Shown here: positions 1 to 42,136 of the stretch, in pieces
Layout of the letters: the number at the start of each line of letters is the position of its first letter
How positions within the stretch are numbered: the first letter of the stretch is position 1
Origin: Terriglobales bacterium
GTDB lineage: Bacteria; Acidobacteriota; Terriglobia; Terriglobales; Acidobacteriaceae
Length of the DNA: 42,136 nucleotides
NCBI GenBank assembly: GCA_035457425.1
Contig: DATIBR010000018.1
Location: 1-42,136, forward strand
Reading direction: 5' to 3'
The notes under the pieces: generated by a model
Told to the model about the DNA's origin: nothing
Seen by the model: only the letters and a program-made list of their open reading frames with translations
Databases searched by the model: none
Translations under genes and position numbers: made by a program

Positions 1-1
1 C

Positions 2-757
2 AATCCCACGACCGCGCGCCTCTACACCGACATGAGCATGATGACGGCCGACTCCGTCGTGACCCAGGCCGTGCACTCCGTCTTCAACTTCCTCACCGCC
101 TACTCCGAGCGCGGCGACTACGACGGCCTGCTGGTCGCGCCGCTCAATCTCGCGGAAGGCACGCTTCGCCTCATCGAGCGCGAGACCGAGCACGCCTCGG
201 CCGGCAAGCCGGCGCGCATCATCGCCAAGATGAACTCGCTCATCGACACCGACGTCATCCGCGCGCTCTACCGCGCCTCGCAAGCCGGCGTGGAGATCGA
301 CCTCATCGTGCGCGGCATGTGCGCGCTGCGGCCCGGCGTGCGGGGCGTCAGCGACCACATCCGCGTGCGCAGCATCGTCGGCCGCTTCCTCGAGCACAGT
401 CGCGTCTTCTACTTCGCCAACGCCGGCGACGAGGAGGTGTTCCTCTCCAGCGCCGACTGGATGCCGCGCAACCTCTACGAGCGCGTCGAACTGATGTTCC
501 CGGTCCGCGACCCGCTGCTCCGCCAGCGCTTGCGCCAGGAGGTGCTGGATATCTACCTCGCCGACACCGAGAAGGCCCGCGTCCTGCGCTCCGACGGCCG
601 CTATCATCGCGTCGGCCGCGCCCCGCGCCACGCCGGCGCGCGCCGCTCCTCGCCGGCCTTCAACGCGCAGGACTTCCTCATCGGCCTCGCGGAGGGCAAG
701 AGCGTCTTCGAAGACAAGGTGGCGCGCAAGTCCGCTCCCACCGTCGAGGCCATCTAA
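2..757 (+). CDS. ppk1: Polyphosphate kinase 1, C-terminal part (5' end outside window)
   Basis: PPK1 makes inorganic polyphosphate reversibly from the gamma-phosphate of ATP. Only about the last 251 codons are present: the frame is open from base 2, and its first residues (NPTTARLYTD) are a PPK1 signature, so the true start lies before the window. Further family motifs are the FLEHSR segment with the conserved C-terminal-domain histidine and the SSADWMPRNLYERVEL segment. The protein runs on for about 45 residues of basic, low-complexity tail, a little longer than usual. sixA starts 6 bp downstream on the same strand and ppx/gppA follows convergently, which gives a polyphosphate locus. Identity is firm; catalytic competence cannot be judged because the phospho-acceptor region is missing. 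Confidence 0.95.
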   Translation, partial: NPTTARLYTDMSMMTADSVVTQAVHSVFNFLTAYSERGDYDGLLVAPLNLAEGTLRLIERETEHASAGKPARIIAKMNSLIDTDVIRALYRASQAGVEIDLIVRGMCALRPGVRGVSDHIRVRSIVGRFLEHSRVFYFANAGDEEVFLSSADWMPRNLYERVELMFPVRDPLLRQRLRQEVLDIYLADTEKARVLRSDGRYHRVGRAPRHAGARRSSPAFNAQDFLIGLAEGKSVFEDKVARKSAPTVEAI

Positions 758-763
758 ACCGCC

Positions 764-1294
764 ATGATCGTCTACTTTCTCCGCCACGCCAGCGCCGGCG
801 AGAGCCTCTCCGACCCCAAGAAGGATGAGCGCCGCGCGCTCGACAAGGAAGGAGTCGAGCAGTGCCGCTACATCGGCCGCGTGCTCGCCGCCCTCGACGT
901 CCAGGTCGACGCCCTCCTCTCCAGCCCGCTGAAGCGCGCTTCCCAGACCGCGTCCTTCGTCGGCAATGAGCTGGGTTACGACGGCAAGCTGCAGTTCGAC
1001 AACGCGCTGCGTCCCGAAGCCGACTACAACGATTTCCGCCAGCTGCTCGCCCGGCACCACAAGCAGGACGCCGTCATGGTGGTGGGCCACAACCCCAGCT
1101 TGAGCGAGTTCTTGAGCCTCGCCATCAGCCGCCGCGGCGCCGACGAAGCCGTCGACCTGAAGAAGGGCGCGGTCGCCCGCGTCGAGGTCGACAGCAAGAG
1201 CGCCGTGCTCCACTGGTGCATCACCCCGAAGATCGCGCGCGCGCTTTACGCCTCTTCCGCGCGCAAGTCGCGCCCGAAGACCTCGCGGAAGTAG
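764..1294 (+). CDS. sixA: SixA-type phosphohistidine phosphatase (histidine phosphatase superfamily)
   Basis: A protein of 176 residues of the phosphoglycerate-mutase-like histidine phosphatase fold, closest in size and motifs to SixA, which removes phosphate from phosphohistidine. The RH motif is at residues 7-8 (FLRHASAGES), SSPLKRASQTA follows at about 46-56, and the second catalytic histidine is in VVGHNPSLSE near residue 107. The basic C-terminal tail is unrelated. It begins 6 bp after the ppk1 stop codon, so the two are probably co-transcribed; no strong Shine-Dalgarno is seen. The last 49 bp overlap the 3' end of ppx/gppA on the other strand. A SixA-like phosphatase beside PPK1, which works through a phosphohistidine intermediate, is suggestive, but the real substrate is unknown. 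Confidence 0.88.
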   Translation: MIVYFLRHASAGESLSDPKKDERRALDKEGVEQCRYIGRVLAALDVQVDALLSSPLKRASQTASFVGNELGYDGKLQFDNALRPEADYNDFRQLLARHHKQDAVMVVGHNPSLSEFLSLAISRRGADEAVDLKKGAVARVEVDSKSAVLHWCITPKIARALYASSARKSRPKTSRK

Positions 1295-2772
1295 GCGCGC
1301 TCCTTCGCCAGCGCCCACATCTCCAGGTCCGCGCCGCCGCGCTTGGTGCCGACCCGCAGCCTGACCTCGCCGCCCCGCACGCCTGCGCGCACTCGCCGGA
1401 CGGCGCCGCGGCGCCCATGGTTGAGCGCCCGCGCCAGCCGCAGCAGCACCACCGCCCGCCGGATCGCGTTCCGCTCCGCCGGCGCGAACCGCTTCATCAG
1501 CGCGTCGTCCCCCGAGGGCCGCGACTTCCCCAGGTACCGCGTGATCGCCGCGATCACCTGCCGCTCCCGCACCGAGTAGCCGAAGATGTCCGAGTGCGCC
1601 ACGATGTAATGCGTGTGCCGCCGCCGTCCGCTGCGATTGATGAACGCGCCCACCTCGTGCAGCATCGCGGCCGCGCCCAGCCACTCCGCGTATTCCGGGC
1701 TCAGTCCATGCAGCCGCTTCAGCTCGCCGAACAGCTGCAGCGCGAGCTCCCGCACGTGCTCGGCGAATCCCAGGTCCACGTCGTAGTGCCGCGCCATGCT
1801 GAGCAGCGCGTCCCGCCGGTCCGCCTCGATGCGCCGCCGCAGCGGCGTGCGCCGGTCGTAGTCCGCCGCCATCTGCGCCAGCAGCCCGTCGCGCAAGCCG
1901 AGCGGCGAATAGCGGAAGCCAGCCAGCCTGGCCGTCTCCATCAGCGTGGCGAACACCGCCGCTCCCGCCACGATGATCTCCGACCGGCGCGGCCCGATCC
2001 CCGGCAGCGCCGCGCGCTCCTGGCGCGACATCTGCGCCAGCCGCTTGGCCAGCTTCACGGTCGTCGCTCGCGTCACGCCTTCGCTCACCAGTCCCCGGCC
2101 GAGCTTCACCTTGGCCGCCCCCGCCAGCGCCGCCGCCGTCCCCGACGTCCCGATCATCGCGCGCCCGCGCATCGGCTCCAGCTTGCTGCCCAGCCGCGAG
2201 AGCTCCTCCGCGATGAACTCGCGCAGCCGCCGCAGCTCTTTCTTCTTCGGCGGATCGTGTTGCAGGAAGTCGCCCGTCAGCCGCACCGCGCCCAGCGGCA
2301 GGCTCGCCATCTGCTTGATGTGCCCGCCCGCCGAGAGCGTCAGCTCACAGCTTCCGCCCCCCAGGTCCACCAGCAGCATCCGGCCCGAGGCCAGCCGCGT
2401 GTTCGACACGATCCCCAGGTGGATCAGCCGGCCTTCTTCCAGGCCGGTGATCACTTCGACCTTCCAGCCAGTCGCGGCCTTCACCCACTCGGTGAAGGCG
2501 TGGGCGTTGCGCGCGTCGCGCAGCGCGCTGGTTGCCACCAGACGCACCGCGTCCGTGCCGTATCGTTGCGTGGCTTTATAGAAGCGCTGCAGGACTTCGA
2601 CGGTGTGCGCCATCGCTTCGGGCGCGAGCTGCCCCGACCGGAAGACGGAAGCGCCCAGCCGCGTGACCTCGCGGTCTTCGTGCACGACCTCCAGCCGCCG
2701 CCCGCGCACCAGCCGCGCGATCTTCAGCCGGACCGAGTTCGCTCCGATGTCGATGGCCGCGAAGATCGGCAT
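1246..2772 (-). CDS. ppx: Exopolyphosphatase / guanosine pentaphosphatase (Ppx/GppA)
   Basis: A protein of 508 residues of the sugar kinase/Hsp70/actin ATPase superfamily that hydrolyses polyphosphate from its ends and/or converts pppGpp to ppGpp. The N-terminal phosphate loop is DIGANSVRLKIARL at residues 8-21, the second loop is LLVDLGGGSCELTL near residue 140, and STGTAAAL-like glycine-rich sequence follows. The C-terminal part (about 320-508) is the helical HD-like domain, with LHEVGAFINRSGRRRHTHYI. Length fits the long two-domain Ppx form. CHAD ends 6 bp upstream on the same strand, so these two form an operon running towards ppk1. Ppx versus GppA cannot be separated by eye; the polyphosphate context favours Ppx. 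Confidence 0.93.
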   Translation of the reverse strand: MPIFAAIDIGANSVRLKIARLVRGRRLEVVHEDREVTRLGASVFRSGQLAPEAMAHTVEVLQRFYKATQRYGTDAVRLVATSALRDARNAHAFTEWVKAATGWKVEVITGLEEGRLIHLGIVSNTRLASGRMLLVDLGGGSCELTLSAGGHIKQMASLPLGAVRLTGDFLQHDPPKKKELRRLREFIAEELSRLGSKLEPMRGRAMIGTSGTAAALAGAAKVKLGRGLVSEGVTRATTVKLAKRLAQMSRQERAALPGIGPRRSEIIVAGAAVFATLMETARLAGFRYSPLGLRDGLLAQMAADYDRRTPLRRRIEADRRDALLSMARHYDVDLGFAEHVRELALQLFGELKRLHGLSPEYAEWLGAAAMLHEVGAFINRSGRRRHTHYIVAHSDIFGYSVRERQVIAAITRYLGKSRPSGDDALMKRFAPAERNAIRRAVVLLRLARALNHGRRGAVRRVRAGVRGGEVRLRVGTKRGGADLEMWALAKERAYFREVFGRDLRAEEA

Positions 2773-2778
2773 GAGTGG

Positions 2779-3645
2779 TTAGGATGCGCTCGCGACGTCT
2801 GGTTTTCCGCTCGCCACCGACTCCGGCCGCTTCGCGCTCGTGGGCAGGCCCGGCGGCGCCTCCACCCGGATGTGCGGCCGCACCACCGCGCGCGACTCCT
2901 TCAGCGCCGCCGCGCGCGCGGTTCGCTCGTGGCTTCGCAGGATGTTGGTCAGCCGGCTGTCGGCCGGCAGCACCTCGCTCGCCCGTTCGTGCAAGACGAG
3001 CCAGTCGTGCCACAGCCCGATCGCATCCTGCACCTGCTTCATCCGCTCGATCAGCGCGCGCGCCTCGGCCCGCGGCAGCGCCTGCTCCGCCGTGTACCGG
3101 ATCGCCTTGCACGCCAGCCGCAGCTCGTGCAGGTCCTTGACCTTCACCTTCGGAAACTCGTCCGCCAGCGCGGTCAGGCGCTCGACCGCGCTCTCCCACG
3201 CGCGCACCCGCGCGCCCGTCGCGCTCGAGGGCGCGCCGCGCTCCACCCGCCGCGCCCGCGCGATCCGCGCCCGCAACGCCGTCACGGTCTCGGGGTCGAG
3301 CTCTTTCGCCAGCTTCCGCGCCGCCCGTGCCCGCGCTTCCTCCATGTCCGCCAGCAGCACCCGGCGCTCCTCCCGCTCGCGCTCCGTCTCCAGTTCGCGC
3401 AGCAGATCGAGCTGCACGTCGAGGTCGCGTACCCGTCCCGCCCGCTTGCGCGCGCGCTCCAGCCGCTTCCCCAGCTTGCGCAGGGCGCGCGCTCCTTCCC
3501 CTTCCGCTAGCTCGGCATACGCTTCCAGCCGCCGGCAGCTGGTTCGGAAGAAGTGCACCGCCTTGGGGTCTGCCGCGCGCGCGACCGCGTCCAGGCTCGC
3601 GCGCACCCGCTCCAGCACCGGCAGCTCAGCCTTTCGGTTTGCCAT
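2779..3645 (-). CDS. CHAD domain protein, predicted polyphosphate-binding
   Basis: A protein of 288 residues, almost entirely alpha-helical and very rich in Arg, Ala and Glu. CHAD domains bind polyphosphate on a basic surface lined by conserved histidines. Both typical half-repeats are visible: AVHFFRTSCRRLEAY near the N-terminus and LHELRLACKAIRYTAEQ about 150 residues later, followed by a short Ala/Ser/Pro-rich tail. The ATG at 3645 (MANRKAEL) is preferred; an alternative ATG lies 7 codons upstream at 3666. Either start overlaps the 3' end of the kinase gene upstream, so translation is probably coupled. The gene sits directly in front of ppx and near ppk1, matching the known tendency of CHAD genes to cluster with polyphosphate enzymes. 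Biochemical role is inferred. Confidence 0.88.
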   Translation of the reverse strand: MANRKAELPVLERVRASLDAVARAADPKAVHFFRTSCRRLEAYAELAEGEGARALRKLGKRLERARKRAGRVRDLDVQLDLLRELETEREREERRVLLADMEEARARAARKLAKELDPETVTALRARIARARRVERGAPSSATGARVRAWESAVERLTALADEFPKVKVKDLHELRLACKAIRYTAEQALPRAEARALIERMKQVQDAIGLWHDWLVLHERASEVLPADSRLTNILRSHERTARAAALKESRAVVRPHIRVEAPPGLPTSAKRPESVASGKPDVASAS

Positions 3646-5365
3646 GTCCGTCTCTTTCGCCTGCATGCGGAAGCAGGAAGTAGAACGTGGATCCGTGGTT
3701 CAATTCGCTCTCCACCCGCACGCTGCCGCCGTGGTTGAGCACGATGTGTTTCACGATCGCCAGCCCGAGCCCGGTGCCTCCGGTCTCGCGCGACCGCGCC
3801 TTGTCCACCCGATAGAAGCGCTCGAACAACCGCGGCAGGTGCTCGTAGGCGATTCCCGGGCCGAAGTCGCGAACGTAGAACTCTACGCCTCGGTCGCCCT
3901 TTCGCGCACCCAGCAGGATCCGGCTGCCCGAGCCCGCGTACTTGACCGCGTTCTCCACCAGGTTCGAGAACACGTGGTACACGGCGTCGCGATCCACCCG
4001 GACCGCATCCGGGAGTTCCGCTTCGATCGCGAGCTGCAGCCCCTTCGCTTGTGCCTCCGGCTGGAAACTGGCCAGCGCGTTCCGCAGCAGCTCGCTCGCG
4101 GGCACCGGCCCCAGCTTGAGCGGCTGCTCGCCCGACTCCACCCGCGCCAGCGTCAGCAGATCCTCGGTCAGGGTCGTCATGCGCCGCGCGTTCTCCAGCA
4201 CGATACTCAGGAACTCGCGCGCGTGAGCGGGCTCTGCCGGGGCCTTTTCCAGCAGCGTCTCAGCATAGCCCTGGATCGAGGTCAGCGGTGTGCGCAGCTC
4301 GTGCGACACGTTGGCGATGAAATCCCGCCGCGTGCGGTCCACGCGCTCGATCTCCGTGACGTCGTGCAGCACCAGCACCGCGCCGCCCTCGGCGATCGGC
4401 GCCGCCGTCACCGCGAAGCTGCGTCCCGGGACGACCGTGGCCGTCCCGCTGCGCACCTCGCGCTTTTCCATGCATGCTTCCAGCAACCCCAGCAGGTCGG
4501 GGTCGCGGACCGTCGCCACCGCCGGCTCGTTCACTTTTGCTGGCTGCCCTAGCAGGCGAGCCATCGCGCCATTCGCCCATTGCACCCGGCCGTCCGCCGC
4601 GACCGCCAGCACGCCGTCCTGGATGCTGTTCAGCAACGCCTCCATCTGCGTCCGGCCCTTCTCGATGGCGGCGAAATCCTGTTCCAGGTGCCGTGCGGTC
4701 TCGTCCAGCGCACCCGCCAATTGCCCGATCTCATCGTTGGAGCGCTCCTCGATGCGCGCCGCCAGGTCGCCGTGCGCCACGCGCTGCGCGAACCTGGCGA
4801 TCGTTTTCAGCCGGGTCGCCGTCGAATGCGCCAGCCATGCCGCCAGCACCATTGCCAACGCCATCGCCAGCGTGCTCGCCAGCAGCAATTGCCGGCGAAT
4901 CTCCGCCACGCGTTGCTGGATCGAAGTGATCGGGTACGCCAGCCGCACTGCGCCGTTAGCGCTCGGCACCGCCACGTACAGGAACTCCACTCCGACCGTG
5001 TGGCTGCGCCGCACGTTGCTGCCCGGCTTGCCCGCCAGCGCGGCCACGAACTCCGGCCGCGTCGCATGGTTCTCCATCCGGTCCGGATCCGCTTCCGTGT
5101 CGGCCAGCACCTTCCCGCTGCGCTCGATCGCCGTGGCGCGCGCGTGCGCCGCCTGCGCCACGCGGTTCGCGATCGCCTGCGGCGCCGCGCCGGGCGTGTC
5201 CACCTCCTGCGCGAACAGTTCCGCCTTCTCGGTGAGCGACGCCTCCAGGTCCCGCAGCAGCGACTTTTCCCACGCGCTCCGAATCATGACGTCGAGCGTG
5301 AGCGTGGCCACGGCCAGCACGGCCAGGAAGGCGAGCGCGAGTTTCAGGAAGACGCGGCTTCTCAC
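3626..5365 (-). CDS. PhoR-like membrane sensor histidine kinase (HAMP-PAS-HisKA-HATPase)
   Basis: About 579 residues from the GTG at 5365. Order: transmembrane helix (about 5-27), extracytoplasmic segment (about 28-155), second transmembrane helix (about 160-182), HAMP, a PAS domain near 250-350, a HisKA box FIANVSHELRTPLTSIQGYA with the phospho-accepting His, and an ATPase domain with N box (VFSNLVENAVKYA), GPGI and GGTGLGLAIVKHI. This is the architecture of PhoR, which senses phosphate limitation and phosphorylates PhoB. No response regulator is adjacent, so PhoR itself is not proven. An upstream GTG at 5434 would lengthen the protein by 23 residues, but a TACAAT -10 hexamer at 5402-5407 lies inside that stretch and argues for the shorter form. 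The 3' end overlaps the CHAD start, tying the kinase to the polyphosphate genes. Confidence 0.85.
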   Translation of the reverse strand: MRSRVFLKLALAFLAVLAVATLTLDVMIRSAWEKSLLRDLEASLTEKAELFAQEVDTPGAAPQAIANRVAQAAHARATAIERSGKVLADTEADPDRMENHATRPEFVAALAGKPGSNVRRSHTVGVEFLYVAVPSANGAVRLAYPITSIQQRVAEIRRQLLLASTLAMALAMVLAAWLAHSTATRLKTIARFAQRVAHGDLAARIEERSNDEIGQLAGALDETARHLEQDFAAIEKGRTQMEALLNSIQDGVLAVAADGRVQWANGAMARLLGQPAKVNEPAVATVRDPDLLGLLEACMEKREVRSGTATVVPGRSFAVTAAPIAEGGAVLVLHDVTEIERVDRTRRDFIANVSHELRTPLTSIQGYAETLLEKAPAEPAHAREFLSIVLENARRMTTLTEDLLTLARVESGEQPLKLGPVPASELLRNALASFQPEAQAKGLQLAIEAELPDAVRVDRDAVYHVFSNLVENAVKYAGSGSRILLGARKGDRGVEFYVRDFGPGIAYEHLPRLFERFYRVDKARSRETGGTGLGLAIVKHIVLNHGGSVRVESELNHGSTFYFLLPHAGERDGHGKPKG

Positions 5366-5401
5366 AAGTGTGGGCGGGGCCGGGCGGCTGGGGACGCTCC
5401 G

Positions 5402-5407
5402 ATTGTA
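5402..5407 (-). promoter_or_regulatory. Candidate -10 box (TACAAT) for the PhoR-like kinase
   Basis: The minus strand reads TACAAT about 36 bp before the preferred GTG. At 17-bp spacing the -35 position (TTTTCG) is poor, and the spacer is occupied by the GCCGG/CCGGC hairpin at 5411-5425. The kinase may instead be read from the RDD gene just upstream. Confidence 0.35.
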
Positions 5408-5410
5408 GGT

Positions 5411-5425
5411 GCCGGCGACACCGGC
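5411..5425. repeat. GCCGG-CGACA-CCGGC hairpin (REP-like palindrome)
   Basis: A 5-bp GC stem with a 5-nt loop between the RDD gene and the kinase gene. It is embedded in a longer imperfect inverted pair (GGTGC ... GCACC, 5408-5435). It resembles other GCCGGCG palindromes in this window (15203-15218, 20762-20782, 38915-38931). Confidence 0.5.
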
Positions 5426-5449
5426 GAAAAGCACCTTCTCTGGTGCAGC

Positions 5450-6214
5450 CTACGAGTGGAAGCTCGCCGATCTCCGGTACTGGCGGACCACCGTCTCGAT
5501 CAGCTCCTCGTCCCTGGGCCGCTCTTCCGGACGCAATTGCAGGCTCATGGCCAGGTGGTCGGCGAGTTCCCGGGCCAGGCGATAGCGCAGCTCGGAATCC
5601 AGGTCCAGCCGCCGCGCCAGAAAGTTCTCCGACATCGCGATCTGCTCTGGAACGAGCTTGGCCACCGGATATTGCTGAGTGTCCTGCGTCTCCTGCGTGT
5701 TCCAGTACACCTTCTCGCTTTCCGGAGGACGCTCGTGCACCACCACCGTGCCCGCGACATAGTCGCCGAGCCGCTTGTTCTGGCTGCTCAGGAACATCAC
5801 CACCAGCCCGACGCCGTAAAAGCCGGGCAACGAATCCACCGCGCGCAGCAGGTTCCGCGCCATCGCGTCCTGTGCCGTGATGCTGGCGCCGGTGTCCTTG
5901 ATCACGCGCAGCCGCAACTCGCGCTTCCCGGGCGTCTGCCCCTTCCAGAGCGCCTCGAAACCCGCGAAGTAGGCCCAATAGAGCACGAACCAGATCACGA
6001 TCCCGATCGCCAGACCCCAGGATGGTCCCATGCTGCCGAACAACGAAAAGCCCGGCAGCGCGATCAGGCCGACGAAGAAGACCCCGATGACGATGACCGC
6101 CTGCAGCAGCGTGTCGATGGCGAACGCCAGGAAGCGGCTGCCCACTCCCGCCAGCGGGAATTCCAGCGCCACCTGCTCGGGGGTATCGATGGTAAGCTTC
6201 TCGATCGGTTCCAT
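5450..6214 (-). CDS. RDD family membrane protein
   Basis: A protein of 254 residues starting at MEPIEKLTIDTPEQV. The RDD domain begins near residue 20 (PLAGVGSRFLAFAIDTLLQ), with a hydrophobic helix at about 30-55, a second at about 65-85, and the typical GQTPGKRELRLRVI segment before a last hydrophobic stretch near FYGVGLVVMFL. The C-terminal 70 residues are soluble. A good Shine-Dalgarno (GGAG, 8 nt upstream) fixes the ATG at 6214. The start codon of the divergent SpoIIM-like gene is only 3 bp away. RDD proteins have no agreed general function, although some act as ion antiporters. Pairing with SpoIIM-like, DUF58 and MoxR genes is a recurrent bacterial arrangement. Confidence 0.87.
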   Translation of the reverse strand: MEPIEKLTIDTPEQVALEFPLAGVGSRFLAFAIDTLLQAVIVIGVFFVGLIALPGFSLFGSMGPSWGLAIGIVIWFVLYWAYFAGFEALWKGQTPGKRELRLRVIKDTGASITAQDAMARNLLRAVDSLPGFYGVGLVVMFLSSQNKRLGDYVAGTVVVHERPPESEKVYWNTQETQDTQQYPVAKLVPEQIAMSENFLARRLDLDSELRYRLARELADHLAMSLQLRPEERPRDEELIETVVRQYRRSASFHS

Positions 6215-6217
6215 CCG

Positions 6218-7189
6218 ATGATCTCCACGTACTGGCTGGAGAAGCGCAAACCGCAGTGGGACGCCCTGGAGGCGCTCCTCACTCGCACCGGCAAGTCCGG
6301 CGTCGCGCGCCTCAACCGCGCCGAACTCCGTGAACTTGCCCTGCTCTACCGCCAGACCGCTGCCGATCTGTCCGTCGTCCGGAACGATCCGGGAGCGCAA
6401 AACTACGCACGCTATCTCAATCGCCTGCTCGGGCAGGCACACAATATCATCTACACCGGCAGGCGCACGACCGGATTTCGCGGCCTCTTCCGCTTCTATC
6501 GCGAAGATTTCCCGGCCGCCTTCCGCCGCAATCTCAACTACGTCCTGTTCGCCACCGCGCTGTTCTTCGCCGCCGCGTTCGCCGGCTTCCTGCTCACGCT
6601 CTACGATCCCGACTTCAAGCTGCGCCTGCTCGGCCCCCACATGGTCCAGACCATCGACCGCCGCGAGATGTGGACCCACTCCATCCTTACCATGAAGCCG
6701 GCTGCCTCGAGCGCGATCATGACCAACAACCTCTCCGTCTCCTTCGTGGCTTTTGCATCCGGGGTGCTGTTCGGGCTGGGACCGCTCTACATGATGGCCA
6801 CCAACGGCCTCCTCATGGGCGCCATCGCCGCCGCTTGCTGGATGACAGGGATGAGCGACAAGCTGTGGGCTTTCGTGGCGCTGCACGGCGTGCTCGAACT
6901 GCCCGCCATCTGGATCGCCGCGGGCGCCGGCCTGCTGCTCGGTCGCGGCCTCCTGTTCCCGGGGCGGCTCGCGCGCAAGCAGGCGCTCGCCTCGGCGGGC
7001 GCCGAGGCGGTGAAGCTCGTCGCCGGCATCATCCCATTGCTGGTCGTTGCCGGCATCCTGGAGGGCTTCGTCTCCCCTGTCGAACTGCCTGCGGTCGCGC
7101 GCTATCCGCTGGCTGCCTCCCTGCTCGCCGTCTTGCTCACCTATCTCTTCAGCGGCCGGCGCCCGGCTACAGCCGATCCCGGTCTTTGA
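6218..7189 (+). CDS. SpoIIM / DUF95 family integral membrane protein
   Basis: A protein of 323 residues beginning MISTYWLEKRKPQWDALEALL, the N-terminal pattern of the stage II sporulation protein M (DUF95) family. A soluble N-terminal part (about 1-100) is followed by a hydrophobic helix near 110-130, a soluble loop (about 130-170), and four or more further helices up to residue 318. The organism is not suggested to sporulate; this family is widespread outside Firmicutes beside RDD and MoxR/DUF58 genes, and its role is unproven. No convincing Shine-Dalgarno precedes the ATG, and the divergent RDD ATG is 3 bp away, so its promoter must lie inside the RDD coding region. The 3' end overlaps DUF58 by 23 bp (convergent). 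Confidence 0.87.
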   Translation: MISTYWLEKRKPQWDALEALLTRTGKSGVARLNRAELRELALLYRQTAADLSVVRNDPGAQNYARYLNRLLGQAHNIIYTGRRTTGFRGLFRFYREDFPAAFRRNLNYVLFATALFFAAAFAGFLLTLYDPDFKLRLLGPHMVQTIDRREMWTHSILTMKPAASSAIMTNNLSVSFVAFASGVLFGLGPLYMMATNGLLMGAIAAACWMTGMSDKLWAFVALHGVLELPAIWIAAGAGLLLGRGLLFPGRLARKQALASAGAEAVKLVAGIIPLLVVAGILEGFVSPVELPAVARYPLAASLLAVLLTYLFSGRRPATADPGL

Positions 7190-8543
7190 TCTCGAGATAA
7201 CTGTTCAGGACGGTGGGAGTGAGGTGGGCGGCCTCCACCTCGTAGGGCAGCACGCCCTGCTCGCGCAGCCGCGCCATCGTCACGACACGGCGGTGCTCCG
7301 TCTCCGCGGCCGCGGTGAAGCGGTACAGCCCGGCCACGTCCTGCGACGCGGGCGGTTGTGAGCTGATGCTTCGCAGGTCGGCCTGCCCGATGACGGCGAA
7401 CATCACCAGGTGTCGCCGCGCCAGTTGCGACACCGCCTCGACCACGTCCGGCGTCCGCGCCGTTTCCGGAAAATCGGTCAGCCAGATGATCAGGCTGCGT
7501 CGCGTCTGCATCCGCATGAGCAACGCCGCAGTGCGCAGGTGGTCGGCTTCCGACGTCTCCTCTTGCACTTGCGCCAGTTGTTCGATCAGCAGTCGCAATT
7601 GTTGGGCGCCATGGTTGGGCAGCAGCCGCGTACGCACTTTTCGGCCGTACGCCAGCAACCCCACGCGGTCTCCGGAGTGCAGCGCCAGCTGCGCCGCCGC
7701 CAGCGCCGTGTTCACCGCGTAGTCCAGTTTGCTGAGGTTGCCGTCGCGCGCCCGCATCAGGCGTCCGCAGTCGACCACCAGCCACACCGACTGGCTGCGC
7801 TCGGTCTGGTAGTGCCGCGTCACCAGCTTGCCGCGCCGCGCCGTCGCGGTCCAGCAGATGTCCCGCCACTCATCGCCCTCCTGGAATTCGCGCAAGCTCT
7901 CGAACTCGCGCCCCAGGCCGCGCTGCTGCGCCAGCCGGCGTTGCTGCTCGATCATGCGGCTGCGCGTGAGATACAGCGCCTGGCTCTCCCGGTCCTGCAG
8001 ATTCGGATACCCGCGCGCCGGCGCTCGCGCCGGCGCTTCCACCCACAACTCCGCGATGCCAGCGGCGCTTTGCAGCCGCAGGTGCATGCTGCCGAACACC
8101 ACGTCGCCCCGGCGCTGCGGCAGCACCGAGTACCGCACCGAGCTCTCGCCCGCGCCGGGCACCACGATCGTTTGCTCGCTGGGCTCCTGGCACAGCGTTG
8201 CCGGCACCGCGTCCGCGACCCTCGCCCAGTACGCCATGCTGCCCCGGTTGGCAAGCACGATCTCGACTGCGGAGGGCTGCCACAGAGCCAGCGGGCCCTG
8301 GAATCGGCGCTGCACCGTCAAATGCAGGCCGCGGCGCAGCCGCGCCAGGTCAACCAGCCACGCCACCAGCACCAGCGCGTCCCACGCGAACATTCCGAGA
8401 AGGAACAGCGGCTGCCAGAACATCGGCGCCACCCAGACCAGTCCCAGCCCCAGCAGCAGGAAGCCGCGCCTTCCCATCGCGAAGCCGCGCTTCACCGGCG
8501 CCGCGGCCGCGGTCGCTGGCGGCGGCATGAGCAAGTCGGCCAT
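7167..8543 (-). CDS. DUF58 domain protein (MoxR-associated, VWA-like)
   Basis: A protein of 458 residues. Two adjacent hydrophobic helices (about 28-65) anchor it near the N-terminus, followed by a beta-rich region and the diagnostic DUF58 segment GREFESLREFQEGDEWRDICWTA-type near residue 215, then an Asp-containing VWA-like core (SVWLVVDCGRLM). DUF58 proteins are regular partners of MoxR AAA+ ATPases and are thought to act as metal-binding adaptor or scaffold proteins at the membrane. The start codon follows the MoxR stop codon directly (TAGATG), so translation is coupled. The gene is the last of a minus-strand operon (multi-pass protein, DUF4129, DUF4350, MoxR, DUF58) and overlaps the convergent SpoIIM-like gene. 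Confidence 0.9.
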   Translation of the reverse strand: MADLLMPPPATAAAAPVKRGFAMGRRGFLLLGLGLVWVAPMFWQPLFLLGMFAWDALVLVAWLVDLARLRRGLHLTVQRRFQGPLALWQPSAVEIVLANRGSMAYWARVADAVPATLCQEPSEQTIVVPGAGESSVRYSVLPQRRGDVVFGSMHLRLQSAAGIAELWVEAPARAPARGYPNLQDRESQALYLTRSRMIEQQRRLAQQRGLGREFESLREFQEGDEWRDICWTATARRGKLVTRHYQTERSQSVWLVVDCGRLMRARDGNLSKLDYAVNTALAAAQLALHSGDRVGLLAYGRKVRTRLLPNHGAQQLRLLIEQLAQVQEETSEADHLRTAALLMRMQTRRSLIIWLTDFPETARTPDVVEAVSQLARRHLVMFAVIGQADLRSISSQPPASQDVAGLYRFTAAAETEHRRVVTMARLREQGVLPYEVEAAHLTPTVLNSYLEIKDRDRL

Positions 8544-9494
8544 CTAGCGCGGCACCTCGACCGAGCCCACCAACTGCGTGAGGATGTCGTCGCTGCTGAA
8601 CCCCTCGAGCTCGGCCTCGGGCCGCAACCGGACGCGATGCCGCAGCGTCGGCGCCACCACGCTCTTCACGTCGTCGGGGATCAGGTAATCGCGGCCGTCG
8701 AGCACCGCCTTTGCCTTCGCGACCTGCATCAATGCCACTCCCGCGCGCGGACTCGCCCCCAGCATCAGCGCCGGCCACTCGCGCGTCTTGCGCACGATGT
8801 TGCTCACGTACCGCAGCAGCTCCGGCTGGATGGTGATGTGCGCCGCCTTGTCCCGCGCCTCCTCCAGCCACCCCGCGGGCAACGGCTTCAGGTCGAGCGT
8901 GGAGAGGTCGTGCGCGTCGAATCCGCGATGATGACTGGCCAGCACCTCGACCTCGTCATTCGCCGACGGGTAGCCCATCTTCACCTTCAGCAGGAAGCGG
9001 TCGAGCTGCGCCTCCGGCAGCGGATACGTCCCTTCGAATTCCACCGGATTCTGCGTGGCGAATACCGTGAAGTCGCGCGCCAGCGAATGCCGGATGCCGT
9101 CGATGGTGACCTGCCGCTCCTCCATCGCCTCCAGCAGCGCCGCCTGCGTCCGCGGTGGCATGCGGTTGATCTCGTCCACCAGCAGCAGGTCGGTGAAGAC
9201 CGGGCCGCGGTGCAGTTCGAACTTGCTCGTCGCGGCGTTCAGGATGTTGCCGCCGCTGATGTCCGCCGGCATCAGGTCCGAGGTGCATTGCACGCGCTGG
9301 AACTTGAGACCCACCAGGTGCCCCACCAGCTTGCCGAGCAGCGTCTTCCCGATCCCGGGGACGCCCTCCAGCAGCACGTGCCCGCGGCACAGCAGCGCCA
9401 GCAGGCACTGGTCCACTACCCCGGCCTGCCCCAGCAGGATCTTGTTGAGTTCCGTCCTTCCATGGTCGATGGCGCTTGCCGTGCCTGCTTGCAT
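8544..9494 (-). CDS. MoxR-family AAA+ ATPase
   Basis: A protein of 316 residues. Walker A is EGVPGIGKT at 44-52 (Lys51) and Walker B is LLLVDEIN at 104-111 (Asp108, Glu109). The family-typical TQNPVEFEGTYPLPEAQLDRF (sensor 1 region) follows near residue 150, and the arginine/lid region GASPRAGVALMQVAKAKA is near 255. MoxR ATPases are chaperone-like and help mature or activate partner complexes, often VWA proteins. The ATG at 9494 shares its A with the TGA stop of DUF4350 (TGATG), so translation is coupled. A longer reading frame extends upstream to 9938 but would overlap DUF4350 and has no family similarity, so it is rejected as the start. Confidence 0.94.
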   Translation of the reverse strand: MQAGTASAIDHGRTELNKILLGQAGVVDQCLLALLCRGHVLLEGVPGIGKTLLGKLVGHLVGLKFQRVQCTSDLMPADISGGNILNAATSKFELHRGPVFTDLLLVDEINRMPPRTQAALLEAMEERQVTIDGIRHSLARDFTVFATQNPVEFEGTYPLPEAQLDRFLLKVKMGYPSANDEVEVLASHHRGFDAHDLSTLDLKPLPAGWLEEARDKAAHITIQPELLRYVSNIVRKTREWPALMLGASPRAGVALMQVAKAKAVLDGRDYLIPDDVKSVVAPTLRHRVRLRPEAELEGFSSDDILTQLVGSVEVPR

Positions 9495-10663
9495 CACTGC
9501 TTCCCCTCCGTCCGGATGTGGACGTTCGTGACTTGCATCGTATACCGATGGAGCGCGCGCACCACCTCGATCGCTTCCAGCTCGCTGGCTCCCGGATCGA
9601 AGCGCAGCGCCTCGGCGTGGCGGATCGTGTCGCGCGCGCCCGCCGCGCCGTACTGCGCCTCGAAGGCGTCGCTGATCTGCGCCGCGGTCGCCGAGTGCGG
9701 CAGGCCCAGTCGCCGCGTCGCCGCGTGCCGGAAGCGCTCGTATGCCACCTCCACGCTCACGTTCGCGGCGTGAGCCCGGCGATACAGGTGTGCGAGCGCG
9801 TCTGTGAATTCCAGTGGGCTCAGCCGCGTCTGGCTGTGCCGCACGAATGTCGGTCCCAGCCGGCGCGAATACGTCAGCAGGACGAAGCCGCTCACCAACC
9901 CCAGCTGCAGCAGGCCCCACTTCAGTGGACTCGACCACAGCGAATCCAGCGCCGTCCGCGCTTCACCGTGATAGTACTCATCCCAGAGAACGCGGCGCCC
10001 CTGCTTCGGTCCCACGCTGTTGAGGAACAGGTAGAGGTTGCCGCGCTCCTGGATCCCGTTATTGGTGAGCGGCGTCGCCCCCGCCCACCAGATCACCTCG
10101 CCGCTCCCGACCGGGTACGAGACCACCACGTCTTCGCCGTCCGCGGAGTAGTGCACCACCGTCCCGTCTTCGGCGTGCGGCTCCCAGTACGATTCCGCCG
10201 CCGTGCTGATGGCCGCTGCGTCGCGCGTCAGCTCACTCGCGGTCACGCGCGGATAGGTCTTCCACACCACGTGCGGCATCCCAAAGCGCGCGCGCGATGC
10301 GCCCACCGTCCAGGCTGCCTGCGGACCGATGGCCAGCACCCGCCCGCCGCGCGTCAGGAACTCCTTGATGGCCCGCCGCTCCTCCTCGCTCGCCGCCGTC
10401 AGCGGCTGCGCCAGGATGTACGTCGCCGGCAACGCTATCCGCGCTAACTCGGTGGGTGAGGCATCGGCGCGCTCGACCTGGTATCCCAGCTCCTCGAGCA
10501 GCAGGTAGGAAGCCTTGGCTCCGCCGCGCCCCGCCGCGTACGACGAGGGCCACGCGCTGTCCTGCTGCCGGGTCGCGCCCGCCAGCACCGCGATGAGCGA
10601 AAGCACCGCCGCGGCCACGGCGCCGCCCAGCAGCAGCTTGCGGTCGGAGGGCGTGCCCGTCAT
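9494..10663 (-). CDS. DUF4350 domain membrane protein
   Basis: A protein of 389 residues from the ATG at 10663; an alternative ATG is two codons upstream at 10669. A hydrophobic helix (about 8-28) is followed by an extracytoplasmic region. Its motif GGAKASYLLLEELGYQVER and the glutamine-amidotransferase-like segment FLTRGGRVLAIGP match DUF4350. A second hydrophobic helix (about 247-267, WGLLQLGLVSGFVLLTY) precedes a soluble C-terminal helical domain. The start overlaps the DUF4129 stop as ATGA, and its stop overlaps the MoxR start, so all three are translationally linked. Function is unknown; the family regularly sits in MoxR/DUF58/DUF4129 operons. Confidence 0.85.
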   Translation of the reverse strand: MTGTPSDRKLLLGGAVAAAVLSLIAVLAGATRQQDSAWPSSYAAGRGGAKASYLLLEELGYQVERADASPTELARIALPATYILAQPLTAASEEERRAIKEFLTRGGRVLAIGPQAAWTVGASRARFGMPHVVWKTYPRVTASELTRDAAAISTAAESYWEPHAEDGTVVHYSADGEDVVVSYPVGSGEVIWWAGATPLTNNGIQERGNLYLFLNSVGPKQGRRVLWDEYYHGEARTALDSLWSSPLKWGLLQLGLVSGFVLLTYSRRLGPTFVRHSQTRLSPLEFTDALAHLYRRAHAANVSVEVAYERFRHAATRRLGLPHSATAAQISDAFEAQYGAAGARDTIRHAEALRFDPGASELEAIEVVRALHRYTMQVTNVHIRTEGKQ

Positions 10664-11634
10664 CGGCATCCGAGCTGCTCCGTGTTCTCCAGCGCCGCGG
10701 CGAACTCCTCGCGCGTGACCGGCAGCTGCGCGTACCACGCCAGCTCGAAGCGCCGCGTGATCTCGCGCAGCGCTCCCTGTTCCGGGCGCTCCGCCCCGAG
10801 CAGTTGCAGATACTCGCGCGGCGTCCGAGCCCGGTCAGGCCGCCACGCCCCCGCGCTCTCCAGCCGCGAGATCGCCGCCCAGTACGCCAGCCGGGTCGCC
10901 TCGCGCCATTGTCCCGCGGCCGCCGCCGTATTCGCCTCCGCCAGCCACGTTCGCCAGTGCTTGCTCGAAGGCGCCGCTTCTCCGCCGTCCAGCGAGAATC
11001 CTCCCTCTGCCGGGATCCGCGAGATCAGCCGATAGCTCCAGTACGCCAGCACGGCCAGCGCCAGCACCATCGCGAGGATGACCAGCGCGCGCCCCAGGTC
11101 CGGCATGGAACCGATGTGCGGCAGGAGCCGCTGCACCATCTTCAGGAGCCAGCGGACCACTTCCTCCCGCAGGTGCTCCGTCCACGACTGGCCTCGGACG
11201 TTGGCGAACTCGCGCCGGTTGAGGATCGATCCCAGCCGAGTCCTGGGCGTAGCGGTGTCCTCGGCTGCTTGGTAGGCCGCCAATCGCTGCTCGAGGCGAG
11301 CGAGTTCGCCGCTCAGCCGCGCCAGTTCCTGGGTGCGCTGCGGGTCATCCTCTTCCAGACGGGCCAGCGCTTCCTTGACCGCGGCGAATGAGAATCGGTA
11401 CTCCTCGCCGGTCGGCGCCGCGACGACCACGGCCGGCGGGATCGTCTCATTCAGTCGGTCGACGGAGGCCGCGTCGGCAGGCAGCTGCTCGATCGCGCCG
11501 CGCAGCTCGCGCACACGTTCCTGGAACGTAGGCAGGTCTATGCGGTCTGCCATCGCCTGGCCATGGACCGGCGTAGCCAGGCCCAGGCAGCCGCAACATA
11601 GCGCCACCGCCGCCAGGATGCGCAGGCGAGCCAT
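10660..11634 (-). CDS. DUF4129 domain protein, exported and membrane-anchored
   Basis: A protein of 324 residues with an N-terminal signal-like sequence (MARLRILAAVALCCGCLGL, then ATPVHG) and a region rich in Leu/Glu/Arg that is probably coiled-coil (about 90-125). A hydrophobic helix (about 165-190) follows, then the C-terminal DUF4129 domain (about 215-320) with WREATRLAYWAAISRLESAG and RTPREYLQLL. DUF4129 is often fused to transglutaminase modules in related operons; no transglutaminase domain is seen here. The ATG at 11634 is 5 bp from the stop of the upstream membrane protein gene. A frame extending further upstream lacks similarity and is ignored. Confidence 0.82.
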   Translation of the reverse strand: MARLRILAAVALCCGCLGLATPVHGQAMADRIDLPTFQERVRELRGAIEQLPADAASVDRLNETIPPAVVVAAPTGEEYRFSFAAVKEALARLEEDDPQRTQELARLSGELARLEQRLAAYQAAEDTATPRTRLGSILNRREFANVRGQSWTEHLREEVVRWLLKMVQRLLPHIGSMPDLGRALVILAMVLALAVLAYWSYRLISRIPAEGGFSLDGGEAAPSSKHWRTWLAEANTAAAAGQWREATRLAYWAAISRLESAGAWRPDRARTPREYLQLLGAERPEQGALREITRRFELAWYAQLPVTREEFAAALENTEQLGCR

Positions 11635-11639
11635 GTCGC

Positions 11640-12473
11640 CTACGAGTTGCCGGCCGAACCCGCCGCTTGCGCCGCCTGCATCGCCGGCTGCCTGGTCGCG
11701 AGCACGTTCATCATGTGCTGCAGGTCGAACGCTTCCTTGCGCACTCGCAGGTCGTAATACAGCAGCGTCATCGAGATGCTGACGATGGGCGCGGTAAGCG
11801 CATTGAGCCCGAAATCGAGCACGTTCTGCACCACCTGGATCCCGACCGTGAGGGCCCCGGGACCCTTGATCCCTCCCATGAGCACCAGCACGACGCCCAG
11901 CAACAGCCCCATGCCGAACTTGATCGCCCACATCAGCAGGTAGACGAGGAAGACCGTCCCGCGGTGTCCCTTGGTGAGCTTCATGCTCCGCTGAAACGCA
12001 TCCCAGGGGTTGAGCTGTTCGAACAATGCCGCTGGGACCGCCAGCGCCGCTCCCAGCGCCACGATGATCCCCGGAACGATGAGCGCCAGCATTCCCAGGA
12101 ACGTGAGCAGGCCGACCAGCATCATCGTCCCGATGACCTCGCCGATGTGGCTTTTCATCCGCCCGAAAGCCTCGGCGATCGTGATCGGCTCGTTCAAGTG
12201 CACCGCCGACACCGCGAAGAAGCTCGCGCCTTGCGTGAATGCGATGCTCACCAGGTAGACCACCAGGAACAGCAGCCCGCTGACCGCGGTGATCACGATG
12301 CCGGCCGTGCCGAGCGACAGCATCGTCAGCGACAGTACCCCAAGCTGGAACAGCAGGATCAGCAGATACGGCAGCGCCGCGACACCGAAGAACAGCGCGA
12401 AATGCTTCCGATAGAGCGTGAACGTCGAATCGAACAGCTCACCGGTGCTCAGAGGACGCAGAGTATTTTCCAT
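11640..12473 (-). CDS. Multi-pass membrane protein, GPDPase membrane-domain-like
   Basis: A protein of 277 residues with about six hydrophobic segments. The N-terminus MENTLRPLSTGELFDSTF followed by LYRKHFALFFGVAALP is the pattern of the glycerophosphoryl diester phosphodiesterase membrane domain and related DUF975/DUF7847-like integral proteins. The segment LFEQLNPWDAFQRSMKLTKG is also typical. No phosphodiesterase catalytic domain is attached, so no enzymatic role is claimed. A strong Shine-Dalgarno (GGAAGG, 6 nt before ATG) supports the start. It is the first gene of the minus-strand block leading to DUF4129, DUF4350, MoxR and DUF58, which suggests a membrane partner of that system. Confidence 0.75.
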   Translation of the reverse strand: MENTLRPLSTGELFDSTFTLYRKHFALFFGVAALPYLLILLFQLGVLSLTMLSLGTAGIVITAVSGLLFLVVYLVSIAFTQGASFFAVSAVHLNEPITIAEAFGRMKSHIGEVIGTMMLVGLLTFLGMLALIVPGIIVALGAALAVPAALFEQLNPWDAFQRSMKLTKGHRGTVFLVYLLMWAIKFGMGLLLGVVLVLMGGIKGPGALTVGIQVVQNVLDFGLNALTAPIVSISMTLLYYDLRVRKEAFDLQHMMNVLATRQPAMQAAQAAGSAGNS

Positions 12474-12611
12474 CTAATACCTTCCAAAAGGGTCCTGGGT
12501 GGCTGGCATCCTACAACGGCTTGGCAGCAGAGTAGAAGTTTCTCCTGCGCTGTTCTGGAAACCGGAACTCATGGATGCCCCGGCGGCGCTCCCCCGCCAG
12601 GCGCGCCAGGT

Positions 12612-12641
12612 TTGACCGCCTCCAGAGCTGCCTCTTACAAT
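12612..12641 (+). promoter_or_regulatory. Sigma70-type promoter ahead of tRNA-Met
   Basis: TTGACC at 12612-12617 and TACAAT at 12636-12641 with an 18-bp spacer: five of six consensus matches in each hexamer. Predicted start is near 12648, giving a 75-nt leader before the tRNA. It lies in the longest gene-free stretch (12474-12722), in which nothing else was found. Transcription could run on into the DUF2277 gene. Confidence 0.7.
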
Positions 12642-12722
12642 GGATATCGCGTGAGCCACCTCACGCACGGCTCGCCGCGGCGAGGCGTCCTGCCTTGAGG
12701 GTTTTCACCCGACAAGATGAGT

Positions 12723-12799
12723 GGCGGTGTAGCTCAGGTGGTTAGAGCGAGGGTCTCATAATCCCTAGGTCGTTGGTTCGAGTCCAACCGCCGCCACCA
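12723..12799 (+). tRNA. tRNA-Met (CAT anticodon), elongator type, CCA encoded
   Basis: A full cloverleaf can be drawn. The acceptor stem GGCGGTG pairs with CGCCGCC (one G-T pair), the D arm starts TAGCTCAG, the anticodon loop is CTCATAA with anticodon CAT, and the T arm GTTGG-TTCGAGT-CCAAC is perfect. The final CCA is encoded (12797-12799). The first acceptor pair is G-C, unlike bacterial initiator tRNA, so this is elongator Met; a lysidine-modified Ile-CAT tRNA is less likely. The innermost anticodon-stem pair is T-T instead of a Watson-Crick pair. Confidence 0.95.
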
Positions 12800-12857
12800 G
12801 TTTTCTCCGCTGCATTCCGCTTCCCGGGTCCCCGGCTTTTGTTACCCTGAGCAGGCT

Positions 12858-13127
12858 ATGTGCAGAAACATCAAGACCCTGTTCAACTTCGAGCCTCCTG
12901 TGACGGAAGACGAGGTCCGCGCGGCTGCGCTGCAATTCGTCAGGAAGATCACCGGATTCAACAAGCCGTCCAAGGCCAACGAAGCCGCGTTTGAGTCCGC
13001 CATCGATGAGATCGCCGCCATCTCCAGCCGGCTGCTGCGTTCGCTCGAAACTTCAGCGCCACCCAAGAACCGCGAGGAGGAGGCCGCGAAGGCCCGGGCG
13101 CGCGCCCAGGAGCGCTTTGGCACGTAG
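12858..13127 (+). CDS. DUF2277 family small protein
   Basis: A protein of 89 residues beginning MCRNIKTLFNFEPP, the hallmark of the DUF2277 family, followed by AALQFVRKITGF and a helical C-terminal half rich in Ala, Arg and Glu. The conserved N-terminal cysteine at residue 2 is present. No function is established for the family; it is common in Acidobacteriota and Actinobacteria. It begins 58 bp after the tRNA with no terminator between them, so it may share the tRNA promoter. Length is normal for the family. Confidence 0.9.
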   Translation: MCRNIKTLFNFEPPVTEDEVRAAALQFVRKITGFNKPSKANEAAFESAIDEIAAISSRLLRSLETSAPPKNREEEAAKARARAQERFGT

Positions 13128-13154
13128 CACCGCCGCTCTCGACTCCCCATCCTT

Positions 13155-13160
13155 TAGAAT
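13155..13160 (+). promoter_or_regulatory. Candidate -10 box (TAGAAT) for kdsB
   Basis: TAGAAT lies 21 bp before the kdsB ATG, so the leader would be about 15 nt. No recognisable -35 hexamer is present at 16-18 bp spacing. TAGAAT also occurs before asnS (41439-41444) and arginase (39937-39942). Confidence 0.35.
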
Positions 13161-13181
13161 GCCCCGGGTTTGCATAAGACG

Positions 13182-13901
13182 ATGAAAGCTGTCGCCATCA
13201 TCCCGGCGCGCCTCGGGTCGACGCGCCTCGCACGCAAGGCGCTGCGCGAGCTTGCCGGAAAGCCCATGGTCGGCCACGTGTACGAGGCCGCGCGGCGCTG
13301 CTCCGAGCTGGCTGACGTCATCGTCGCGACCGATTCCGACGAGATCCTCGCCGTCTGCCGCCAGCATGGCTGGAACGCCCGCATGACCTCGCCCGACTGC
13401 CGCAGCGGCACCGATCGCGTGCGCGAGGTCGCGCAGCAAGTCGCCGCCGACGTCTACGTCAACGTCCAGGGCGACGAGCCGCTCGCCCGCCCCGAGCACA
13501 TCCAGGCCATGCTCGACCTCATGCGCGAGCCGCACGTCGAGGTCGCCACCGTCAGCACTCCCTGCCCCGCCCACGACGTCGCCAATCCCAACGCCGTCAA
13601 GGTCGTCGCCGACCTCTCCGGCCGCGCGCTCTATTTCTCCCGCGCCACCATCCCCTTGGACCGCGACCAGAAGGGCGGCATCCGCTACGCCAAGCACCTC
13701 GGCTTCTACGCCTATCGCAAGCCCGCGCTGGACCGCTTCTGCGCGCTTCCGGAATCCGCTCTCGAACGCGCCGAGCGGCTCGAGCAGCTCCGCTTCCTCG
13801 AGAATGGCATCGCCATCCACGTCGCCCAGGTCCCCTTCGACACAGTCGGCGTCGATACCGAAGAGGACCTCCAGCGCGTCGAGTCCGTGCTGCGTCGTTG
13901 A
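13182..13901 (+). CDS. kdsB: 3-deoxy-manno-octulosonate cytidylyltransferase (CMP-Kdo synthetase)
   Basis: A protein of 239 residues that activates Kdo with CTP for addition to lipid A, so the host makes LPS. The nucleotide-binding N-terminus is AIIPARLGSTRLARKAL, VATDSDEI follows near residue 50, the signature YVNVQGDEPL is near 94-103, and GFYAYRK is near 183. A TTG four codons upstream (13170) is possible, but the ATG at 13182 aligns with the family N-terminus. In most homologues the first loop reads STRLPGKPL; here the Pro-Gly is Ala-Arg, which is unusual but outside the metal site. The gene converges on the M48 protease gene. Confidence 0.93.
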   Translation: MKAVAIIPARLGSTRLARKALRELAGKPMVGHVYEAARRCSELADVIVATDSDEILAVCRQHGWNARMTSPDCRSGTDRVREVAQQVAADVYVNVQGDEPLARPEHIQAMLDLMREPHVEVATVSTPCPAHDVANPNAVKVVADLSGRALYFSRATIPLDRDQKGGIRYAKHLGFYAYRKPALDRFCALPESALERAERLEQLRFLENGIAIHVAQVPFDTVGVDTEEDLQRVESVLRR

Positions 13902-13919
13902 AGGGAGTCCTGCGTGGGC

Positions 13920-13933
13920 CCGCGCCGGCGCGG
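13920..13933. terminator. GC-rich palindrome between convergent genes
   Basis: CCGCGCCGGCGCGG is a perfect 14-bp palindrome between the kdsB stop and the M48 protease stop. It could act as a bidirectional terminator, but it has no T-tract on either side. Confidence 0.35.
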
Positions 13934-13937
13934 TAGC

Positions 13938-15086
13938 TCAGGCGCGCTTCGCCGCCCACGCCTCCGCGGCGCTGATGCGCCGCGCCACCGGCGGGTGCGA
14001 GTGGAACAGGATCTCCACGATGCGCGACGGATTCCGCTCCGCCAGGTTCTGCCCTGCCAGCTTGTTCATCGCCGTCACGAACGGCCCCACGCTGGCGATG
14101 TTCGCCCAGCAATAGCGGTCCGCCTGGCGCTCGTTGTACCGCGAGTACGCGTTCATCACCGGCAGCAGCACGAGCGAAAGCACGCTCGACACCAGCAGCA
14201 ACAGCGGGATGCCCGCGAAATCTGCCAGGCCCTGCAGTTCGAACCAGTGGCGCCCTTCGATCACGTACTGCAGCGCCTGGTTCGCCGCCCAGAAACCCAG
14301 CAGCGAGATCCCCGCCTGCATCACGATGCTCTTGAAGATGTGCTTGTGGACGTGGTGGCCCAGTTCGTGCGCCAGCACCGCCTCGATCTCGTCGTCGTTG
14401 TAGTTGCCCAACAGCGTGTCCGCCAGGATGATGCGCCGCGTCGCGCCCAGCCCGGTCAGCGCGGCGTTCGCCTTCTTGCTCTTCTCCGAGAGCTTCCACT
14501 CGTAGACGCCCCGCACGCGCGTCCCGGCCCGTTCGCTCAGCCGCACCAGCCGCGTCTTCAGCGCCTCGTTCTCCAGCGGCACGAACTTGTAGAACAGCGG
14601 CAGCAGGATGACGGGCGCGAGCTGCGCGAACACCACGAACAGCACGATCGCCACCGCCCACGCGGCCAGCCACCACAGGTCGGGCGCCTGCCGGATCGTG
14701 AAGTAGATCATCTCCAGCACGATCACGCCCAGCACCAGGCCGACCAGCCACTCCTTCACCTGGTCCCACGCCCACGCGCCTGTCTTTTCGTTCGAGAGGT
14801 TGTAGCGGTGCTCCAGGCGAAAACCGTAGTAGTCCAGCGGCAGCCCGATCAGCTTGGTCAGCAGCGTGAGGAACAGCACGTACACCAGCAGCGCCAGCGC
14901 GTAGTGGTCGCCGGTGACCTGCACCGCCCAGTCGCGCAGGCGGTTGGTCCAGTGGAAGGCCAGCAGCGCCACCAGGAACAGGAACCCGAGCGCGACGTCG
15001 CCCACGCTCAGCCAGCGCTGGACGCGGTTGTACTCCCGGGCCTCCGGCGTGTCAGGTGGCGGGGCCTGTTGCACAGGGAGAGCCAT
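13938..15086 (-). CDS. M48 family zinc metalloprotease (Ste24/CAAX protease-like)
   Basis: A protein of 382 residues. The zinc site HELGHH lies in AVLAHELGHHVHKHIF, near residue 255, and a glutamate-bearing segment YSRYNERQADRYCW (third ligand) is about 65 residues later. Four to five hydrophobic segments, including DVALGFLFLVALLAF and YALALLVYVLFLTLL, place the active site at the membrane, as in Ste24 and HtpX. The N-terminal M48_N-type region (GLPLDYYGFRLEHRYNLS) indicates the Ste24 branch over HtpX. The start is taken as MALPVQQAPP; a longer frame upstream runs through the heptamer repeat array and is unlikely to be translated. Substrate unknown. Confidence 0.92.
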   Translation of the reverse strand: MALPVQQAPPPDTPEAREYNRVQRWLSVGDVALGFLFLVALLAFHWTNRLRDWAVQVTGDHYALALLVYVLFLTLLTKLIGLPLDYYGFRLEHRYNLSNEKTGAWAWDQVKEWLVGLVLGVIVLEMIYFTIRQAPDLWWLAAWAVAIVLFVVFAQLAPVILLPLFYKFVPLENEALKTRLVRLSERAGTRVRGVYEWKLSEKSKKANAALTGLGATRRIILADTLLGNYNDDEIEAVLAHELGHHVHKHIFKSIVMQAGISLLGFWAANQALQYVIEGRHWFELQGLADFAGIPLLLLVSSVLSLVLLPVMNAYSRYNERQADRYCWANIASVGPFVTAMNKLAGQNLAERNPSRIVEILFHSHPPVARRISAAEAWAAKRA

Positions 15087-15092
15087 GCAGAA

Positions 15093-15162
15093 GGCATTGT
15101 AGATTGCGGATGGTTGATTGCAGATTGAAAAGCAGCAAGCGCAGATCGAAAAGCAGCGCAGG
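15093..15162. repeat. Degenerate tandem heptamer array upstream of the M48 protease
   Basis: Five in-phase 7-bp units with the core GATTG occupy 15093-15127 (for example GGCATTG, TAGATTG). They pass into two copies of a 21-bp unit (15121-15141 and 15142-15162) that share CAGAT(T/C)GAAAAGCAGC; 21 bp is three heptamers. It is AT-richer than the surroundings and lies in the leader of the M48 gene. Confidence 0.75.
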
Positions 15163-15202
15163 CCGACCATTCCTTGTCGTGCGATACGAATGTCATTTTG
15201 CG

Positions 15203-15218
15203 GCCGGCGTCAGCCGGC
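15203..15218. repeat. GCCGGC-GTCA-GCCGGC hairpin
   Basis: A 6-bp GC stem with a 4-nt loop downstream of the phosphohexomutase gene (minus strand). On the minus strand it is followed by GCAAAATG, with no T-run, so it would be a weak terminator at best. Same palindrome family as 20762-20782 and 38915-38931. Confidence 0.45.
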
Positions 15219-15252
15219 TGAGGAACCCATGCATTCCCGCGACGGGCTGCGC

Positions 15253-16698
15253 TCACGCCACCCGCGCCGCCTGCTCCGTCACCAGCGCTTCCGCCTCAGC
15301 CAGGATCTCGTGCACCAGCTCCGGCGACGACGCCTCCGAATACACGCGCAGCAGCGGCTCCGTGCCCGACGCCCGCAGCAGCACCCACGCTTCCGCGCCG
15401 CCGTCGCGCACCGGCGCGTCCAGGAACAGCTTGTAGCCGTCCATGTCTTCCGTGCGCGTCACGCGGTAGCGTCCCACCGCGCCGATCCCGTCCTTCGCGC
15501 GCCGGATCGCCGCTTGCTTCACGTCCTCCGCGAGATGCAGGTCGCGCCGCCCGTAGTAGTGCGGCCCAAATTCCTTCTGCAGGTCCGCGACCAGCTCCCC
15601 CAGCGTCCGCCCGTACGACGCCATCGCGTTCGCCAGCAGCAGCGAGTTCAGCACCCCGTCGCGCTCCGGCAGGTGCCGCGGGATCCCGATGCCGCCCGAC
15701 TCCTCGCCGCCCACCAGCACCTCTTTGCCGCTCAGCACCACGTCGCACACGTACTTGAACCCGATGCCGTGCTCGATCAACTCGCGCCCGTACTTCTTCG
15801 CGATCCGGTCCAGCATGCCGGTGGTGTTGAACGCGCGCGTCACCGCCCCTGGCCACTTCTTGTGATCGAGCAGCCACTTCAGCAGGACGGCGAAGCACTT
15901 GTGCGCGTCCACGAAGCTGCCGTCCTCCGCCACCGCCCCGATGCGGTCGGCGTCGCCGTCGGTCGCGAACCCCGCGTGGAAGCCGCCCGCAACCACCTTC
16001 TCCTGCAGCGCGCGCACGTGCGGCTCGATCGGCTCCGGATTGATCCCCGGGAACAGCGGGTTCAATTCCCCGCGTATCTCTTCGTGCGCGATGCCGTGCT
16101 CGCGGAAGATCCCCGCCAGCACGCCGCGCCCCGCTCCGTACATGCAGTCGATCGCGATCTTGTAGCCCGCGCGCTGGATCAGCCCGAGATCCGCGAACTT
16201 CGTGATCGCCTCGACATACGGCTGCTTGAAGTCCGTGACGGTGACTGAGCCGCCTTTCTTCGAAGGTAGACCCTGGGCCGGAGGCTGCTCCGGCAGGAGC
16301 GCGGCGATCTTCGCCATGATGGCCGGCGTCGCCGACCCGCCATAGCCCGCCTTGTACTTCACGCCGTTCCACGACCACGGATTGTGGCTCGACGTGATGA
16401 CCACGCCGCCCGCGGCCTTGGTATGCTTCACCGCGTACGAGATCGCCGGCGTCGGCGTCGCGTCGCGTGCCAGGCGCACCGCGATCCCCGTCGCCGCGAT
16501 CGTCTCCGCCGCCAGTTCCGCCGCGCGCTTCGACGCGAACCGCGTGTCGTAGCCGACGATCAGCCCCTGCTTGGGATCTTCATTCCGGTGGACGTACGCC
16601 GCCATCGCCGCCGCCACCCGCCGCACGTTGTCGAACGTGAAGTCGTCGGCGATCTGCCCGCGCCACCCGTCGGTCCCGAACTTGATTGGTACTGTCAT
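15253..16698 (-). CDS. Phosphoglucomutase / phosphomannomutase (alpha-D-phosphohexomutase)
   Basis: A protein of 481 residues that interconverts hexose 1- and 6-phosphates through a phosphoserine. The N-terminus KFGTDGWRG is typical. The catalytic serine is Ser104 in TSSHNP, the magnesium loop is DGDADRIG near residue 245, the sugar-binding loop is GGEESGGIGIPRH near 325, and the phosphate-binding loop RASGTEPLLRVYSEA is near 455. All four catalytic loops are intact. It follows the mannose-1-P guanylyltransferase gene on the same strand after an 83-bp gap holding heptamer repeats. With manA and the guanylyltransferase it would complete mannose-6-P to mannose-1-P to GDP-mannose. Confidence 0.93.
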   Translation of the reverse strand: MTVPIKFGTDGWRGQIADDFTFDNVRRVAAAMAAYVHRNEDPKQGLIVGYDTRFASKRAAELAAETIAATGIAVRLARDATPTPAISYAVKHTKAAGGVVITSSHNPWSWNGVKYKAGYGGSATPAIMAKIAALLPEQPPAQGLPSKKGGSVTVTDFKQPYVEAITKFADLGLIQRAGYKIAIDCMYGAGRGVLAGIFREHGIAHEEIRGELNPLFPGINPEPIEPHVRALQEKVVAGGFHAGFATDGDADRIGAVAEDGSFVDAHKCFAVLLKWLLDHKKWPGAVTRAFNTTGMLDRIAKKYGRELIEHGIGFKYVCDVVLSGKEVLVGGEESGGIGIPRHLPERDGVLNSLLLANAMASYGRTLGELVADLQKEFGPHYYGRRDLHLAEDVKQAAIRRAKDGIGAVGRYRVTRTEDMDGYKLFLDAPVRDGGAEAWVLLRASGTEPLLRVYSEASSPELVHEILAEAEALVTEQAARVA

Positions 16699-16705
16699 GT
16701 TTGCG

Positions 16706-16783
16706 TAGTTGCGAGTTCTGAGTTGTTAGTTGTTAGCGTCCGACGGCCCGGCCACTAACGCCTCACAAAACAACTCGCAGCTC
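16706..16783. repeat. Inverted pair of degenerate heptamer arrays (mannose operon)
   Basis: Five in-phase heptamers with core AGTT (16706-16740, for example TAGTTGC, GAGTTCT) face two or three related units in opposite orientation (about 16749-16783). The opposite units read GAGTTGT and GAGCTGC on the minus strand. The two sides share GCGAGTT and GTTAG and could form an imperfect hairpin between the guanylyltransferase and phosphohexomutase genes. Confidence 0.6.
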
Positions 16784-17876
16784 ACAGCAGCCTGTCCAGC
16801 TTCTTCTGCTCCAACTCCTTCACCAGTTTCCCGACGTCCTGCGACCGCTCCCGCGTCGTCACCAGCAGCGCGTCCTCGGTCTCCACCACCACGACGTCGT
16901 TCACGCCCACCGCCGCCACGAACTTCGTCGGCGCGTAGATGTAGTTGCCGTTGGCGTCCAGCGCCAGCCCGCTCTTCGCCTCGATCACGTTCCCGCCCTT
17001 GCCGTTGCGCGCGTGGTGCTCGTACAGCGCCGCCCACGACCCCAGGTCGTTCCACCCGAACTCCGCCGGGATGCAGTACAGGTGCGACGAGTGCTCGCCC
17101 TTCGCCGACCGCGGCTCCAGCACCGCGTAGTCCACGCTGATGTTCTCGCACTTCGGATACAGCTTCCGGAACGCGCCCTCGAACCTCTTCGTCCCCCACG
17201 CCCGCGCGATCTCCTCCAGGTAGGGCGCCGATTCCGACAGGTGCTCGCGCAGCGCGTTCGCCAGCGTCCGCGCGCCCCACACGAACATCCCCGAGTTCCA
17301 GAAGTAATTCCCCGCCGCCAGGAACTCTTCTGCCTTCTCCAGCGCCGGCTTCTCCGTGAAGCGCCGCACGCGCAGCACGCCTTTGTGCTTCTCCCCGGCT
17401 TCGATGTACCCGTAGCCCGTCTCCGGACGCGTCGGCTTGATCCCCATCACCACGATGTTGTCGCCGGCCGCCGCCAACTCCGCCGCCTTCTCCACCGTCT
17501 TGCGGAAGCGCTTCTCGTCCTCGATCACGTGGTCCGCCGGAAACATCCCGAGCACCGCGCGCGGCTCTAGCTTCTCCAGGATGAACGCCGCCAGCCCGAT
17601 CGCCGGCGCCGTGTTGCGCTGCGCCGGCTCCGCGATGATCTGCTCGCGCCGCAGACCGCCGAGCTGCTTCGCGATCACCTCGCTCAAGTCGCCGTTCGTG
17701 ATCACCCAGAAGCGGTCCTTCGACGCGAGCGGCTCCAGCCGCGCCACCGTCTGCTGGATCATCGTCCGCTCGCCGTCCAGCGCCAGCACCTGCTTGGCGA
17801 GCTTCTTGCGCGAGCGCGGCCAGAACCGCGTGCCGCGCCCTCCGGCCAGGATGACGGGATGGAAGCTCGCCTTCAT
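16782..17876 (-). CDS. manC: Mannose-1-phosphate guanylyltransferase
   Basis: A protein of 364 residues that joins mannose-1-phosphate and GTP to GDP-mannose. The nucleotide loop is GGRGTRFWPRSRKK at residues 12-25; FPADHVI near residue 105 and ETGYGYIEAG near 155 are also family marks, and KPALEKAEEFLAAGNYFWNSGMF-type sequence follows. The C-terminal phosphomannose isomerase domain of long ManC/AlgA proteins is absent; that activity is encoded by the upstream manA. The ATG at 17876 overlaps the manA stop as ATGA, so they are translated as a coupled pair. The protein probably feeds exopolysaccharide, O-antigen or glycoconjugate synthesis. Confidence 0.92.
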   Translation of the reverse strand: MKASFHPVILAGGRGTRFWPRSRKKLAKQVLALDGERTMIQQTVARLEPLASKDRFWVITNGDLSEVIAKQLGGLRREQIIAEPAQRNTAPAIGLAAFILEKLEPRAVLGMFPADHVIEDEKRFRKTVEKAAELAAAGDNIVVMGIKPTRPETGYGYIEAGEKHKGVLRVRRFTEKPALEKAEEFLAAGNYFWNSGMFVWGARTLANALREHLSESAPYLEEIARAWGTKRFEGAFRKLYPKCENISVDYAVLEPRSAKGEHSSHLYCIPAEFGWNDLGSWAALYEHHARNGKGGNVIEAKSGLALDANGNYIYAPTKFVAAVGVNDVVVVETEDALLVTTRERSQDVGKLVKELEQKKLDRLL

Positions 17877-18871
17877 CCGCGCGTCACCGCCCGCACGTCT
17901 TCTACATGGGTCTCCGGATGTTCGGCCCTCCCCGCCGGCAGCGCCATCGTCAGGAACTCGGCCTGCCATTGCGGATGCACGCTGAACTCGCGCACGCTCG
18001 CCGGCACCACCACCGCCTGGCCGCGCGCGAACGTGATCGGCTCATGCCCGGGCGCTTCCAGCCGCGCGCCGCCGTTCAGCGCGACGACGATCGTCGGCGA
18101 CTCGCCTCGCCCACCCGCCGGCGTCCAGCTATCGCCCCGGTCAAGCTTCCGGCGCTCGATGCGGAAACACGGCGAGCTGATCAGCAGGGCCGTCTCTCCT
18201 CGACGCCGCACCTTGCCCGCATGCGTCTTCTCTTTCGTCGCCGCCAGGCCTTCCTCGACGTGCAGCGGCCGTGGACGACCGTAGTCGTACAGCCGGTAGG
18301 TCGTGTCGGAGTTCTGCTGCGTCTCCACCAGGATCGACCCCGGCCCGATGGCGTGCACCGTCCCCGCATCCACGTAGATCATGTCGCCGGCCGCCAGGTC
18401 GATCCAGTTCAGCAGGCTCTCGGCGCGCGTCTCCGCGATGGCGCGCCGCAGTTCTTGCTTGGTCGTGCCCGGCTTCAGTCCCAGTCCGACCTGCGCGCCT
18501 GGCTCGGCGGCGAGCACGTACCAGCACTCCGTCTTGCCGCACGCCTGCCCGATGCGCTTCGCGCCTTCGTCGTCCGGATGCACCTGCACCGAAAGCTTCT
18601 CACGCGGAAACAGGAACTTGATCAGCAGCGGGAAGCGCTTCGCATCCGGCGCTGCCTCGCCCGTCAGCGCCCCGCCAAACTCCTTCGCCAGCTCGCCCAG
18701 CGTCCGGCCGCGCAGCGGGCCGTTCGCCACCTTGCAGGCGTCGCCCGTCAACCACGCCTCACCGATCGGCTGCCCTTCGGCCTTCTTGTCATAGATGGGC
18801 GACAGATCCCGCGCGCCCCACGGGCGCTCGTGGAACTCCGGCAGCAATAGCAATGGATAGAGTTCTGCCAT
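17873..18871 (-). CDS. manA: Mannose-6-phosphate isomerase, class I (short, Bacillus type)
   Basis: A protein of 332 residues interconverting fructose-6-P and mannose-6-P with zinc. The cupin-type zinc site is seen as KLSVQVHPDD (Gln and His) with GKTECWYVL (Glu) just after, and AGTVHAIGPGSILVETQQNSD supplies the last histidine and active-site region. The start MAELYPLLLLPEFHERPWG is chosen at an ATG; a TTG 8 codons upstream is less likely, and no Shine-Dalgarno decides it. It is the first gene of manA-manC-phosphohexomutase on the minus strand. Two hairpins precede it (18921-18957). Confidence 0.92.
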   Translation of the reverse strand: MAELYPLLLLPEFHERPWGARDLSPIYDKKAEGQPIGEAWLTGDACKVANGPLRGRTLGELAKEFGGALTGEAAPDAKRFPLLIKFLFPREKLSVQVHPDDEGAKRIGQACGKTECWYVLAAEPGAQVGLGLKPGTTKQELRRAIAETRAESLLNWIDLAAGDMIYVDAGTVHAIGPGSILVETQQNSDTTYRLYDYGRPRPLHVEEGLAATKEKTHAGKVRRRGETALLISSPCFRIERRKLDRGDSWTPAGGRGESPTIVVALNGGARLEAPGHEPITFARGQAVVVPASVREFSVHPQWQAEFLTMALPAGRAEHPETHVEDVRAVTRG

Positions 18872-18920
18872 GGAAACGCGAAAGGGGCCGCGCAAAGCAG
18901 CGAGAACAGACGTCAGGCCG

Positions 18921-18957
18921 AGCCCGCCGCGGCGGGCTGCTTAGCTTAGAGAAGCTA
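18921..18957. terminator. Two adjacent hairpins between the aminotransferase and manA genes
   Basis: AGCCCGCCGCGGCGGGCT (18921-18938) is a perfect 18-bp palindrome. TAGCTT-AGAG-AAGCTA (18942-18957) is a 6-bp stem. They lie after the aminotransferase stop and before manA, both minus strand. No T-run follows, so termination is possible but not certain. Confidence 0.4.
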
Positions 18958-18987
18958 TTGTAGCGGCCAGTTGCCAGAAATCGACGC

Positions 18988-20190
18988 CTACAGCGCCGCG
19001 AAGAACTTCTTCATCCGCTCCAGGCCGCGGTCGATCTCGCTCGCCTTGGTCGCGTACGAGATGCGGATGTGCTCCCTGGTCCCGAAGCCCTCGCCCGGCA
19101 CCGTGACCACCCCGGCCTCGCGCAGCAGACGCGCCGCGATGTCCGACGCCGACTTCGTCCCGCCCTTCCCGACGTGCGCCCCGATGTTCGGGTAGACGTA
19201 GAACGCCCCCTGCGGCTTCACGCACTTCACTCCCGGGATGGCGTTCAGCCCCGCGACCACGCGGTCGCGCAGCTCGATGTACTCCGCGCGCATGTCGTCG
19301 ATGCAGTCCTGGTGCATGGTCAGGGCCGCCAGCGCCGCCTTCTGCACGATCGAGGTCGGGTTCGAGGTCGACTGGCTCTGCAGCTTCTGCATCGCCTTCA
19401 CGATCGGCTCCGGCGCCAGCGCGTAGCCCAGCCGCCAGCCCGTCATCGCGTACGTCTTCGACAGCGACCCGATCACCACGATCCGGTCCCGGTAGTCCGT
19501 GCGCTCGGCCACCGACGTCGCCTTCCCCGCGTAGTTCAGGTAGACGTAGCACTCGTCCGACACCAGGTAGATGCCGTGCTCGTGCGCCATCTTCGCGATC
19601 TCGTCCTGGTCGGCCGCGCTCATCACCGCGCCCGACGGGTTCGAGGGTGAGTTCAGGATGATGGCCTTCGTCCGCGGCGTGACGGCCTTCGCGATCATCG
19701 CGGCCGTCAGCCGGAAGCCCTGCGCCTCGTCGCACTCCACGTAGACCGGCTTGCCGCCCGCGTACTGGATGATGTCCTTGAACGAGACCCAGTACGGCAC
19801 CGGCACGATGACCTCGTCGCCGTGGTCCACCAGCACCTGGATGGCGTTGAAGAGCGCGTGCTTCCCGCCCACCGACGCGATGCACTCCTCGCGCTGGTAG
19901 TGCGAGCCGAAGTCGAGCGAGTGCCGCTTCACGATCGCGTCGCGCAGCTCCGCCGACCCCGCCACCGCGGTGTAGCGCGTGTAGTTCGCCTGGATGGCCT
20001 CGATCGCCGCCTGCTTGATGTGCAGCGGCGTCGGGAAATGCGGCTCGCCCGCCCCGAAGTCCACCAGGTCGGCGCCGCCCGCGCGCAGTTTCTCCGCTTC
20101 GTTCACCACCGCCAGCGTCGCCGAGATCTCGATCCGGTTGATGCGGTCGGTCAGCTGCTTCTTTTCCGTCTGCGTCGCCACTGCTGTCAT
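18988..20190 (-). CDS. Pyridoxal-phosphate aminotransferase, class I/II (aspartate aminotransferase-like)
   Basis: A protein of 400 residues of fold-type I aminotransferases. Family marks are DFGAGEPHFPTP near residue 45, NSPSNPSGAV with the cofactor asparagine near 180, SDECYVYLNY near 205, and the lysine that binds PLP in SLSKTYAMTGWRLGY near 240, with RISYA near the C-terminus carrying the substrate-carboxylate arginine. Length and motifs fit the AspB/I-gamma type aspartate aminotransferase; kynurenine or aromatic specificity cannot be excluded. The ATG overlaps the coaD stop as ATGA, so it is translationally coupled to coaD even though the pathways are unrelated. Confidence 0.92.
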   Translation of the reverse strand: MTAVATQTEKKQLTDRINRIEISATLAVVNEAEKLRAGGADLVDFGAGEPHFPTPLHIKQAAIEAIQANYTRYTAVAGSAELRDAIVKRHSLDFGSHYQREECIASVGGKHALFNAIQVLVDHGDEVIVPVPYWVSFKDIIQYAGGKPVYVECDEAQGFRLTAAMIAKAVTPRTKAIILNSPSNPSGAVMSAADQDEIAKMAHEHGIYLVSDECYVYLNYAGKATSVAERTDYRDRIVVIGSLSKTYAMTGWRLGYALAPEPIVKAMQKLQSQSTSNPTSIVQKAALAALTMHQDCIDDMRAEYIELRDRVVAGLNAIPGVKCVKPQGAFYVYPNIGAHVGKGGTKSASDIAARLLREAGVVTVPGEGFGTREHIRISYATKASEIDRGLERMKKFFAAL

Positions 20191-20684
20191 CTCCGCCTCA
20201 CTGGTTTGATCTTGCGTTTCAGGCGCTGCTCCACCAACTCCGGCACCAGCCCGCGGATCGACCCGCCCAGCTGGTAGATCTCCTTCACCAGCCGCGAGCT
20301 CAGGTAGCTGTAGGCCTCGGCCGGCATCATGAATACTGTCTCGATCTTCGGATTCAGCTTGCGGTTCATCAACGCCATCTGCAGCTCGTACTCGTAGTCG
20401 CTGATGGCGCGGATGCCGCGCAGCACCGCCCCCGCGCCCTTTTCCGCCGCGTAGTCCACCAGCAGCCCGTCGAACGTGTCGATGCGCACGTTCGCATAGC
20501 GCTTCGTCATGCGCAACAGCACTTCCTTGCGCTCGTTGACGGTGAACAGTGGATCCTTTTCGGGGTTCTTGAGGATGGCGACGATCAGCTCGTCGAAGAT
20601 CTTGCTCCCGCGCTCGATCAGGTCCAGGTGCCCGTTCGTCAGCGGGTCGAACGTGCCCGGATAGATGGCGATGACTTTCTTCAA
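20187..20684 (-). CDS. coaD: Pantetheine-phosphate adenylyltransferase (PPAT)
   Basis: A protein of 165 residues that transfers AMP from ATP to 4'-phosphopantetheine in CoA synthesis. The nucleotidyltransferase motif is YPGTFDPLTNGHLDLIERG at residues 8-26 (TNGH variant of T/HxGH); RGIRAISDYEYELQMALMNR and the SSRLVKEI signature near residue 130 complete the family pattern. The start is a TTG at 20684 with a GAGG Shine-Dalgarno 5 nt upstream; the family N-terminus KKVIAIYPG supports it. It is downstream of recA on the same strand but separated by a terminator. Confidence 0.95.
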   Translation of the reverse strand: MKKVIAIYPGTFDPLTNGHLDLIERGSKIFDELIVAILKNPEKDPLFTVNERKEVLLRMTKRYANVRIDTFDGLLVDYAAEKGAGAVLRGIRAISDYEYELQMALMNRKLNPKIETVFMMPAEAYSYLSSRLVKEIYQLGGSIRGLVPELVEQRLKRKIKPVRRR

Positions 20685-20761
20685 TCTGCCTCAGGGGAGC
20701 TCGAAGTCACCGCGATTGTAGGGTGATTCGCTGTGGAGGAGCAATCAATAACACACGGGAG

Positions 20762-20782
20762 GCGCCGGCGACTCGCCGGCGC
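20762..20782. repeat. 21-bp near-perfect palindrome GCGCCGGCGA-C-TCGCCGGCGC
   Basis: Ten-base inverted repeats around a single central C, next to the recA terminator. This is the best copy in the window of a GCCGGCG palindrome seen at three other intergenic sites. Confidence 0.65.
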
Positions 20783-20811
20783 AAAACCAAGCCCACGGTT
20801 CCCCGTGGGCT
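20782..20811 (-). terminator. Rho-independent terminator of recA
   Basis: On the minus strand AGCCCACGG pairs with CCGTGGGCT (9 bp, 4-nt loop) and is followed by TGGTTTTG. It lies about 43 bp downstream of the recA stop codon. Confidence 0.8.
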
Positions 20812-20853
20812 CTTCTGCTCCGCGTTCCTCCACGTGCCTCTGCGGTTACGGTC

Positions 20854-21921
<1,068 letters not shown>

Positions 21922-22054
21922 ACATGACTCCTTAGGATCGCTGTCGCTGGGGCGCTTCCTGTACTACCTTACCGCACGCCTTGCCGCCGTGACTTTCCGC
22001 ATCTTGTCCGGGAATCGGGACAGGATGCAGTCTAGCCCAAGTCCCGTCCAAAGG

Positions 22055-22085
22055 CGAATAAAAAACGAACGAGGCGCCTAGCGCC
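22055..22085 (-). terminator. Terminator overlapping the thyX stop codon
   Basis: On the minus strand GGCGC-TAG-GCGCC forms a 5-bp GC stem whose 3-nt loop is exactly the thyX stop codon (22078-22080), followed by a T-rich run containing TTTTTT (22060-22065 on the complementary strand). Confidence 0.7.
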
Positions 22086-23682
22086 TTAATAAGTCCACCG
22101 GTTCCCGCACGTCGTGCACCCGGAACAGCTTCCCCAGGCTCGGGTACCGCTTGGCCACCTGCTCGTACATCGCGTAGGCCACCTCGCGGTACGACCAGTG
22201 CCCTGCCGGCGTCGTCCGCAGCTCCGCGATGTACAGCGCCTCGGCAAGATCCATCTTGAACAGCGTGCGCTTGCGATAGCCCAGCGGGATCAGGTACTGC
22301 GCGCTCTCCGCCGCCTCCGGCGCCTGCCGCGCGCTGAGCTTCGCCACCGTCTCCGCCGCGCGCTTCATCGCCGCGCCATAGCGGGGCTGCAGTCCCGAGC
22401 TCACGATGTCCGGCGGCAGGTCGAACCCGTGCTCGGTCGTGAACCCCTGCTCGATCTGCACGCACCGCCGGTGCCGGTGCATGTCGCGGAATCCGCCGAT
22501 GTCCATCAGGATGTCGAACCGGAACGCCTGCCCCGCCGAGAACGGCCGCAGCAGCTCGTCGTGCTTCCCGCGATGCCGCGTCCCGAGCGTGATGATCTCC
22601 CGCCAGAATTCCGCCGGATGCCCCATCACCTGCTCGCGGATCTGCCGGTACGGGTAATGACACGCGCCATAGAGCAGCGTGGTCGCTAGCTCCACCTCGA
22701 GCGGTTCGTCGTCGAGCAGGTCCACCATCGGCGCCTTCTCGATCGCCGGCGGACTTCCGCCCTTGTCGCGCATCAGCTCTGCCGCCGCCTGCGCCATTTC
22801 CTTGCGCGTCTCGATCTCGTACTGCTGCGGGTTGGTGTACTTCACCAGCGTCGGCGCCACCTTCACCGGCTTCAGCAGCTCGCCCTCCGCGCGCTGCGCC
22901 AGCCCTTCGTTCACCGCGCGGATCTCCGCGATCAGCTTCTTCCACGTCTCGTGGTTCACGTTGTACGCCGGCGTGCGCGCCGCCTCGCGCAGCAGCTCGC
23001 CCAGCTGCCGGATCTCGCCGTGCGTGTGCGAGAGCAGGCGCGAGATCTGCGTCTCCAGCGTCCTGGCGTTCACGATCTGCCCCAGCGAGGTGTTGGTCGC
23101 CAGCGGCAGCAGGTACCGCGAGACGTCGAACGCCCGCGCCTTCAGCGTCCGGTCGTAGGCCGCCTGCTCCATCTCCGGCGGGCGCGGCGTCCGCGCCACC
23201 AGCGCGAAGAACACCTCGTCGGAGATCGCTGTGTACTCCGCGAACAGGAAGTCCGCGGTCTCGCGGTAGAGCTGGCGCGCGGCCTCGTCGGCGCCGAACT
23301 CCGCCGTGTAGTACCCGGACTTCTTGAAGTTCTGGTAGCGCGTCGAGCGCTCCTGCCCGTCCCAGCGCTGCTCGTCCACCAGCTCGATCGCCGCCAGGAT
23401 CGACAACCGCTCGATGGCGAACGCGATGTGCGCCAGGTCCGCGATCGACCGGTGGCCGTACTGGAAGTAGAAGGTGTTGAGGAACTGCTCCGCCTTCTGC
23501 TCGCTGATCTCCTTCAGCGACTCCTTCATCGAGAGCGCCGAGCGCGAGTACTTCGCCATCGCGTACGCCTGCACCTCCGGCTCCACGCCGTGCACGGCGA
23601 ACACGTTCACCGCCGGGGAACTCTGATTTTCGGGAGCAGGTTGCGCGGCCGAACTGTCCTTGGGCATCTTCTGTTCCGGCAT
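22078..23682 (-). CDS. thyX: Double-domain ThyX (FAD-dependent thymidylate synthase family)
   Basis: A protein of 534 residues, about twice the usual ThyX length, made of two related ThyX-like halves (about 25-240 and 320-534). Both carry the YLLPL/YLIPL strand (190-194, 463-467) and an xxR-(T)...EIR/YRE helix (Arg207 and EIR 223-225; Arg489 and YRE 498-500). The family signature RHR-x7-S is divided. Half 1 has Ser113-Thr-Arg115-Tyr116 but DEQR where RHR should be. Half 2 has Arg403-His404-Arg405 but Gly413 at the serine position. ThyX makes dTMP from dUMP with methylene-tetrahydrofolate and FAD; no thyA is in the window. Similar long proteins are, from memory, annotated as ThyX in several phyla, but activity is not assured. 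Divergent from the response regulator. Confidence 0.85.
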   Translation of the reverse strand: MPEQKMPKDSSAAQPAPENQSSPAVNVFAVHGVEPEVQAYAMAKYSRSALSMKESLKEISEQKAEQFLNTFYFQYGHRSIADLAHIAFAIERLSILAAIELVDEQRWDGQERSTRYQNFKKSGYYTAEFGADEAARQLYRETADFLFAEYTAISDEVFFALVARTPRPPEMEQAAYDRTLKARAFDVSRYLLPLATNTSLGQIVNARTLETQISRLLSHTHGEIRQLGELLREAARTPAYNVNHETWKKLIAEIRAVNEGLAQRAEGELLKPVKVAPTLVKYTNPQQYEIETRKEMAQAAAELMRDKGGSPPAIEKAPMVDLLDDEPLEVELATTLLYGACHYPYRQIREQVMGHPAEFWREIITLGTRHRGKHDELLRPFSAGQAFRFDILMDIGGFRDMHRHRRCVQIEQGFTTEHGFDLPPDIVSSGLQPRYGAAMKRAAETVAKLSARQAPEAAESAQYLIPLGYRKRTLFKMDLAEALYIAELRTTPAGHWSYREVAYAMYEQVAKRYPSLGKLFRVHDVREPVDLLRR

Positions 23683-23847
23683 CGCTGGGGAAGGTCGATG
23701 TTACTCAGCCCGCTTGTGGAATGGCAATCGGATTCCCCCGCCCTCAATGCCCCCGCGACGGGCTGCGCGCCCGGCACCCGCCTCCCCCACCGGAAACTCA
23801 GGCAAAGGGCTGCCTCTGGACGCGGTAACTGCATCTACTTACAGGTC

Positions 23848-24507
23848 ATGGTCGCCGCCAAGCCCCCCAAGATCCGGATCGTGATCGCGGACGACCACAC
23901 CGTGCTGCGTGAGTCGCTCGCCGCGCTGCTCGAAAGCCAGCCCGACTTCCAGGTCATCGGCAAGGCGGCCAACGGCGCCGAGGCGCTCGAACTGCTGCGC
24001 GAAAAGAAGCCCGATATCCTCGTGCTCGACCTCTTCATGCCGGGCTCCGACGGATTCGAAGTCCTGCGCACGCTCGACCGCTCGGGAACCCTCGTCCATT
24101 CCGTCGTGCTCACCGGCTCCGAGAGCCAGCTTGACTACGCGCAGGCGGTGCGCTTCGGCGCGCGCGGCCTCGTGCTGAAGGGCGACGACCCGGCCAAGCT
24201 CTTCACGGCTATCCGCACGGTGGCGAACGGCGAGCTCGCCTTCTCCGACGAGATGGCGCAGCAGGTGCTCTCGACGATGGTCGACGACTCGCGCGGCCAG
24301 AACACCTCGATCACCCGCCTCAGTGACCGCGAGCGCCAGATCGCCTTCCTGGTCGCCCGCGGCATGAAGAACAAGGACATCGGCGCCGAGCTCGGCATCA
24401 GCGAGAACACCGTGAAGCGCCACCTGCAGAGCATCTTCTCCAAGACCGGCGCGCGCGACCGCCTCGAGCTGGCGGTCATGGCGCTGTCCGAGATCAAAGC
24501 GGCGTAG
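23848..24507 (+). CDS. NarL/LuxR-type response regulator
   Basis: A protein of 219 residues. The receiver domain (about 8-125) has the acidic pair Asp15-Asp16, the phospho-accepting Asp61 in LVLDLFMPG, a Thr in VVLTGSES and the Lys in LVLKGDD. The LuxR/GerE DNA-binding domain (about 150-212) reads LSDRERQIAFLVARGMKNKDIGAELG-type, followed by the recognition helix SENTVKRHLQSIF. The start is the ATG at 23848 (MVAAKPPKIRIVIADD). No cognate kinase is nearby, so it is an orphan in this window. It is divergent from thyX across 165 bp and convergent with the XRE gene, the two ends separated by an inverted heptamer array. Targets unknown. Confidence 0.93.
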   Translation: MVAAKPPKIRIVIADDHTVLRESLAALLESQPDFQVIGKAANGAEALELLREKKPDILVLDLFMPGSDGFEVLRTLDRSGTLVHSVVLTGSESQLDYAQAVRFGARGLVLKGDDPAKLFTAIRTVANGELAFSDEMAQQVLSTMVDDSRGQNTSITRLSDRERQIAFLVARGMKNKDIGAELGISENTVKRHLQSIFSKTGARDRLELAVMALSEIKAA

Positions 24508-24513
24508 CGGAAG

Positions 24514-24654
24514 TCTTCAGACGCCAGGCTTCAGGGACCTCCCACAACCGGTTCCCACCTGCGAAGAAGCGGGGCGGCTCTCTCCCCTCTCCGCAGACAC
24601 CAAGCCATTGAAATGAAATGAGTTACCTGAAGTCTGACGGCTGAAGTTTGAAGA
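24514..24654. repeat. Inverted pair of CTGAAGx heptamer arrays between convergent genes
   Basis: Three in-phase heptamers on the minus strand (24514-24534, for example CTGAAGC, CTGGCGT) and four on the plus strand (24627-24654, for example CTGAAGT, CTGACGG) frame about 92 bp. GTCTTCA and CTTCAGG on the left are exactly complementary to TGAAGAC and CCTGAAG on the right. The right array ends one base before the XRE stop codon. Confidence 0.75.
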
Positions 24655-24655
24655 C

Positions 24656-25009
24656 CTACTTGCCGGCGGAGGCGGCCATCTTCTTGACCATGGCCAGCAC
24701 GAGCTTGCGGTCGCTGTCGTTCAGCGACGAGGAGTAGCGGCGGATCTGGGTGAGGAAGCGGACTTCGTCCTCGGAGAGCTGCGGGGCGGACTTGGCGCCG
24801 CCATTCTCCCCGGCGTGGTCGGCGAAGAACTGGGCAAGGGGCAATTCCATCGCGCCGGCGATCTTCGCCAGGGTATCGAGCGAGGGGATGGTGTGGCCGT
24901 TCTCGACGCGGGAAAGATAGCAGCGGAGAAGACCGGTACGCTTCTCGATGTCACCTTGCGACATGCCTTTTTGCAGGCGGAAGTTGCGGATCGTCTCGCC
25001 GATGTTCAT
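24656..25009 (-). CDS. XRE-family helix-turn-helix transcriptional regulator
   Basis: A protein of 117 residues. The Cro/C1-type HTH covers about residues 3-60: IGETIRNFRLQKGMSQGDIEKRTG, then LLRCYLSRVENGHTIPSLDTLAKIAGAMELPL. A charged linker and a short helical tail (about 80-117) follow, with no ligand-binding domain. It has its own strong promoter (25053-25081) and a 5' leader of about 36 nt. Neighbours do not suggest a target; imperfect direct repeats GGTTCTACT/GGTTACTAT in the promoter could be an autoregulatory site, which is inference only. Confidence 0.9.
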   Translation of the reverse strand: MNIGETIRNFRLQKGMSQGDIEKRTGLLRCYLSRVENGHTIPSLDTLAKIAGAMELPLAQFFADHAGENGGAKSAPQLSEDEVRFLTQIRRYSSSLNDSDRKLVLAMVKKMAASAGK

Positions 25010-25052
25010 GGTTTTGAACTTTTTGCTGCTTGGGCGTCTCTGGGGTGCGGGA

Positions 25053-25081
25053 ATAGTAACCAGAGTAGAACCCTATGGCAA
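25053..25081 (-). promoter_or_regulatory. Sigma70-type promoter of the XRE regulator gene
   Basis: On the minus strand TTGCCA (25081-25076) and TACTAT (25058-25053) with a 17-bp spacer. The spacer and -10 carry the direct repeat GGTTCTACT / GGTTACTAT, a possible operator. Confidence 0.65.
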
Positions 25082-25191
25082 GAACAATCTTGAGCCGTCT
25101 TGCGGGCGCGAGCGTAACCGGGAGCCGCCGGCGAAATTCCGAGCGCAGCGAGGGATCTGCGGGAAGCGCGGGCGAGGTGTCTGAACCCGGC

Positions 25192-25686
25192 CTACAGCTC
25201 CAGTTCCATGTAAAGCGTGCCCGGCATCGGGTTTTCGCGATAGGGAGCGATCTCGCGAAAACCGAGTTCGCGATACAGTGCGACCGCGTGCCGCATCACG
25301 GGCTCGACCGTGTCGAGCCGCATCTTCTTGTAGCCGATCGCCCGCGCCGCCGTGACAAGTTCGTTCACCAAGCGGCGTCCGAGTGCGTGTCCACGAAACT
25401 CCGGACGGACATACAACCGCTTCATCTCGCACAAGCCTTCGCCAGCGAGCGCGTGGAGCGCGGCGCACCCGGCGGGCCGGCCATCGACTTCGGCCAGCAG
25501 CAGCCGGCCGAAGGGCGGCGCGTAGTCGCCGGGAAGCCCTGCCAGCTCCTTGTCAAATGATTGAAAACAAAGGCTGAAACCGAGCGACTGCCCGTACTCA
25601 AGGAACAGCGCGCGCACGGCTTCGATGTCCGCCCGTCCGGCCTCGCGGATGGTGATTACGGCAGCGGATTCAGTCTGCTTCGACAT
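25192..25686 (-). CDS. GNAT family N-acetyltransferase
   Basis: A protein of 164 residues starting [17 protein letters not shown]. The GNAT fold is seen in [19 protein letters not shown] (helix 1), the strand pair [16 protein letters not shown], the beta-4 segment [14 protein letters not shown], and the acetyl-CoA pyrophosphate loop [14 protein letters not shown], followed by the C-terminal [14 protein letters not shown]. Substrate unknown. The start lies 17 bp inside the YjdF-like gene upstream, so it belongs to the minus-strand fabG-YjdF-GNAT run. The region downstream (25090-25190) has a GC-rich segment resembling dispersed intergenic repeats. Confidence 0.9.
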
Positions 25687-26290
25687 ATTCCTGGAGCTGG
25701 CGATCATGCCAGCGTGCGAGCAGCAGTTGTGCGGCCACGGCGCCGATGCCGGCCAGCGCCATGTCTTTCTGCGTATCCCACGGGTCGCCCTGCATGGCGA
25801 GGAAATCTTCGGCCTTCTCCGATGACAGCACCGCGACGGCCCACTCCAGCAGCTCATACGATGCGCTGATCGCGAGCGCGATGCAAACGACCAGGAAGAA
25901 AAGCCAGCCGCGTCCGCGCACCACGCGACGCCGCAGCAGGATCTCGCGCGCGACCATGGCGGGAACGAATCCCTGCGCGAAGTGTCCAAGGCGGTCGAAA
26001 TGATTGCGCGCGAGATGGAACGCTTCGCGCAGCCAGTCGCCGAGCGGCACGCGCGCGTAGGAGTAATGCCCTCCGACGATGAGGATGAGCGCGTGCAGGA
26101 AGATGAGCGTGTAGAGCAGGTCGGTGAGCGGGAACCGGCGCCACGTCGCCACCAGCAGGAAGAAGGCGAGGACCGCCGGGAAGACTTCCAGCGCCCAGAT
26201 GTCGTAGCGCCACGGGCGAACCGCCGACCAGGCGAGGGCCAGCAGGAAAATGATGGCGAGGGCTGCCGGAAGCCGCCGCGTCACCGGCAC
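25670..26290 (-). CDS. DUF2238 (YjdF-like) integral membrane protein
   Basis: A protein of 206 residues with about five or six hydrophobic helices. Characteristic DUF2238 sequence includes [27 protein letters not shown]-type, the polar segment [23 protein letters not shown], and [11 protein letters not shown] followed by [18 protein letters not shown], the last with acidic residues conserved in the family. No biochemical function is established. It lies between fabG and the GNAT gene on the same strand; the gap to fabG is filled by a heptamer array. Confidence 0.88.
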
Positions 26291-26297
26291 TCACCGC

Positions 26298-26332
26298 AAA
26301 TCGGCGATCGGCGATCGAAGATCGGCAATCGC
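26298..26332. repeat. Tandem heptamer array with ATCG core
   Basis: Five in-phase 7-bp units (for example CGATCGG, CGATCGA) fill almost the whole gap between the YjdF-like start and the fabG stop, ending one base before the fabG stop codon. Confidence 0.75.
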
Positions 26333-26333
26333 A

Positions 26334-27080
26334 TCACCCCATGTGCATCCCGCCGTTCACGCTCAGCACGTGGCCGGTGATGTAGCCGGCCTCCTCGCTC
26401 GCCAGGAAGCGCACGGCATGCGCGATGTCGGTGTCGGTGCCGGTGCGGCCGAGCGGGATCATCTTCAGCACCTGCTCCTTCATCTCCTGCGGCAGGTCCT
26501 TGGTCATGTCGGTCTCGATCCAGCCGGGCGCGACCGCGTTGCAGGTGATGTTGCGCGAGCCGACCTCGCGCGCCACCGACATGGTCAACCCGATCAGCCC
26601 CGCTTTCGACGCCGAGTAGTTGGCCTGGCCGGTCTGCCCGATCTGCCCGAAGATCGACGTGATGTTGATGATGCGGCCGTAGCGCTGCTTGAGCATGGGC
26701 GAGATGGCGGCCTGGGTGCACAGGTAAGCGCCGGTCAGGTTGGTCGCGAGGACGGCGTCCCAGTCGGCCCGCTTCATGCGCAGGATGAGCTGGTCGCGGG
26801 TGATGCCGGCGTTGTTCACCAGGATCTCGAGCCGGCCGAGCCGGGCGACCACGTCCTTGAAGACGGCCTTGACCTCGTCCTCATTGGCGACGTCGAGCTT
26901 GAAGGTCTCGGCTTTTCCGCCGGCAGCCGTGATCTGCGCCTTGGTCTCGGCGAGCTTCTCCTCGTTGCGGGCTGCCAGCGCGACGTGTGCCCCGCACGAA
27001 GCGAGCAGCAGCGCGCAGGCGCGGCCGATCCCCTGCGACGCTCCGGTCACGAGCGCGAGCCGTCCTTCGACACCAGCCAT
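26334..27080 (-). CDS. fabG: 3-oxoacyl-[acyl-carrier-protein] reductase
   Basis: A protein of 248 residues, short-chain dehydrogenase fold, which reduces 3-oxoacyl-ACP with NADPH in fatty acid synthesis. The cofactor loop is TGASQGIGRA at residues 12-21, NNAGITRD is near 88, the catalytic Ser lies in INITSIFGQIG near 140, and Tyr/Lys in YSASKAG near 155-159. The C-terminus HVLSVNGGMHMG is that of FabG over other SDRs. Shine-Dalgarno (AAGGAG) and a TATAAT box precede the ATG. No acpP, fabD or fabF is adjacent, so a different 3-oxoacyl reductase role is possible. Confidence 0.92.
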   Translation of the reverse strand: MAGVEGRLALVTGASQGIGRACALLLASCGAHVALAARNEEKLAETKAQITAAGGKAETFKLDVANEDEVKAVFKDVVARLGRLEILVNNAGITRDQLILRMKRADWDAVLATNLTGAYLCTQAAISPMLKQRYGRIINITSIFGQIGQTGQANYSASKAGLIGLTMSVAREVGSRNITCNAVAPGWIETDMTKDLPQEMKEQVLKMIPLGRTGTDTDIAHAVRFLASEEAGYITGHVLSVNGGMHMG

Positions 27081-27101
27081 GGGCTCTCCTTACGAAGCGG
27101 G

Positions 27102-27107
27102 ATTATA
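27102..27107 (-). promoter_or_regulatory. -10 box (TATAAT) for fabG
   Basis: A perfect TATAAT on the minus strand about 22 bp before the fabG ATG, with AAGGAG between them. The -35 position is poor. The leader would be about 15 nt. Confidence 0.5.
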
Positions 27108-27121
27108 CCGACCGCAGGCCG

Positions 27122-28297
27122 CTAATCGGCAGCCACTGCCTTGCGCTCGTCGCGGTACAGGAAGCGGAGCGCGGGCGGCGCCAGGATCGTTGTGACGCCG
27201 GTCATGAAGACGACGATGGCGTAGGTGGCGTCGGAGATGGTGCCCATGGAGAGGCCGACGAGCGCGACGATCAGCCCGACCTCGCCGCGCGGGGTCATGC
27301 CCACGCCGACCCGCAGCGCGATCATGCGGCCTTCCTTCCACACCGGCAGGCCGCAGCCGATGACCTTGGAGATGATGGCGAGGAAGGTGACCATCGTGGC
27401 CGCGAACAGGATGTCGCCCGTGAACACCTTGAGGTTGAGCCGCGCGCCCATGGTGAAGAAGAAATACGGCGCCAGGAACTCGGTGATCGCGTTGACGCGC
27501 GGATGCAGGTCCCATTCCGGCGAGTACTCGGCGAACGCCAGGCCCGCGAAGAACGCGCCGATGATGGCGGCCATGCCGATCTTCTCGGCCGCGACCGAGA
27601 GGCCGAGGCAGATCGCCAGCGAAAAGATGAGCGGCGCGTTGCGCGTGGAGACGCGGTGGATGGCGGGCCGAATGCGCCCGATGATCTTCGGCGCCAGGAA
27701 CATCATGAAGACGGCGAACGCGGCGGCCTCGATGAACAGGACGGCGAGTGCCCACACCTTCACGCCGCCGACCGAAGCCAGCCCGGTGACGAGCGCGAGC
27801 ACGAGCATCCCGAGGATGTCGTCGAACACCGCGGCGCCCAGGATGATGCGGGCGGCGCGCGTTTTCAGCACGTCAAGGTCGGCGAGGACCCGGGCCGTCA
27901 CGCCGACGGAAGTCGCCACCATCGCGGCGGCGACGAAGACGGATTCGTGCGTCGGGTGGTGCCGGATCGCCATGTACCCGAAGCCGAGCGCGAACGGCAC
28001 GGCGACGCCGGCCAGCGCGACGCGCAGCGACACCCGCCCGACCTTCAGCAGGTCCTGCGGACGGGTCTCCAATCCGACGCTGAACAGCAGGAAGATCGCG
28101 CCGATCTCGGCGATGGAGTAGACCGTCTCGCTGGGAACGACGAAGGAAGTCGCGTATGGGCCGAGCACCACGCCCGCCAGGATCTCGCCCACGACCGCGG
28201 GCAGGGCGAGCCGCTCGAACACCTCGCCGAAGATCTTCGCCCAGACGAAGATGAAGAAGAGCTGGAGCAGCAGGATGTCGGGATGCTCAGGCATCAT
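27122..28297 (-). CDS. Cation:proton antiporter (CPA2 / Kef-type membrane domain)
   Basis: A protein of 391 residues with about 12 hydrophobic helices and no C-terminal TrkA-N nucleotide-binding domain, so it is a short Na+/H+ or K+/H+ exchanger. VVGEILAGVVLGP (helix 2), LLFSVGLETRPQDLLKVG, and the ion-binding acidic pair in GAAVFDDILGMLVLALV (near residue 155) are family marks. GMTPRGEVGLIVA near residue 335 is also typical. Start at the first of two Met codons (28297); the second is at 28294. The 21 bases just before the ATG are a strong hairpin (28298-28318). Confidence 0.92.
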   Translation of the reverse strand: MMPEHPDILLLQLFFIFVWAKIFGEVFERLALPAVVGEILAGVVLGPYATSFVVPSETVYSIAEIGAIFLLFSVGLETRPQDLLKVGRVSLRVALAGVAVPFALGFGYMAIRHHPTHESVFVAAAMVATSVGVTARVLADLDVLKTRAARIILGAAVFDDILGMLVLALVTGLASVGGVKVWALAVLFIEAAAFAVFMMFLAPKIIGRIRPAIHRVSTRNAPLIFSLAICLGLSVAAEKIGMAAIIGAFFAGLAFAEYSPEWDLHPRVNAITEFLAPYFFFTMGARLNLKVFTGDILFAATMVTFLAIISKVIGCGLPVWKEGRMIALRVGVGMTPRGEVGLIVALVGLSMGTISDATYAIVVFMTGVTTILAPPALRFLYRDERKAVAAD

Positions 28298-28318
28298 GCG
28301 GGCGCCCGGGGCGCCCGC
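28298..28318 (-). promoter_or_regulatory. Strong GC hairpin abutting the antiporter start codon
   Basis: GCGGGCGCC-loop of 3-GGCGCCCGC: a 9-bp all-GC stem occupying positions -1 to -21 relative to the antiporter ATG, exactly where the ribosome-binding site should be. No Shine-Dalgarno is visible apart from it. Confidence 0.6.
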
Positions 28319-28457
28319 GCACTATGATTCACCGGCAGGCGGATTTCATAAAGCAAAATCGGGAGCTGCTCCCTGATAATGGATAAGCCGACAACGGCTC
28401 GAAACGACGCGGCATCCAAGCCTGAATCGGTTCACTTCCGCCGCCGGAGGTCCCTGC

Positions 28458-29138
28458 ATGGCAACCGCGCAACTCCCCACTCCGACTCTGCGTTGGGCGC
28501 GCTCGCCGTTCTACTTCTATTCCGCCGCCACGCTGATCAAGATCGGGCGCGAGAAGGCCACCAACCTCAACGAGTTGCTGGAAGGCCTGCGCAACTGCGC
28601 CGACGCCAGCATCTTCCAGCACACCTTCCAGACGCTGCGCGAGCATCACTTCATCCGCGAAGGCTTCTCCAACGACTTCGGCCATTGGGCGTTCGCCGCC
28701 TGCAATGAAGTAGCGCTGGCGGAGCAGCTCTCGTCCATCGACATCCGCGAGTTCACCAGCGTGCAGGACCTGCGCGAGAAGCTCGTCACCGTGGTGGACA
28801 AGTACCTGAAGAAGAATCCGCGCTCGGGAGAGCGCCCGGCCTTCGAGCCGTTCTATTTCTGCGCGTCGGAGGCGGTGATGATCCCCACTCCCTACGTCGC
28901 GCGCAACCTCCAGGAGTTCGCCGACGCGATGCGCAAGGTGAGCTTGCACACCATCCATCACCACTTCATCGCGGCACGCATCCGGCTCAAGCTCAACTCC
29001 AATGACTTTTCGGTCTGGCTCGAGAACGAGCTCGACCTCGGCAAGATGGCCGACCGGCTGAACCGTATCGATATCTATACCTCGACGCTGGAGGACGTGC
29101 GCCAGGCCATCCTCCGGGTGGTCGAGCGTGGCGCCTGA
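28458..29138 (+). CDS. DUF5752 family protein
   Basis: A protein of 226 residues beginning near SPFYFYSAATLIKIGREKATNLNELLEGLR, the DUF5752 pattern. FGHWAFAACNEVALAEQLSSID, FTSVQDLREKLV, FCASEAVMIPTPYVARNLQEFADAMRKVS-type sequence and NDFSVWLENELDLG follow. It is soluble and mostly helical. A Shine-Dalgarno (GGAGG, 7 nt before ATG) fixes the start. The stop is 28 bp before the TreT-like glycosyltransferase start, so the two are one operon; this pairing recurs in other bacteria to my knowledge. Function is undescribed; a partner or regulator of the glycosyltransferase is a reasonable guess. Confidence 0.85.
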   Translation: MATAQLPTPTLRWARSPFYFYSAATLIKIGREKATNLNELLEGLRNCADASIFQHTFQTLREHHFIREGFSNDFGHWAFAACNEVALAEQLSSIDIREFTSVQDLREKLVTVVDKYLKKNPRSGERPAFEPFYFCASEAVMIPTPYVARNLQEFADAMRKVSLHTIHHHFIAARIRLKLNSNDFSVWLENELDLGKMADRLNRIDIYTSTLEDVRQAILRVVERGA

Positions 29139-29166
29139 TCCCGAAAAGTTTCCAAGGAAGAGCAAC

Positions 29167-30549
29167 ATGGCAGAGAAGAAGAGCGAGCAGAAGAACGTCG
29201 CAGTGCAGAGCGGCAACGGCAACGGCACCGGCCAGCCCGAGCAGTCGACCACGCAGGCGCCGCCCATCGAGCGCCGGCAGAACCGCCGCGACCCGAACTT
29301 CCTCACCCCGCAGCGCGTGCCCCCTCCGCCCCCGAAGCTGGCGGACTATGAGGCCATCATCGGCAAGCCCGAGCTCGACGAGCTGTGGTACCTGGCGCGC
29401 GCCCTCCGCGGCAAGACCGTGAAGATGGTGAACTCCACCGCCGTCGGCGGCGGCGTGGCCGAGATCCTGAACCGCCTCGTCCCCATGCTCAATGAGCTCG
29501 AGGTCCACACCAGGTGGGAGGTCATCACCGGCGGCAACGACTTCTTCGAGGTCACCAAGGGATTCCACAACGCGCTGCACGGCGGCGAGTACGCCGTCAC
29601 CAAGGAGATCCTCGACATCTTCATGATGTACAACGAGCAGAACCGCCAGCGCATGGAGTTCGTGGAGGACTTGTTCGTCATCCACGACCCCCAGCCCGCC
29701 GCGCTCATCCGCTCCAAGGGCGACCGCGGCAAGTGGATGTGGCGCTGCCACATCGACCTCAGCTCGCCCCATCCTGACGTCTGGGGCTTCCTGCGTCCCA
29801 TGATCGAGCAGTACGATGCCACCATCTGGTCGTCGCCCGCGTTCACCCGCCAGCTCAGCGTGCCCCAGTACCTCTTCTTCCCCTGCATCGATCCGCTCTC
29901 GGAGAAGAACAAGGAAGTCGACGAAGCCGGTGTCCAGAAAGTGTGCGACGACTTCGGCATCGACCGCTCGCGCCCTATCCTCACGCAGATCTCGCGCTTC
30001 GACCGCCTCAAGGACCCGGTCGGCGTCATCGAGGCCTACAAGCTCGCCAAGCGTTACGTCGATTGCCAGCTCGTGCTCGCCGGCGGCGGCGCCAGCGACG
30101 ACCCCGAGGGCGCGGTGGTGCTGGCCGAGGTGATGGAAGCCGCCGGCGACGACCCCGACGTCATCATCCTCAACCTGCCGCCGTGGTCGGCGTACGAGAT
30201 CAACGCCCTCCAGCGCGCTTCCACCATCGTGATCCAGAAGTCGTTGAAGGAAGGCTTCGGCCTCACCGTCGCCGAGGCGCTCTGGAAGAACAAGCCCGTG
30301 ATCGCGGGCGCGGTCGGCGGCATTCCGACGCAGGTCATCCATAAGATGACGGGCGTGCTGGTGCACTCGGTCGAGGGCTGCGCCTACCAGATCCGCTACC
30401 TGCTCACCCATCCCGAGTTCGCCAAGCAGCTGGGCGAGAACGGGCGCGAGCACGTGCGCGAGAACTTCCTCATGACCACCAACGCCAAGCGCTATCTGCA
30501 GCTCTTCCAGATCCTGATGGGCACGGCCAAGCCGGCGAAGACGGCGTAA
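29167..30549 (+). CDS. TreT-like trehalose synthase / GT4 glycosyltransferase
   Basis: A protein of 460 residues of the GT-B fold. TreT makes trehalose from an NDP-glucose and glucose; this protein has the same landmarks. After a basic, low-complexity N-terminal tail (about 1-40), GKTVKMVNSTAVGGGVAEIL-type sequence (about 90) gives the first Rossmann half, and HDPQPAALI (about 178) supplies the conserved catalytic His region. TQISRFDRLKDPVGVIEAY (about 280) and KEGFGLTVAEALWKNKPVIAG (about 360) form the nucleotide-sugar site. The ATG at 29167 with a GGAAG Shine-Dalgarno is preferred over a GTG at 29128. Product trehalose is likely but not proven. A hairpin terminator follows. Confidence 0.85.
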   Translation: MAEKKSEQKNVAVQSGNGNGTGQPEQSTTQAPPIERRQNRRDPNFLTPQRVPPPPPKLADYEAIIGKPELDELWYLARALRGKTVKMVNSTAVGGGVAEILNRLVPMLNELEVHTRWEVITGGNDFFEVTKGFHNALHGGEYAVTKEILDIFMMYNEQNRQRMEFVEDLFVIHDPQPAALIRSKGDRGKWMWRCHIDLSSPHPDVWGFLRPMIEQYDATIWSSPAFTRQLSVPQYLFFPCIDPLSEKNKEVDEAGVQKVCDDFGIDRSRPILTQISRFDRLKDPVGVIEAYKLAKRYVDCQLVLAGGGASDDPEGAVVLAEVMEAAGDDPDVIILNLPPWSAYEINALQRASTIVIQKSLKEGFGLTVAEALWKNKPVIAGAVGGIPTQVIHKMTGVLVHSVEGCAYQIRYLLTHPEFAKQLGENGREHVRENFLMTTNAKRYLQLFQILMGTAKPAKTA

Positions 30550-30556
30550 GAGCAGA

Positions 30557-30610
30557 CCACCAAGGACCTCTGGCAGGACCTTTGTGGTCCCTTTGTGTCC
30601 CTTCGTGGTT
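30557..30610. terminator. Repeat-derived hairpin, likely bidirectional terminator
   Basis: 30557-30569 pairs with 30575-30587 (13 positions, 11 Watson-Crick pairs, 5-nt loop) between the convergent TreT-like and DUF2071 genes. The right part continues as 10-11-bp repeats of the type ACCACRAAGG (minus strand), ending in the DUF2071 stop codon. Confidence 0.6.
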
Positions 30611-31334
30611 AGGCTTTCTCTGGTAGCCACACCAGGACACGAATCTCGCGCGCGAAGAGTAAGTGGGGCGGCTCGCTTGGCAGCGTGATGCCGGCGGCCG
30701 CCGCCATCGTGTTTCCGGCGATGTCGGCCTGGGCGCGCTGCAGTGGCCAGGGCGCGTGATGGATGTGCCCGCGGTAGACCTTGCCTGCCTTCACCGTGTA
30801 CAGGCAGTAGCGCTCGGTGAGGAAGTGCTCGAGCGAACCCGGCAGCGCGGGCGCGGCGGGACTGACCGGCCGGTAGACGCCTTCGAACACGGCGCCTCCG
30901 CGGCGCGAGCGGTACTGGATGGGATTCGTTCCCTTCACCCGCATCGACGCATGGAAGTAGGGCAGGCCGTAGCCGAGGCGTGCGCCCCAGACCGCCGCCA
31001 GCCGCGCGCAATCCAGGGAGAAGAAGAACACGCCGGGCTTGTCGCCGTAGCGCACGTAGGTCCGCACGTTGAGCTCCGGGAAGCGCGAGAGCCAGGGCAG
31101 CGACGGCACGCCGCGCAGTTTCACGCCCGACATCCAGAACGGCGTGACCGCGAGCCAGGCTTGACCGTCGCGCAGCTCGAGCTCTAGTTGTGGCGGAACG
31201 AGCGGGCGGATGTGCGCCGGCTCGACCGCCCAGTGCGCGAACAGCAGGTCATGCCACTTCTGCTCCATCACCCACGGGCCGTCAGGGAGCGGGAAGGGGC
31301 GGTGGTCGGTCAGCGCCAGCAGTGGGTCCACCAT
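30609..31334 (-). CDS. DUF2071 (YqjF-like) family protein
   Basis: A protein of 241 residues. The opening WVMEQKWHDLLFAHWAVEPAHIRPLVPP-type sequence is diagnostic of DUF2071, followed by WLAVTPFWMSGVKLRGVP, LNVRTYVRYGDKPGVFFFSLDC-type and LPYFHASMRV. The family has a beta-rich, acetoacetate-decarboxylase-like fold; no catalytic function is known. It is monocistronic here, convergent with the TreT-like gene and divergent from the MXAN_5187-like gene. Length is normal. Confidence 0.9.
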   Translation of the reverse strand: MVDPLLALTDHRPFPLPDGPWVMEQKWHDLLFAHWAVEPAHIRPLVPPQLELELRDGQAWLAVTPFWMSGVKLRGVPSLPWLSRFPELNVRTYVRYGDKPGVFFFSLDCARLAAVWGARLGYGLPYFHASMRVKGTNPIQYRSRRGGAVFEGVYRPVSPAAPALPGSLEHFLTERYCLYTVKAGKVYRGHIHHAPWPLQRAQADIAGNTMAAAAGITLPSEPPHLLFAREIRVLVWLPEKA

Positions 31335-31415
31335 GCCAGTGTAGTGACGCCAGCCCGCAACCGGGTAGCGCCCTTCCCGCCCCTCTCGACGGAGACGGAA
31401 AAACCCCGGGCTTCG

Positions 31416-31424
31416 TGCTATATT
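31416..31424 (+). promoter_or_regulatory. Extended -10 element (TGC-TATATT)
   Basis: TG-N-TATATT lies 31 bp before the GTG of the MXAN_5187-like gene; no good -35, which fits an extended -10 promoter. Confidence 0.45.
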
Positions 31425-31455
31425 CCCTCTCCCGAACCCCCGCCCGAGGTGCCGC

Positions 31456-32061
31456 GTGACCGTCGACGAGGAACTGAGTCTTCTCGACGAATCCGTCCGC
31501 CGTCTGAAGATCGAGTACGACGTCTACTTCGGCGGCGGCTCCAAGAAGCCGCCCGACGACACCGACTGGCGCGTCAAGACCCTCATCAAGAAGTACTCCG
31601 ACGGCTCCAAGATGAGCTTCGCGCAGCGCTTCCGCTACAACTCCATCGTGCAGCGCTACGCCCTGTTCAGCGACCTCTGGCGCCAGAAGCTCAAGATCAA
31701 GGAAGAGGGCTACCGCCGCCCGCAGGATGCCGCTCTCGGCATCAGCGGCATGCGCCAGGAGGAAGCCCACCAGGCCGAGGCTGCGCTCAAGGGCGAGGCC
31801 GACGGCGTCGAGCGCCCTTTCATCGCTCACTTCTCCGACCCGGACGCCGAGCACGACCGCGTCCAGCAGCTCTACGAAGCCATGATCGCCGCCAAGCAGA
31901 AGGTCGGCGAAGCCCCGCCCGCCGGCGACATCAACTCCTTCAAGCAGTTCGTCAAGAAGAAGACCGAGCAGCTCCGCAAAGACTACGGCTGCCACGCCGT
32001 CGAGTACTCCGTCGAGATGGAGAACGGCCAGGTCAAGCTCAAGGCCAAGGCCAAGGTCTAG
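31456..32061 (+). CDS. MXAN_5187 C-terminal-domain-like protein
   Basis: A protein of 201 residues, highly charged and soluble. The pattern MTVDEELSLLDESVRRLKIEYDVYF, then DTDWRVKTLIKKY, SFAQRFRYNSIVQRY and FSDLWRQKLKIKEEG matches the domain named after Myxococcus MXAN_5187. The C-terminal FVKKKTEQLRKDYGCHAVEYSVEMENGQVKLKAK-type segment looks like the helix plus beta-hairpin tail of the same family. The start is a GTG. Function unknown; the Myxococcus protein family includes members with PilZ or sensory modules, none of which is fused here. An extended -10 and a GC hairpin terminator bracket it as a single-gene unit. Confidence 0.78.
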   Translation: MTVDEELSLLDESVRRLKIEYDVYFGGGSKKPPDDTDWRVKTLIKKYSDGSKMSFAQRFRYNSIVQRYALFSDLWRQKLKIKEEGYRRPQDAALGISGMRQEEAHQAEAALKGEADGVERPFIAHFSDPDAEHDRVQQLYEAMIAAKQKVGEAPPAGDINSFKQFVKKKTEQLRKDYGCHAVEYSVEMENGQVKLKAKAKV

Positions 32062-32072
32062 CGCTGGGTGGC

Positions 32073-32090
32073 GCGGCCGCCCTCGGCCGC
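32073..32090 (+). terminator. Hairpin after the MXAN_5187-like gene
   Basis: GCGGCCG-CCCT-CGGCCGC (7-bp stem, 4-nt loop) starts 11 bp after the stop codon and is followed by a T-rich stretch (CTTTGACTTTCTC). Confidence 0.5.
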
Positions 32091-32154
32091 GGCCTTTGAC
32101 TTTCTCTGGTTAAGCGCGCGTCGCGTGACGGTCCGCCGTCCATGCAACTTCCTC

Positions 32155-32160
32155 TATAAT
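32155..32160 (+). promoter_or_regulatory. -10 box (TATAAT) for purH
   Basis: A perfect TATAAT 35 bp before the purH GTG; no clear -35 at 16-18 bp. No purine-riboswitch-like structure is evident in the short leader. Confidence 0.5.
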
Positions 32161-32195
32161 TCCCCGCTCCGCCCAACTTCTTCACGAGGGACCAC

Positions 32196-33755
<1,560 letters not shown>

Positions 33756-33758
33756 GGT

Positions 33759-33874
33759 GGAAGAGCGACGCTTTAGCGCCGCGTCATAGTTCCAAGAAAG
33801 GTAGGGCTTCAGCCCCGGGGCTAAAGCCAAACTCGGTTTCGTCCGCGGACGCGGCCCTGAAGGGCCGCTCTTCC
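33759..33874. repeat. Composite palindromic element with 27-bp inverted ends (REP/MITE-like)
   Basis: Left end 33759-33785 and right end 33848-33874 are inverted repeats identical at 23 of 27 positions, each containing an 8-bp-stem hairpin. A third hairpin, a 24-bp palindrome with one mismatch (33805-33828, GGCTTCAGCCCC and its partner), sits near the centre. The element starts 3 bp after the purH stop and may also terminate it. Confidence 0.75.
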
Positions 33875-33900
33875 GCCGAAGGCTTTTCTCCGTCGAAAAG

Positions 33901-33929
33901 TTGAAGTTTTCCTTGAACCGCCGTACTAT
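33901..33929 (+). promoter_or_regulatory. Sigma70-type promoter of the MerR gene
   Basis: TTGAAG (33901-33906) and TACTAT (33924-33929) with a 17-bp spacer, 41 bp before the MerR ATG. Confidence 0.55.
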
Positions 33930-33970
33930 CCGGCAGCCGCCTCGTCCAAATCTCCCAGTGTGTGACGCGC

Positions 33971-34375
33971 ATGAGCCGTAAGAAGAGCGCCGCCGGAACC
34001 AAGAAGCTCGCCGACATCCATATTCCCGACAAGCTCTACTTCCGCATCGGCGAGGTCTCCAAGCTCTGTCGCCTGCCGGCCTACGTGCTCCGCTTCTGGG
34101 AGACCGAGTTCCCCCAGCTCAAGCCGGTGAAGAGCTCCACCGGCCAGCGCATGTACCGCAAGAAGGACGTGGAAGCGGTCGTGCGCATCAAGACGCTACT
34201 CTACGACGAGGGCTTCACCATCGCGGGCGCGCGCCAGCAGCTGCGCACCGAGGCGCGCGGCGACGGCAAGCAGCCCCCGCTCTTCGGCCACTCCGTCGGC
34301 GTGCCGCGCAGCGAGCTCCGCCAGGTCCGCTCCGGCCTGAAAGAGATCCTCACCCTGCTCTCCGCGCGCCGCTAG
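33971..34375 (+). CDS. MerR family transcriptional regulator
   Basis: A protein of 134 residues from the ATG at 33971; a GTG three codons upstream is possible. After a basic N-terminal tail the winged-helix MerR domain spans about 20-95: [25 protein letters not shown], then [27 protein letters not shown] and [14 protein letters not shown]. The C-terminus is only about 40 residues with a short helix, with no cysteines for metal binding and no drug-binding domain. That is the form of small MerR regulators often paired with integration host factor or cell-cycle genes; its target is not apparent. It has its own promoter. Confidence 0.9.
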
Positions 34376-34393
34376 GCCGCTGTTCGCGCGGCC
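34375..34393 (+). terminator. Hairpin overlapping the MerR stop codon
   Basis: GGCCGC and GCGGCC (6-bp stem, 7-nt loop) begin at the last base of the TAG stop. A second stem, GGGGCC-CATC-GGCCCC, follows about 15 bp later. No long T-run. Confidence 0.4.
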
Positions 34394-34446
34394 ATTGTCC
34401 TTGCCGCCGGGGCCCATCGGCCCCCGCCTCAACGCCCTTCCGTGCC

Positions 34447-34475
34447 TTGCCAAACCAGAGTCTCAGGATTATGCT
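34447..34475 (+). promoter_or_regulatory. Sigma70-type promoter of the PilZ gene
   Basis: TTGCCA (34447-34452) and TATGCT (34470-34475) with a 17-bp spacer, about 58 bp before the PilZ ATG. Confidence 0.6.
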
Positions 34476-34532
34476 TTCGGGCGATTTTAGACCGACCGGC
34501 CCCCCGCACGCCCTGGCCCCCCTTGGAGGCGT

Positions 34533-34853
34533 ATGGAAGGCTCGCAGTACTCTGCGCCGCAGTCGTACGCACCAGTGCGCGCCACGCGCTACACCGTGGC
34601 GATGCCGCTGAAGTATCGCCGTGTCGGCGAGACGGACTGGCACGACGGGATGGCCGAGAACATCAGCCAGACCGGCATCTTCTTCCGCGGCGACCGCGGC
34701 CTCACCGAAGAGGAAGTCATCGAGATCAACTTCACGCTGCGCGGCCCCAGCGTCCCCGACTGCAACAGCCGCCCCTGCACTGCCATCATCGTCCGCAAGG
34801 ACCGCTCCCGCGTCGAGAACCAGGACGCCTTCGGCACCCGCTTCCTCGACTGA
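34533..34853 (+). CDS. Single-domain PilZ protein
   Basis: A protein of 106 residues, essentially one PilZ beta-barrel. The c-di-GMP-binding motif RxxxR is represented by Arg/Arg residues around RATRYTVAMPLKYRR (residues 17-31), and the second motif (D/N)xSxxG by ENISQTGIFF (about 46-55). Both motifs look usable, so c-di-GMP binding is plausible. A GGAGG Shine-Dalgarno sits 3 nt before the ATG, a short but workable spacing. It has its own promoter and ends 9 bp before the convergent aldo/keto reductase. No diguanylate cyclase is in the window; partner unknown. Confidence 0.87.
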   Translation: MEGSQYSAPQSYAPVRATRYTVAMPLKYRRVGETDWHDGMAENISQTGIFFRGDRGLTEEEVIEINFTLRGPSVPDCNSRPCTAIIVRKDRSRVENQDAFGTRFLD

Positions 34854-34862
34854 CCGCTCCGC

Positions 34863-35909
34863 TCAGCTCCATCTCCGAAAGAACAGCGCCTGCCGCGCGA
34901 TCGGCTCGGTCTTCTTCTGCAGCGCCAGCATCTGCCCGTCGGTGAGCGGCGTGAAGTCCTTGGCGAACTGTACGTTCTCTTCCAGCTGCTTCACGTCGTC
35001 GACGCCGATGATCACCGTGCTCACCGGCAACGAGAGCGTGTAGTACATCGCGTCCTGCATGCTGATGGCGCCAGGCAGCTTCGCGTCGCCCACGAAGCGG
35101 TCTTCCGGCGGCATGCCCGGCTTCCAGCTCGAAAGGATGCGCCCGCGCGCCGGGATCTTCATCCCGATGATGCCCATCTGCTTCTCCACCGCCAGGGGCA
35201 GCAGCTTCTGGATGAAGCTCAAGTGGTGCTTGTCGGCCGCGTTCAGCGCCATCAGGATGGTGTCGAACGGGAAGCGCTCGATGGCCGCGATCAGCACGTC
35301 GGGATCGGCATGGCCGGTGCATCCGATGTGGCGCACGATCTTCTGCTCGCGCGCCTGCTGGAAAGCTTCCAGCGCGCCGCCTTTCGCGAAGATCTGCTCC
35401 ACCTGCTCCATGCGCGAGAGGTTGTGCACCTGCCACAGGTCGAGATGGTCGGTCTGCAGCAGCTTGAGCGATTGCTCGAGCAGCTTGAGCGAGCCGTCGC
35501 GCGTGCGGTCGTGGCTTTTCGTCGCCAGGAACACTTCCTTGCGGCGCGTCTTCATCACCTGCCCGATGTAGGTCTGGCTCAGCCCGCCGCCGTAGAACGC
35601 GGCGGTGTCGATGTAGTTCACGCCCAGGTCGATGGCGCGGTGGATGATCTCGACGGCGTCCTTCTCCTTGCCCTCCTGCTCGAGCGTCGCCTGCCCGCCG
35701 AGCGAGAACAGCGCGGTGCGATATCCCGTCTTGCCGAGGTTCCGCGTCGGCATCGCTTTGGGCGTCGCCTTGTTCTCGGGCAGCGGCGGCATGGCGTGCG
35801 CTGTCGGCTGCGTCAGCAGGCTGTGCGCCGCGTAGCCCACGGCGGCCGAGCCGCCGATCTTCAGGAAGTCACGGCGGTCGAGCGAGAGGTCAGCGATCTT
35901 CTTCGGCAT
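34863..35909 (-). CDS. Aldo/keto reductase with Tat signal peptide
   Basis: A protein of 348 residues. The N-terminus has a twin-arginine motif RRDFLK at residues 12-17 followed by a weakly hydrophobic stretch, so it is probably exported folded with its cofactor. The TIM-barrel aldo/keto reductase core has RNLGKTGYRTALFSLGG, DLGVNYIDTAAFYGGG with catalytic Asp/Tyr (about 95-106), the Lys in LATKSHDRTRD (near 130), and the His in WQVHNLS (near 160). The C-terminal VSTVIIGVDDVKQLEENV is the NADP-binding segment. Tat-exported members of this family are common in Acidobacteriota and Planctomycetes from memory; substrate unknown. Convergent with PilZ. Confidence 0.9.
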   Translation of the reverse strand: MPKKIADLSLDRRDFLKIGGSAAVGYAAHSLLTQPTAHAMPPLPENKATPKAMPTRNLGKTGYRTALFSLGGQATLEQEGKEKDAVEIIHRAIDLGVNYIDTAAFYGGGLSQTYIGQVMKTRRKEVFLATKSHDRTRDGSLKLLEQSLKLLQTDHLDLWQVHNLSRMEQVEQIFAKGGALEAFQQAREQKIVRHIGCTGHADPDVLIAAIERFPFDTILMALNAADKHHLSFIQKLLPLAVEKQMGIIGMKIPARGRILSSWKPGMPPEDRFVGDAKLPGAISMQDAMYYTLSLPVSTVIIGVDDVKQLEENVQFAKDFTPLTDGQMLALQKKTEPIARQALFFRRWS

Positions 35910-35980
35910 GCGGCACCTCGTGGCACATCTTCAACCCGGAAATGCTACTCCTCCGGTTGGACGCGCCACAACCGCATCCG

Positions 35981-36472
35981 TCACGCCGCGGGCTGGCCGG
36001 CGACGTAGGCTTCCCACTCGCGCTCTCCGTCGCCCGCGAGCAGAGCCCAGAGCGTGTAGATCCCCAGCGCCAGCCCGAACGGCACGTTGAACAGCGAGAG
36101 GAAGGCGACCACCAGCGCCGCGGTGCGCGCCCAATGCGCGCGCTGGAGGATGCCGAAGCCGGCCGCGGCGCCGATCGCGCCCTTCGCCAGGATGGCGATG
36201 CCGATCGCGGTGACCAGCGGCGGCAGGAAGTACATGCGCGGCTCGCGCGCCGCGACCGCCGCGATCACCGTGTTGCCCACGATGAACGCGGCCAGTCCCG
36301 CGAGCACGTGGAGCACCGAATACGCGATCCACAGGATGCCGAGCAGCTTGGCGTTCCGCGCCACGCGGCTGCCCTGCGGCGCCGCGATGACCGTCAGGGG
36401 CTGCGCATGCCCGCATTCCGGGCAGGTCGCCGCGGTCGCCGGGATGGGCTTGCCGCACGCATTGCAGAACAT
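35981..36472 (-). CDS. Zinc-ribbon membrane protein
   Basis: A protein of 163 residues. An N-terminal zinc ribbon with two CxxC pairs (MFCNACGKPI and CPECGHAQP, residues 3-6 and 17-20) is followed by four hydrophobic helices: about 42-65, 83-105, 118-135 and 138-150. No catalytic motif is seen. The arrangement matches a second, unrelated-sequence zinc-ribbon membrane protein at 37059-37589, on the other side of trmO. The start is well defined by the Cys-rich N-terminus. Function unknown; such proteins are often annotated as double zinc ribbon or hypothetical. Confidence 0.75.
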   Translation of the reverse strand: MFCNACGKPIPATAATCPECGHAQPLTVIAAPQGSRVARNAKLLGILWIAYSVLHVLAGLAAFIVGNTVIAAVAAREPRMYFLPPLVTAIGIAILAKGAIGAAAGFGILQRAHWARTAALVVAFLSLFNVPFGLALGIYTLWALLAGDGEREWEAYVAGQPAA

Positions 36473-36584
36473 CTCTCAGACCTCCTGGGACGCACTGGTC
36501 CTGCAACAGGATACGGCGGCGCGGGCCGCGAAGTTTCACCATCTGGCGCTTGCGTGCCGGCCGCCGCGGTGAGACCCTCGCAGC

Positions 36585-37040
36585 ATGTTCACGCCGCGAC
36601 CCATCGGATACGTCCGCAGCCCGCACCAGAACACCGAGCAGGTCCCGAAAGGCCTGGGCGCGAAGCATGAAGCCGAGGGCGTGCTCGAACTGCTGCCCGA
36701 GTTCGCCGCCGGCCTCGCCGACATCGAGGGCTTCTCGCACCTTTACGTGCTGTGGGAGTTCGACCGCGCGGAAGGCTACGAGCTCATCGCGCACCCGCCG
36801 AGCGACGACCGGCCGCACGGCGTGTTCGCGACCCGCTCGCCGCAGCGGCCCAATCCCATCGGGCTGACCGTGGTCGAGCTGCTGCGCCGCGAAGACGCGC
36901 GCCTGCACGTCCGCGGCCTCGACATGCTCGACGGCACGCCCATCCTCGACCTCAAGCCGTATCTCTCGAACGTCCCGCCCGAGAAGCTGCGCCGCGGCTG
37001 GCTCGCCGAGGCGGAAGCACGACAGCGAACTTCGCGCTAG
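36585..37040 (+). CDS. trmO: tRNA (N6-threonylcarbamoyladenosine37-N6)-methyltransferase TrmO
   Basis: A protein of 151 residues of the TrmO/TsaA/VirR-like family, which methylates t6A37 with SAM. Family motifs: PIGYVRSPH at residues 5-13, GFSHLYVLWEFDR near 50, GVFATRSPQRPNPIGLTVVELL near 80-101 (the most diagnostic block), and LDMLDGTPILDLKPYL near 112. The DxKPY end of the core is intact, and the short C-terminal tail is normal. It stands alone on the plus strand between two minus-strand zinc-ribbon membrane protein genes. Confidence 0.93.
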   Translation: MFTPRPIGYVRSPHQNTEQVPKGLGAKHEAEGVLELLPEFAAGLADIEGFSHLYVLWEFDRAEGYELIAHPPSDDRPHGVFATRSPQRPNPIGLTVVELLRREDARLHVRGLDMLDGTPILDLKPYLSNVPPEKLRRGWLAEAEARQRTSR

Positions 37041-37058
37041 CCGCGCCCCCCTTCCCGG

Positions 37059-37589
37059 TTAGAGGTTCGCGCCGTACGTATTGCGGACGCGCTTCGACAC
37101 GCGGAAGTAAGCGATCCAGATGCCGAGGAACAGGAAGGTCCGCAGCCACCCGCCGAACACCCATATCCCGCCCAGCATCTCGCCGTGGGTCGCGCGGAAG
37201 AAGAGGAAGATGCTCAGCACCGCCATCGTGAGCACCACTCCGAAGTAGAGGCGCAGCATCACCAGCGCCTGGGGCTTCGCGCGCCACAACTGGACGCCGG
37301 TGACGATGCCCAACACGGCCACGCCAAGCGACACCAGCAGCATCCAGTTCTCGCCCAGGTAACGCAGGTAAGGAAGGACGCGCAGCTCCATCAGCGGGCT
37401 GAAGATCGTCACCCAGATGCAGAACAGCAGCAGCCATCCGCCGACGCCGCGCGTCTCGCCGGCGGCGGGCGCCGCGGCAGTGGCGCCGGGCGTGGCGGCC
37501 GCTGCGGCCGTGCCGGCCAGCGCTCCGCCGCAGTAGTTGCAGAAGCGTTCGGAGCCCTGGACGGGTTGCGCGCAGGTCGGGCAGATCAT
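37059..37589 (-). CDS. Zinc-ribbon DUF2569-like membrane protein
   Basis: A protein of 176 residues starting MICPTCAQPVQGSERFCNYCGG, a zinc ribbon with CxxC pairs at residues 3-6 and 17-20. An Ala/Thr-rich linker (about 24-45) and four hydrophobic helices follow, with VGGWLLLFCIWVTIFSPLMELR at the first, as in DUF2569 proteins. The start is set by the zinc-ribbon methionine; the frame upstream has no such signal. It ends 18 bp from trmO, convergent. Function unknown. Confidence 0.78.
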   Translation of the reverse strand: MICPTCAQPVQGSERFCNYCGGALAGTAAAAATPGATAAAPAAGETRGVGGWLLLFCIWVTIFSPLMELRVLPYLRYLGENWMLLVSLGVAVLGIVTGVQLWRAKPQALVMLRLYFGVVLTMAVLSIFLFFRATHGEMLGGIWVFGGWLRTFLFLGIWIAYFRVSKRVRNTYGANL

Positions 37590-37721
37590 GCGCGAGAGGG
37601 TACAGGAACTAACCGGCGGATGCACTTCCTTACGTGGCCCGGCACGTCCGTATCGGGAAAGCGGGAACAGAACAAGACCACGTGAGAGTCCCAGGGACGG
37701 CACCCGCTAGGACCCGCACGC

Positions 37722-38861
37722 TCAGATCCAGTAGAGAGCGGCGCGGTCGGCGTCGAGCGCGTGGCGCAGCAGCCAACTGTAGAGCGAAGCGCCGCGCTCG
37801 CCGTTGGTGAAGATGGCGAGGTGCGTCTTGCCGCCCTGCTCGACCCAGAGCAGGTTCTTGTAGCCCGGGCTATCGCCCCATTGGAACCACGCCGGCCCGC
37901 CGGTCACGTCGACGCCGATGCCATCGGCCCAGTGGATCATCCTGTTGACCTCGACGCGCGGGACGTAGTCATCGGCGCGCGCCTGGATGTCAGCGGCGAG
38001 CGCGGAGAGGAAGCGCTCGAAGTCCGCCGCCGTGGTCCACATCGAGCCCGCGACGTTGGGCGTGATGGCGACGTGGAGCGCCGGCTTGCCGGCTTTCTTC
38101 AGCGCGGCGATCTTTTCGTCCGCGGTCGTGCTCTCCGGATCGAGCCCGAGCGCCGCGATGCCGGTGTAGCTGCGACGGTCCCAGTAAAACGCGTCTTCGT
38201 CGTCCGGGCGGCCGCGGCGGCCGTGCCCGCGCGCGCAGCGCGATTCGTCTTCCTTGCGCAGCGCGAGCCGGCTGTCCGTCATGCCCAGCTCCTGGAAGGT
38301 CTCGCCCAAGAACTTGCGGATGGGCTGCTTGAGCACGGCGGTCTCGAGCACGCGCTGCAGCAGGAAGTAGCCTTCGCCGGAGTAGCTCCAGTCAGTCCCG
38401 GGCGCGAAAGCCTGCGCGAGCTCCTGCTTCGGGTCGAAGATCCAGTTCGGCAGGCCGGTGGAGTGCGTGAGCGCGTGACGCCCAGTGATCGTTTTCGCCT
38501 GTTCGCCCGGGAGCCCGAGATCCATGTAAGCGCTGAGCGGGCGCGTCAGGTCGAAGCGACCCGCGCGGACGAGTTTCCGCACGGCGTAGGAGAACACCGA
38601 CTTGGTGAGCGAAGCGACCGGGAACAGCGTCTGCTCGTCGAAGGCCTGCGGCTTCCCTGCCTCGCGCAGCCCGCGGAGCTCATGCGCCTTCTTGCCGCCG
38701 ATGGAGCCCACCATGGCGAAGCCGGGCGTCCGCGCCAGCACCTGGAGCGCAGCTTCGTCGAGCTGCGGCTGCCGAAACGGCTTGGAGAACGAAGGCAGGA
38801 AGGCGGCCGCGGGCAGTGCCGCGGCGGCGGTGCAGAACACACGACGATCGATGGTCGGCAT
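37722..38861 (-). CDS. Serine hydrolase, class C beta-lactamase-like fold, exported
   Basis: A protein of 379 residues. The N-terminus MPTIDRRVFCTAAAALPAAA looks like a Tat-type signal (RRVF at 6-9). The nucleophile motif SxxK is Ser84-Leu-Thr-Lys87 in VASLTKS, and the second motif is a Tyr-Ser-Gly in DWSYSGEGYFLLQRVLE near residue 177, where classical enzymes have YxN. HSTGLPNWIFDP precedes it, and the C-terminal GDSPGYKNLLWVEQGGKTHLAIFTNGE-type segment supplies the third motif region (HxG replaced). Members include D-aminopeptidases, esterases and penicillin-binding-like enzymes; a true beta-lactamase is unlikely. Confidence 0.88.
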   Translation of the reverse strand: MPTIDRRVFCTAAAALPAAAFLPSFSKPFRQPQLDEAALQVLARTPGFAMVGSIGGKKAHELRGLREAGKPQAFDEQTLFPVASLTKSVFSYAVRKLVRAGRFDLTRPLSAYMDLGLPGEQAKTITGRHALTHSTGLPNWIFDPKQELAQAFAPGTDWSYSGEGYFLLQRVLETAVLKQPIRKFLGETFQELGMTDSRLALRKEDESRCARGHGRRGRPDDEDAFYWDRRSYTGIAALGLDPESTTADEKIAALKKAGKPALHVAITPNVAGSMWTTAADFERFLSALAADIQARADDYVPRVEVNRMIHWADGIGVDVTGGPAWFQWGDSPGYKNLLWVEQGGKTHLAIFTNGERGASLYSWLLRHALDADRAALYWI

Positions 38862-38914
38862 GGGAGTAGGACGCTTGCCGGGATGAAAAGTAAGCGCGGG
38901 CAGGATGCCGCGCG

Positions 38915-38931
38915 GCCGGCGAGACGCCGGC
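38915..38931. repeat. GCCGGCG-AGA-CGCCGGC hairpin after arginase
   Basis: A 7-bp GC stem and 3-nt loop 7 bp beyond the arginase stop codon (minus strand). Member of the GCCGGCG palindrome group; no T-run. Confidence 0.5.
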
Positions 38932-38937
38932 GCTCCG

Positions 38938-39900
38938 CTAGAGGATCTTCTTTCCGAAGGCGCTCAGCGCCAGCTCGACCGCCAGGTCTGCCGTCCGGTT
39001 GTGCTCGTCGATGACCGGGTTGACCTCGACGATCTCGAAGCTCGTCATGCGCCCGTGGTCGGCGATGATCTCCATGGCGAGGTGGGCTTCGCGATACGTC
39101 GCGCCGCCTCGCACCGGCGTGCCCACGCCGGGCGCGTCCTCGGGATCGATCCAGTCCATGTCGAGCGAGACGTGGTAGCCGGCGGTGCCGCGGCCCGCCA
39201 TGCGCAGGGCTTCCTCGATGACCGTGCGCATGCCGCGCTCGTCGATGTCGCGCATGGTGAAGACCTCGACGCCGGCCTTGCGCACGTTCTCTTTCTCGAC
39301 CGCGTCGATGTCGCGGATGCCGACCAGCACGCAGTTCTCGGGCTGCACCTTGGGCGAGAAGCCGAAGATGTTGCCGAGCTCGGCGGGCCCGAGCCCCATG
39401 ATGGCGCCGAGCGGCATGCCGTGGACGTTGCCGGAGGGCGAGGTGTCGGGCGTATTGATGTCGGTGTGCGCGTCGATCCAGATGAGCCCGATCTTCTGGT
39501 TCTGCTTGCGGTAGAACTCGGCGACGCCGGCGACCGTGCCCGCCGCGACCGAGTGGTCGCCGCCCAGCACCAGCGGCGTCTTGCCGGCTTCGAGCGTCTT
39601 CAGCACCAGCTCGGCGTGCTTGGTGCAGGTGGCGGTGATCTCCTTCAGGTACTTGGCGTGCGGCGAGCCTTCCTTCTTCTGCTCGGCGATGGCGACGGCG
39701 ACGTTGCCGGCGTCCTCGACCACGTGGCCTTCGGCTTCCAGGCGCGCCTCGAGCCCGGCGACGCGCACCGCCGACGGGCCCATGTCGACCCCGCGGCGCG
39801 AGGCCCCCAGGTCGAGCGGCACGCCGATGACCCGGATCTTCTTGGGCGCGATGCTCGGACCACTGACGGGCTGGGGCGGCGGAGTGGGATTGGCAGCCAT
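38938..39900 (-). CDS. rocF: Arginase (ureohydrolase family)
   Basis: A protein of 320 residues that hydrolyses arginine to ornithine and urea with a two-manganese centre. Metal ligands are in GGDHS (His116), DAHTDIN (Asp143, His145, Asp147) and SLDMDWIDP (two Asp near 243-245). DLGASRRGVDMGPSAVRVAGL near the N-terminus and PEDAPGVGTPVRGG after the last ligands identify arginase over agmatinase or formimidoylglutamase. A proline-rich N-terminal extension of about 20 residues is unusual. No ornithine-pathway genes are adjacent. A TAGAAT hexamer lies about 37 bp upstream. Confidence 0.95.
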   Translation of the reverse strand: MAANPTPPPQPVSGPSIAPKKIRVIGVPLDLGASRRGVDMGPSAVRVAGLEARLEAEGHVVEDAGNVAVAIAEQKKEGSPHAKYLKEITATCTKHAELVLKTLEAGKTPLVLGGDHSVAAGTVAGVAEFYRKQNQKIGLIWIDAHTDINTPDTSPSGNVHGMPLGAIMGLGPAELGNIFGFSPKVQPENCVLVGIRDIDAVEKENVRKAGVEVFTMRDIDERGMRTVIEEALRMAGRGTAGYHVSLDMDWIDPEDAPGVGTPVRGGATYREAHLAMEIIADHGRMTSFEIVEVNPVIDEHNRTADLAVELALSAFGKKIL

Positions 39901-39936
39901 GACCGGGGGCTCGGCAGGAGCTTCGCCGAAACCTCT

Positions 39937-39942
39937 ATTCTA
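39937..39942 (-). promoter_or_regulatory. Candidate -10 box (TAGAAT) for arginase
   Basis: TAGAAT on the minus strand about 37 bp before the arginase ATG; the -35 position is poor. Confidence 0.35.
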
Positions 39943-40025
39943 AATGGGGAGCAGAAAAGCTGCCGGGGATGGGAATCAGGGGAGTCAGCCTCTTTTGGCT
40001 AAGCTATTGATTTCGTGAGGTTTGT

Positions 40026-40102
40026 TGTCGGGCTGTTGGTCGTCGGCCGTCGGCCGCGACCAGTCGGGTCGGCCGACGACCGAGGGCCGAAGACCGAAGA
40101 CT
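40026..40102. repeat. Eleven in-phase heptamers ending at the base before the asnS stop
   Basis: 77 bp read as 11 consecutive 7-mers in one phase. The left units have core GTCGG (for example TCGTCGG, CCGTCGG) and the right units have core GAxGxCC (for example GACGACC, GAAGACC), nearly the reverse complement. Inside it GGTCGTCGGCC (40038-40048) and GGCCGACGACC (40071-40081) are a perfect 11-bp inverted repeat. The last base (40102) is next to the asnS TAA (40103-40105). Confidence 0.85.
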
Positions 40103-41425
40103 TTACGGGTAGATCCGCGTCAGCGTGCGCGCGAACGGGATGGTCTCCCGCACGTGCTCGAGGCCGCAGATCCAGGCGACCGCGCGCTCGATGCCCATGC
40201 CGAAGCCGGCGTGCGGCACCCCGCCGTACTTGCGCAGGTCGAGGTACCACTTGAAGGCCTCTTCCGGCAGGTTGTGCTCGCGGATGCGCTGCTGCAGCTT
40301 CTCGTAGGAGCCGATGCGCTGCGAGCCGCCGATGATCTCGCCATAGCCTTCCGGCGCGAGCACGTCGACGCAGAGCGCCTTGCTCGGATCGGCCGGGTCG
40401 GGCTCCATGTAGAACGCCTTCACTTGCGCGGGATAGCGGTGCACCATGACCGGCTTGTCGTACTTGCTCGACAAGTAAGTCTCGTCGGGCGAGCCGAGGT
40501 CGCCGCCCCACTCGAACTTGTGCTCCAGCTCGCCCTTGGAGTGGCCCTCCTGCAGCGCGGCGACCGCCTGGTCGTACGAGATGCGGGGGAACGGCGGCGT
40601 GATCTTCTCGAGCTTCGCGATGTCGCGGCCGATGGTGTCGAGGTCCGGGTGCCGGCGCTCGACCACGCGCTGCACGATGTAGCTGATGAACTGCTCGGCC
40701 AGCTCCATCAGGCCGTCGAGCTCGAGGTAGGCGACCTCGGGCTCCACCATCCAGAACTCGGTGAGGTGACGGCGCGTCTTCGACTTCTCCGCGCGGAACG
40801 TCGGGCCGAACGAGTACACCTTGCCCAGCGCCATCGCCGTGGCCTCGATGTAGAGCTGGCCGCTCTGCGTGAGGTAGGCCATGTCGTTGAAGTACGGCAC
40901 CTCGAAGAGCGTGCTGGTGCCCTCGCACGCCGCGGGCGTGAGGATGGGCGGGTCGGTGAGCACGAAGTCGCGCTCGTTGAAAAACTCGCGCGCGGCGTTC
41001 TCGATCTCGGCGCGGATGCGCAGGATGGCGGCCTGGCGCGGCGTCCGCACCCAGAGGTGGCGGTGCTCCATCAGGAAGTCGACGCCGTGCTCCTTGAGCG
41101 AGATCGGGAACGGGTCGCTCTCCGGCACTTTCTGGACGACCTTCACGTCCTGCACGTCGAGCTCGTAGCCGCCGGGCGCGCGCTTGTCGGCGCGCACCTT
41201 GCCGGTCACGATCACGCTCGACTCCAGCGTGAGGTTCTTCACCGTCTCGAACGCCTCGGGCGCGGCGTTCTTCGGCACGATGCCCTGGATGACGCCGCTC
41301 CCGTCGCGAAAGATGGGGAACAGCAGCTTGCCGCTCTCGCGCAGGTTGTAGAGCCATCCGCGCAGGGTGACGACTTCGCCGTCGTGGCGGCCGATCTGCG
41401 TGATGCTGGTGACAGGTGCGTCCAT
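40103..41425 (-). CDS. asnS: Asparaginyl-tRNA synthetase
   Basis: A protein of 440 residues, class IIb. The N-terminal OB-fold anticodon-binding domain has [25 protein letters not shown]-type sequence (about 15-45). The catalytic core has motif 2 [21 protein letters not shown] (about 215), with Glu of motif 2 intact, and motif 3 [21 protein letters not shown] near 405, ending with TLTRIYP. The lack of an aspartate-specific insertion and the ending RIYP support Asn over Asp specificity. Start taken at 41425; an ATG four codons upstream (41437) is possible. TAGAAT lies about 13 bp before 41425, so the mRNA may be nearly leaderless. Confidence 0.95.
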
Positions 41426-41438
41426 AGGAGAACCCATG

Positions 41439-41444
41439 ATTCTA
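41439..41444 (-). promoter_or_regulatory. Candidate -10 box (TAGAAT) for asnS
   Basis: TAGAAT on the minus strand ending 13 bp before the ATG at 41425 and 1 bp before the ATG at 41437. If used, transcription would start between them, favouring the shorter protein. Confidence 0.35.
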
Positions 41445-41461
41445 GCAGGAGGGCAAAAAAA

Positions 41462-41957
41462 GCCTTAAGCCACGGATTCCACGGCTCTCACGGATTTTGT
41501 CTTGGGTCTTGTCTTGACGGGCGGGAGCGGCCTAACCTCCGGTCACCATGAAACACGAAGAGCTTACGGAGAAGATCATCGGTGCTTTCTATGCCGTGTA
41601 TAACGAGCTCGGCAACGGGTTCCTGGAGTCGGTCTACGAGGAATCGCTGGCCATTGCCTTCGTCGAAGCGGGGATCCGGTACCACCGGCAGTTCCCAGTG
41701 CCGGTGTTCTTTCACGGCAAGCGTGTAGGGGACTTCAAAGCCGACTTCGTTGTTGAGGGGCTCGTCCTGGTCGAGTTGAAAGCTTGTTCCGTCCTTGATA
41801 AGGCGCATGAAGCGCAGGTGATCAACTACTTACGCGGCACCAAGATCGAGGTAGGACTGCTGCTGAACTTTGGGCCGAAAGCACAAGTCAGGCGAATCGT
41901 GCTAGACAACGAAAGAAAAGAAATCCGTGTTCATCCGTGGCAATCCGTGGCTAAAGC
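41462..41957. mobile_element. GxxExxY gene bounded by ATCCGTGG inverted repeats (candidate mobile unit)
   Basis: Left end 41462-41498 and right end 41920-41957 are about 37-bp inverted repeats. Read inward to outward, each has three ATCCGTG-type units followed by GGCTTAAGGC (left) or GGCTAAAGC (right). The enclosed 420 bp is the GxxExxY gene; the right repeat is part of its coding sequence. Local base composition is AT-richer than the flanking genes. No target-site duplication is evident, and no transposase is present. The unit lies exactly in the gap between asnS and the next minus-strand gene. Confidence 0.55.
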
Positions 41958-41967
41958 GGGACTCTAG
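41548..41967 (+). CDS. GxxExxY protein (PD-(D/E)XK nuclease-like)
   Basis: A protein of 139 residues. The name-giving motif is Gly24-Phe-Leu-Glu27-Ser-Val-Tyr30, and a PD-(D/E)XK-like core follows with Asp66 (FKADFVV) and Glu76-x-Lys78 (VELKA). LDKAHEAQVINYLRGTKIEVGLLLNFG-type sequence is also typical. The family is frequent in environmental genomes, has a predicted nuclease fold and no established role. The last 16 residues (KEIRVHPWQSVAKAGL) are encoded by the right inverted repeat. It is the only plus-strand gene between minus-strand asnS and the isomerase-like gene. Its TAG stop overlaps the stop of that gene through a shared CTAG. Confidence 0.88.
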   Translation: MKHEELTEKIIGAFYAVYNELGNGFLESVYEESLAIAFVEAGIRYHRQFPVPVFFHGKRVGDFKADFVVEGLVLVELKACSVLDKAHEAQVINYLRGTKIEVGLLLNFGPKAQVRRIVLDNERKEIRVHPWQSVAKAGL

Positions 41968-42136
41968 CGATTCGCGGCGGCGGAGACGGCCAGCTCGAGC
42001 CGCGCATAGGTCTCGGCCATGCCGGCGACGATGTCCTGGCCCTCGCCGTCGATTTCCAGCAGCAGCGCCGGCGACTGGGGCGCGGAGTGCAGCAGGCGCA
42101 TGGTGTTGGCCCAGTCGATGTTCCCCTTGCCGGGCC
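41964..42136 (-). CDS. Sugar-phosphate isomerase/epimerase-like protein, C-terminal fragment
   Basis: About the last 56 codons of a gene that enters from the right edge. The frame reads PGKGNIDWANTMRLLHSA, then ALLLEIDGEG and a helical tail ending AAANR. The GKGxIDW motif followed by a strand ending in E is typical of the C-terminal part of xylose-isomerase-like TIM-barrel proteins (AP endonuclease family 2), where the Glu is a metal ligand. Substrate unknown. The stop codon (41964-41966) shares three bases with the GxxExxY stop. Confidence 0.7.
   Translation of the reverse strand, partial: PGKGNIDWANTMRLLHSAPQSPALLLEIDGEGQDIVAGMAETYARLELAVSAAANR

Follow-up and report, generated by a model that had tools for sequence, protein, structure and literature searches.

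The closest described counterpart of the locus presented here is the REPIN/RAYT partnership. RAYT genes lie between two inverted copies of a repeat with many further copies dispersed in the genome (PMC2817692), and the RAYT gene is described as single-copy (PMC3116915). The RAYT protein is an HUH tyrosine transposase (IS200/IS605-like), and REP repeats form hairpins singly. In RAYTs, the type of repeat goes with the lineage of the protein. Other known arrangements resemble the locus in part. MITEs and insertion sequences have inverted ends and occur as short gene-free copies besides a longer coding copy, in S23 intervening sequences (TIGR02436) the inverted ends form a long stem whose loop carries a small ORF, and homing endonucleases are encoded by small genes inside a sequence that the nuclease possibly recognises. 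The window, i.e., the whole stretch of DNA that was analysed (42,136 nucleotides of an Acidobacteriaceae genome), contains a GxxExxY gene between two inverted arms, with the following features:

40103..41437, minus strand: left neighbour, which we take to be asnS, asparaginyl-tRNA synthetase (name from the sequence-only reading)
about 41462..41497, minus strand: left inverted arm, three tandem units and the outer end GCCTTAAGCC
41548..41967, plus strand: GxxExxY gene, 139 amino acids, TIGR04256 / PF13366, predicted PD-(D/E)XK nuclease fold
about 41920..41957, plus strand: right inverted arm, ATCCGTG at 41923, 41933 and 41943 and the outer end GGCTAAAGC
41964..42136, minus strand: right neighbour, isomerase-like gene (label of the sequence-only reading), truncated at the contig end at 42136

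The sequence-only reading had recognised a GxxExxY gene with inverted flanks, and alignment of the arms together with the TIGR04256 and PF13366 scores proved this description correct. Its three units per arm were found as well (in the left arm CACGGAT at 41471, a degenerate CACGGCT at 41480 and CACGGAT at 41489), only the spacing was 9-10 bp instead of 10-11 bp. The arms can be aligned over about 35 nt. A general repeat finder reported the outer 15 nt only, at 93 %, and under a stricter scoring of flank matches the window's own arm pair was a low scorer and was missed. Among 20,000 random pairs of window 40-mers located 460 bp apart, two reached the score of the arms, and these two may overlap the element. 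The pattern ATCCGTGN3ATCCGTG, with up to two mismatches, occurred three times in the window versus an expectation of 0.41, one of the matches being located outside the element and having two mismatches; genome-wide, 38 matches were counted, and the reversed control gave 0. Translation of the right arm gives the C-terminus of the GxxExxY protein (..IRVHPWQSVAKAGL), as had been read from the letters before. Both neighbours are on the strand opposite to the gene, and its stop codon (TAG, 41965-41967) overlaps in the sequence with that of the isomerase-like gene (CTA, 41964-41966). The 496-bp unit had a GC content of 0.55 versus 0.67 for the window, and GC3 was 0.69 in the GxxExxY ORF versus 0.96 in asnS; the gene is indeed AT-richer than its surroundings.

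GxxExxY genes were present in 30 of 61 genomes (the window genome and 60 relatives). The window genome has seven GxxExxY loci, represented by eight match pieces of which two belong to one broken gene. At five of the six other loci, the arms consisted of strict tandem units, and the unit differed at each of them (CGCGGAT, CACAGAG, CACGGAG, CACAAAG, CGCAGAG); at the sixth, C142, the inverted match was shorter and weaker. The sequence-only reading had made its case depend on repeats accompanying GxxExxY genes in other genomes, which they did: the own flanks of the gene gave an inverted match with a score above 32 at 52 of 65 loci, versus 1 of 129 pseudo-genes placed by shifting the position of a real gene by 620 bp to either side. 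Thirteen loci had no convincing arms by the score used, including G024:C399 near a contig start, which was mislocated, counted as a miss and excluded from the protein tree. The 65 loci are 66 less one with short flanks. The limit of 32 was the 95th percentile of mispaired flanks in a run in which minus-strand loci had been left unturned, with little effect on the inverted-repeat test; the rerun with 65 loci used turned loci. In a further set of 80 loci from more than ten phyla according to the record titles, picked via the peptide pattern of one subfamily, 40 exceeded the 95th percentile of mispaired flanks, a hard test because these loci have one code in common. The pairing of gene and palindrome recurs over many bacterial phyla. 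Chance pairing of arms was considered separately and was ruled out by the controls with mispaired flanks, shifted genes and reversed patterns. Broken GxxExxY genes with stops or shifts (L002, L126, L127, L128) still had arms; arms thus outlive the gene.

Across the family, each arm has about three or four tandem units of 8-10 bp with the consensus CRCNRAK. The unit varies between loci and is mostly common to both arms of a locus. Of 161 loci, 117 had strict tandem units that allowed a label, and 75 had them in both arms; the 44 loci without a strict tandem pair include other unit shapes such as AGGGAT. Mapped on the protein tree, the last letter of the unit (..AT or ..AG) required 7 changes versus 40.0 ± 3.0 after shuffling, and none of 300 shuffles was as low. 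The fifth letter (13 changes versus 22.9) and the fourth letter (34 versus 50.7) were likewise below all 300 shuffles for the 117 labelled loci, and the second letter gave a weaker signal (30 versus 39.3, 3 of 300 shuffles as low). When only the window genome and its relatives were considered (57 labelled loci), the signals of the last, fifth and fourth letter held, that of the second failed (36 of 300). Apart from a few exceptions, proteins with GFLESVYE corresponded to ..GAT units and proteins with GPGLLESAY to ..AG units. At one locus, G000:C173, the gene was inherited in place: the locus is syntenic in G001 of the same genus and in five other genera, and its units read CACAAAG, CACGAAG, CGCAGAG, CACAGAG or CACTAAG, mostly altered jointly in both arms. 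Protein lineage and unit code were shown to change together.

The same arms without a gene were common in the window genome and in Luteimonas, as solo repeats of the kind that the sequence-only reading had proposed to look for. Where checked, the gene-free palindromes occur at dispersed chromosomal positions. Of 40 sites fetched from Luteimonas, 37 were palindromes with a length of 112-285 bp (median 197); two of the three dropped sites were one-sided and one was too long. The letters between the units vary among the copies, and in the 28 of 37 copies that were parsed in both arms they were the same in both arms 16 times, versus 1.2 expected on re-pairing. For all 37 copies, the mean score of the own arms was 30.1 versus 24.6 for re-paired arms, and the best of 5,000 re-pairings reached 28.4. 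For only 5 of the 37 left arms was the right arm of the same copy the best match, due to the one code throughout the Luteimonas copies. The one whole Luteimonas palindrome that was folded gave a near-perfect hairpin (z -16), its arms being near-perfect complements over about 40 bp. Single arms, one each, were unremarkable in folding (z -0.79 for a Luteimonas arm and 0.05 for the left arm of the window). Inspection by eye showed that Luteimonas palindromes frequently lie inside the loops of other palindromes, e.g., at L316, L322, L323, L332, L336 and L339 and also at L343-L345, L347 and L349, in many cases with an outer subfamily ending in ..CACGGATAGAGC and an inner one ending in ..CGCGGATCTGGCCGAGGC.

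To compare the number of palindromes with the presence of the gene, GxxExxY was searched in 52 Luteimonas genomes and matches to CRCGGATNNNCRCGGAT were counted; the reversed pattern gave 0 in every genome. The eight genomes with the gene had 6, 6, 53, 67, 130, 133, 140 and 149 arm motifs, a median of 98.5, versus a median of 0.5 in the 44 genomes without it (p = 7e-6, shared descent ignored). GxxExxY was single-copy in all eight. One of the two low counts belongs to G104, which has the gene with CGCGAAG arms and elsewhere, in the gap between what we take to be a crotonase-like and an accC-like gene, a CTTCGCG array; this array agrees in code with the resident gene and thus the low-count genome supports a matching of codes. 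The other, G106, is an exception with the gene present and only six motifs. G082 had 21 motifs with only a remnant at the site of the gene. In G113, also a Luteimonas, 58 CRCGGAT arm motifs were counted and no GxxExxY gene was found. Among the window genome and its relatives, divided by eye into those with GFLESVY-type and those with other genes, GGAT arrays had a median of 23 in the nine genomes with a GFLESVY-type gene versus 0 in the 52 others (p = 2e-4, shared descent ignored), exceptions being G003 and five others with 17-93 arrays and no gene of this type. GAG arrays had a median of 24.5 in the 30 genomes with GxxExxY versus 0 in the 31 without (p = 6e-7, shared descent ignored, and with a reversed control that was not clean, e.g., 44 reversed versus 106 matches in the window genome, perhaps because tandem arrays contain the pattern in another register). 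Here G003, G032 and G055 had arrays and no GxxExxY gene. Such exceptions can be due to gene loss or to slow decay, but also to another mover.

Orthologous sites without the gene or without a palindrome, another expectation of the sequence-only reading, were found in both groups. The gap 5' of asnS could be measured in 17 of 29 loci of relatives, identified by an isomerase-like peptide beside asnS. In this gap, G001 of the same genus lacks the gene and has a solo CACGGAT palindrome, G004 has a GxxExxY unit with another code in the opposite orientation, and G006 has a solo palindrome with the code of the G004 unit; in G018, G025, G007, G033, G035 and G010 the gap is 25-70 nt long and has no palindrome. 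Some other gaps hold other repeats. By coordinates, a GxxExxY gene is located directly 3' of asnS in four genera (L039 in G004, L042 in G006, L044 in G025, L050 in G024). Landing places that were used repeatedly thus adjoin asnS on either side, with units or solo palindromes of several codes on the 5' side. The crotonase-accC gap of Luteimonas (30 loci in 52 genomes) contained GxxExxY in seven genomes and was a plain short gap in several. Ten gene-free palindrome sites of G063 were queried and seven could be compared with relatives. The palindrome was absent at site 2 in G107, at site 3 in G082, G106 and G104, at site 4 in G082, at site 7 in G106 and G104, at site 8 in G106, G101 and G104, and at site 9 in G106, G101, G104 and G082. 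Scar-like remnants were seen in G072 at sites 8 and 9 and in G104 at site 5. At site 5, three species have palindromes with differing arms in one gap, with a near-perfect match in G063 and a partial one in G062 and G107, and one of these palindromes has co-directional genes on its two sides, the start codon of the following gene coming directly past the arm. Divergence of the flanks prevented the exact placing of insertion points at the Luteimonas empty sites.

In G004, asnS has a GxxExxY gene on either side, and the two copies are 79 % similar over 470 bp, from outer arm end to outer arm end; the second copy lacks the catalytic lysine. Because the similarity is bounded by the arms, the unit is a discrete element that has been mobile in the past. 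The pairs G000:C18/G001:C15 and G000:C31/G007:C28 are located at different places and match little beyond the unit, and many other pairs are syntenic. Arm-bounded duplication, matches hardly longer than the unit and the many syntenic pairs indicate that the unit comprises the element and its arms, moves rarely and is mostly inherited. Of the minimal mobile element proposed from the letters, the discrete unit stands, and the freely jumping single unit is unsupported: in Luteimonas the gene is single-copy, in seven of eight genomes at one orthologous site, and it is the gene-free palindromes that are numerous. As to target-site duplications, inspection of the two G004 copies by eye revealed no clear one.

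The window protein scored 131.9 bits with TIGR04256 (cut-off 35) and 134.5 bits with PF13366, PDDEXK_3 (cut-off 22). Conserved residues are E27, D66, E76, K78, Q90 and Y94, and the name-giving motif reads GEYDEKQY. D66, E76 and K78 were intact in 160 of 170 alignment rows, a number that includes four loci twice and one misframed row (G024:C399). An AlphaFold2 model based on 38 sequences (pLDDT 88.8) had a PD-(D/E)XK fold. The best Foldseek match was the Cas4 protein SSO0001 (4ic1; E 8e-4, Z 9.8); archaeal Holliday junction resolvases (Hjc) followed with E 0.012 and Z 6.5, both Z scores being calculated with VIA, and other nucleases of the superfamily were in between. Cas4/RecB-type and Hjc-type nucleases have the predicted fold and the D..ExK..QxxxY pattern in common with the protein; TIGR04256 differs by its size of about 120-140 amino acids and an N-terminal GxxExxY helix. 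Thus GxxExxY is predicted to be a PD-(D/E)XK nuclease with its catalytic residues kept. Ratios of dN/dS of 0.03-0.21 among six Luteimonas orthologues showed that the gene is under purifying selection. The PADLOC defence library yielded weak Cas4 matches only (E 0.0036), PHROGs gave no match to the protein, and the best hit of a sequence search of solved structures (E 0.19) was not meaningful. With the window protein as only query, relatives were present in 0 of 50,697 phage records and 8 of 72,556 plasmid records; by this near-absence no vehicle was found. In the full-text literature that was searched, the GxxExxY family was named only in passing and no function was found, PDDEXK_3 and six repeat strings had no mention, and no paper among the matches listed treated GxxExxY together with palindromes.

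A gene between two inverted repeats that are scattered in the genome is the arrangement of REPIN/RAYT, and the single-copy state of the RAYT gene has its parallel in the eight Luteimonas genomes. The copies per genome differ elsewhere, with seven loci of mostly different codes in the window genome and the duplicated pair in G004. In place of an HUH transposase, only PF13366 and TIGR04256 matched, with a PD-(D/E)XK fold. A GTAG or CGTC tag was absent from both arms of the window as read from the sequence. The REP repeats are hairpins singly, whereas the two GxxExxY arms that were folded alone are tandem arrays without a notable hairpin, which pair with a distant second arm, and, unlike in REPIN/RAYT, the unit code has diversified over many phyla. 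With the arrangement shared and the enzyme class, the tag and the hairpin repeat not shared, the element is REPIN/RAYT-like and not a RAYT; it would work like this system without being one. The gene-free palindromes have their arms in common with the longer, nuclease-bearing unit, which would make a MITE-like pair if this unit mobilised them. The GxxExxY unit differs from MITEs and insertion sequences in that it has no DDE or other known transposase, that no clear target duplication was seen, and that each end is an array of short units, with a tendency of the two sides to change jointly. S23 intervening sequences encode a protein of another fold, whereas GxxExxY units are located outside the rRNA, are built from 8-10-bp units and have many gene-free copies. 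From homing endonucleases they differ by the large number of unoccupied cognate sites.

Other small genes were observed in comparable palindromes. The window genome has seven TIGR02436 genes (S23 / four-helix-bundle), L139-L145 on C88, C72, C120, C164, C131, C180 and C178, and six of them are within inverted arms that scored 28-55 versus at most 25 for mispaired flanks. These arms mostly have a 7-bp period (ACTTCAG, ATTAGCG, CGTTTCC, ATTGCCG, GATTTGT). In the window itself, a solo-looking palindrome was seen by eye directly 3' of asnS at 40020-40110; it has 7-bp units (GTCGGCC / GGCCGAAGACCGAAGAC) and resembles the arms of TIGR02436 genes. In the crotonase-accC gap of Luteimonas, another small ORF lies between CCCTCCCCTTCAAGGGGAGGG palindromes in four genomes other than the seven with GxxExxY (L259, L261, L270 and L274), and the one of these four that was tested, L270, belongs to the endonuclease-like family DUF559. 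DUF559 is a third gene-in-palindrome type, at the GxxExxY site of Luteimonas.

We regard the 496-bp unit as the gene-bearing form of mobile palindromes, in a REPIN/RAYT-like partnership with a mostly vertically inherited nuclease, and assign this reading a probability of roughly 0.6. The gene in its palindrome has the look of a type of jumping DNA not described before, in which the code of the repeat tracks the lineage of the nuclease. According to this reading, the gene would sit in the loop of a palindrome at one or few places and the palindromes elsewhere in the genome would be gene-free. The nuclease would bind tandem arrays with its own code, in which each helical turn has roughly one unit, and may cleave the palindrome as an extruded cruciform or as a single-strand hairpin. 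Fold-back, with one arm being copied into the other, is proposed as the reason why the arms stay largely complementary while they diverge. A released or copied palindrome could then insert into intergenic gaps and spread. That the GxxExxY nuclease itself moves the palindromes is what we infer from these observations. A wider proposal, tentative and with chances a little short of even, is a new class of mobile DNA: palindromes of tandem units in many bacterial phyla, spread via a hairpin or cruciform by a code-reading GxxExxY nuclease, with the same plan in TIGR02436 (mostly 7-bp units) and DUF559, and forming an unrecognised superclass.

The movement could also be the work of others. A RAYT/IS200-type transposase, or host repair with template switching, may move or copy the palindromes, and GxxExxY would reside in them or police them, e.g., as a repair nuclease cutting cruciforms. 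Palindrome-rich genomes without the gene (G113, G003) fit this explanation, and so does the agreement of the arms within a copy, because template switching in quasi-palindromes would give agreeing arms as well; the Luteimonas site, moreover, also takes a palindrome-bounded DUF559 gene, so that what counts may be the site and not the enzyme. A passenger, however, need not show a code that follows its protein tree, as the GxxExxY units do, and the array of G104 at another site has the CGCGAAG code of the resident gene; on balance a passenger role is unlikely. The homing-like element considered by the sequence-only reading takes the palindromes as targets, the nuclease cutting the loop of an empty palindrome and its own gene being copied in. 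The asnS site, with a solo palindrome in G001 versus a gene-bearing one in the window genome, and the frequent nesting of palindromes in loops would agree with it. Yet a homing gene should fill the gene-free palindromes and this one does not: dozens of empty cognate palindromes face one gene copy, single in 8 of 8 Luteimonas genomes with the gene and at the same orthologous site in seven, and the G063 palindromes at sites that are palindrome-free in relatives are not explained. Homing was thus left unsupported and is highly improbable.

Very unlikely is an element at the RNA level, i.e., a transcript stem with the ORF in its loop that is processed or moved as RNA like S23 intervening sequences. 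The solo palindrome with near-perfectly complementary arms over about 40 bp is compatible with such a stem, and S23-type four-helix genes of the same genome are in comparable arms of mostly 7-bp period; the same gene-in-stem plan is described for a Coxiella IVS (PMC4990558). Against it stand the predicted PD-(D/E)XK fold of a DNA nuclease, the antisense position of the window gene to both neighbours and the Rfam families, 0 of which matched above the gathering score in 14 loci. The palindromes might finally be static features of the host, terminators or chromosome-organising signals, with the gene as an ordinary neighbour. They are mostly intergenic and, by eye, often follow a stop codon, as terminators would. 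Presence and absence at orthologous sites and the arm-to-arm duplication refute this as a full account, the site 5 palindrome between co-directional genes has a start codon right after its arm, and palindrome numbers go with the presence of the gene, which leaves a static role hardly credible.

The data suggest a role for GxxExxY proteins as partners of dispersed intergenic palindromes. If the partnership of nuclease and mobile palindromes is true, RAYT-type enzymes would not be the sole engines of REPIN-like populations, and the naturally varying, readable unit code would present protein-DNA recognition in this family as a directly testable problem.
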